DNA of 34,463 nt from Roseomonas sp. (lineage in GTDB: Bacteria; Pseudomonadota; Alphaproteobacteria; Acetobacterales; Acetobacteraceae), in the NCBI GenBank assembly GCA_020250005.1, contig JADCES010000172.1:1-34463 (forward strand). The letters are read 5' to 3'. Of this stretch, positions 1 to 34,463 are shown in pieces. Numbering within the stretch: the first letter of the stretch is position 1; each line of letters starts with the position of its first letter. The notes under the pieces were generated by a model. The model did no database searches. It worked only from the letters and a program-made list of their open reading frames with translations, and was not told the origin of the DNA. A program made the position numbers and the translations under genes.

Positions 1-34
1 CATCACCCATCGCAGCGTCTATCGCCATGCTGAT

Positions 35-2131
35 ATGCAGCGGCTGTTCAACCCTGCCTCGATCGCCGTGATCGGCGCCTCCCCCCGCGCAGGTTCCTTC
101 GCGGATCGCACCATCAGCGCGCTGTCTGGCTATACGGGCCGGCTGCATCTGGTGAATAGTCGCTACGAAAAAATTGGTGATCGTCCTTGCTACCCTTCTG
201 TCGCCGCACTACCGGAAGTGCCAGATTGCTGCATTGTGGTCGCCGCGAAGGATGCGGTGGAAGAAATCGCGACCGATTGTGCCAAGGCCGGTGTTGGCGG
301 CGTGATGATCTATGCCTCTGGCTTTTCGGAAACCGGACGTGCGGAGGATATCGCGGCACAGCAGCGCCTGGCGGCGATTGGGCGCGATGCGGGCATGCGC
401 ATTGTCGGGCCGAATTGTATCGGCATGCTGAATTTCGGCAGCAAGGCCGGTGTAACCTTCATGATCCCGCCACCCATGGAAGCGCCCTTGCCGCATGCGC
501 TGGGCCTGGTCAGCCAATCCGGCGCGCTTGGCTTTTCCTTGGCGCAAGCCGTGATGCGTGGTGTTTCCGTGAGCCACCTTCTCACCACCGGTAATTCTTC
601 AGATATTGATGTCGCCGATTGCGTTTCCTTCCTGGCTGATGATCCGGGCTGCCGCGCGATTGCCTGTGTTTTTGAAGGCATGCCGGACCCGATGCGCTTC
701 ATTGAAGCGGCGCGCATCGCCGACGCTGCCGACAAGCCGCTGATTGTCTTCAAGCTCGGCACCGGTGAGCAGGGCGCAGCGGCGGCAATGTCCCATACCG
801 GATCACTCGCGGGCTCTCAGGCCGCTTATCGCGCGGCGTTTGAACGCGCGAGGGCGATCCTGGTGGATAACTTCGAAGCCATGGTGGAAACCGCATCCTT
901 CATGGCGAAGGCGCCGAAGCCCAAGGCGCGCGGTGTGGCGGTGGTGGCGGTCTCGGGCGGCGCCGCCATCATGTCTGCTGATCGTGCGGAAGAACGCGGC
1001 ATTCCCTTGCCGCAGCCCACACCGCCGGTACAGGCCATTTTGGAATCGCGCATTCCGGATTTCGGTTCCGCGCGCAATCCTTGCGATGTCACAGCACAAG
1101 TTGCCAATGATCCGGAAAGCCTGACCGCCTGCGCTTCCGCCATGCTCGGTGAAGACCATTACGGCACGCTGCTTTACGCCCAAATCTATTCAACCGAACT
1201 TTCCGCCAAGCGCCCAGGCGAATTGGCCGCCATTGCGGAAAAGCACGACAAGCCAATTTGCGTGGTCTGGACCACGGAATGGCTGGAAGGTTTCGGTTCG
1301 AAGGAGGCAGAGCAAAACCCGCGTATCGGCCTATTCCGGTCCATGGATCGTTGCTTTGCGACACTCGATCATTGGCATAAGCGCGAAGAACGCCGCAGCG
1401 CTGGCCCGCGCCAATATCAGCGGGTAGCGCGCCCCGAAGCGGCGCAGGAAGCGGCGACGCTGATCAAGGCCGCGCAGGATCGCACGCTGACGGAACGTGA
1501 GGCAAAGCAGGTTCTGGCTGCCTATGGCGTGCCGGTGGTGCCAGAACGGCTGACGACAAATGAAGATGAGGCACTCGCTGCCGCCAAGGCGCTTGGCTGG
1601 CCGGTGGCGATCAAGGTGGAAAGCCCGGATTTGCCGCATAAGACGGAAGCGGGTGTCATTCGCCTGAAGCTGAAGGATGAGGCTGAATTGCGCGATGCCT
1701 TCCGCACCGTCATGGCCAATGCCAAGCATCATGCGCCCAATGCACGTATCAATGGCGTGCTGGTGCAGCCCATGGCGAAGCCGGGCGTGGAAATCATGGT
1801 AGGCGCGCGCATTGACCCGCTGATGGGGCCGCTGGTCGTGGTTGGCCTGGGTGGTGTGCTGGTGGAATTGATGCGCGATTCCGCGCTGGCGCTCGCGCCC
1901 GTCACCAAGACGGAAGCGCGCGACATGCTGGGTCGCTTGAAAGGCCGCGCGGCGCTGGAAGGCTTCCGCGGCGCGCCGGCGGCCGATATGGATCGGCTTT
2001 CGGATATCGTTGTCCGGCTCTCGGAATTCGCCGCCGATCAGCGCGATCTGATCGCTGAGCTTGATGTTAACCCCATCATCATCGCCGGCAGTGACGCTGT
2101 CGCGGTCGATGCGCTGATTGTGAAGGCCTGA
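35..2131 (+). CDS. acetate--CoA ligase (ADP-forming) / acyl-CoA synthetase family protein
   Basis: Fused alpha-beta NDP-forming acyl-CoA synthetase of 698 residues, the usual size for the single-chain form. Family members interconvert acyl-CoA + ADP + Pi and acid + ATP + CoA through a phosphohistidine. The N-terminal CoA-binding Rossmann domain shows AVIGASPRAG at residues 11-20 and VGPNCIG near 124-130. The central ligase domain has the SHTGS phosphohistidine loop at 253-257 (His254). An ATP-grasp domain follows from about residue 480 to the end. The frame stays open to the window edge, so a start upstream of base 1 cannot be excluded, but MQRLFNPASIAVIGAS is the typical family N-terminus. 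It heads a tight run with a hydroxyacid dehydrogenase and an SDR. The acyl substrate cannot be told from sequence. Confidence 0.9.
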   Translation: MQRLFNPASIAVIGASPRAGSFADRTISALSGYTGRLHLVNSRYEKIGDRPCYPSVAALPEVPDCCIVVAAKDAVEEIATDCAKAGVGGVMIYASGFSETGRAEDIAAQQRLAAIGRDAGMRIVGPNCIGMLNFGSKAGVTFMIPPPMEAPLPHALGLVSQSGALGFSLAQAVMRGVSVSHLLTTGNSSDIDVADCVSFLADDPGCRAIACVFEGMPDPMRFIEAARIADAADKPLIVFKLGTGEQGAAAAMSHTGSLAGSQAAYRAAFERARAILVDNFEAMVETASFMAKAPKPKARGVAVVAVSGGAAIMSADRAEERGIPLPQPTPPVQAILESRIPDFGSARNPCDVTAQVANDPESLTACASAMLGEDHYGTLLYAQIYSTELSAKRPGELAAIAEKHDKPICVVWTTEWLEGFGSKEAEQNPRIGLFRSMDRCFATLDHWHKREERRSAGPRQYQRVARPEAAQEAATLIKAAQDRTLTEREAKQVLAAYGVPVVPERLTTNEDEALAAAKALGWPVAIKVESPDLPHKTEAGVIRLKLKDEAELRDAFRTVMANAKHHAPNARINGVLVQPMAKPGVEIMVGARIDPLMGPLVVVGLGGVLVELMRDSALALAPVTKTEARDMLGRLKGRAALEGFRGAPAADMDRLSDIVVRLSEFAADQRDLIAELDVNPIIIAGSDAVAVDALIVKA

Positions 2132-2138
2132 GGCCATC

Positions 2139-3095
2139 ATGACCAAACCGCTTTTCCTGCTCTGGACCGATGGCGCGGATGCCTATCGCAAGGCCATCGC
2201 TGATGCCGGGCTTGATCAGCGCATCCGGCTGGATGTGCTGGCGCGCAGTGCGACGCCAACAGCCGAACAATTGCAGGAAGCGGAGGCGATGCTGACCTGG
2301 GGGCCGCCAGCCGGCATGCTTGCGCAAATGCCAAAGCTCCGCTGGGCGCAAGCGCTGACTGCCGGTGTGGAACATTGGCTCGCGCGCGCTGATCTGCCGC
2401 CTGGCCTGACGCTGACCTGCGCGCGGGGGACGCATCGCGTGCAAATGCCGGAAAACATCCTGGGCGCGCTATTTCACATCACCAAACCCTATGCCGCGAT
2501 TGTCGGTGATAACGCCGCTGGCACCTGGACACGGCGCGTTTCCACGACACTGGCGGGGCAGACGCTTGGCATTCTTGGCCTTGGCGCAATCGGCCAGGAA
2601 TTGGCGCGCAAAGCCTCAGCCCTTGAAATGCGCGTAATCGGCACGCGCCGCGCGCCAGGTACCCTGCCGCATGTGGAACGGGTTTACACGCCAGCAGAAA
2701 CCGATGAGGTGCTGGCGCAATCCGATTTCGTGGTGCTGCTGCTACCGGCCACGCCCGAGACGGAAAACATCATCAATGCCGCGCGGCTTGCGCGCATGAA
2801 GAAAACCGCCTGGCTGCTCAATTTCGGTCGTGGTGCACTGATTGATGACGCAGCCTTGGTGGCTGCCGCCAAGGCGGGCACCATCGCCGGTGCGATCCTG
2901 GATGTATTCCGTCAGGAACCCTTGCCCAAGGATGATCCCTTCTGGAGCACAGAAAACATCCTGGTACTGCCGCATATTGGCGGGCTGCATCCTGAACGCG
3001 ATTCGATGGTGGCGGCGCTGCTGGTGGAAAACCTCCGCCGCTTTCTGGATGGCGCGCCGCTCAAGGAAGTGGTGGACCGCAAGGCAGGTTATTAG
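2139..3095 (+). CDS. D-2-hydroxyacid dehydrogenase family protein
   Basis: NAD(P)-dependent oxidoreductase of 318 residues that interconverts a 2-hydroxyacid and a 2-oxoacid. It has the Rossmann motif GLGAIG in the middle of the chain. The catalytic set is visible as Arg in NFGRGALID, Glu in DVFRQEPLP and His in LPHIGG, which is typical of the D-isomer-specific dehydrogenase (GhrA/SerA-like) superfamily. It starts 7 bases after the acyl-CoA synthetase stop with a GAGG-type ribosome site and ends 5 bases before the SDR, so the three genes are probably one transcript. Substrate unknown. The N-terminal half is divergent, as is common in the GhrA-like branch. Confidence 0.88.
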   Translation: MTKPLFLLWTDGADAYRKAIADAGLDQRIRLDVLARSATPTAEQLQEAEAMLTWGPPAGMLAQMPKLRWAQALTAGVEHWLARADLPPGLTLTCARGTHRVQMPENILGALFHITKPYAAIVGDNAAGTWTRRVSTTLAGQTLGILGLGAIGQELARKASALEMRVIGTRRAPGTLPHVERVYTPAETDEVLAQSDFVVLLLPATPETENIINAARLARMKKTAWLLNFGRGALIDDAALVAAAKAGTIAGAILDVFRQEPLPKDDPFWSTENILVLPHIGGLHPERDSMVAALLVENLRRFLDGAPLKEVVDRKAGY

Positions 3096-3100
3096 ACGCC

Positions 3101-3871
3101 GTGGCTTACCGGCCCTTTGATCTCAGCGGCAAGGTTGCGCTGATCACCGGCGGCAATTCCGGCATTGGGCTTGGCATGGGCCGCGCCCTTGCTGAAGCGG
3201 GTGCGGATATCGCGATTTGGGGCAGCAATGCTGCGAAGAACGCAACCGCGATGGAAAGCCTGAAGCCGTTTGGTGTGCGCCTTCATGCGCTCATTTGCGA
3301 TATCGGCGATGAAGCGGCGGTGGAACGCGCCTTTGCGGAAACCGTCTCAAGACTCGGCCGCGTGGATGCCTGTTTCGCCAATGCCGGTACCTATGGCCAT
3401 GCCGCGCGCTTCACCGCGCTGGAAACCACCGAATGGCAGCGCGTCATGCGCATCAATCTGGACGGCGCTTTTTTCACCCTGCGTGCCGCCGCGCGGCATA
3501 TGGTGGAACGCGGCGGCGGCGGTTCGCTGGTGGCCACCGCATCGCTGGCTGCCATTGAAGGGGCGGCGCGCAATGCGCATTACGGTGCCACCAAGGGCGC
3601 GCTGGTCGCGATGATCCGGGCACTGGCGGTGGAAATGGCCCGGCATGGCATTCGCGCCAATGCCATCCTGCCCGGCTGGATCGAAACCGCCATGACCGCC
3701 GGCAATGTCGCGGATGAACGTTTCAGCGGCGCGGTGCTGCCCCGCATCCCCGCCCGGCGCTGGGGCCAGCCCGCGGATTTCGGCGGTATTGCGGTGTATC
3801 TGGCAAGTGACGCCTCCGCCTATCATTCCGGCGATTGCCTAGTGATTGATGGCGGCTATTCGCTATTCTGA
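3101..3871 (+). CDS. SDR family NAD(P)-dependent oxidoreductase
   Basis: Classical short-chain dehydrogenase/reductase of 256 residues. It shows the cofactor motif TGGNSGIG near residues 16-23, an Asn in the RINLDG segment, and the catalytic Ser and Tyr-x-x-x-Lys (HYGATKGAL) followed by the PGWIET and VIDGGYS segments typical of the family. The chosen start is GTG at 3101, immediately after the preceding stop. No ATG fits as well, since the conserved N-terminal FDLSGKVALITGG lies only seven codons inside. Third gene of the 35-3871 set. The substrate is probably a hydroxyl or carbonyl compound in the same catabolic route, but this is inference. Confidence 0.9.
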   Translation: MAYRPFDLSGKVALITGGNSGIGLGMGRALAEAGADIAIWGSNAAKNATAMESLKPFGVRLHALICDIGDEAAVERAFAETVSRLGRVDACFANAGTYGHAARFTALETTEWQRVMRINLDGAFFTLRAAARHMVERGGGGSLVATASLAAIEGAARNAHYGATKGALVAMIRALAVEMARHGIRANAILPGWIETAMTAGNVADERFSGAVLPRIPARRWGQPADFGGIAVYLASDASAYHSGDCLVIDGGYSLF

Positions 3872-3920
3872 CCCCCCTCTGGACCCCGGCCCCCGGCTTG
3901 GGTTAGGAAAGCGCTGCGTT

Positions 3921-4003
3921 GCCCCTGTGGCGGAACGGTAGACGCAGACGACTCAAAATCGTCCGCCCGTAAGGGCATGGGAGTTCGAGTCTCCCTGGGG
4001 GCA
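3921..4003 (+). tRNA. tRNA-Leu(CAA)
   Basis: An 83-nt class II tRNA folds by hand. The acceptor GCCCCTG pairs with TGGGGGC (two G-U wobbles) and the discriminator is A. The D arm has a GCG/CGC stem. The anticodon stem GACGA/TCGTC encloses loop CTCAAAA, giving anticodon CAA. A long variable arm (GCCC-gtaa-GGGC) marks leucine. The T arm is GGGAG-TTCGAGT-CTCCC. The 3' CCA is not encoded. The stop codon of the convergent glycosyltransferase lies 10 bases downstream. Confidence 0.95.
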
Positions 4004-4012
4004 TTCTTCCAC

Positions 4013-4846
4013 TCAGGCCCGCGCCAAATAAGCCGTGACATGGCGATGATAATGGCCAAGCGAACGCGGCTTGCCCGCGCCAGCACGTTCCGCCCATCGG
4101 TTCATCGCACGCCAGCGCCATAGGATGCGGGCCACTTCCGGGGTGGCAGCGCCAAAATGCGCGGGATCATCGCGCAGCATCGCCAGTGCCGCGGCGTAAT
4201 CGGCATCAAAACTGCTGGTGCGCGTTTCCGTGAGCTGCCCTTCGCGCAGCTGGTAGCGATAGGCCAGGGCATCGCAAACCGGCGCATGCCCGCCGGTTTG
4301 GGCCAAGCCCCGCAAATCCCACCAGACATCATCAATCAAACGAAAGGGGCGAAAGGCCTCGGCGGTGGCGCGCGGGCGGAGCAGATGGAGCGAGGCGAAT
4401 ACCGTCCGCCATTCGCGCCAGCCCATCTCCTGCACCCCTTCACCCGGCACGTGGCGGAGCGCCGTGCCATCCGGGGCGCGGATGATGCTCGGGATCACAG
4501 CCGCACCCCGGGCGCGCGCTAGGGCCAGCGCCGCCGCCAGGCCATGCGCCTCCCCTTCATAGGCATCATCGGCGTCCAGCATGGTCACAAAGCTGCCTTG
4601 GGCCAAAGCCAGCGCCCGGTTGCGCGCAGCCGGCGCGCCAGAGGCAATCGGCCCGATCGGGGCGAAGACCAATCTTGGGTCGGGCGGCAGGCATTCCCGG
4701 TAATCTGTGCCGTCATCTGAGGCGATGATCAGTTCCACCGCCGCATCCCTGGCATGGGCAAAGACCGAGGCGACGGCCAGCGGGATTTCCGCGCGCAGGC
4801 CATGGGCGGCCATCAGGATGCTGATGTCTGGGGCGGCGGGGGGCAT
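4013..4846 (-). CDS. glycosyltransferase family 2 protein
   Basis: GT-A fold glycosyltransferase. The N-terminus DISILMAAHG is the nucleotide-sugar binding strand. ASDDGTDY follows, and MLDADDAYEG carries the DxD metal-binding motif, with GAPAARNRAL just before it. The C-terminal part, with RPFRLIDDVWWDLRGL, is less conserved. Start choice is uncertain. ATG at 4846 has a GGAA-like ribosome site and sits just before the conserved first strand (277 residues); an in-frame ATG at 4903 and a TTG at 4915 would add 19 or 23 weakly conserved residues. The gene is transcribed alone and is divergent from the ftsB-like gene. No sugar or acceptor can be inferred. Confidence 0.82.
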   Translation of the reverse strand: MPPAAPDISILMAAHGLRAEIPLAVASVFAHARDAAVELIIASDDGTDYRECLPPDPRLVFAPIGPIASGAPAARNRALALAQGSFVTMLDADDAYEGEAHGLAAALALARARGAAVIPSIIRAPDGTALRHVPGEGVQEMGWREWRTVFASLHLLRPRATAEAFRPFRLIDDVWWDLRGLAQTGGHAPVCDALAYRYQLREGQLTETRTSSFDADYAAALAMLRDDPAHFGAATPEVARILWRWRAMNRWAERAGAGKPRSLGHYHRHVTAYLARA

Positions 4847-5036
4847 TAGGTTCCGGCTTGGGTTCGGTCGCTCTTCCTGGCGGGTATCTGAGCTCCCCGT
4901 CATGATGAAAGTCAAGTAATGCGGTGTCTCAGGGCTGCTGTGAGTGAAATTTCAGGCTTTTGGCATTTGGTGCTGGACAAATGAGGCAAGACTTGATTCT
5001 TTAGAGATCACTTTAAGTCGCGGGGTTATCGCGCCG

Positions 5037-5366
5037 ATGGCGCTGCTTTCCAGCTTCAAGCGGATCCTGAAGGGGATGCTCGTGCCGGCCGTTTTCCTGG
5101 CGGTATCCGGCTATTTCGCCTGGCACGCCGTGCATGGCGAACGCGGGCTGAACGCGCGCGAAAAGCGTGAAGCGGATATCGCCGCCGCGCGGTCCGAACT
5201 TCGACGCGCCGAAGCAGAGCGTGACACGATGGAACGCCGTGTCGCCGGGCTGCGTGGCGATAGGCTTGATCGGGACCAGCTTGAAGAACGCGCCCGTTCG
5301 CTGCTGAACATGGTCGGCCGGGATGAGGTTGTGGTGCCCTTTGGGCCGGAACGCCGGCTTTATTGA
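5037..5366 (+). CDS. ftsB: FtsB/DivIC-family septum formation initiator
   Basis: Small bitopic protein of 109 residues. A short basic cytoplasmic tail (MALLSSFKRILKG) is followed by one membrane span (roughly residues 14-32) and a charged coiled coil with a heptad-like run (about 45-85). It ends in the LLNMVGRDEVVVPF segment typical of alphaproteobacterial FtsB/DivIC proteins. FtsB links FtsL/FtsQ to septal peptidoglycan synthesis at the division site. The frame is open further upstream to 4944, but the ATG at 5037 gives the normal family length. Position just before pdhA is a common alphaproteobacterial arrangement (known synteny, not tested here). Confidence 0.85.
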   Translation: MALLSSFKRILKGMLVPAVFLAVSGYFAWHAVHGERGLNAREKREADIAAARSELRRAEAERDTMERRVAGLRGDRLDRDQLEERARSLLNMVGRDEVVVPFGPERRLY

Positions 5367-5473
5367 CCCCCGGGCGCCGCGCCTGATTTTCCCTGATATT
5401 TCAAGCCTTACAGCGCCCTGCTTATACGGCAGGAATTGGCCACGCGCCCGCCTCAGCACGGCGGAACAAACAC

Positions 5474-5492
5474 TTAACTGAATTATAGTTAA
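5474..5492. promoter_or_regulatory. inverted repeat upstream of pdhA (candidate operator)
   Basis: Perfect 6-bp inverted repeat TTAACT / AGTTAA (5474-5479 and 5487-5492) with a 7-bp spacer, in the only AT-rich stretch of the 235-bp gap between ftsB and pdhA. A TATAGT hexamer (5484-5489) overlaps the right arm and could be a -10 element, but I see no convincing -35 at the right distance. Binding factor unknown. Confidence 0.4.
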
Positions 5493-5494
5493 TT

Positions 5495-5517
5495 GTGTTA
5501 TTGCATTGCAAAAACAC
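5495..5517. promoter_or_regulatory. 23-bp near-perfect palindrome upstream of pdhA (candidate operator)
   Basis: Odd palindrome centred on T5506. The core TTGCA-T-TGCAA (5501-5511) is perfect and the outer arms GTGTT / AACAC also pair, so 10 of 11 symmetric positions match. It lies 84 bases before the pdhA start codon and directly after another inverted repeat. A loop of one base rules out an RNA hairpin over the full length, so a protein-binding site is the better reading. The regulator cannot be named from sequence. It does not look like the E. coli PdhR box. Confidence 0.5.
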
Positions 5518-5601
5518 GGTTTTTTAGTCTTTCAAGGCTTGAAATCCACAATTGCCCGGCGCTAAGTGCGTTTGGAAGCTAAGTTCTGGAGGTCCAATAC
5601 C

Positions 5602-6624
5602 ATGCCCCAAGCCACAGAAGCCGCCAGCAAGCGGCGCGGCAAAGCCAAAACGCCATCCCTTTCGCGGGAAGAAATGCTGCGCGCCTATCGCGACATGCTG
5701 CTGATCCGCCGGTTTGAGGAAAAGGCCGGCCAGCTTTACGGCATGGGGCTGATTGGCGGCTTTTGCCACCTGTATATCGGCCAGGAAGCGGTCGTGGTTG
5801 GCATGCAAATGTGCCTGAAGCCGGGGGATCAGGTGATCACCTCCTACCGCGACCACGGGCATATGCTGGCGACCGGCATGGAAGCCCGCGGCGTGATGGC
5901 GGAACTCACCGGGCGCATTGGCGGGTATTCCAAGGGCAAGGGTGGGTCCATGCATATGTTCAGCCGGGAGAAGGGCTTCTATGGCGGGCATGGCATTGTT
6001 GGCGCGCAGGCGTCACTCGGCAATGGGCTCGCCTTCGCCAATTGGTATCGGCAGGATGGCAGGGTGGCGCTGACTTATTTCGGCGAAGGTGCTTCCAATC
6101 AGGGCCAGGTGTTCGAAAGCCTGAACCTGGCGGCGCTGTTCAAGCTGCCCTGTGTTTTCATCATCGAAAACAATAAATACGGCATGGGCACCAGCGTTGA
6201 TCGTGCTTCCGCTTCGCGTGACCTGTCGCAGAATGGCGCGCCCTGGGGCATCCCCGGTGAGCAGGTGAATGGCATGGATGTGGCTTCCGTGCGCGAAGCA
6301 GGCGAACGCGCGGTGGCGCATTGCCGCGCCGGCAAGGGGCCGTATCTGCTTGAGATGAAGACCTATCGCTATCGCGGCCATTCCATGTCTGACCCCGCGA
6401 AGTATCGCACACGCGAAGAAGTACAGAAAATGCGCGAAACATCAGATTGTATTGAGACCGCGCGCAAAGCGCTACTGGATGATTTCGGCGTCACCGAGGC
6501 GGAGCTCAAGGTGATTGATGATGAGGTGAAGGCGATTGTCCAGGACAGCGCCGATTTCGCGCAGGAAAGCCCGGAACCGCCGGAATCCGAATTGATGACC
6601 GATATTCTGGTGGAGGCGCATTGA
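5602..6624 (+). CDS. pdhA: pyruvate dehydrogenase E1 component subunit alpha
   Basis: E1-alpha (340 residues) decarboxylates pyruvate on thiamine diphosphate together with PdhB. Visible motifs: [12 protein letters not shown] at 36-47, the TPP-Mg motif GEGASNQG at 161-168 closing with ENN near 189-191, and the [11 protein letters not shown] loop at 256-265. The last is the segment that is phosphorylated in mitochondrial homologues and is needed here for TPP ordering. The start is the ATG at 5602, with GGAGG about 10 bases upstream; an earlier in-frame ATG at 5566 adds unlike residues. First gene of the PDH operon; pdhB follows after 1 base. Probably regulated through the palindromes in the upstream gap. 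Confidence 0.96.
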
Positions 6625-6625
6625 G

Positions 6626-7969
6626 ATGGGTGCCGTAATCCTGATGCCCGCGCTTTCCCCCACCATGACGGAAGGCAAGCTGGCCCGTTGGCTGAAAAAA
6701 ACCGGCGACAAGGTGAAATCCGGTGAGGTGATTGCCGAGATCGAAACCGATAAGGCGACCATGGAAGTGGAAGCGGTGGATGAGGGTGTGCTGACCTCCA
6801 TCCTCGTGCCGGAGGGCACCGAAAATGTCGCCGTGAACACCGCGATTGCCGAATTGGATGGCGGCGCCGGCAGCGCGAAAGCGGCACCCGCGCCGGTGGC
6901 AGCACCGGCACCTGCCGCCGCGCCCACCCCTGCCTCCGTACCCGCCGCGCCGCGTGCCGCAACACCTGAAAAGGATTGGGGCCCGACCAAGACCATTACG
7001 GTGCGCGAAGCCTTGCGCGATGCCATGGCGGCAGAAATGCGCGCTGATGCGGATGTATTCCTGATTGGTGAGGAAGTGGCGCAATACCAGGGCGCCTATA
7101 AAATCAGCCAAGGCTTGCTGGAAGAATTCGGCCCGCGCCGCGTGATGGATATGCCCATCACCGAACATGGCTTTACCGGCATGGCAGTGGGCGCGGCCTT
7201 TACCGGCCTGAAGCCCATTGTGGAATTCATGACCTTCAACTTTTCCATGCAGGCGATTGACCAGATCATCAATTCCGCCGCCAAGACCCTGTATATGTCG
7301 GGCGGGCAATTGGGTTGCCCCATCGTCTTCCGTGGTCCGAATGGCGCGGCTTCCCGCGTCGCGGCGCAGCATTCGCAATGCTATGCTTCCTGGTATGCGC
7401 ATTGCCCCGGGCTGAAGGTAGTATCGCCTTGGTCGGCAGCCGATGCCAAGGGGCTGCTGCGCGCTGCCATTCGTGACCCGAACCCGGTGATCGTGCTGGA
7501 AAATGAAATCCTGTATGGGCAGAGCTTTGAATGCCCAACGGCCGATGATTTCGTGCTGCCGATTGGCAAGGCGAAGGTGGAACGCGAAGGCAGTGATGTC
7601 ACCATCGTCGCCTTCTCCATCATGGTTGGCATGGCGATGCAGGCAGCGGAAACGCTCGCGGAACAGGGGATCAGCGCCGAGGTGATCAATCTGCGCTCCA
7701 TCCGGCCCTTGGATACGGAAACTATCGCGGCTTCCGTGCGCAAGACCAATCGCCTGGTGACCCTGGAAGAAGGCTGGCCCTTTGCCGGCATTGGGGCCGA
7801 GGTTGCCATGCAAATCATGGAAACCGCCTTCGATCATTTGGATGCGCCGCCGGTGCGCGTAACAGGCGTGGATGTGCCCATGCCTTACGCGGCCAATCTG
7901 GAAAAACTGGCTTTGCCGCGCCTGGAACAGGTGGTGGAAGCGGCGCGCAGCGTCACCTATCGTCGGTAA
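6626..7969 (+). CDS. pdhB: pyruvate dehydrogenase E1 component subunit beta with N-terminal lipoyl domain
   Basis: E1-beta of 447 residues, longer than the usual ~330 because it begins with a complete lipoyl domain (1-77, lipoyl-lysine K43 in ETDKATME). An Ala/Pro linker (about 81-115) follows. The catalytic beta subunit then runs from [12 protein letters not shown] (about 123) through [18 protein letters not shown] and [16 protein letters not shown] to the C-terminal transketolase domain. Fusion of a lipoyl domain to E1-beta is known in alphaproteobacteria such as Zymomonas and rhizobia. The lipoyl domain is very similar to that of the E2 encoded next. It starts 1 base after pdhA and so is probably translationally coupled. 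Confidence 0.96.
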
Positions 7970-7981
7970 GGGAGAAGCACT

Positions 7982-9265
7982 ATGGCCACAAATATTCTGA
8001 TGCCCGCGCTTTCGCCCACCATGACAGAGGGCAACCTGGCGCGCTGGCTCAAGCAGGAAGGTGACCGGATCAAGGCCGGCGATGTGATTGCGGAAATCGA
8101 GACCGACAAGGCGACGATGGAAGTTGAAGCCGTGGATGAGGGCATTCTTGGCCGCATCCTGGTGCCCGCCGGCACGCAAGGCGTGAAGGTGAATGATGTG
8201 ATCGCCGTGCTGGTGGAAGCGGGCGAGGCCGTGCCCGCCGCTGGCGCCGCGCCGCAAGCAGCCCCTGCTGCCGCACCCGCACCTGCGGCACCCGCGCCTG
8301 TTGCCGCCGCGCCTGCCGCTGCTGCGCCAGCGCCCGCCGCTGCTTCTGGTGATCGCGTATTCGCGAGCCCGCTGGCGCGCCGGATGGCCGCACAGGCTGG
8401 TTTGGATATCGGCAAAATCGCCGGTTCCGGGCCCAATGGGCGGATTGTGAAGGCGGATGTGGATGCGGCGCTGTCGCGCGGCCCCGCACCTGTGGCTGCT
8501 GCCGCGCCCGTTGCTGCGCCCGCGCCTATCGCGGCACCGCGGCCTGCCGCGCCGGTCGCGATCACCGCGCCGCATACGGCCGTGCCGAATAGCAGCATAC
8601 GCAAGGTCATTGCGCGCCGCCTTGCCGAATCCAAGGCGACGATCCCGCATTTCTATGTCAGCACCGATGTGGAAATTGATGCGCTGCTGAAAATCCGCGC
8701 CGATTTGAACGCGCGGAGCCCCAAGGATGGCCCCGGCGCCTACAAACTTTCGGTCAATGATTTGGTGATCAAGGCAACGGCCGTCACGTTGCGCCGCTAC
8801 CCCAATGTGAATGCGATCTGGACCGAAGATGCCATACTGCAATTGCATGATGTGGACATCTCGGTCGCGGTATCCATCCCGGATGGGCTGATTACGCCGA
8901 TTGTGAAAAGCGCCGATATCAAGGGGCTGGCTGCCATCAGCAATGAGATGAAGGATCTCGCCGCGCGCGCCAAAACCGGCAAGCTGAAGCCCGAGGAATT
9001 TCAGGGCGGTGGCTTTTCAATCTCGAACATGGGGATGTATGGCGTGAAGGATTTCGCCGCCATCATCAATCCACCTCAGGCCGGGATTCTGGCGGTATCG
9101 GCGGGTGAACAGCGCCCGGTGGTGAAGAATGGTGCGCTGGCCATCGCAACGGTGATGACGCTGACACTCTCCGTGGATCATCGCGTGATTGATGGCGCCT
9201 TGGCAGCCGAATTCCTGCAAGCGCTGAAGCGCAATATCGAGGATCCGCTGAGCCTGATGCTCTGA
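7982..9265 (+). CDS. pdhC: pyruvate dehydrogenase E2, dihydrolipoamide acetyltransferase
   Basis: E2 core of the PDH complex (427 residues), which transfers acetyl from lipoamide to CoA. Domains in order: one lipoyl domain (1-77, K43 in ETDKATME), an Ala/Pro-rich flexible linker (about 83-122), the E3/E1-binding domain (about 127-163, [14 protein letters not shown] ... [11 protein letters not shown]), a second Ala/Pro linker, and the catalytic domain from about 200 with SVDHRVIDG at 397-405 (His400, Asp404). GGAG-type ribosome site before ATG 7982. The single lipoyl domain here is complemented by the one on PdhB. Its stop overlaps the start of the next gene (TGATG). Confidence 0.96.
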
Positions 9266-9747
9266 TGGGTGAGGGCTTTACGCTACGCGACGCGACACCG
9301 GCAGATGTGCCGGTGGTGGTGCATTTCGTGCGCGCCTTGGCCGAGTATGAAAAACTGCTGCATGAGGCGAAGGGAACCGAGGCTGATTTTGCTGCGGCGC
9401 TTTTTGGCGAAATACCGCGTGCCGCGGCCATCATCGCGGAAGCGGATGGCAAGGCGGTGGGGCTCTGCATTTGGTATCGCACTTTTTCCACCTTCACCGC
9501 GCGGCATGGCATTTGGGTGGAGGATGTTTTTGTCGAGCCCGCCTATCGCGGCCGTGGCATTGCGCGCGCCATCTTCCGGCGTCTGGCGCGGCAAGTGAAG
9601 GATGAAGGCGGCGCCAGGCTGGAATGGAATGTGCTGGATTGGAATGAGCCCGCGATTGGTGCCTATCGCGCCATGGGTGCGCGCGGGCTTGATCAATGGA
9701 CCATGCAACGTGTTGACGGCGCGGCGCTCGATCGCCTGGCCGAATAG
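9265..9747 (+). CDS. GNAT family N-acetyltransferase (SSAT-like) inside the PDH operon
   Basis: GNAT acetyltransferase of 160 residues. Acetyl-CoA binding motif A is FVEPAYRGRGIARAI (RGRGIA at 95-100), and WNVLDWNEPAIGAYR at 121-135 is the motif B region. The overall pattern (LRDATPADVP, LAEYEKLLHEA, F-S-T-F, LDWNEPA) resembles the spermidine/spermine or thialysine N-acetyltransferase branch. Substrate unproven; a polyamine or lysine analogue is the family-based guess. The ATG overlaps the pdhC stop and the gene ends 17 bases before lpd, so it is embedded in the PDH transcript and made alongside the enzyme that supplies its acetyl-CoA. Confidence 0.88.
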   Translation: MGEGFTLRDATPADVPVVVHFVRALAEYEKLLHEAKGTEADFAAALFGEIPRAAAIIAEADGKAVGLCIWYRTFSTFTARHGIWVEDVFVEPAYRGRGIARAIFRRLARQVKDEGGARLEWNVLDWNEPAIGAYRAMGARGLDQWTMQRVDGAALDRLAE

Positions 9748-9764
9748 AGGAAGGAGCCTGAGAC

Positions 9765-11159
9765 ATGGCTGAGGCATTTGATCTGGTAGTGGTGGGCGGT
9801 GGGCCTGGCGGCTATGTGGCGGCCATTCGCGCCAGCCAATTGAAGATGAAGGTTGCACTGGTGGAGCGCGAGAATCTGGGCGGCATTTGCCTGAATTGGG
9901 GCTGCATCCCGACCAAGGCCCTGCTGCGTGCTTCCGAAATCAATCATTTGCTTCATAGCCTGGATGCCTATGGCTTCGCCGCTGATGATATCCGCTTTGA
10001 TTTTGCGAAAGTGGTGAAGCGTTCGCGCAGCGTGGCGGGGCAGCTTTCGGGTGGCGTCAAGCATTTGCTGCGCAAGAACAAGGTCACCGTGTTTGATGGC
10101 CATGGCAAGCTTGCGGGCGCCGGCAAGGTTGCGGTGAGCAAGGATGGCAAGACAGTGGCGGAATTGGTGGCGAAGCACATCATTCTGGCAACGGGTGCGC
10201 GGGCGCGCGTGCTGCCGGGGATTGAACCAGATGGCAAGCTGATCTGGTCCTATCGCGAAGCCATGACCGCGCCGGCCTTGCCCATGCGGCTGATTGTGAT
10301 CGGGTCTGGCGCCATTGGGTCTGAATTCGCGTCCTTCTATCGCAATATGGGGTCCGAAGTGACGCTGATTGAAGCGATAGATCGCATTCTGCCAGTGGAA
10401 GATGCTGAGGTTTCCGCCTTTGTGCATAAGGCGTTCGAAAAGCAAGGCATGAAGGTGCTGGTGGGTGCCAAGCTGCAAGGCGTGCGCAAGGAAGGCGATG
10501 CGATTGCCGCCATTGTGGAAGCCGGCGGCAAGGTGACCGAGATCAAGGCAGATCGGCTGATCAGCGCGGTTGGCATTGTCGGCAATGTCGAAGATTTGGG
10601 CCTTGAGGGCACGAAAATTCAGGTAGACCGCACCCATATCATCACGGATGGTTTCGGCCGCACCGGAGAGCCTGGTATTTATGCCATTGGTGACCTGACC
10701 GGCCCGCCATGGCTCGCGCATAAGGCATCGCATGAAGGCATCATTTGCGTTGAGGCCATTGCCGGGCTGCATCCGCATGCCATGGATATCGGCAATATCC
10801 CCGGTTGCACCTATTGCCGGCCGCAGGTGGCCTCGGTTGGCCTCACGGAAGCCGCAGCCAAGGCGAAGGGGCATGAGGTGAAGGTCGGGCGCTTCCCCTT
10901 CATCGGCAATGGCAAGGCGATTGCGCTCGGTGAGCCGGAAGGTTTCGTGAAAACCGTGTTTGATGCCAAGACGGGCGCTTTGCTCGGCGCCCATATGGTG
11001 GGGCCGGAGGTCACAGAAATGATCCAGGGCTACGGCATTGCCCGCACCCTGGAGACAACCGAGGTTGAATTGATGCACACCGTCTTCCCGCACCCCACGG
11101 TTTCGGAGGCCATGCATGAAAGCGTGCTTGATGCTTACGGCCGGGTGATCCACATATAG
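9765..11159 (+). CDS. lpdA: dihydrolipoyl dehydrogenase (E3)
   Basis: FAD flavoprotein of 464 residues that reoxidises dihydrolipoamide with NAD+. The N-terminal FAD motif is VVVGGGPGGYVAA (8-20). The redox disulfide is CLNWGC (C42-C47). The NAD-binding Rossmann motif is IGSGAIGSEFA in the middle, the second FAD motif is GIYAIGDLTG, and the C-terminal acid-base pair sits in HPTVSEAMHES (His443, Glu448). Strong ribosome site GGAAGGAG before ATG 9765. It follows the GNAT gene in the PDH operon and precedes lipA, so it probably serves PDH. Confidence 0.96.
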   Translation: MAEAFDLVVVGGGPGGYVAAIRASQLKMKVALVERENLGGICLNWGCIPTKALLRASEINHLLHSLDAYGFAADDIRFDFAKVVKRSRSVAGQLSGGVKHLLRKNKVTVFDGHGKLAGAGKVAVSKDGKTVAELVAKHIILATGARARVLPGIEPDGKLIWSYREAMTAPALPMRLIVIGSGAIGSEFASFYRNMGSEVTLIEAIDRILPVEDAEVSAFVHKAFEKQGMKVLVGAKLQGVRKEGDAIAAIVEAGGKVTEIKADRLISAVGIVGNVEDLGLEGTKIQVDRTHIITDGFGRTGEPGIYAIGDLTGPPWLAHKASHEGIICVEAIAGLHPHAMDIGNIPGCTYCRPQVASVGLTEAAAKAKGHEVKVGRFPFIGNGKAIALGEPEGFVKTVFDAKTGALLGAHMVGPEVTEMIQGYGIARTLETTEVELMHTVFPHPTVSEAMHESVLDAYGRVIHI

Positions 11160-11180
11160 CGTCTGATCCGCGTAGGTCGT

Positions 11181-12200
11181 ATGACCGAAGCGGTGAATCA
11201 GCCGCTCAAATCAAGTCTCGTCATGCCCCCGACCCGCATCGAAATTGACCATCGCGCCGCCAAGACGGGTGCCGAAAGGCATCCGGAAAAGGCGCATCGC
11301 CCGGATAACCCCATCCAGCGCAAACCCGCCTGGATCCGAGTAAAGGCGCCAACGCATCCGGTTTATCTGGAAACCCGCGCCCTGATGCGGGAGAAGAAGC
11401 TGGTCACGGTATGTGAGGAAGCCGCCTGCCCGAATATCGGCGAATGCTGGTCGCAACGCCACGCCACCATGATGATCATGGGCGAGACCTGCACGCGCGC
11501 CTGTTCCTTCTGCAATGTCGCAACCGGCATTCCAAAGCCGCTAGATGCGGATGAACCGCGCCGGGTCGCGGAAGCGGTTGCCTCGCTTGGGCTACGCCAT
11601 GTGGTGATTACCAGCGTGGACCGCGATGATCTGGCTGATGGCGGTGCGGCGCATTTTGCCGAAACCATTCGCGCCATTCGCGCCGCCGCCCCTGGCACCA
11701 CGATTGAGGTGCTGACACCGGATTTCCTACGAAAGGATGGCGCGCTGGAAGTGGTGGTGGCGGCACGGCCGGATGTGTTCAACCATAATCTGGAAACCGT
11801 GCCCGCGCTTTATCCCAGCATTCGGCCCGGCGCGCGGTATTATCATTCGCTGCGCCTGCTGGATCGTGTGAAGCAGCTTGATCCTTCCATCTTCACCAAA
11901 TCCGGCATCATGGTGGGGCTAGGCGAAAAGCGCATTGAAGTGCTGCAGGTGATGGATGATCTGCGCAGTGCGGAGGTGGATTTCCTGACTATCGGCCAAT
12001 ACCTGCAACCATCGGTGAAGCATGCCGCCGTGGATCGTTTCGTCACGCCAGATGAGTTTGAGGATTACGCCAAGGCCGCGCGCGGCAAGGGGTTCCTGTT
12101 GGTGTCAGCCACACCTTTGACGCGTTCCTCCTATCACGCGGATCGAGACTTCGCGGCGCTGAGTGCCGCGCGCAACGCGCAATTGGCCGCGCGAAGCTGA
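11181..12200 (+). CDS. lipA: lipoyl synthase
   Basis: Radical SAM enzyme (339 residues) that inserts two sulfurs into protein-bound octanoyl groups to make the lipoyl cofactor. Both iron-sulfur sites are visible. The auxiliary cluster cysteines are C78, C83 and C89 ([12 protein letters not shown]). The radical-SAM CxxxCxxC is C104, C108 and C111 (CTRACSFC). The conserved C-terminal RSSYHAD, which holds the third-cluster serine ligand, is present. A later ATG (11223) would trim a poorly conserved N-terminus. Placed behind lpd, it lets one transcript supply both the PDH subunits and the cofactor for the two lipoyl domains. Confidence 0.96.
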
Positions 12201-12201
12201 C

Positions 12202-12669
12202 ATGCCGACCCATGCGGAAAAGAAGGTGCTCCGTTATTCGCAGGAGCAGCTTTTCGACATGGTCGCGGATGTGGCGCGCTATCCCGAATTCCTGCCCTGG
12301 TGCGTCGGCGCGCGCGTGCTCAGCCGCGATGAACAGGTACTGGTGGCGGATTTGACCATCGGCTTTCGCATGTTTCGCGAAACCTTCCGGTCCCGCGTGG
12401 GCTTGAACAAGCCTGGCCATATTCACGTGACTTATGAAAATGGACCTTTCCGCTATTTGAACAATCATTGGCGCTTCACGCCAGTGGCGGGCGGGACGGA
12501 AGTGGATTTCTTCGTGGATTTCGAATTCCGCAGCCGCATTCTACAGGTGGCAATCGGCGTAGTGTTCAATGAAGCAGTGCGGCTGATGGTGCGCGCCTTC
12601 GAAAGGCGCGCGATGCATCTTTACGGGCGGCCGGGCGCGGCTGGCATTGGCAAGCCGGCCTCGGCCTGA
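12202..12669 (+). CDS. type II toxin-antitoxin RatA / Coq10-like START domain protein
   Basis: Small polyketide-cyclase/START-fold protein (155 residues). It begins MPTHAEKKVLRYSQEQLFDMVADVARYPEFLPWC, the standard Coq10/RatA N-terminus, and ends with FNEAVRLMVRAFERRA. Family members bind ubiquinone and support respiration (Coq10) or act on ribosomes (RatA, E. coli). In alphaproteobacteria next to lipA the quinone-chaperone role is the more likely, which is inference. ATG 12202 lies 1 base after the lipA stop; an upstream in-frame ATG (12163) inside lipA is less likely. Last gene of the PDH-lipA run, converging on a tctC gene 7 bases away. Confidence 0.88.
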   Translation: MPTHAEKKVLRYSQEQLFDMVADVARYPEFLPWCVGARVLSRDEQVLVADLTIGFRMFRETFRSRVGLNKPGHIHVTYENGPFRYLNNHWRFTPVAGGTEVDFFVDFEFRSRILQVAIGVVFNEAVRLMVRAFERRAMHLYGRPGAAGIGKPASA

Positions 12670-12676
12670 ATCCGTC

Positions 12677-13645
12677 CTATTGCAATTTGATGTTACGCGC
12701 CTGGATCATGTTGCGCCATTTGGCGTTCTCAGCCGCGAAATAGGCCGGCCATTCGGCGGTGCTGCCAATGGTGGGCACCACCGCAAGCGCGCTCAGGCGT
12801 TCGCGCGTATCGGGGGCTTCCATCGCGGCCTTGGTCAGCGCATGCATACGCGCCAGAATATCCGCAGGCACACCCGTGGGCGCTTGCAAGGCGATATGTT
12901 CCACCACTTCCACGCCCGGGAAGCCTTGTTCGGCGAAGGTCGGGATTTCGGGCGTGAGTGAGCTTCTTTCCCTTGTCGCAATGGCAAGCGCGCGCAGGGA
13001 GCCAGACCGGATATGCGGCAAAATGCCTGATGCAGCCTGGAAAACCATCGGTGTTTCATTCGCAAGCACCGCCTGCACCGCCGGCGCGCCACCGCGATAA
13101 CCGACATCCTGAATGGTAAGCCGCGCTTCCTGCAAAAAGAGTTCGGTCGCGAGATGCGTCGAAGACCCCGTGCCGGAATTGGCATAGGTCAGGTTGCTGT
13201 TCGGGCGGCGCGCAATTTCCACAAACTCCGCCAGGGTGCGCGCCGGAAAGCTCGGATGCACCACCATGATGATCGGCATGGAAGCAATCAGCCCGATACC
13301 CACAAAATCCTTTTCATTGTCATAGGGTAGCGGCATCAGATGCGGTGCCATGGCATAGGTGCTGACCGTGCTGACCAGCATGGTATAGCCATCGGGCCGC
13401 GCGCGCGCGACGCTATTGAAGCCAATCGTGCCATTGGCGCCGGTGCGGTTATCCACCACAAAGCTGCGGCCCGTATCGGTGGAAAGCTTTTGCGCCAGAA
13501 TGCGCGCCACCGCATCCGTCGAACCGCCCGCGGCCCAGGGCACCACCAGCGTAACCGGGCGGCTTGGCCAGGCATCCTGCGCGCGCGCAGCTATTGGCAG
13601 CAGCGCTGGCGCGGCAAGCAAGGCAAGGTGACGACGAGAGATCAT
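12677..13645 (-). CDS. tripartite tricarboxylate transporter substrate-binding protein (TctC/Bug family)
   Basis: Periplasmic solute-binding protein of about 322 residues. An RR-containing signal peptide (MISRRHLALLAAPALLPIAARA) is followed by the Bug-family start WPSRPVTLVVPWAAGGSTDAVAR, the loop that clamps carboxylates. Later family signatures are VVDNRTGANGTIG and LTYANSGTGSSTHLATELF. ATG 13645 has AGGAGG a few bases upstream; the frame extends to 13699 but without signal-peptide character. No TctA or TctB membrane partner is present in the window. It is separated by 227 bases from the MmgE/PrpD gene upstream, a gap in which I see no gene, only a TATAAA-like hexamer on the minus strand (13728-13733). 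Confidence 0.93.
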   Translation of the reverse strand: MISRRHLALLAAPALLPIAARAQDAWPSRPVTLVVPWAAGGSTDAVARILAQKLSTDTGRSFVVDNRTGANGTIGFNSVARARPDGYTMLVSTVSTYAMAPHLMPLPYDNEKDFVGIGLIASMPIIMVVHPSFPARTLAEFVEIARRPNSNLTYANSGTGSSTHLATELFLQEARLTIQDVGYRGGAPAVQAVLANETPMVFQAASGILPHIRSGSLRALAIATRERSSLTPEIPTFAEQGFPGVEVVEHIALQAPTGVPADILARMHALTKAAMEAPDTRERLSALAVVPTIGSTAEWPAYFAAENAKWRNMIQARNIKLQ

Positions 13646-13872
13646 GGGGTCCTCCTTCAGGATTTCTTTCGCTTTCATTAGGGTTACGCAGCGCTGCAAG
13701 GCAAGCCTGTTTGTCTGGCCTTTGGTATTTTATAAGTGCCATCAGGAGGGATTTCTCCCAAGCTATTCTTCGTGTCGTTGCCAGCGGCGGCAATCGCAGC
13801 AACAGGGCCCATGGCGATTTGCTGGCGGGTTAGGCAAGCACGGACGCGAGCATCAACCCGCGCCCGATGGTT

Positions 13873-15246
13873 TTACTCCGCCGCGCGTAGCGCTGCCTGG
13901 CTGTGCAGCTTCACAATGCCGGGAAGGGCATTGCCTTTCCACAGCGCTTCCAGCAGCGCCTTGGCTTCCTGCGCACCAATCGCATCTGCCGTCAGTTCCA
14001 GGAATTTGTCGGACAGATCAGCATCCGAAAGCGGCGCATCCGGATCACCCTTGCGCGTGTGCTGATGGCGGTTCAGCACGCGCCCATCGCGCAGCTTGAT
14101 TTCCACCTTGGCGGAACGCTTGGATGGGAAGGCGGCGGCGCATTCGGGATCAAGCGCGACCGTGACTTTCGGCATCAGCGCCCGGATCGCGGGATCGGTC
14201 AGGCGTTCCGGTTCAAACGCCGCCAGCCGCACGCCGCCATAAAGCAGCATGGTCGCGACGGTGAATTGGGTGGAGAAGCGGCAATCCTGTTCTGTCGCAG
14301 CGGTCGGGCGATCACAGACATCCTTGGTCGCCTTATAGCCGCCCACATGCACGCCAAGCACATCACCCGCGCTGAAGCCGGCTTCGCGCTGCAAATCGCG
14401 CACCGCATCAAGCGCGGCAAAGATATGCCCGCAGCAGCCATGATTCTTGAAGGTCATATCCGTGATGGCATAGGGCTTGCCGATATTCATCAGCGACTTT
14501 TCCCATTTGCCGGTATCTTCGCTGGTGGCGGCTGCAAAGCCCGCCGGGCCATGCAGCACATCCAGCGCGCCGGTCATACCGCGCGCCGCCGCCATGGCTG
14601 CCATGGCGCCGGCTTCGGCCGCATGGCCGGGATGCAAAGGCTTGGACATGCCTTCCCCGCGAAAAGCCTGTTGCAGGCCGCTTGCCATGGTGGCGCAGGT
14701 TGCAATGGCATGCGCGGTGCGTTCCGCATCACAATTCAGCGCGACGGCGACCGCCGCCGCCGCGCCAAACGTGCCAACCGTTCCGGTGGTATGCCAGAAA
14801 TCGTAGTGAGAAGGCTGTACTGCAACACCGATGCGGCAGGAAACCTCATAGCCCGCAATCATCGCGCGCAGCAGCAAATCCATATCCGCGCCGCGCGACT
14901 GCGCCGCCGCCAGCGCCGCCGCAATGGTCGGGCAGCCTGGATGATAGACAGCGTAGCGATAGATATCGTCGAATTCCACGGTATGGGATGCCGTACCATT
15001 CAACAGCGCAGCATGGCGGAGCGGCACCTGACGGCCGCTCACGTAACACACCGCACCACCACCGCCGCGCGTTTCATCTTCCAGTGCGGCAGACATCAGC
15101 GTCGCGGGCGCGCGGGATGCGCCGGCCAGCAGGGCCGCGAACCAATCCACCAAAGCGCGGCGCGCGTGATGCGCAACCTCGGCATCTACCGCCCGGCTGC
15201 GCCAGGAAGCGGCGTGATCGGCCAGAATCAGCAGGGGATTTTCCAT
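13873..15246 (-). CDS. MmgE/PrpD family protein
   Basis: Protein of 457 residues matching the MmgE/PrpD fold (2-methylcitrate dehydratase and relatives; also cis-aconitate decarboxylase and iminodisuccinate epimerase). Recognisable segments are ALVDWFAALLAG, the HAALLNGTASHTVEFDDIYR active-site region, HPGCPTIAAALAAAQ, GYEVSCRIG, and KPLHPGHAAEAGAMAAMAAARG. The exact substrate cannot be read; a hydroxylated di- or tricarboxylate is expected. The neighbours (2-hydroxyacid dehydrogenase 11 bases upstream, TctC proteins on both sides) suggest catabolism of an imported carboxylate. Confidence 0.9.
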   Translation of the reverse strand: MENPLLILADHAASWRSRAVDAEVAHHARRALVDWFAALLAGASRAPATLMSAALEDETRGGGGAVCYVSGRQVPLRHAALLNGTASHTVEFDDIYRYAVYHPGCPTIAAALAAAQSRGADMDLLLRAMIAGYEVSCRIGVAVQPSHYDFWHTTGTVGTFGAAAAVAVALNCDAERTAHAIATCATMASGLQQAFRGEGMSKPLHPGHAAEAGAMAAMAAARGMTGALDVLHGPAGFAAATSEDTGKWEKSLMNIGKPYAITDMTFKNHGCCGHIFAALDAVRDLQREAGFSAGDVLGVHVGGYKATKDVCDRPTAATEQDCRFSTQFTVATMLLYGGVRLAAFEPERLTDPAIRALMPKVTVALDPECAAAFPSKRSAKVEIKLRDGRVLNRHQHTRKGDPDAPLSDADLSDKFLELTADAIGAQEAKALLEALWKGNALPGIVKLHSQAALRAAE

Positions 15247-15257
15247 GATTGTCGCTG

Positions 15258-16232
15258 CTACGCGTTGCCGCGCAGCACCTCCTTATTGATGACAACATCA
15301 GGATCAAGCTGACCCTTGAAATGGCTGATGATGCTCTCCGCACAGGAAAGCCCCATGCGGCGCATGCCCTGTTCTGTCGCGGCAGCGGAATGCGGGGAGA
15401 CCACTACATTCGGCAATTCAAGCAATGGCAGGCGTCTGGTAACGGGTTCTTCCCAGAATACATCAAGCCCAGCGGTCGCAAGATGCCCGGTCTTCAGCGC
15501 AGCAGTGAGTGCCGCTTCATCCACCAGCGTGCCGCGTGCTGTATTGATATAGGTGCCGCCTGGCTTCATGGCGGCAAGGAAGGTGGCATTCACCATGCCG
15601 CGCGTTTCTTCATTGCTCGGGCAATGGGTGGTGACGATATCGGCCTCCGCCAGGCCTTCATGCAATACCTTCACCGGGCGAAAGCCTGCGCCCTTGATCG
15701 TGTTTTGCGGGATATAGGGGTCATGCACCAGCACCTCCATCCCGAAGGCAGCGCATAGCCGCGCGACGCGCCCGCCAATGCGCCCGAAGCCGATGATCAG
15801 CACTTTGCGCCCGGATAGGTCCCAGGTTTTCAGCGAAGGCTTGGAACCCCAATCAAGCGCGCGCAAATTCCGATCATAATCTAGTGTACGCCGAGATGTG
15901 GACAGCATCAGCATCATCGCATGTTCGGCGACCGAAAGTGCGTTGGCATCGGGCGTCACGGTCAGCGGAATGCCGCGTTCGGTAAGTGCCTTCACATCTA
16001 CCGCATCATAACCTACGCCATGGCGCGCGCAGATGGAAAGCATCGGCGCCTTGGCCAGGAAATCACGATTGATCGGGGTGGCGCGGACAATGATGGCTTC
16101 CGCGGTCTTCATCGGCTCCCGCAGCGTATCCGCATTCACCTCGGTCAACATGGTAACCTTGAAATCAGGTTCCGCATGCAGCCTTGCCATGGCATCGGGG
16201 TGCAGCGGTCGCAGGCAAACGATATGGGGCAT
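15258..16232 (-). CDS. 2-hydroxyacid dehydrogenase (SerA/sulfolactate-dehydrogenase-like)
   Basis: NAD-dependent D-isomer-type 2-hydroxyacid dehydrogenase, 324 residues from ATG 16232. It has ICARHGVGYDAVD, the Rossmann motif GFGRIGGRVARL, catalytic Arg in INTARGTLVD, Glu in DVFWEEPV and His in VSPHSAAAT. The frame extends to 16283, but those extra residues lie in the intergenic and tctC side and look unlike the family. Between tctC (8 bases upstream) and the MmgE/PrpD gene. Because a two-subunit sulfopyruvate-decarboxylase-like enzyme is encoded in the same cluster, one possible reaction is sulfolactate to sulfopyruvate, but phosphoglycerate, lactate or hydroxypyruvate types cannot be excluded. 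Confidence 0.9.
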   Translation of the reverse strand: MPHIVCLRPLHPDAMARLHAEPDFKVTMLTEVNADTLREPMKTAEAIIVRATPINRDFLAKAPMLSICARHGVGYDAVDVKALTERGIPLTVTPDANALSVAEHAMMLMLSTSRRTLDYDRNLRALDWGSKPSLKTWDLSGRKVLIIGFGRIGGRVARLCAAFGMEVLVHDPYIPQNTIKGAGFRPVKVLHEGLAEADIVTTHCPSNEETRGMVNATFLAAMKPGGTYINTARGTLVDEAALTAALKTGHLATAGLDVFWEEPVTRRLPLLELPNVVVSPHSAAATEQGMRRMGLSCAESIISHFKGQLDPDVVINKEVLRGNA

Positions 16233-16240
16233 GGTGTTTC

Positions 16241-17209
16241 CTATTCTACCTTGGCGCCGGAAATGCGGACCAATTCGGCCCATTTCGGAATCTCGGAAGC
16301 GAGAAAGGCGCGGAATTCTTCGGGCGTGGACCCAACTGGCTCGCTGCCCTGCTGGGCAAGTTTCGCACGCATATCATCGGTGCGCATCACGGCACGGATT
16401 TCAGCGGATATGCGGTTGACGATCGGCGCCGGTGTGGCAGCCGGCGCCATATAGCCATTCCAGAGTGCCACTTCGAAGCCAGGCAGGGTTTCCGCAATGG
16501 TCGGTACATCGGGCAGCAATGCGGAACGCCGCGCGGTCGTTACGGCAATGGCGCGCAGTCGTCCTGCCTGTACATGGGCGATCACCTCCACCAAGGGCGC
16601 GGCCATGGCTTGGATTTTTCCACCGATCAGATCGGTCACGGCCGGCGTACCGCCGCGATAGGATACATGCGTGACCTCAATCCCGGTGCGCGCGGCGATC
16701 AATGCGGCGGAGAGGTGTTGCGATGTGCCCGACCCCGCATTGCCGAAATTGAGCACGCCCGGCTTCGCCTTGGCTTCCGCCACCAGCCCGGCAAAGTCGC
16801 GCGCTGCTACATCTGGATGCACCACCAGCAAATTTGGAATGAAAGTGGTTTGGCTGATCGGCGCGAAATCGCGCTGCGCATCAAAGGGCATATTGCGATA
16901 AAGCGCGCCATTCGTGGCATGCGTAGAACTTGTCGCCATCACCAGCGTATAGCCATCAGGCGCGGCACGCGCGACAGCCTCACTACCGATATTTCCAGCG
17001 GCGCCAGGGCGGTTTTCAATCACGACAGGCTGGCCAAGCCGGGGCGAAATCGCCTCAGCGACCAGGCGCGCGGTGATATCCGTGCTGCCGCCTGGTGCGA
17101 AGGGAACAATCACGCGTATGGGGCGATCCGGGCTCCATTGCGCCTGGGCCAGCGCCGGGCTTGCCGCCATGGCTGCGAGCCCCGCCAGAATTTGCCGTCT
17201 TTGCATCAT
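16241..17209 (-). CDS. tripartite tricarboxylate transporter substrate-binding protein (TctC/Bug family)
   Basis: Bug-family periplasmic binding protein of 322 residues. The signal peptide has a twin-basic start (MMQRRQILAGLAAMAASPALAQA). It is followed by RPIRVIVPFAPGGSTDITARLVAE, VVIENRPGAAGNIGSEAVA, YTLVMATSSTHATN and GVLNFGNAGSGTSQHLSAAL, all typical of the family. A second ATG lies one codon in. Encoded in the same minus-strand run as the decarboxylase subunits and the hydroxyacid dehydrogenase, so it probably captures the carboxylate that the cluster degrades. No TctA/TctB here. Confidence 0.94.
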   Translation of the reverse strand: MMQRRQILAGLAAMAASPALAQAQWSPDRPIRVIVPFAPGGSTDITARLVAEAISPRLGQPVVIENRPGAAGNIGSEAVARAAPDGYTLVMATSSTHATNGALYRNMPFDAQRDFAPISQTTFIPNLLVVHPDVAARDFAGLVAEAKAKPGVLNFGNAGSGTSQHLSAALIAARTGIEVTHVSYRGGTPAVTDLIGGKIQAMAAPLVEVIAHVQAGRLRAIAVTTARRSALLPDVPTIAETLPGFEVALWNGYMAPAATPAPIVNRISAEIRAVMRTDDMRAKLAQQGSEPVGSTPEEFRAFLASEIPKWAELVRISGAKVE

Positions 17210-17260
17210 TTCCTCCCTTTGATCAGACGCCGCCGATCTTCGTCGGCTGGCGCATTTCGC

Positions 17261-17863
17261 TCACAATTGATGATGCGCAGCCGGACCCATCACCGCTTCG
17301 CGCATGCGCGCTTGCAAGATCGCGCCTTCGCGCGGCGGCAGCACCAAGGGCTTGCTGGCAGCGTCAATCTTCGCGACCGCGAAGAAGGGGCCTTTGCCGG
17401 CATGGATCGCCTTATGCAGCGCCGGCACTTCATCGGGCTTGGTGACGAACATAGTATTCGAGATGCCCGCACCTTTCGCCATCATCACCAGATCAACGCC
17501 ATGGCGTGTCGCGGTTTCCTGCATGCCGGTTTCGCCGTAATGCTCATTGTCCTGGACAACGATGGAAAGATTGGCCGGCTTTTGCACCGCAATCGTCGCC
17601 AGCGCACCAATACCCATCAGCATTTCGCCATCGCCGGTAATCACCAGCACCTTGCGCTTGGGCTGAGCCAAAGCCAGACCAAGCCCGATCATGGCCGCAC
17701 CCCCCATGCCGCCCCAAAGCGGCAGGTTTTCCGCGCAATCACCAATGGCCGTGATGTCCCAGGCCGGCGCACCAAGCCCGGCAATCACCAGCATTTCACC
17801 ACGATCCGCGAGCAGCGCGCGGGTCAATTCTCGACGATCGAGTTTTCCGGAAGCAGCAAGCAT
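17261..17863 (-). CDS. TPP-dependent decarboxylase, TPP-binding (beta) subunit, sulfopyruvate decarboxylase-like
   Basis: C-terminal-type thiamine diphosphate domain as a separate 200-residue chain. The TPP/Mg motif starts with GDGEMLMG (GDG at 77-79) and ends at Asn106 (VVQDNEHYG). MGGAAMIGLGLALAQP precedes it. The sequence pattern follows ComE (sulfopyruvate decarboxylase beta) and phosphonopyruvate decarboxylase. Such enzymes need a partner with the pyrimidine-binding domain, and this is supplied by the gene ending 4 bases upstream. The start is ATG 17863 (MLAASGKLDRREL); a longer frame to 17911 overlaps the alpha gene. Product expected: an aldehyde from a 2-oxoacid. Confidence 0.87.
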   Translation of the reverse strand: MLAASGKLDRRELTRALLADRGEMLVIAGLGAPAWDITAIGDCAENLPLWGGMGGAAMIGLGLALAQPKRKVLVITGDGEMLMGIGALATIAVQKPANLSIVVQDNEHYGETGMQETATRHGVDLVMMAKGAGISNTMFVTKPDEVPALHKAIHAGKGPFFAVAKIDAASKPLVLPPREGAILQARMREAVMGPAAHHQL

Positions 17864-17867
17864 TTTT

Positions 17868-18419
17868 TCAGTCCTTCCCGAAAGTCTTGGCGCCAAGCAC
17901 GCGCTGGCCAATCAGGGTTGCGGTGGGGCGAAAGGTATTGAAGGCCAGGCGAATGGTGGCATTCACCGTGGGCGCGATATCTTCCGGCGTATCGGCGCGG
18001 CGCACCAGCGTGCCCATGGCTTCAAGCACGGTTTGCGTCGCATTGCCCATGGGCACTTGCGCCGGATTGAATTCACCGAAATCGCCGCGCATCGTCACCA
18101 ACATCGGCAGTGGGCAGCGATGCATGGTGGAAAGCGAAAGCATATTGATGCAATTGCCAACACCAGAAGATTGCATCAGCAGCACGCCCTTCGCCCCACC
18201 AAGCCAGGCGCCTTGCAAAAGCGCGATGCCTTCTTCTTCGGTGGTCAGCGTCACCACGGTCATTTCATTATCCGCGAGGCAGCGTCGGATCAGCCGGGAA
18301 TGCCCGGCATCCGGCACCAATGCCACTTGCGTAATATTGTGGGTCTTGAGCAGGGAATAGATCTGATCCGGCCAATCGGCCGCAGCGTCGGGCGCCTTGT
18401 CTATTGAATGCTGGTCCAT
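17868..18419 (-). CDS. TPP-dependent decarboxylase, Pyr-domain (alpha) subunit, sulfopyruvate decarboxylase-like
   Basis: A 183-residue chain equal to the N-terminal (pyrimidine-binding) domain of TPP decarboxylases. TTEEEGIALLQGAWLGG (59-75) holds the conserved Glu that activates TPP. LMQSSGVGNCIN (81-92) and QVPMG (121-125) match the ComD (sulfopyruvate decarboxylase alpha) pattern. ATG 18419 is chosen; the frame continues to 18599 but that part overlaps the arfB remnant on the other strand. First gene of the minus-strand catabolic cluster, divergent from the arfB locus, so the promoter must lie in 18420-18506. Substrate unproven (sulfopyruvate, phosphonopyruvate or another 3-substituted pyruvate). 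Confidence 0.85.
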   Translation of the reverse strand: MDQHSIDKAPDAAADWPDQIYSLLKTHNITQVALVPDAGHSRLIRRCLADNEMTVVTLTTEEEGIALLQGAWLGGAKGVLLMQSSGVGNCINMLSLSTMHRCPLPMLVTMRGDFGEFNPAQVPMGNATQTVLEAMGTLVRRADTPEDIAPTVNATIRLAFNTFRPTATLIGQRVLGAKTFGKD

Positions 18420-18506
18420 GGTTTTCCTGATCCTTGATGGCCCAACATCCTGCGCCCGGGCCTTCATGGCAAGACAGGCGGGTCCCGGATGTTCTATGAA
18501 AAGCGC

Positions 18507-18620
18507 ATGATTCGCATCACCCCCGCCATCGCCATTGCCGAGCATGAGCTGAAGGAGGCGTTTCTGCGCGCCTCCGGCCCCGGGGGGCAGAATATGCATG
18601 AATTCGAGCCAATTCCATGA
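18507..18620 (+). pseudogene. arfB: 5' remnant of native arfB (truncated after GGQN)
   Basis: A 37-codon frame reading MIRITPAIAIAEHELKEAFL, then RASGPGGQN: the N-terminus of the peptidyl-tRNA hydrolase/rescue factor ArfB with its GGQ motif at 26-28. After Asn29 it loses all family similarity (MHEFEPIP) and stops at TGA 18618-18620, so the junction to foreign DNA is near 18593. The stop overlaps the ATG of a complete, different arfB (ATGA, 18617-18620). The matching C-terminal remnant is at 21159-21275. About 75 native codons between them are missing. Confidence 0.88.
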
Positions 18621-19039
18621 TCCGCGTTACGGAGTCGATCAGTATAGATGAGGCGGAACTCCACGAGGATTTTCTTCGCTCGAGTGGCGCGGGTGGGCAG
18701 AACATCCAGAAAGTCGAGTCAGCCGTTCAACTGCGGTTCGATGCCGCAAACAGTCCGAACCTACCCGATGCGGTGAAAGCCCGCCTTCTTCGCTTGGCAG
18801 GTCACCGGGCAACGCGGGAAGGCGTGATCGTCATCACCGCGCAGCAGCACCGGACACAGCATCGGAACCGGGAAGATGCGTTGGCCCGCCTGCTCGAATT
18901 GATCAAGGAGGCAGCGCGTCCACCGCCCCCGCCTCGCAAGAAAACGCGACCAACTCTTGCCTCGAAGGTTCGTAGGCTTCAGGGCAAAGCGCTGCGATCA
19001 ACCATCAAGCGCGGGCGCGGGCGACCCGATATGGATTGA
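18617..19039 (+). CDS. arfB: alternative ribosome-rescue factor ArfB (peptidyl-tRNA hydrolase), acquired copy
   Basis: Complete ArfB of 140 residues, which releases stalled ribosomes by hydrolysing peptidyl-tRNA. GGQ motif at 26-28 in SSGAGGQNIQKVESAVQLRFD, ITAQQHRTQHRNREDALARL in the middle, and a basic Lys/Arg-rich tail (KKTRPTLASKVRRLQGKALR) that enters the mRNA channel in characterised ArfB. It begins inside the broken native gene, with its ATG overlapping the remnant's stop and no good ribosome site of its own, so translation is probably coupled to the remnant. Its tail differs from the native remnant at 21159, showing a separate origin. Confidence 0.93.
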   Translation: MIRVTESISIDEAELHEDFLRSSGAGGQNIQKVESAVQLRFDAANSPNLPDAVKARLLRLAGHRATREGVIVITAQQHRTQHRNREDALARLLELIKEAARPPPPPRKKTRPTLASKVRRLQGKALRSTIKRGRGRPDMD

Positions 19040-19135
19040 GCGACAGCGAAAGTAGCTACCAGCATCCCCAACGGTCGGCGCGGCAACCTCACTTCATCGG
19101 CGTTCCGTGCCATGCCCTACGGGGTGAACCAGCCC

Positions 19136-19163
19136 TTGACATAACCATTTACATCGATATATC
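19136..19163 (+). promoter_or_regulatory. promoter of island arsR (leaderless)
   Basis: Consensus -35 TTGACA at 19136-19141, 16-bp spacer, -10 TATATC at 19158-19163. The transcription start expected about 7 bases later falls at 19170-19171, the arsR ATG itself, and there is no Shine-Dalgarno sequence, so a leaderless mRNA is predicted. The -10 lies in the operator palindrome. Confidence 0.65.
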
Positions 19164-19179
19164 CAGAATTATGGATATA
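19158..19179. promoter_or_regulatory. palindromic ArsR operator overlapping -10 and start codon
   Basis: 22-bp imperfect palindrome with arms TATATCCA and TGGATATA, in which 10 of 11 symmetric pairs match. It covers the -10 hexamer and the arsR initiation codon, the position expected for autorepression by an ArsR-family dimer. Assignment to this ArsR is inference from position. Confidence 0.6.
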
Positions 19180-19542
19180 ATAGATGCAGCCGAAGCTTTC
19201 AGCGCTCTCTCGCAGGAGACCCGCCTCGCGGTGCTGCGCCTCCTGATTGAGGCCGGGGCCGAAGGTGTCCCTGCCGGGGACATTGCGCGTCACTTCGGGA
19301 CGCCACAGAACACGATGTCCACTAACCTCGCCATCCTCGCCCGCGCGGGGTTTGTCACCTCGCGGCGTGACGGCCGTTCGGTGATCTATGCCGCCGACTA
19401 CGCTGGACTAAGGAGGTTAATCACCTTCTTGCTTCAAGACTGCTGCAAGGGGCGGCCCGAGGTCTGCACGCCCCTGCTCGACGCCGCACTGGCGCCCGCA
19501 GCGGCACCCTGTTGCCCACTTCCTGAATCGCCGGAGAATTGA
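19171..19542 (+). CDS. arsR: ArsR/SmtB-family metalloregulator
   Basis: Winged-helix repressor of 123 residues. The N-terminal helix is AFSALSQETRLAVLRLL. The recognition HTH is VPAGDIARHFGTPQNTMSTNLAILARAGFV (33-62), followed by the wing RRDGRSVIYAAD. Cys91-Cys92 and Cys99 (DCCKGRPEVC) form a C-terminal thiol cluster like that of alphaproteobacterial ArsR proteins linked to arsenite sensing. A further C114-C115 pair lies in the tail (CCPLP). ATG 19171 is chosen because the HTH fold starts there and the promoter fits; the frame is open further up to 19036. Overlap with the next gene's TTG alternative suggests co-translation. Confidence 0.9.
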   Translation: MDIIDAAEAFSALSQETRLAVLRLLIEAGAEGVPAGDIARHFGTPQNTMSTNLAILARAGFVTSRRDGRSVIYAADYAGLRRLITFLLQDCCKGRPEVCTPLLDAALAPAAAPCCPLPESPEN

Positions 19543-19544
19543 CG

Positions 19545-20969
19545 ATGCCAGATGCCGTCTTCCTTGATCGCTCCTTGCCGGTCGCCATCATCGGGGGTGG
19601 CCCAGTCGGCCTCGCCGCCGCCGCTCACCTCATTGAACGCGGTCTGCGCCCGTGCGTCTTTGAAGCCGGGTCCGAACCCGGCAGCGCCGTCCGCGAATGG
19701 CGCCATGTGCGCATGTTCTCGCCGTGGCGGTTCAACGTGGATGCAGCGGCCCGCAGGCTGCTTGAAGCCAAGGGTTGGAAAGCCCCGGATACGGACGCCT
19801 TTCCCACAGGCGCTGATCTTTTTGCCGTCTACCTCGCACCATTGGCTGCGGCGCTCGCCAAGGCGGGTGCTGACCTCCGCTATAATGCGAAGGTGATTGG
19901 CGTCTCTCGTCGTCATCACGATCGCTTGCGTGAAGGACAGCGCGCCGCCGGTCGTGGGCGGGATGCCGCCCCCTTCGTGCTGCATCTAGCCGCGCCTGAC
20001 GGCACCATTCAGGTGGTCGAGGCGCGCGCGGTGATCGACTGCTCTGGTACATGGGCCAGCCCTAACCCGGCCGGTGCGCATGGCCTTCCGGCGCCAGGTG
20101 AGACCGCAAATGCCGACCGAATCTCCTATGGCATCCCCGACGTGCTGGGCATCAGTAGAAGCACCTATGCGGGCGCAACGACGCTCGTGCTCGGCGGCGG
20201 CCATTCCGCGATGAACGCGGTGCTCGATCTTGTCACCTTAGCCAGTCAAGCGCCGGGCACGCGCATTCTATGGGCATTCCGGCGCCCGCTAGCCGATATA
20301 AACTTTGGCGGTGGCAAAGCAGACGGTCTGGCGGCGCGCGGTGCGCTTGGCGCGAAGGCCAAGGCGCTGATCGAGTCCCAACAGGTACAGGCGCTGGCGC
20401 CCTTTCAGGTTGATCGGATCGAGCGCGAAGGTGACCGGCTGCTGGTCCATGGCGACCGAGGCGGTAACACCGATACGGTGCTGACTGACCGCATCATCGT
20501 CGCTACCGGCTTCCGACCTGATCTGTCATGGCTTGGGGAGGTGCGTCTTACGCTTGATCCCGCCGTGCAGGCGACACCTGCGCTGGCACCCCTAATCGAT
20601 CCCAACCTCCACTCCTGCGGGACGGTGCGTCCGCATGGCGAGGCCGAGCTTCGGCACCCGGATGAGCCGGGCTTCTATGTTGCGGGCATGAAAGCGTACG
20701 GCCGAGCGCCGACCTTCTTGTTGGCAACAGGTCACGAGCAGGTGCGCAGTATTGCTGCCCACCTTGCCGGTGACATTGCTGCTGCACGGCGCGCGGAACT
20801 CGTTTTGCCCGAAACAGGCGTTTGCGCGACGCAGCGCACCGCATCGGTGTCGGCAGCAACGAGTGACGGCTGCAGTCCCAGTAGTGCCTTCGAGCCTGTC
20901 CGCAAGCCGGTCGTGGCAGCGGCGTGTTGTGGCCCCTTGCCCCGCGAAGCATCGTCAGGGTCCGCATGA
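19545..20969 (+). CDS. FAD/NAD(P)-binding oxidoreductase, ArsO-like flavoprotein
   Basis: Flavoprotein of 474 residues. The N-terminal FAD Rossmann motif is VAIIGGGPVGLAAAAHL (GGGPVG at 17-22). A second dinucleotide motif LVLGGGHSAMN lies near 214-224. Then IIVATGFRPDLSWLGE and, near the end of the core, PGFYVAGMKAYGRAPTFLLATG. Related genes often sit beside arsR and have been called arsO (putative flavin monooxygenase), with no settled reaction known to me. The C-terminal tail is Cys-containing (GVC, GC, AACCGPLP) and echoes the CCPLP tail of the upstream ArsR. Start ATG 19545 has GGAG upstream. Likely co-transcribed with arsR and induced by the same metalloid signal. Confidence 0.85.
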   Translation: MPDAVFLDRSLPVAIIGGGPVGLAAAAHLIERGLRPCVFEAGSEPGSAVREWRHVRMFSPWRFNVDAAARRLLEAKGWKAPDTDAFPTGADLFAVYLAPLAAALAKAGADLRYNAKVIGVSRRHHDRLREGQRAAGRGRDAAPFVLHLAAPDGTIQVVEARAVIDCSGTWASPNPAGAHGLPAPGETANADRISYGIPDVLGISRSTYAGATTLVLGGGHSAMNAVLDLVTLASQAPGTRILWAFRRPLADINFGGGKADGLAARGALGAKAKALIESQQVQALAPFQVDRIEREGDRLLVHGDRGGNTDTVLTDRIIVATGFRPDLSWLGEVRLTLDPAVQATPALAPLIDPNLHSCGTVRPHGEAELRHPDEPGFYVAGMKAYGRAPTFLLATGHEQVRSIAAHLAGDIAAARRAELVLPETGVCATQRTASVSAATSDGCSPSSAFEPVRKPVVAAACCGPLPREASSGSA

Positions 20970-20998
20970 TGTGCGCGATGAAAAGGCGCTGTTGTTAA
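20966..20998 (+). pseudogene. 10-codon frame after the flavoprotein, possible start of a truncated third gene
   Basis: ATG 20966 overlaps the flavoprotein stop (ATGA) and reads MMCAMKRRCC before TAA. The operon-like overlap and early stop fit the beginning of another ars-type gene lost when the island's right end was formed, but such a short frame may also be chance. No function is assigned. Confidence 0.25.
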
Positions 20999-21158
20999 AA
21001 CCTATGCGGCAGCACGGGTGGTAGGTAAACATCCATGCAGAGCATCGGACTGCCCTTGGACTTACGTTCTGCCGCTTATCCATGATGCGAAATTCTGCGT
21101 ATCGGTGCAGATCGATGCACGGTTCGTAGAAGCCGCAAGGAACGCACATCAGAAGCTT
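20999..21158. other. right-flank segment of the island, no gene recognised
   Basis: About 160 bases between the flavoprotein operon and the native arfB 3' remnant. They match neither arfB nor the flavoprotein. It contains a GTGCA/TGCAC inverted repeat with a 6-base loop (21105-21120) but no credible coding frame, transposase fragment or obvious terminal repeat. It must hold the right junction of the acquired DNA, probably near 21150. Confidence 0.5.
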
Positions 21159-21275
21159 ATGACCCCACCCCGCAAGGCCACCAAACCAACCGCTGGTTCA
21201 AAGGCGCGCAGGCTGGAAGCGAAAACGCGGCGCGGCGCCGTGAAACGGCTGCGCGGCGGGGCTATAGACGATTGA
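21159..21275 (+). pseudogene. arfB: 3' remnant of native arfB
   Basis: Thirty-eight codons in frame to TGA 21273-21275. They read TPPRKATKPTAGSKARRLEA and then KTRRGAVKRLRGGAIDD, the Pro/Lys/Arg-rich C-terminal tail of ArfB. It aligns with, but differs from, the tail of the complete copy at 18617-19039 (RKKTRPTLASKVRRLQGKAL). It lacks GGQ and most of the domain and has no start of its own, so it is a dead fragment. With the 5' remnant at 18507 it defines the native locus that the island interrupts. Confidence 0.85.
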
Positions 21276-21293
21276 ATTCAGAAAAAACGGCAC

Positions 21294-21328
21294 AAAAAAA
21301 GGCGATGTCCCATCGGAACACCGCCTTT
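21294..21328 (-). terminator. rho-independent terminator of the HU gene
   Basis: Read on the minus strand, AAAGGCGGTGTTCC and its partner GGGACATCGCCTTT form a 14-bp stem (two G-U pairs) with a 3-base loop (21298-21328), followed by seven T (the A run 21294-21300 on the plus strand). It lies 17 bases past the HU stop codon. There is no T run on the plus side, so it acts mainly on HU transcripts. Confidence 0.9.
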
Positions 21329-21344
21329 GCTGAAAAGCGAAAAC

Positions 21345-21653
21345 TCAGGCCTTCGCCTTACGCTTGCCCTTCTTCACGCCGGCCAGCGCAGCGCCCTTCA
21401 GCGCCGGGCTCGCCTTGAAGCGAACGGTGGCGCCAGCCTTGATCTGCACCTTCTCACCGGTCTTGGGGTTCAAGCCGGTGCGCTTCGGGGTTTCGCGCAC
21501 CGCGAAAGCACCGAAATCAGGAATGGTGAAACGGCCGGAGCTGACGATTTCAGTCTTGATCGCGTCAATGATATCGGCGGCAAGCTTGCCCGCGGCAACC
21601 GCGGACATGTCACCTGACTTGGCGATCACGTCAGTGAGGAACTTCTTCGACAT
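21345..21653 (-). CDS. HU family DNA-binding protein
   Basis: Histone-like nucleoid protein of 102 residues: an N-terminal dimerising helix pair (SKKFLTDVIAKSGDMSAVAAGKLAADIIDAI), the beta arm region FTIPDFGAFAVRETPKRTGLNPKTGE, then VRFKASPALK. It carries an unusually basic, Lys/Ala-rich C-terminal extension (GVKKGKRKAKA), as is often seen in alphaproteobacterial HU. It bends DNA and organises the nucleoid. GGGAG ribosome site just before ATG 21653, and a strong terminator right after the stop, so it is a single-gene transcript. Confidence 0.95.
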   Translation of the reverse strand: MSKKFLTDVIAKSGDMSAVAAGKLAADIIDAIKTEIVSSGRFTIPDFGAFAVRETPKRTGLNPKTGEKVQIKAGATVRFKASPALKGAALAGVKKGKRKAKA

Positions 21654-21832
21654 TGTTCGATTCTCCCTTAAGGATGGCTTGGAATAGCCGAGGATTCGGG
21701 GCTTGTCAGCAGGTGCAAAGGATTTTTTTGCGTCCTTGACAAGAAAATTTCAGAGCGCCAGCCGAAAGACTCCGAAAGCCCCATCCTGGCATCACAGGAA
21801 GCCCTGAATTCCGCGGAAAATCCCGCGTTTCA

Positions 21833-22804
21833 TCAATTGATGGAGGCGCCCGAAGCCCTGACAATCGGCGTCCATTTCGCGGTCTCCGCGCGCATGAAGC
21901 CGGCCAATTCCTCAGGCGTGCTGGGGGCCGCTTCCAGCCCGTGGCGCGCAAGATGCGCGACGATTTCGGGATCACGCAGCGATTCGACCAGCGCTTCATT
22001 GACCCTTGTCACAATGGGCCGGGGCAGGTTACGCGGACCCATCAGCGCATACCAATTGGCTACCTCATAACCCGGCAAAGGCCCGGCTTCCGCAATGGTG
22101 GGTGTATCGGGCAAAAGCCGGCTGCGCTGCGGCAGGGGCACCGCCAAGGCGCGCAGCTTGCCCGCTTCAATCTGCGGCAGCACGGTCGCCGCAGTGGCCA
22201 CCGAGAAATCCACCTTCCCCGAGATCAAATCAGTGATCAATTGCCCGCCACCGCGATAGGGCACATGCACCGTGCTGATCTTGGCCATGGCATCAAGCAA
22301 GGCGCCGCCCAAATGCCCCGCGCTGCCGACACCCGATGACCCATAGGTCAATTGATCCGGCCGCGCGCGCGCTGCCGCGATCAATTCCGGCAGGCTGCGC
22401 CAGGGGCGATCCACGGGAACCACCAGGATATTGGTGACCTCAACGGAACGCGAAATCGGTGTCAGATCCGTCATGACATCAAAGGGCAAGCGCGCCATGA
22501 TCGGGTTCAGCACCAGCGATGCGATGGTGCCCATCATGAGCGTATGCCCATCGGATGGCGAATTCACCGTGGCTTCGGACGCCAGATTCCCGCCGGCACC
22601 GGGGCGGTTTTCCACAATGATGGGCTGGCCCAAAAGCGCTTGCAGCTTGTTCGTCAGCGTGCGCGTGGTGATATCCGTGCCACCACCGGGCGCGAAACCA
22701 ACCAGGATGCGAATCGGGCGCTGCGGATTCCACACGCCCTGCGCGGCAAGGGGTGCGCCGGCAAGCAGGGCAGGCGCGGCCAAAAGGCTACGGCGGTGCA
22801 ACAT
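21833..22804 (-). CDS. tripartite tricarboxylate transporter substrate-binding protein (TctC/Bug family)
   Basis: Bug-family binding protein of 323 residues. The signal peptide MLHRRSLLAAPALLAGAPLAAQG has a twin-arginine start. Mature part: NPQRPIRILVGFAPGGGTDITTRTL, IIVENRPGAGGNLASEATV, LTYGSSGVGSAGHLGGALLD and VHVPYRGGGQLITDLISG. Divergent from the next tctC gene across 109 bases, and separated by 179 bases without a visible gene from HU downstream. No membrane components are nearby, so it must use TctAB encoded elsewhere or act in sensing. Confidence 0.94.
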   Translation of the reverse strand: MLHRRSLLAAPALLAGAPLAAQGVWNPQRPIRILVGFAPGGGTDITTRTLTNKLQALLGQPIIVENRPGAGGNLASEATVNSPSDGHTLMMGTIASLVLNPIMARLPFDVMTDLTPISRSVEVTNILVVPVDRPWRSLPELIAAARARPDQLTYGSSGVGSAGHLGGALLDAMAKISTVHVPYRGGGQLITDLISGKVDFSVATAATVLPQIEAGKLRALAVPLPQRSRLLPDTPTIAEAGPLPGYEVANWYALMGPRNLPRPIVTRVNEALVESLRDPEIVAHLARHGLEAAPSTPEELAGFMRAETAKWTPIVRASGASIN

Positions 22805-22913
22805 GCGCTTCCTTCCTTTCCCGATCAGCCGCTTTGACGCCGGCGCAAATCATGCTGTTCTTTCTTTTGCTTCATAGCCGGCCGGAAAGCGCCGCGCCAG
22901 TCAGGGGGAAAGC

Positions 22914-23900
22914 ATGTCGGGAAACAACATTACGCGTCGTCCGATTCTTTTGACGGGGCTGGCGGCACTCGCGACGCCGCGGCTGGCGCGCGCCAGCACC
23001 TATCCGGAACGTCCGATCCGCCTCGTGATTCCCTTTGGCGGCGGCGGGCAAACCGACATCGTTTCCCGCGTCACGGCGGACGCCTTGCAGCAGCGGCTTG
23101 GCCAGACCGTGCTGGCCGATAATCGCCCGGGCGGGGCAGGCAATCTGGCCGCGGAGGCAGTCGCCCGCGCCCCGGCTGATGGCTATACCGTGCTGGTCGC
23201 GACCATGGGCACGAATAGCGGGCTGAATGCGCTGCTCTACAAATCCGTGGGCTATGATTCGCAGCGCGATTTCGCGCCGGTTGGGATGTTCTGCACAACG
23301 TCAAACCTGCTGGTGGTGCATAACTCCATCCCCGGGCGGGACTTCAATGAAGTGGTGGCCTGGATCAAGGCCAATCCCGGCAAATTCACTTTCGCTTCCG
23401 CTGGCGTTGGCGCCATTACGCATCTGATTATGGAAGATATGGGCGCGCGGCTTGGCCTTGATATGGTGCATGTTCCCTATCGCCAGACCACCAATGCCAT
23501 GACCGATCTGATCGCCGGGCGCGTGCATGCGCGCTGCCTTGGGCTGCCGGAAGGCGAACCGCTCCGCCAGGTGCAAAGCGTGCGCCCCGTGGCTGTCACC
23601 ACCGTTGAACCGCGCCCTGAATGGCCGGGCGTGCCCACCATGGGCCAGACCATTCCGGGCTTTGAGGGTTCAAGCTATTTCGGCCTTGCCGTGCCCGCCC
23701 AAACCCCGCGCGAGATCGTCGTCAGGCTCAATGCCGCGCTGCGTGAGGCCTTGGCCGATGAAAAGGTCCGCGCGGCCTATAAGCGCGTTGGCGCCGACCC
23801 GGCCGATCCGGCCTCGCCCGAGGATTTCGCCGCCCGCGCCAAGCGTGATGGCGAACGCTGGGCGCCGCTGATCCGCCGGCTCAATCTTGTCACGGAATAG
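22914..23900 (+). CDS. tripartite tricarboxylate transporter substrate-binding protein (TctC/Bug family)
   Basis: Bug-family binding protein of 328 residues. The signal peptide carries TRRPILLTGLAALATPRLARA. Then YPERPIRLVIPFGGGGQTDIVSRV, LADNRPGGAGNLAAEAVA, FTFASAGVGAITHLIMEDMG and VHVPYRQTTNAMTDLIAG. The clamp loop reads FGGGGQTD instead of the usual FAPGGSTD, so ligand preference may differ from the three other TctC proteins here. GGGGGAAAG-type ribosome site before ATG 22914. The shared 109-base divergent region holds a TTGACG hexamer (22834-22839) but no clear -10. Confidence 0.93.
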   Translation: MSGNNITRRPILLTGLAALATPRLARASTYPERPIRLVIPFGGGGQTDIVSRVTADALQQRLGQTVLADNRPGGAGNLAAEAVARAPADGYTVLVATMGTNSGLNALLYKSVGYDSQRDFAPVGMFCTTSNLLVVHNSIPGRDFNEVVAWIKANPGKFTFASAGVGAITHLIMEDMGARLGLDMVHVPYRQTTNAMTDLIAGRVHARCLGLPEGEPLRQVQSVRPVAVTTVEPRPEWPGVPTMGQTIPGFEGSSYFGLAVPAQTPREIVVRLNAALREALADEKVRAAYKRVGADPADPASPEDFAARAKRDGERWAPLIRRLNLVTE

Positions 23901-23955
23901 AAACGCCGGCGAAAAGGGGGCTGCCCGCGCCGCGCGGCTGCGCTAAACTATAGAG

Positions 23956-24639
23956 GTGAATATCCTGGCACCCCTCCAGCCGCGGCTGGATATTGATGTC
24001 GCCTTCGACCTGATCTGCCCCTGGTGCTATCTGGGCGTCAGGCGGTTGCGTCGCGCCCTGCGGGCCAGGCCGGATATCATTCCGGAACTGGTCTGGCGGC
24101 CCTTTTTGCTCAACCCGGATATTCCCCCAGGCGGTGTTTCCCGCGCGGAATTCGTCGCGCGCAAATTTGGTGGTGAGGACCGCGCACGGCGCCTGCAGAA
24201 TGCGCTGACCGAACTTGGCCGGTCTGAGGGGATCAGCTTTCGCTTTGACCTGATGGGGCGCGTGCCCTCCAGCATCACCGCGCATCGCCTCGTGCGCTAT
24301 GCGGTGCGGGAAGGCCTGGGCGAGATGATGGTGGAAGCGCTGTTCCACGCCTATTTCACCAATGGCGTTGATATTGGCGATCCTGCTCGGCTAGCCCATT
24401 TGGCTGGGCGCATTGGGCTCGACTCACAGGCGGCACTGGCCTTCCTAAGGTCAATTGAAGAGGCCGAGGCGGTGCATACCGAAAACCTTCGCGCCCATCG
24501 GCTGGGCATCAATGGCGTGCCTTGCTTCATCATTGCCGGGCAACAGGCCATCGCGGGCGCACAGGAACCCGAGGTGCTGGAAAGGCTGCTGGATGTCGCC
24601 CTGCAGCAGCATCACTTCTCTGGCGGCGATGGCGGCTGA
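23956..24639 (+). CDS. DsbA family oxidoreductase (FrnE-like)
   Basis: Thioredoxin-fold protein of 227 residues with the redox motif CPWC at 21-24 in AFDLICPWCYLGVRRL, a helical insertion, and the cis-Pro loop in INGVPCFIIAGQQAIAGAQ. It resembles the FrnE/2-hydroxychromene-2-carboxylate isomerase-like branch of DsbA (PF01323), cytoplasmic proteins without signal peptide. A disulfide oxidoreductase or isomerase role is the family inference. GTG start at 23956, following AGAGG. It runs in the same direction as the preceding tctC but is probably separate. tRNA-Val follows 48 bases downstream. Confidence 0.88.
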   Translation: MNILAPLQPRLDIDVAFDLICPWCYLGVRRLRRALRARPDIIPELVWRPFLLNPDIPPGGVSRAEFVARKFGGEDRARRLQNALTELGRSEGISFRFDLMGRVPSSITAHRLVRYAVREGLGEMMVEALFHAYFTNGVDIGDPARLAHLAGRIGLDSQAALAFLRSIEEAEAVHTENLRAHRLGINGVPCFIIAGQQAIAGAQEPEVLERLLDVALQQHHFSGGDGG

Positions 24640-24687
24640 GGCTTGCGCCGCTGGGGCCGGGCGTTTAAAGGCAGGGTCAGTCGGTAA

Positions 24688-24763
24688 GGGCGCATAGCTC
24701 AGTGGTATGAGCGCCTGCTTGACACGCAGGAGGTCCGTGGTTCGATCCCACGTGCGCCCACCA
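24688..24763 (+). tRNA. tRNA-Val(GAC)
   Basis: A 76-nt tRNA including encoded CCA. Acceptor GGGCGCA pairs with TGCGCCC and the discriminator is A. D arm GCTC...GAGC. Anticodon stem CCTGC/GCAGG encloses loop TTGACAC, giving anticodon GAC. T arm CGTGG-TTCGATC-CCACG. The convergent outer-membrane protein gene stops 7 bases after the CCA. Confidence 0.96.
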
Positions 24764-24769
24764 TCCGCT

Positions 24770-25435
24770 TCAGAAGCGCATGCGGAAGCCGACGATCAAG
24801 GAATTCGCCCCCTCATAAACGCCGTTGAAGGTGCCAAAGATGCCGCTGCGATGCATGTAGCGTATGGCAATTTCGCGATCTGGCCGGCTGGGCAGGGCGA
24901 AGGTGATTTCGGGCGAAAAGAAGTTCAGGAATTTCGATGTGTTTGTTTCCGGCTGCGCATCCGTGCCGCGTTCCACCTGCGGCAGGCGCGTGACGTAATT
25001 TGGCCCCATGGAAAGCCCGAAAGTGGTGTAAAGATAGTTGGTCCAGGGGAAGCCATCATACCGCACATAGGCGGCAGCCCAGAATTCCCCGCCTTCCGTG
25101 TCGCCAAAACGATAGGCCCCGCCCAATTCCGCATCCAGCATGAAAAAGCGCCAGAAGCGGGCCAGGCGATAGCTGGCGGCCCCGCCAAGCAGCGTGTCAT
25201 CCCCCCAGGACCCGGTCCAAGGCGCCACGGCAATGTCCCTAAGCTTGCCATCCGCCACGGAAGACCCGGCGAAGACCATGCCGGCCCAGGGTCGCGCATC
25301 GGCCAATTCCCGCGCCCGATCTGCCACAGAAACACCTTGGGAAGTGGAAGATTGCGCCAGGGCCGCAGGCGTGAGGCTGAATAACGCCAAAAGCAGCAGG
25401 GCCAGGCGCAAGAATTGACGAAGGGGAGGCATCAA
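24770..25435 (-). CDS. outer-membrane beta-barrel protein, possible PagL-like lipid A deacylase (acyloxyacyl hydrolase)
   Basis: Protein of 221 residues with a signal peptide (hydrophobic core at 10-20, cleavage near AALA-QS, 25-29). It has alternating aromatic strands and a terminal Phe in VGFRMRF, as in outer-membrane barrels. Near the C-terminus, IRYMHRSGIFGTFNGVYEGAN places His195, Ser197 and Glu208 with spacing close to the PagL catalytic His-Ser-Glu triad, though the Asn after Ser is Gly here. Lipid A 3-O-deacylation is therefore possible but unproven. Single-gene unit, convergent with tRNA-Val. A second ATG lies one codon in. Confidence 0.7.
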   Translation of the reverse strand: MMPPLRQFLRLALLLLALFSLTPAALAQSSTSQGVSVADRARELADARPWAGMVFAGSSVADGKLRDIAVAPWTGSWGDDTLLGGAASYRLARFWRFFMLDAELGGAYRFGDTEGGEFWAAAYVRYDGFPWTNYLYTTFGLSMGPNYVTRLPQVERGTDAQPETNTSKFLNFFSPEITFALPSRPDREIAIRYMHRSGIFGTFNGVYEGANSLIVGFRMRF

Positions 25436-25557
25436 ACGCTCTGTGAAGAAAGTGATGCAAGGTTTCTATAGGAAGGGAAGCGGAAGGCAAGCGCGCCAAA
25501 AACGCGTTATGTTACAATAAATTGCCCGGACTTGTCGCAGCCGGATCACCGCGCCAC

Positions 25558-25839
25558 ATGAACGCCATGGTCATTCTTCGTCCATCTTTTCCCCGCAAAA
25601 TCTTTGGCTGGGCCATGTTGGTGCTTGGCGTGCTTGGCTTGGTGCTGCCCTTCTTGCAGGGCTTCCTGTTCCTGGCCTTTGGCGTTTTTGTGCTGCGCGA
25701 TCAGCATATCTGGGCGGCGCGCCGTTGGGCCTGGGTGGCGGGGCGCTGGCCCGAGATGGTGGGCAAGCTGGAAGCGATGGAAACCGGCATGGCGGCGCGG
25801 ATGCGCCATTTTGCCAATCGGTTGCGGCTGCGGGGTTAA
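25558..25839 (+). CDS. small integral membrane protein (PGPGW/DUF454-like)
   Basis: Ninety-three residues. An amphipathic start is followed by two close hydrophobic spans (FGWAMLVLGVLGLVLPFLQGF and LFLAFGVFVL, about 14-45). A basic cytoplasmic segment comes next (RDQHIWAARRWAWVAGRWPE), then a short helix. The layout resembles the PGPGW putative transmembrane family, with the LP.LQGFLFLAFG pattern. Function unknown. ATG 25558 chosen; an ATG three codons later is equally possible, while the frame open to 25522 lacks a good start. Precedes a DUF423 gene by 44 bases. Confidence 0.7.
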   Translation: MNAMVILRPSFPRKIFGWAMLVLGVLGLVLPFLQGFLFLAFGVFVLRDQHIWAARRWAWVAGRWPEMVGKLEAMETGMAARMRHFANRLRLRG

Positions 25840-25883
25840 TCGGCACTCTGGCCACCCGCGCAGGGTCGGCGTAAGGGCCTTTC

Positions 25884-26246
25884 ATGCATCGTCTTTGGCT
25901 CATCACCGGCGCCCTGGCCGGGCTGATTGCGGTTGGGCTTTCCGCCTGGGCGGCGCATGGGCTGCCCGCGCGGCTGGAACCCGCGCGCATGGCGGCGGTG
26001 CAGAATGCACTTACGATGCAGGGCTGGCACGCGCTGGCCTTGCTGATTGCGGGGCTGATGGCGGAACGCGGGCGGCGCCTTGCCAACTTCGCCGCAGCGG
26101 CCTTCCTGGCCGGGATGGTCCTGTTCTGCGGCGCGGTCTGGGCCAGTGCGCTGACCGGCCAATCACTCGGCCCCATCGCGCCTTCGGGCGGGATGCTGCT
26201 GATGTTGGGTTGGGCCTTGCTGGCGCTCGCGGCGGCGCGGCGGTGA
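25884..26246 (+). CDS. DUF423 domain-containing membrane protein (YgdD-like)
   Basis: One hundred and twenty residues with four predicted membrane spans. The N-terminus LWLITGALAGLIAVGLSAWAAHGL is the family hallmark (GA..G...V...A..AHGL), and the C-terminal span contains IAPSGGMLLMLGWALLALAA. Function is not established. In many genomes it is linked to the RlmM-type methyltransferase gene, as here, where its TGA overlaps the GTG start of that gene (GTGA), so the two are probably translationally coupled. Confidence 0.9.
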   Translation: MHRLWLITGALAGLIAVGLSAWAAHGLPARLEPARMAAVQNALTMQGWHALALLIAGLMAERGRRLANFAAAAFLAGMVLFCGAVWASALTGQSLGPIAPSGGMLLMLGWALLALAAARR

Positions 26247-27154
26247 TCCGCGCTGCCTACCTTGCCGCCGAGGGGTTTGAGGCGGAATTGGCCGAAGAAC
26301 TCCGCCTTTCGGGCCGGCGCTTGGCTGGCTGGCATGGTCGGCTGGCGCTTTCGCCCGACCCACCCGCCCCGGCGATCTGGGCCTTGGATATCTGGACCGA
26401 TCCGCAGGAATTGCCGGCGCCTTCGGTCAAGGCCGCTGCCGATGCACTGCGCGCCATGCAGCGCAATTGGTCCCATCTGCCCCTGCTGCATCACCGCCGC
26501 AGCACGCTGATCGCCGAACGCCTGCCGCCCGTGAAGGCGCGCCCTTTGGTCTTTCCTGAACCGGCGCCAACCGCCCCCTTGGGTGCCTGGACGCTGCTGG
26601 CGCCGGATCGGCTGCTGGCGAGCCCCAGCAAGACCAGCCCCTTCGTGAATGGCGAACCGCGCTTTGTGGAAGACAAATCCGGCCCGCCATCCCGCGCCTA
26701 CCTTAAACTATGGGAAGGGCTGACCCGGCTTGGCCGCCATCCCGGCCCGGGCGACCGCTGCCTGGACCTGGGCGCTGCCCCCGGCGGCTGGACCTGGGTG
26801 ATTGCGCAACTCGGCGCCGCAGTGACGGCGGTGGATAAGGCGCCGCTTGACCCGGCCATTGCTGCCCACCCCGGCGTGAATTACCGGCCGGAGAGCGCCT
26901 TCGCCCTGGACCCCCGGCAAGAATCGCCGGTCACCTGGCTGTTCAGCGATGTCATTTGTTACCCGGCGCGGCTTTTGGGCCTGGTGCACCGCTGGATTGA
27001 GGCGGAAAAGGCCGACAACATCTTTTGCACGATCAAATTCCAAGGCGAAACCGACCACGCCATCATCGCGGAATTTCAGCAAATTCAAGGCTCTATCCTG
27101 TTCCACGCGGCGCATAACAAGCATGAAGTGACCTTCGCGCGCCTCGCCCCCTGA
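26243..27154 (+). CDS. RlmM-like FtsJ-fold rRNA 2'-O-methyltransferase
   Basis: SAM-dependent methyltransferase of 303 residues from GTG 26243. An N-terminal targeting domain (about 1-135) is followed by the FtsJ/RrmJ Rossmann domain with SAM motif CLDLGAAPGGWTWV. Lys in RAYLKLWEG, Asp in LFSDVICYP and Lys in CTIKFQGETD fit the K-D-K-E catalytic tetrad of 2'-O-methyltransferases such as RlmM, which modifies C2498 of 23S rRNA. Substrate is inferred from family. The frame is open far upstream in shadow of the DUF423 gene; the coupled GTG start gives the right N-terminus. Confidence 0.85.
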   Translation: MIRAAYLAAEGFEAELAEELRLSGRRLAGWHGRLALSPDPPAPAIWALDIWTDPQELPAPSVKAAADALRAMQRNWSHLPLLHHRRSTLIAERLPPVKARPLVFPEPAPTAPLGAWTLLAPDRLLASPSKTSPFVNGEPRFVEDKSGPPSRAYLKLWEGLTRLGRHPGPGDRCLDLGAAPGGWTWVIAQLGAAVTAVDKAPLDPAIAAHPGVNYRPESAFALDPRQESPVTWLFSDVICYPARLLGLVHRWIEAEKADNIFCTIKFQGETDHAIIAEFQQIQGSILFHAAHNKHEVTFARLAP

Positions 27155-27178
27155 ATTTTTTGTGCGCCTCCGCCAAAG

Positions 27179-27195
27179 CTGGCACGGCTTCTGCA
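27179..27195 (+). promoter_or_regulatory. sigma-54 (RpoN) type -24/-12 promoter
   Basis: CTGGCACGGCTTCTGCA matches the consensus YTGGCACGrNNNTTGCW at all but one position. The TGGCACG (-24) box and the TGCA (-12) box have the required spacing, with the essential GG and GC pairs present. The transcription start would fall near 27206, giving a leader of about 60 bases before ATG 27265 that contains a 7-bp hairpin (CGTCGGC/GCCGACG, 27222-27241). Confidence 0.55.
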
Positions 27196-27264
27196 ATAGC
27201 CCGGATGTACCAAAATGGTGCCGTCGGCCAAAGCGCCGACGCCAACCAAAACGGGGTTGCGACG

Positions 27265-27570
27265 ATGTTGGTGGTTCCGGAAAAGTCTCTGACAGCTCCT
27301 CAGGAGATCCGGGCTCGCCGCATGCAGAGCACGCAAGACGCGGCTCGGCTTGACGTCGCAGGGGGGCGAAAAGAATTCGCGCCCATGCTGCAAGAATTGC
27401 GGCAAAACCCGGCAAGAACTGCCGGTCCGGGGACACCCACGGGCAACACGCTCGCTGCCATGCTCCAGCGGATCGATACGGACCAAGATGGTCGCATCTC
27501 TCCGCTGGAGCTGAGGGCTTCCGCGAAACGCGCCTATCAGCCACCCGAAGCCGCCAAGCCTAAGGTGTAA
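27265..27570 (+). CDS. EF-hand domain protein
   Basis: Small protein of 101 residues. A canonical 12-residue calcium loop DTDQDGRISPLE (71-82) has Asp at 1, 3 and 5, Gly at 6, Ile at 8 and Glu at 12. A preceding helix (TLAAMLQRI) and a following helix (LRASAKRAY) complete one EF-hand. The N-terminal 55 residues are charged and of unknown fold. No signal peptide is seen from this start. Start is uncertain: ATG 27265 has GGGG 8 bases upstream and lies after the predicted sigma-54 start point; ATG 27205 and TTG 27160 are in frame upstream. A single EF-hand suggests dimerisation or binding to a calcium-dependent partner, which is inference. Confidence 0.65.
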   Translation: MLVVPEKSLTAPQEIRARRMQSTQDAARLDVAGGRKEFAPMLQELRQNPARTAGPGTPTGNTLAAMLQRIDTDQDGRISPLELRASAKRAYQPPEAAKPKV

Positions 27571-27607
27571 ATCTTCTGTTGCCGCCGGCCTGACCCTATA
27601 AGGGGGC

Positions 27608-28456
27608 ATGTCGCAAGTTCAGACGGCCCAATTCGGCGCAACTGCCATCATCATGCGCGTGCTGCGGGCTTCCGCTTCCGATCGCATTGCCCTTACCGCT
27701 GCCGGCTGCGCCTTTTACGCCATGCTGGCGCTGTTTCCCGGCATTTTTCTGCTGATCTCGCTCTATGGCATGGTGTTCGACGCGGCGGCGGTGGAACCGC
27801 AGCTTGAAGTGCTGCGCGAATTGGTCCCCGAAGACACATTCGAGATGATCGCAACCCGCGTGCATGATCTGGTGGAAGCGCCCCGCCCGCGCCTTGAATG
27901 GAGCGCCATCCTGAGTGCCGCCATCGCGATCTGGAGTGCCTCGGCCGGCACGCGCGCGACCATCGGCGCGCTGAATATGGCGCATGATGTGGAAGAAACG
28001 CGGCCCTTCTTTCGCTACCATGCGCTGGCGATTGGGCTGACTTTGGCCGCAACCCTCGCCGCTGTGATTGCGATTGCGGCGCTGGTCGCCCTGCCGGGCA
28101 TTCTGGCGCTGGTTGGCTTGCCGGCGCTGCGCGCGCTTTCCTTGCGCGGGCTTTCGCTGCTCACGCTTTTGCTGCTGATCGGGCTTTCGCTGCTGGCGGT
28201 GTATCGGTTGGGGCCGGCGTCGCGGCGGCTGCCAATCCGCCGCATCCTGCCCGGCGTTTTCATGGCAACCCTGCTTTGGGCTTTGGGGTCTGCGGCCTTC
28301 AGCCTTTATGTCTCCGACTTCGCGACCTATGACGCCATGTATGGGCCGCTGGGTGCCACGGTAGGCCTGCTGATGTGGTTCTATGTCAGTGTTTATGTTG
28401 TGCTGTTGGGTGCTGAATTGAATGTGGCACTGGCTGCACGCGCCGGGATGTGGTGA
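27608..28456 (+). CDS. YihY/virulence factor BrkB family membrane protein
   Basis: Integral membrane protein of 282 residues with about six spans. Family marks are DRIALTAAGCAFYAMLALFPG at the N-terminus, the ATIGALNMAHDVEETRPFFR loop, and YGPLGATVGLLMWFYVSVYVVLLGAELNVAL at the C-terminus. The family was once called RNase BN, an assignment later withdrawn; transport or envelope function is suspected but unproven. Start ATG 27608 follows an AGGGGG ribosome site. Independent of the EF-hand gene that ends 37 bases upstream, though a shared transcript is possible. Confidence 0.92.
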   Translation: MSQVQTAQFGATAIIMRVLRASASDRIALTAAGCAFYAMLALFPGIFLLISLYGMVFDAAAVEPQLEVLRELVPEDTFEMIATRVHDLVEAPRPRLEWSAILSAAIAIWSASAGTRATIGALNMAHDVEETRPFFRYHALAIGLTLAATLAAVIAIAALVALPGILALVGLPALRALSLRGLSLLTLLLLIGLSLLAVYRLGPASRRLPIRRILPGVFMATLLWALGSAAFSLYVSDFATYDAMYGPLGATVGLLMWFYVSVYVVLLGAELNVALAARAGMW

Positions 28457-28498
28457 CAGTTGCTTGGCGGCGCGCCAGAGTCGCGCCGGAGGCCCCGC

Positions 28499-29584
28499 AT
28501 GACCCAAACCACCATCAGCGCGATTGCCATTCACTGTGTGGATGCGCCGATTGATCCACCGCTGCGTAATAGCCTGAATGTCATCCCCCGCGCGCCCTTG
28601 GTGATTGCGGATGTCACGACCAGCGATGGCGCCACCGGCACGGCCTATGTCTTTCCCTATACGCGCGCGGCTCTGGGGCCGACTACCTCCCTCGCGCGCT
28701 CGATTGGGGAGGGGCTGATCGGGCGGCCCTTGGCGCCAACGTCACTCTGGCGCGAATTGCATGATGGGTTTCGCATTCTGGGCAGCGAAGGCTTGGTGCA
28801 GATTGCGCTGTCGCTGCTGGATATGGCGCTTTGGGATGCGCTGGCGCGTCGCGCTGGCCTACCGCTTTACGCCATGCTGGGGGCGGAAGCGCGGCCCATG
28901 CCGATTTATGCCTCGCTTCGCGGATGGGGGCCGACGATGCTCTCGGAAGAAGCCGGCCAGGCGGTGGCGCGGCTTGGCGCGCGGGCGGTGAAATTCAAAC
29001 TGGGCCATCACAAGCTTGAAGATGATCTGGCGACGGTGCGCGCAGTGCGTGGCGTGGTCGGTGATGATGTCGCGATTTTCGTGGATTACAATCAGGCGCT
29101 GACGCTGCCTGAAGCTGAACGGCGCGGACGCGCGCTGCAAGCGCTGGATGTGCGCTGGCTGGAAGAACCGCTGCCGGTCCAGGATGATGCGGGCATGGCG
29201 GCCCTTGCCGCGCGGCTCGACATCCCGGTCCAGGGTGGGGAGAATTGGTGGGGCCCCGCTGGCATGCAGCGCGCCTTGGCGGCTGGCGCCTGCGATTTCT
29301 GCATGCCGGATGCGATGAAGATTGGCGGTGTGACAGGATGGCTCCGCGCCGCGGCCATGGCAGCAGCGCATCGCGTGCCGATGTCATCGCATATTTTTGT
29401 CGAAGTGAGCGCGCATTTGCTGCAAGCGACGCCGACCGCGCATTATCTGGAACATCTGGATATCGCCGCACCCCTGTTGCGCCAGCCCTTGCGGGTGCGG
29501 GATGGCATGGCGCTGGTGCCAGATGCGCCCGGGATTGGGCTTGACTGGGATGCGGCGGCGTTACGGCATTTTGCGGTGGAGTGA
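28499..29584 (+). CDS. mandelate racemase/muconate lactonizing enzyme family protein
   Basis: Enolase-superfamily enzyme of 361 residues. The catalytic KxK motif is in RAVKFKLGH (Lys165, Lys167). The metal ligands are Asp196 (FVDYNQ), Glu222 (LEEPLPV) and Glu248 (GGEN). His298 in MSSHIFVE is the opposite acid/base. The Lys plus His pair points to the mandelate racemase subgroup (acid-sugar dehydratase or racemase) rather than muconate cycloisomerase. Substrate not readable. ATG 28499 has GGAGG 6 bases upstream, and a TTG frame extension to 28460 is unlikely. Convergent with the dioxygenase gene, 16 bases between stops. Confidence 0.92.
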   Translation: MTQTTISAIAIHCVDAPIDPPLRNSLNVIPRAPLVIADVTTSDGATGTAYVFPYTRAALGPTTSLARSIGEGLIGRPLAPTSLWRELHDGFRILGSEGLVQIALSLLDMALWDALARRAGLPLYAMLGAEARPMPIYASLRGWGPTMLSEEAGQAVARLGARAVKFKLGHHKLEDDLATVRAVRGVVGDDVAIFVDYNQALTLPEAERRGRALQALDVRWLEEPLPVQDDAGMAALAARLDIPVQGGENWWGPAGMQRALAAGACDFCMPDAMKIGGVTGWLRAAAMAAAHRVPMSSHIFVEVSAHLLQATPTAHYLEHLDIAAPLLRQPLRVRDGMALVPDAPGIGLDWDAAALRHFAVE

Positions 29585-29600
29585 TTTCGTCAAAGCCCCA

Positions 29601-30488
29601 TCACGCAGCCTGCGCCAGCGTCGGCGCGCTATCCGCCACCGTTGTCCGATGCAGATCGCGCGGCTTGTCCACCGGGTAGCGCCGTGCGCGATGCATGGTC
29701 ACGCGGTTATCCCACATCACCAGATCATGCGCGCGCCAGACATGGGCATGGACGAATTCGCGCTGCGTTGCGTGTTCGGTCAGATCACGCAGCATGGCGC
29801 GCGCTTCGGGCACCGGCCAGCCGTGGATTTGCCCGGCATGAGCTGAAAGAAACAGCGAAAGCCGCCCGGTCTTGGGATGGCGGCGCACCAGGCGCTGCGG
29901 TACCGGCGCCCATCTTTGGCGTTCTTCTTCCGTGAAATCGGTGAAGCCCAGAATGCCGCGCGAGAAGATCTGACTGTGATCCGTGATCATCTCTCGAATT
30001 TCTGATTTCATCGCCGGGTCCAAGGCATCCCAGGCCGCGCGCATATCGGCGAATTCCGTATTGCCGCCCTCACCAGGGATCACGCGCGCCGACAGCAGGG
30101 AATATTTCGCGGGCGTCGCCTTGAAGGATGAATCGCTGTGCCAGAGCATATTCCCCAGGCTGAACAGGCGCCGCCGATCATCGCGCGCCAGCACATTGGA
30201 ATTCTTGTCGAGGTTGGAGATGTCATTCACCTCCATCGAAAGGCGCCGATCGGCGGCCTTGGCGATATCGCCGGTGGCCGTTTCAAGCGGGCCGAAATGG
30301 CGGCTGAAGGCCAATTGCTGTTCGTCATTGATGTCCTGGCCGTGGAACACCAGCACGCCAAACTTGTCCATGCCGGCATCAATGGCGGCGGCATCGGTGG
30401 CGCTGACGGGGTTTCTCAGATCAATGCCGGCAACCACGCCAACAAAATCGGGCCGCGCTGGATTGGCGGGGGTGATGGTGACAGTCAT
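29601..30488 (-). CDS. TauD/TfdA family 2-oxoglutarate-dependent dioxygenase
   Basis: Fe(II)/2-oxoglutarate oxygenase of 295 residues. Facial triad His117-x-Asp119 (MLWHSDSSF) and His266 (NRVTMHRARRY), with 2-oxoglutarate-binding Arg281 (DLHRTTVAD). FADMRAAWDAL and WDNRVTMHRA are typical of the TfdA/TauD group. Possible substrates are sulfonates such as taurine or aryloxyalkanoates; none is favoured by the sequence. ATG 30488 follows AGGAGG on the minus strand. The frame is open to 31085 but that part overlaps recX on the other strand and is a shadow. Confidence 0.92.
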   Translation of the reverse strand: MTVTITPANPARPDFVGVVAGIDLRNPVSATDAAAIDAGMDKFGVLVFHGQDINDEQQLAFSRHFGPLETATGDIAKAADRRLSMEVNDISNLDKNSNVLARDDRRRLFSLGNMLWHSDSSFKATPAKYSLLSARVIPGEGGNTEFADMRAAWDALDPAMKSEIREMITDHSQIFSRGILGFTDFTEEERQRWAPVPQRLVRRHPKTGRLSLFLSAHAGQIHGWPVPEARAMLRDLTEHATQREFVHAHVWRAHDLVMWDNRVTMHRARRYPVDKPRDLHRTTVADSAPTLAQAA

Positions 30489-30597
30489 GGTTTCCTCCTC
30501 TGGCGCGTTACGGGCGCCTTTGAAGGGAAGCATAGCGCGGAAATCGGCACTTTGAAGCGGTTTGTGCGGCGCGGCCTGTCCATGCCAGAAAGCGACC

Positions 30598-31200
30598 ATG
30601 TCCGATGCCCCAAAACGCCCCCGCCGTGCCGCCGGCCCGCCGCCTAATGCGGCGCGGCTGCGTGAAGCGGCGCTGGCCCATCTGGCGCGCTTTGCGGCGA
30701 CCGAGGCGGGGCTCAGGCGCGTCCTGGAACGTCGCGTTGCGCGCTGGGCCCGCGCTGCCGAGGCTGAGGGCCAGCCGCGGGAGGCGATTGCTGCCAGCGC
30801 CGCCGCGCTGACAGCCGAAATCGCCAGCATCGCGCAAAGCCTGGTCGTCGCTGGGGCGGTGAATGATACCGCCTTTGCCGAAAGCCGCGCCCGGCGGCTC
30901 GCGCGTTCCGGCCATTCCCGCCGCGCCATCGCCGCGCATCTTGCTGCCAAGGGGATCGAGAGTGACACCGCCGCCGCTGCGCTGCCGGAAGGCGAGGAGG
31001 CTGAGCTTTTGGCCGCCATCGCCTTTTGCCGGCGTCGGCGGATTGGCCCCTTCGCGCGTGTGGCGCCGGATGCGCCGGCGCGCATGAAGGCTTTGGCGGC
31101 GCTGGCGCGCGGCGGCTTTTCTCAGGGCCTCGCGCGCCGCGCCTTGGCGATGGACCCGGATCAGGCCGAAGAAATGCTGCTCGCAGGTCGGCGCGGATGA
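30598..31200 (+). CDS. recX: RecX family regulatory protein
   Basis: Two hundred residues, mostly helical and very Ala/Arg-rich. It shows RecX features: LREAALAHLARFAATEAGLRRVLERR, VVAGAVNDTAFAESRARRLARSG, SRRAIAAHLAAKGIE and ALARGGFSQGLARRAL, corresponding to the three-helix RecX repeats. RecX modulates RecA filaments in recombination and SOS. recA is not in the window. The frame is open to 30562 but ATG 30598 gives the usual start. Its TGA overlaps the azlC ATG (ATGA), an unusual coupling between a DNA-repair regulator and a transporter. Confidence 0.8.
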   Translation: MSDAPKRPRRAAGPPPNAARLREAALAHLARFAATEAGLRRVLERRVARWARAAEAEGQPREAIAASAAALTAEIASIAQSLVVAGAVNDTAFAESRARRLARSGHSRRAIAAHLAAKGIESDTAAAALPEGEEAELLAAIAFCRRRRIGPFARVAPDAPARMKALAALARGGFSQGLARRALAMDPDQAEEMLLAGRRG

Positions 31201-31919
31201 GCGACCAGCCTGAGATCAAGGGGCCGGTGGTCTTCACCCGGCATGGCGTGGCGCGTGGCGTTCGCACGGCGCTGCCCTTGGTGATTGGCACTTTTCCCTT
31301 TGGGTTGGTGGTGGGGGTAATTTCGGATCAGAAGGGGCTGTCCTGGCTTGAGACGGTGCTGATGGCCGCGCTGCTCTTCGCGGGGTCCTCGCAATTGCTG
31401 GCTTTGGAGCTTTGGTCCGATCCGGCGCCGATCATGGCGGCCACCATTGCCGCGCTTGTGGTGAATATTCGTATGGCGCCGATGGGCGCGGCACTCGCGC
31501 CTTGGCTTGATAAGCTGCGCGGTGTGAAGCTTTGGGGCAGCCTGGCCTTCATGGTGGATCATGCCTTCGCGCTTTCCGCCGCCGAGCAACGGCGCGGCGG
31601 ACGTGATGCCGGGTACTTGCTTGGCATTGGTGTGACGCTGTGGTGCTTCTGGAATATTTCGGTTGGTCTTGGGCATATCATGGGCTCGGCGGTGCGGTTT
31701 CCGGCGGGGCATCCGCTGTATTTCGCCGCTATCGCGACCTTTGTGGCGATTCTTGTGCCGTTGTGGCGCGGAGTCAGGCGTGATTTCTGGCCTTGGTTGC
31801 TGGCGGGCGCGCTGGCCTTGCTGGCCTGGCAGGCGGGGCTCGGGCAGCCTTGGCCCTTGCTGATCGGCGCCTTTGCCGGTGCGGCGCTGGGGGCGTGGTT
31901 GGAGCTGCGCCGCGAATGA
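31197..31919 (+). CDS. azlC: AzlC family branched-chain amino acid exporter, large subunit
   Basis: Membrane protein of 240 residues. It shows GVRTALPLVIGTFPFGLVVGV, LLFAGSSQLLALEL and VVNIRMAPMGAALAPWL, the core AzlC pattern (a four-span duplicated fold plus extra spans), followed by MVDHAFALS. With AzlD it forms a branched-chain amino acid (and azaleucine) exporter. ATG 31197 overlaps the recX stop; the frame upstream of that is within recX. The azlD start overlaps its own stop (ATGA). Confidence 0.93.
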   Translation: MSDQPEIKGPVVFTRHGVARGVRTALPLVIGTFPFGLVVGVISDQKGLSWLETVLMAALLFAGSSQLLALELWSDPAPIMAATIAALVVNIRMAPMGAALAPWLDKLRGVKLWGSLAFMVDHAFALSAAEQRRGGRDAGYLLGIGVTLWCFWNISVGLGHIMGSAVRFPAGHPLYFAAIATFVAILVPLWRGVRRDFWPWLLAGALALLAWQAGLGQPWPLLIGAFAGAALGAWLELRRE

Positions 31920-32236
31920 CGCTCCGCCCCGATGTGCTGCTTGCCATTATCGGCATGGCGCTGGCGACTTACCTTTGCCGCGCCGGGGGCTATGCGCTGT
32001 TTCGCGCGCTGCGCCCACCGCGTTATGTGGAAGTGGTCTTGCAGCACCTGCCCGGCCCGATTTTCATGGCCTATGCCACGCCGGCGCTCGCGGCACATGG
32101 CTGGAAAGGTTGGGTGGCGGCAGTGGCGGTGGTGGCGGTGCAGTATTATGCGCGCAGCCTGGCGGCGGCGATCCTGGTTGGGGTTGGCGCCATGGCGGGG
32201 CTTGGCGCGTTTGAAGCCTGGTATCTTGCGCGCTGA
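31916..32236 (+). CDS. azlD: AzlD domain-containing protein, exporter small subunit
   Basis: One hundred and six residues with three or four membrane spans: LLAIIGMALATYLCRAGGYAL, then YVEVVLQHLPGPIFMAYATPAL (a typical AzlD segment), WVAAVAVVAVQYYARSLAAAILVGVGAMA. Obligate partner of AzlC. ATG 31916 overlaps the azlC stop (ATGA). The 3' end overlaps the likely TTG start of the MFS gene by 11 bases, so the whole recX-azlC-azlD-MFS run is tightly packed. Confidence 0.92.
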   Translation: MTLRPDVLLAIIGMALATYLCRAGGYALFRALRPPRYVEVVLQHLPGPIFMAYATPALAAHGWKGWVAAVAVVAVQYYARSLAAAILVGVGAMAGLGAFEAWYLAR

Positions 32237-33612
32237 GGCGACCCTTTCGCGCATCGGCGCGCCAGGCATTCTGGTGCTGGTCATTATCGCCATCGGCACG
32301 CTGATTGTGCCCTTGGATACATCGGTGAATATCGCCTTTCCGGCGATCACGGCGCGGTTTGAGCTTGGGCGCACCGGCATTCAATGGGTGGTGATCTGCT
32401 ATGTGCTGACCTATGGCAGCCTGATGCTGGGCATTGGCCGGCTTGGCGATATTTTCGGCTATTTGCGCGTGTTTCGGCTGGGCCTCGCCTGGAGCATTCT
32501 GGCCTTCATCCTTTGCGCGACGGCGGAAAACTACGTTTGGCTTTTGGCGGCGCGCGTGATGCAGGGCATTGGCGCGGCGCTGGTGATTGGGTGTGGGCCT
32601 GCACTTGCGACAAGCCATTTCACCGAGGATTTGCGCCCGCGCATTCTGGGCTTTTACGCCTTTGGCTTTGCGGCGGGTGGCGGGCTGGGGCCGCTGATTG
32701 GTGGCGTGCTGGTGGAGCATTTCGGCTGGTCCGCCGTTTATTGGTATCGCGCGCCACTGGCCGCTTTTGCGTTGGCCTTGAGCATATTTCTGCGTGCGCC
32801 CCCACGCGCGGCAGGGCGCGAGAGTTTCGATCTGACCGGTGCGGTGCTGATCACCGGCATGATGTGTTGCCTGCTGCTGGGCATCAATCGCGCGCCGGAT
32901 ATCGTGGCGGGTAATCCGCTATCCTTGGCGCTGGCCTTTGGGTTCTTGATATTGGGCTGGTGGTATGGGAGGCATGCGGGGCGTATCGCGCGGCCGGTGA
33001 TTGCGCTGAAATATTTCCGTGATGCGGATTTCCTTTTTGCCTGTATCGCCACCGCCGTGGTGAATTTCGCCTGTTTCGCCGTACTGCTGTTTTTGCCCTA
33101 TCTGTTGCTGCATGGCGCGGCCTTGCCGGCGGGCTGGGGCGGCTTGGTCCTGGCAATTGGGCATTTGGCGGCGATGGCGGCATCGCCCTTCGCCGGATTT
33201 TTGCTGGCGCGCATCAGCGCGGCGCGGCTGGCATTGATTGGTTCGGTGATGACCGCGCTTGGGCTTTGGCTGATTGGCGCCGTGGGTGCTGCGGGTGGCG
33301 CGCTTGTGCTGTTGGTGGCCGCGTTGGCGCTGCAAGGGATTGGGCTTGGGCTGTTTCAGGTGAGTGTGACCGATCTATTGCTCGAACGCATGCCGCGTGA
33401 GGATCGTGGTGTCGCAGGCAGCCTTTCGCAGGTGTCTCGCACACTTGGTGTTGTGACGGCGGCCTCATTGCTCAGCACAGTTTTCGCCGCGCTTGAGGTC
33501 GCCGGTGTGGCGCGCGGGTTGGCGGGGATGGAGGCGTTTCGCGCGGCCTTCGGCAGCATCTTCAGCTTTGGCGCGGCGTTGGTAGCGGCGCTGGTGGTGG
33601 TGGCGTTCTTCG

Positions 33613-33635
<23 letters not shown>
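32226..33635 (+). CDS. MFS transporter, DHA2 (14-span drug:H+ antiporter) type
   Basis: About 469 residues with some 14 membrane spans. TM1 is ILVLVIIAIGTLIVPLDTSV, which carries the LDTSVNIAFPAI motif of DHA2/EmrB-QacA proteins. The motif A region is GIGRLGDIFGYLRVFRLG. Motif C is FAAGGGLGPLIGGVL. Similar proteins export drugs or other hydrophobic compounds; the substrate is unknown. No ATG fits. TTG 32226, inside the end of azlD, precedes TM1 properly and is the chosen start (inference). The 3' end overlaps the convergent ABC ATPase gene by 23 bases. Confidence 0.85.
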
Positions 33636-34301
<666 letters not shown>

Positions 34302-34305
<4 letters not shown>

Positions 34306-34463
34306 GCCGCGCCACGAATAGTCTGCACGGGATCAAGCCGCGCTGCGCGGCGTGCCGGCACCACCGCTGCGATGCTCGTTGACGGCAGCGCAAAGAAGGA
34401 AGCGACAGCGAAAATCCGCCAATCATGGGCAAGCAGAAACCGGTCATTGCCTGCCGGCGTTTC
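34302..34463 (-). CDS. FtsX-like ABC permease, C-terminal part (runs off the window)
   Basis: The last 53 codons of a permease whose 5' part lies beyond base 34463. The final span FAVASFFALPSTSIAAVVPA is followed by RRAARLDPVQTIRGAA, the standard C-terminus of FtsX/LolC/MacB-type permeases (PARRAA..DP...R). The stop TGA overlaps the ATG of the ATPase gene, so the two form one transporter operon. Whether it is LolC/E-like or MacB-like cannot be judged from this fragment. Confidence 0.85.

Follow-up and report, generated by a model that had tools for sequence, protein, structure and literature searches.

How does a bacterium come to hold the ribosome-rescue gene arfB in two native pieces with a complete, divergent arfB between them? 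The question is raised by a 34,463-nt stretch of DNA from Roseomonas sp. (contig JADCES010000172.1, positions 1 to 34,463; hereafter the window), in which a native arfB 5′ piece is followed by a complete foreign arfB, arsR, a flavoprotein gene and a decayed native arfB tail. The features of the locus are as follows.

17261..18422, minus strand: left flank, sulfopyruvate-decarboxylase-like alpha and beta genes, under family cut-offs; likewise beside intact arfB in relatives
18507..18599, plus strand: native arfB 5′ piece, codons 1-31 (ArfB model match, carrier alignment, intact relatives)
18507..18620, plus strand: leader frame, the native 5′ piece plus ~21 nt of island DNA, with its TGA over the copy's ATG (ATGA)
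18617..19039, plus strand: complete foreign arfB (ArfB, 140 aa, GGQ motif; curated model, tree, dN/dS)
19158..19179, no strand: inverted repeat TATATCC-N8-GGATATA spanning the arsR start, a candidate ArsR operator (sequence reading)
19171..19542, plus strand: arsR-type regulator, likely start ATG 19171 (mechanical ORF start 19036)
19539..20969, plus strand: FAD/NAD(P)-binding oxidoreductase, ArsO-like, far under the ArsO cut-off
20970..21116, no strand: leftover island DNA without a recognised gene, alignable among eight carriers
21117..21275, plus strand: 3′ remainder of native arfB, decayed; clear from 21159 onward
21345..21653, minus strand: right flank, HU/IHF-like DNA-binding gene, which adjoins intact arfB in relatives too

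The three arfB pieces named in the original prediction are all genuine. The complete copy scores 187.4 bits against the curated ArfB model (NCBIfam NF006718, cut-off 100 bits), and profile search and alignment find the GGQ motif and a basic C-terminal tail in it. The 5′ piece matches model positions 3-31 (33.2 bits, E 3.7e-8) and the tail positions 105-136 (38.5 bits, E 8.4e-10), scores under the cut-off that reflect the shortness of the two pieces. These are the only arfB matches in the genome at E <= 0.001. The complete copy is under low dN/dS (median 0.093 over 21 pairs of seven copies, G027 left out), and it is probably active.

The same island occupies the same site in eight genomes, the window's own and seven congeneric ones; seven of the eight have the same left junction. 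Nine other genomes (ten loci) have an uninterrupted 423-bp arfB there with the HU gene adjoining, as the view of a once single native gene had foreseen. The same view held that the fragments, and not the complete copy, are native. In the ArfB tree the intact genes are grouped with the rest of the genus in one clade (100/99), and the copy, which is 58-62% identical to the intact arfB genes of the group, lies outside it; when copies and intact genes were placed together in one clade, rejection by the AU test was borderline (p 0.0497).

The native 5′ piece breaks off at the AA of codon 31 (~18597-18598), give or take a few bases, and three other arfB splits share this position. One of these, L093 in the related MAG G196, is a 6.1-kb insertion at the same arfB codons by which no native arfB was lost; one of its ends carries a divergent complete arfB and the opposite end encodes a 586-aa large serine recombinase (LSR). 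The core CAGAACGTCAA stands at both junctions, and the native sequence is continuous across the two. The empty site is seen in the congener G049, which has an intact arfB in the same place; the native pieces are identical to it at 83/92 and 318/341 positions, as against 67/89 and 248/322 for the copy. The LSR has Resolvase, Recombinase and zinc-ribbon domains and matches the phage integrase family phrog_95 (E 1.9e-57). In G887, a Novosphingobium MAG, arfB is cut at the same codons and accompanied by an LSR fragment and a divergent arfB. One contig has the native 5′ piece and then a 97-codon frame starting 70 nt past the core, of which residues 4-87 match Resolvase (E 4.3e-8) and which is 45% identical to the L093 LSR over 84 aa; the second contig has the divergent arfB and then the native tail. 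In G681 a right junction was found, with a divergent arfB followed by a native tail identical at 110/111 positions to the intact arfB of its congener G593. The copies of L093 and the window are not joined with support in the ArfB tree.

The element-side half-sites of L093 and G887 form inverted repeats around the same AA, with 17/28 positions paired in each, a value reached by 1/5000 shuffles for L093 and 0/5000 for G887, the symmetry centre having been picked after the junctions were seen. With 18-bp arms the AA centre gives 14 pairs against 8 for the next best in L093, and only 9 against 8 in G887. By its recombinase domains, repeated core and half-site dyad, the L093 insertion is a putative LSR integrative element. 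The original prediction had compared the layout to elements that enter a translation gene and restore it; such an element was found with its integrase in L093 and as a fragment in G887, the integrase being in view in only these two events, one of them a fragment from an element split over two contigs of a MAG. The left junction of the window island coincides with the LSR core position; the core is mutated in the window and clearest in other carriers. The core codons of the carried arfB differ from those of the target, reading QN-I/V/T-QK in 8/8 window-clade carriers, QNIQK in L093 and QHVNTT in G887, and in G681 QKVNK, with the target nearly kept. Such altered codons could shield the carried arfB from the same integrase.

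In 7/7 carriers that keep the left junction, the stop of the native 5′ frame overlaps the start of the foreign arfB; the eighth, G018, has lost the left junction and the native 5′ piece and stands outside this count. L093 shows the same arrangement independently, its native 5′ frame ending over the start of the divergent arfB. The overlap suggests translational coupling. The seven carrier leaders represent one common origin. As to purifying selection on the native 5′ piece, recombination with intact alleles could account for it.

On the right, two figures of the original prediction need correction, namely a tail beginning at 21159 and a loss of about 75 native codons. Native sequence resumes before 21159. 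Measured against the intact ArfB of G032, it does so at residue ~79 in G005 and G018, the least decayed carriers, although the first residues at 79 are weak, and at 87 in G025, 88 in G027, 95 in G007 and 124 in G034. Because the tail starts near residue 79 in G005 and G018, about 50 codons rather than 75 were lost, and the remainder is later decay. With native tail resuming only at residue ~79-124, no right att junction was found for the window island. What was described as a replacement and not a clean insertion is best explained by insertion and then deletion; as no native arfB went missing with the L093 insertion, the deletion would have begun within the element and reached into the native tail.

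The cargo said to lie between copy and tail was borne out for arsR, an ArsR/SmtB regulator (NF033788, 68.1 bits against a cut-off of 55), and in part for the flavoprotein, which at 39.4 bits falls far short of the curated ArsO cut-off of 425 and is ArsO-like only. The likely arsR start, ATG 19171, falls inside the inverted repeat, which looks like an ArsR operator, in keeping with a trait of the ArsR family; a promoter scan near the repeat gave a match not above chance (1 found, 0.7 expected). A relative of the flavoprotein in G070 sits in the order arsR-flavoprotein-arsC-acr3. The window island shares with such ars operons the order of arsR and flavoprotein but is without arsC and acr3, and the G070 order fits right-hand truncation of the island. 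Decayed native arfB was considered as the source of the spacer at 20970-21116 and rejected: in the window 58/300 shuffles scored as high, and the counts were 52/300 in G025, 34/300 in G018, 139/300 in G015, 74/300 in G005 and 14/300 in G034, only G007 and G027 beating all shuffles (0/300 each; plain letter shuffles, not dinucleotide-preserving). Most of the spacer is island DNA.

The island is old, has a patchy distribution and has been exchanged through recombination. The flavoproteins of the eight carriers are 82.8-98.5% identical to one another, and a recent single sweep was rejected on the difference of up to 17%. The carriers do not form one clade in the rpoB region (7 changes against a shuffled mean of 6.2; AU p 6.7e-5; rpoB found in 18/20 genomes searched). 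The ten non-carriers in that AU test include G009, whose arfB was not found and without which the change count is also 7, and G004, where the stretch read around arfB shows no adjoining HU-like gene. A single carrier clade was likewise rejected for the left flank (17 rows, 6 changes, shuffled mean 6.0, AU p 2e-10; one G013 locus, too short on the left, omitted) and the right flank (18 rows, 6 changes, shuffled mean 6.2, AU p 9e-68).

In keeping with the original prediction, no integrase is seen among the ORFs at 16000-24000 (by eye) and no long flanking repeat at 18400-21400. A search of the window's genome with the L093 recombinase gave nothing at E <= 1e-25, an excised form of the island was not seen, and an integrase-bearing element with arfB, arsR and flavoprotein was not found; the three genes are adjacent only in the window clade among the loci examined. 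Among plasmids, 102 records match the island in part but none to 80% coverage, and the arfB matches on plasmids (66 records) and phages (4 records) are all below 60% identity. Neither the copy nor the L093 LSR, each used as a single query, matched any viral contig; an arfB alignment as query gave 30 viral loci, and ten of them (L184-L192, L213) were checked for second arfB pieces and showed no split. In L186 the weak second match that follows a whole arfB proved not to be a tail, and L213, on a phage-like contig, holds by eye a PrfH-like gene and no junction. L138, a candidate for another split, was spurious, with broken frames. The weak arfB-like matches at the LSR loci L164 and L175 are not arfB; by eye, the LSRs there are located within a peroxiredoxin-like gene and a comM-like gene.

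Such splits are seldom seen across the genomes searched. Within the family, arfB is found in 295/397 genomes, and five (G007, G166, G196, G346, G420) give two or more matches at E <= 1e-6; these thresholds miss short remnants and count the window itself as one match. Judged from ORF lists and match rows, arfB is not split at the core in G346 and G420, and G166 has two whole arfB genes on two contigs. Two family genomes have partial matches only: G254, a lone 3′ arfB fragment from residue 66, and G241, a fragment at a contig end. The Sphingomonas family has arfB in 291/298 genomes, with two matches only in G681, and the class genomes in 54/162, one of which (G114) has two matches, on two contigs.

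We consider it likely, with a probability of roughly three in four, that an LSR-type element entered arfB and brought the foreign arfB with it, and that a later right-end deletion left an immobile remnant. The element would have inserted into the arfB of a lake Roseomonas ancestor at the GGQ-N-V-N codons, cutting codon 31, and the complete foreign arfB at its left end would have kept the cell supplied with a rescue factor. The surviving arsR and flavoprotein would be the start of an ars operon. A later deletion may then have taken the right part of the element, with integrase, right att site and native codons ~32-80, after which the dead native tail would have decayed differently in different lines. 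Since neither integrase nor right att site is present, the window island is read as a remnant, presumably the left end of an LSR element that was once mobile. Ribosomes on the 37-codon native leader would stop at the TGA over the foreign ATG and probably restart there, so that the copy would use the native promoter and start by coupling. The locus would now spread from species to species through homologous recombination within the flanking DNA.

The same arrangement might have arisen by chance allele replacement, in which a foreign arfB-arsR-flavoprotein fragment entered by illegitimate or short-homology recombination and no site-specific enzyme took part. The missing integrase and att pair fit this, as does the loss of some 50 native codons even in the least decayed carriers. 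Against it, the break coincides with those of two LSR-associated insertions and one further arfB split; four breaks within codons 28-33 (18/423 nt) would have a probability of ~1e-4 if evenly spread, by a rough reckoning, and the whole divergent arfB in each of the four would be left unexplained. We therefore regard chance replacement as unlikely. Duplication of the resident arfB with divergence, or a gene-conversion copy, would place two pieces and a whole gene side by side as observed, and the borderline AU result leaves it some room, but the low identity of the copy, its place outside the well-supported clade of intact genes and the company of arsR and flavoprotein make it highly improbable. 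The seven named carriers are MAGs, which might point to an assembly or binning artefact; the island, however, recurs with diverged flavoproteins on separate contigs of eight genomes, four of these contigs longer than 100 kb, and an artefact is scarcely credible.

The type 1 integrase of SXT/R391 elements belongs to the tyrosine family. SXT/R391 ICEs integrate into prfC at its 5′ end, each by means of its own type 1 integrase, giving a hybrid PrfC, and one member, ICEpMERPH, carries arsenic genes (PMC6947025). An insertion by an LSR-type element would resemble these in that both enter a translation gene and restore its function; here, in contrast, arfB is cut at its catalytic motif, a serine recombinase is in view and a whole divergent gene is supplied. 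The window island lies outside SXT/R391, its target being arfB and no integrase being seen at its locus. Many genomic islands are described as restoring the gene they enter (PMC12884075). The LSR, the dyad att half-sites and the shared core in the target gene liken the arfB insertions to LSR elements and regulated gene integrity islands. Mobile DNA also occupies another ribosome-rescue gene, ssrA (tmRNA), where CP4-57 excision switches the rescue pathway (PMC10107115); ssrA prophages and islands differ in using an RNA gene, its 3′ end and a P4-type integrase, and the cited portion does not mention a replacement gene. We did not find arfB named as a target of integrative elements in the literature searched, and published target surveys may list it.

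Whether arfB is a recurrent attachment gene for serine-integrase elements of Alphaproteobacteria, each bringing a whole divergent arfB, with leader coupling in two, and with the Roseomonas locus as a remnant allele, seems to us evenly balanced. The GGQ-N-V-N codon sequence would on this reading be constant because catalysis holds the codons, and the lake Roseomonas remnant would be a long-lived allele recombining against the intact allele between species. If this is true, a ribosome-rescue protein gene would join tmRNA and prfC as a target of site-specific mobile DNA, integrases would be aimed at a catalytic-site sequence conserved across Alphaproteobacteria, and the damage would be paid for in a different way, by a whole foreign gene placed to be driven by the host start.

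Each of the three arfB pieces that the original prediction placed in the window is matched by the ArfB model, both short pieces scoring under the cut-off, and no further arfB match was found in the window's own genome. The gene orders at this and the comparable loci are as follows.

Gene order at split arfB loci
Window island, 18507-21275: native arfB 5' piece; complete arfB of 140 codons (the copy); arsR-type gene; FAD/NAD(P)-binding oxidoreductase; native arfB tail
L093 (Acetobacteraceae MAG G196): native arfB 5' piece; complete arfB; DNA methyltransferase; ORFs of unknown function; large serine recombinase (LSR) of 586 aa; remaining native arfB
G887 (Novosphingobium MAG of locus L141), contig one: native arfB 5' part through GGQNVNKV; 97-codon frame beginning as a serine recombinase
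G887, other contig: divergent arfB; after 16 nt, native tail starting at the same codons

The oxidoreductase, predicted to be an ArsO-like flavoprotein, retains this likeness in its best ArsO match (residues 15-66) but misses the ArsO cut-off widely. Judged by gene order, the cargo appears to be the beginning of an operon arranged as in genome G070 (arsR, flavoprotein, arsC, acr3). An Acr3 exporter gene is present elsewhere in the window's genome, not downstream of the island, and is absent or a mere fragment in carriers G007, G015, G018, and G034. The window also holds four paralogous genes (12698-13645, 16241-17209, 21833-22804, 22914-23900), sharing 33-45% identity with the 21833 gene, which we take to resemble tripartite-tricarboxylate receptor genes; the two that were scanned gave no family match.

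Among 35 genomes of the genus, the window's own included, 33 have an arfB match, which is absent in G009 and G028. The copy occurs at 92-97% identity in seven further genomes (G025, G007, G018, G015, G005, G034, G027), in all of them beside the same sulfopyruvate-decarboxylase-like pair and HU-like gene. These seven are 'Roseomonas sp.' MAGs, of a series whose G024 has an intact arfB. Their isolate names contain codes resembling those of a study on single Microcystis colonies, in which a Roseomonas sp. A21 is named (PMC8477515), and they may come from it. The surroundings of arfB were read in detail in the eight carriers, nine intact genomes, and G004. At the same place by the HU-like gene, as had been anticipated for close relatives, an uninterrupted 423-bp arfB stands in nine genomes (G002, G008, G013 with two loci, G020, G023, G024, G026, G030, G032). 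The native 5' piece and tail belong to a single gene, whose right part is dead and decaying.

The left junction shows an identical break in 7/8 carriers, with 110 nt from the native start to that of the copy. In G018 (locus L035, position 5502) the copy lies directly at the native start and the native 5' piece is gone, as a deletion between two ATGATCCGC starts would leave it; this is a natural case of the copy taking over the native start completely. At the right junction, five carriers return to native sequence at about residue 79-95 of the intact G032 protein, and merely the last 17 residues remain in G034, which has one larger deletion in common with G015. The copy is 58-62% identical to the intact genes. 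When 62 ArfB proteins were placed in a tree, the group's ten intact genes joined twelve others of the genus (support 100/99), whereas the eight copies made up a clade of their own (99/99) at another position in the family, without a supported nearest neighbor there. The foreign origin proposed for the copy is thus favored, the AU test against one joint clade of copies and intact genes being borderline (p = 0.0497).

Carriers are not monophyletic in the rpoB region, nor in the left or the right flank. The window and G005 share 98.5% identity in the flavoprotein and merely 88.5% in the right flank, whereas the window and G034 share 91.3% in the flavoprotein and 98.6% and 96.5% in the flanks; the island therefore moves between flanks by recombination. 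Over 28 pairs, nucleotide identity is 82.8-98.5% for the flavoprotein and 84.2-96.0% for the copy, comparable to the flanks (85.6-98.6%), so the island is old.

A search of other genomes, as had been suggested, also found splits. With thresholds that overlook short arfB remnants, the family search gave G196 outside the window's clade (397 genomes, 295 with arfB), the Sphingomonas family search gave G681 (298 genomes, 291 with arfB), and 80 named loci, a set also containing L093 and the seven carriers, gave L141; the class search gave none beyond the window's clade in 162 genomes, of which 54, among them that of the window, have arfB. L186 was rejected as a split on re-examination of the locus. 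In L093, arfB is cut at GGQ-N-V, 6062 nt separate the two cores (the short sequence at the break), and CAGAACGTCAA is found at both junctions. Identity to the intact arfB at the same place in congener G049 is 90.2% and 93.3% for the native pieces and 75-77% for the carried arfB, which is 72% identical to the window's copy. In G887 the recombinase frame lies 70 nt beyond the core and is followed by what, by eye, resembles the beginning of an IS3-type transposase. L093 has its carried arfB at the left end and its recombinase at the right end, G887 the reverse; the two share a distance of 70-78 nt between core and recombinase start, and a carried gene that runs in the native direction. In G681 a divergent arfB precedes a native tail that matches the intact gene of congener G593 at 110/111 positions, and the left part was searched for and not found.

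Other arfB arrangements were seen. Contig 14 of G420 (L320) has two arfB genes on one strand 8 kb apart (3884-4275 and 12187-12579), one of them interrupted by a stop and shifted in frame, and no split at the element core. G254 gave a single arfB match (L321, contig 55, 5832-6056), a 3' fragment that begins at residue 66; a cause for the missing front was looked for and not found. By eye, L184 is a 13-kb IMG/VR contig with arfB and phage-like replication genes, and L187 a contig with a Mu-type transposase-like gene, ending directly beyond an arfB. In 18/298 Sphingomonas family genomes (G597, G784, G599, G737, G886, and others), scattered across several genera, the listed arfB is 68-80% identical to the one carried in G887; possibly these are descendants of such replacements.

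In both L093 and G887, the half-sites on the element side form an inverted repeat with the AA of GTC-AA at its center. Each repeat pairs at 17/28 positions (shuffled means 7.2 and 7.5, respectively), a value reached in one of 5000 shuffles for L093 and in none for G887. In L093, AA also leads clearly as center when the arms are 18 bp long (14 pairs vs. 8 for the next). In the window's clade, native sequence stops at the same AA or at most 4 bases beyond; in the window itself the core is mutated. We consider it about 75% probable that the window island is the left end of an L093-type element, comprising junction, foreign arfB, and cargo. A single deletion from beyond the flavoprotein to about native codon 80, which we infer, would account for the lost integrase and right att site as well as for the remaining operon genes and the missing codons; no undeleted form of the window island was found. 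A chance allele replacement, leaving no part for an LSR element, is improbable. With 18-bp arms in G887, AA is barely the best center (9 vs. 8 pairs); since this center stands out so little, the element reading is rated slightly lower, and chance replacement slightly higher, than they would otherwise be. For the remnant of an LSR element speaks L093, where such an element sits at the same codons; there the proposed entry into a translation gene with its restoration is borne out.

In 7/7 carriers keeping the left junction, the native reading frame extends over 37 codons, crosses the first bases of the island, and ends on a TGA overlapping the ATG of the copy; no clear Shine-Dalgarno sequence precedes this ATG (by eye). 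The design recurs in L093, an independent insertion: about 77 nt of element DNA are read in the native frame up to a TGA that overlaps the start of the copy, and the start codons are 170 nt apart, equal in phase to 110. Because the seven carriers have one origin, the design counts as two cases, not eight. It does not apply to G887, where the carried arfB is at the opposite end. Unlike the decaying tail, the 29 native codons are under constraint (median dN/dS 0.106), at a level similar to that of seven copies (0.093) and of eight intact genes (0.109); part of this constraint could stem from recombination with intact alleles. The native leader may serve expression of the copy through the overlapping stop and start.

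Elements restoring their own target gene are already known; this case varies in that arfB is the gene entered, that the break falls within the catalytic motif, and that an entire divergent gene is supplied, with a leader overlapping it. No report of arfB/yaeJ as an integration target was found in the literature covered, to which the main target-gene survey does not belong; the main text of PMC12884075 does not mention arfB, and PMC4131195, as far as covered, does not report it as a target. Two LSRs 33-39% identical to that of L093 (L164, L175) lie, by eye, within an apparent peroxiredoxin-type gene and an apparent comM; conserved protein genes may be what this recombinase family targets. For another alphaproteobacterium, Caulobacter, one study describes arfB as essential if trans-translation is missing (PMC8012679), and a similar dependence would give an element that cuts arfB a reason to supply a second one.
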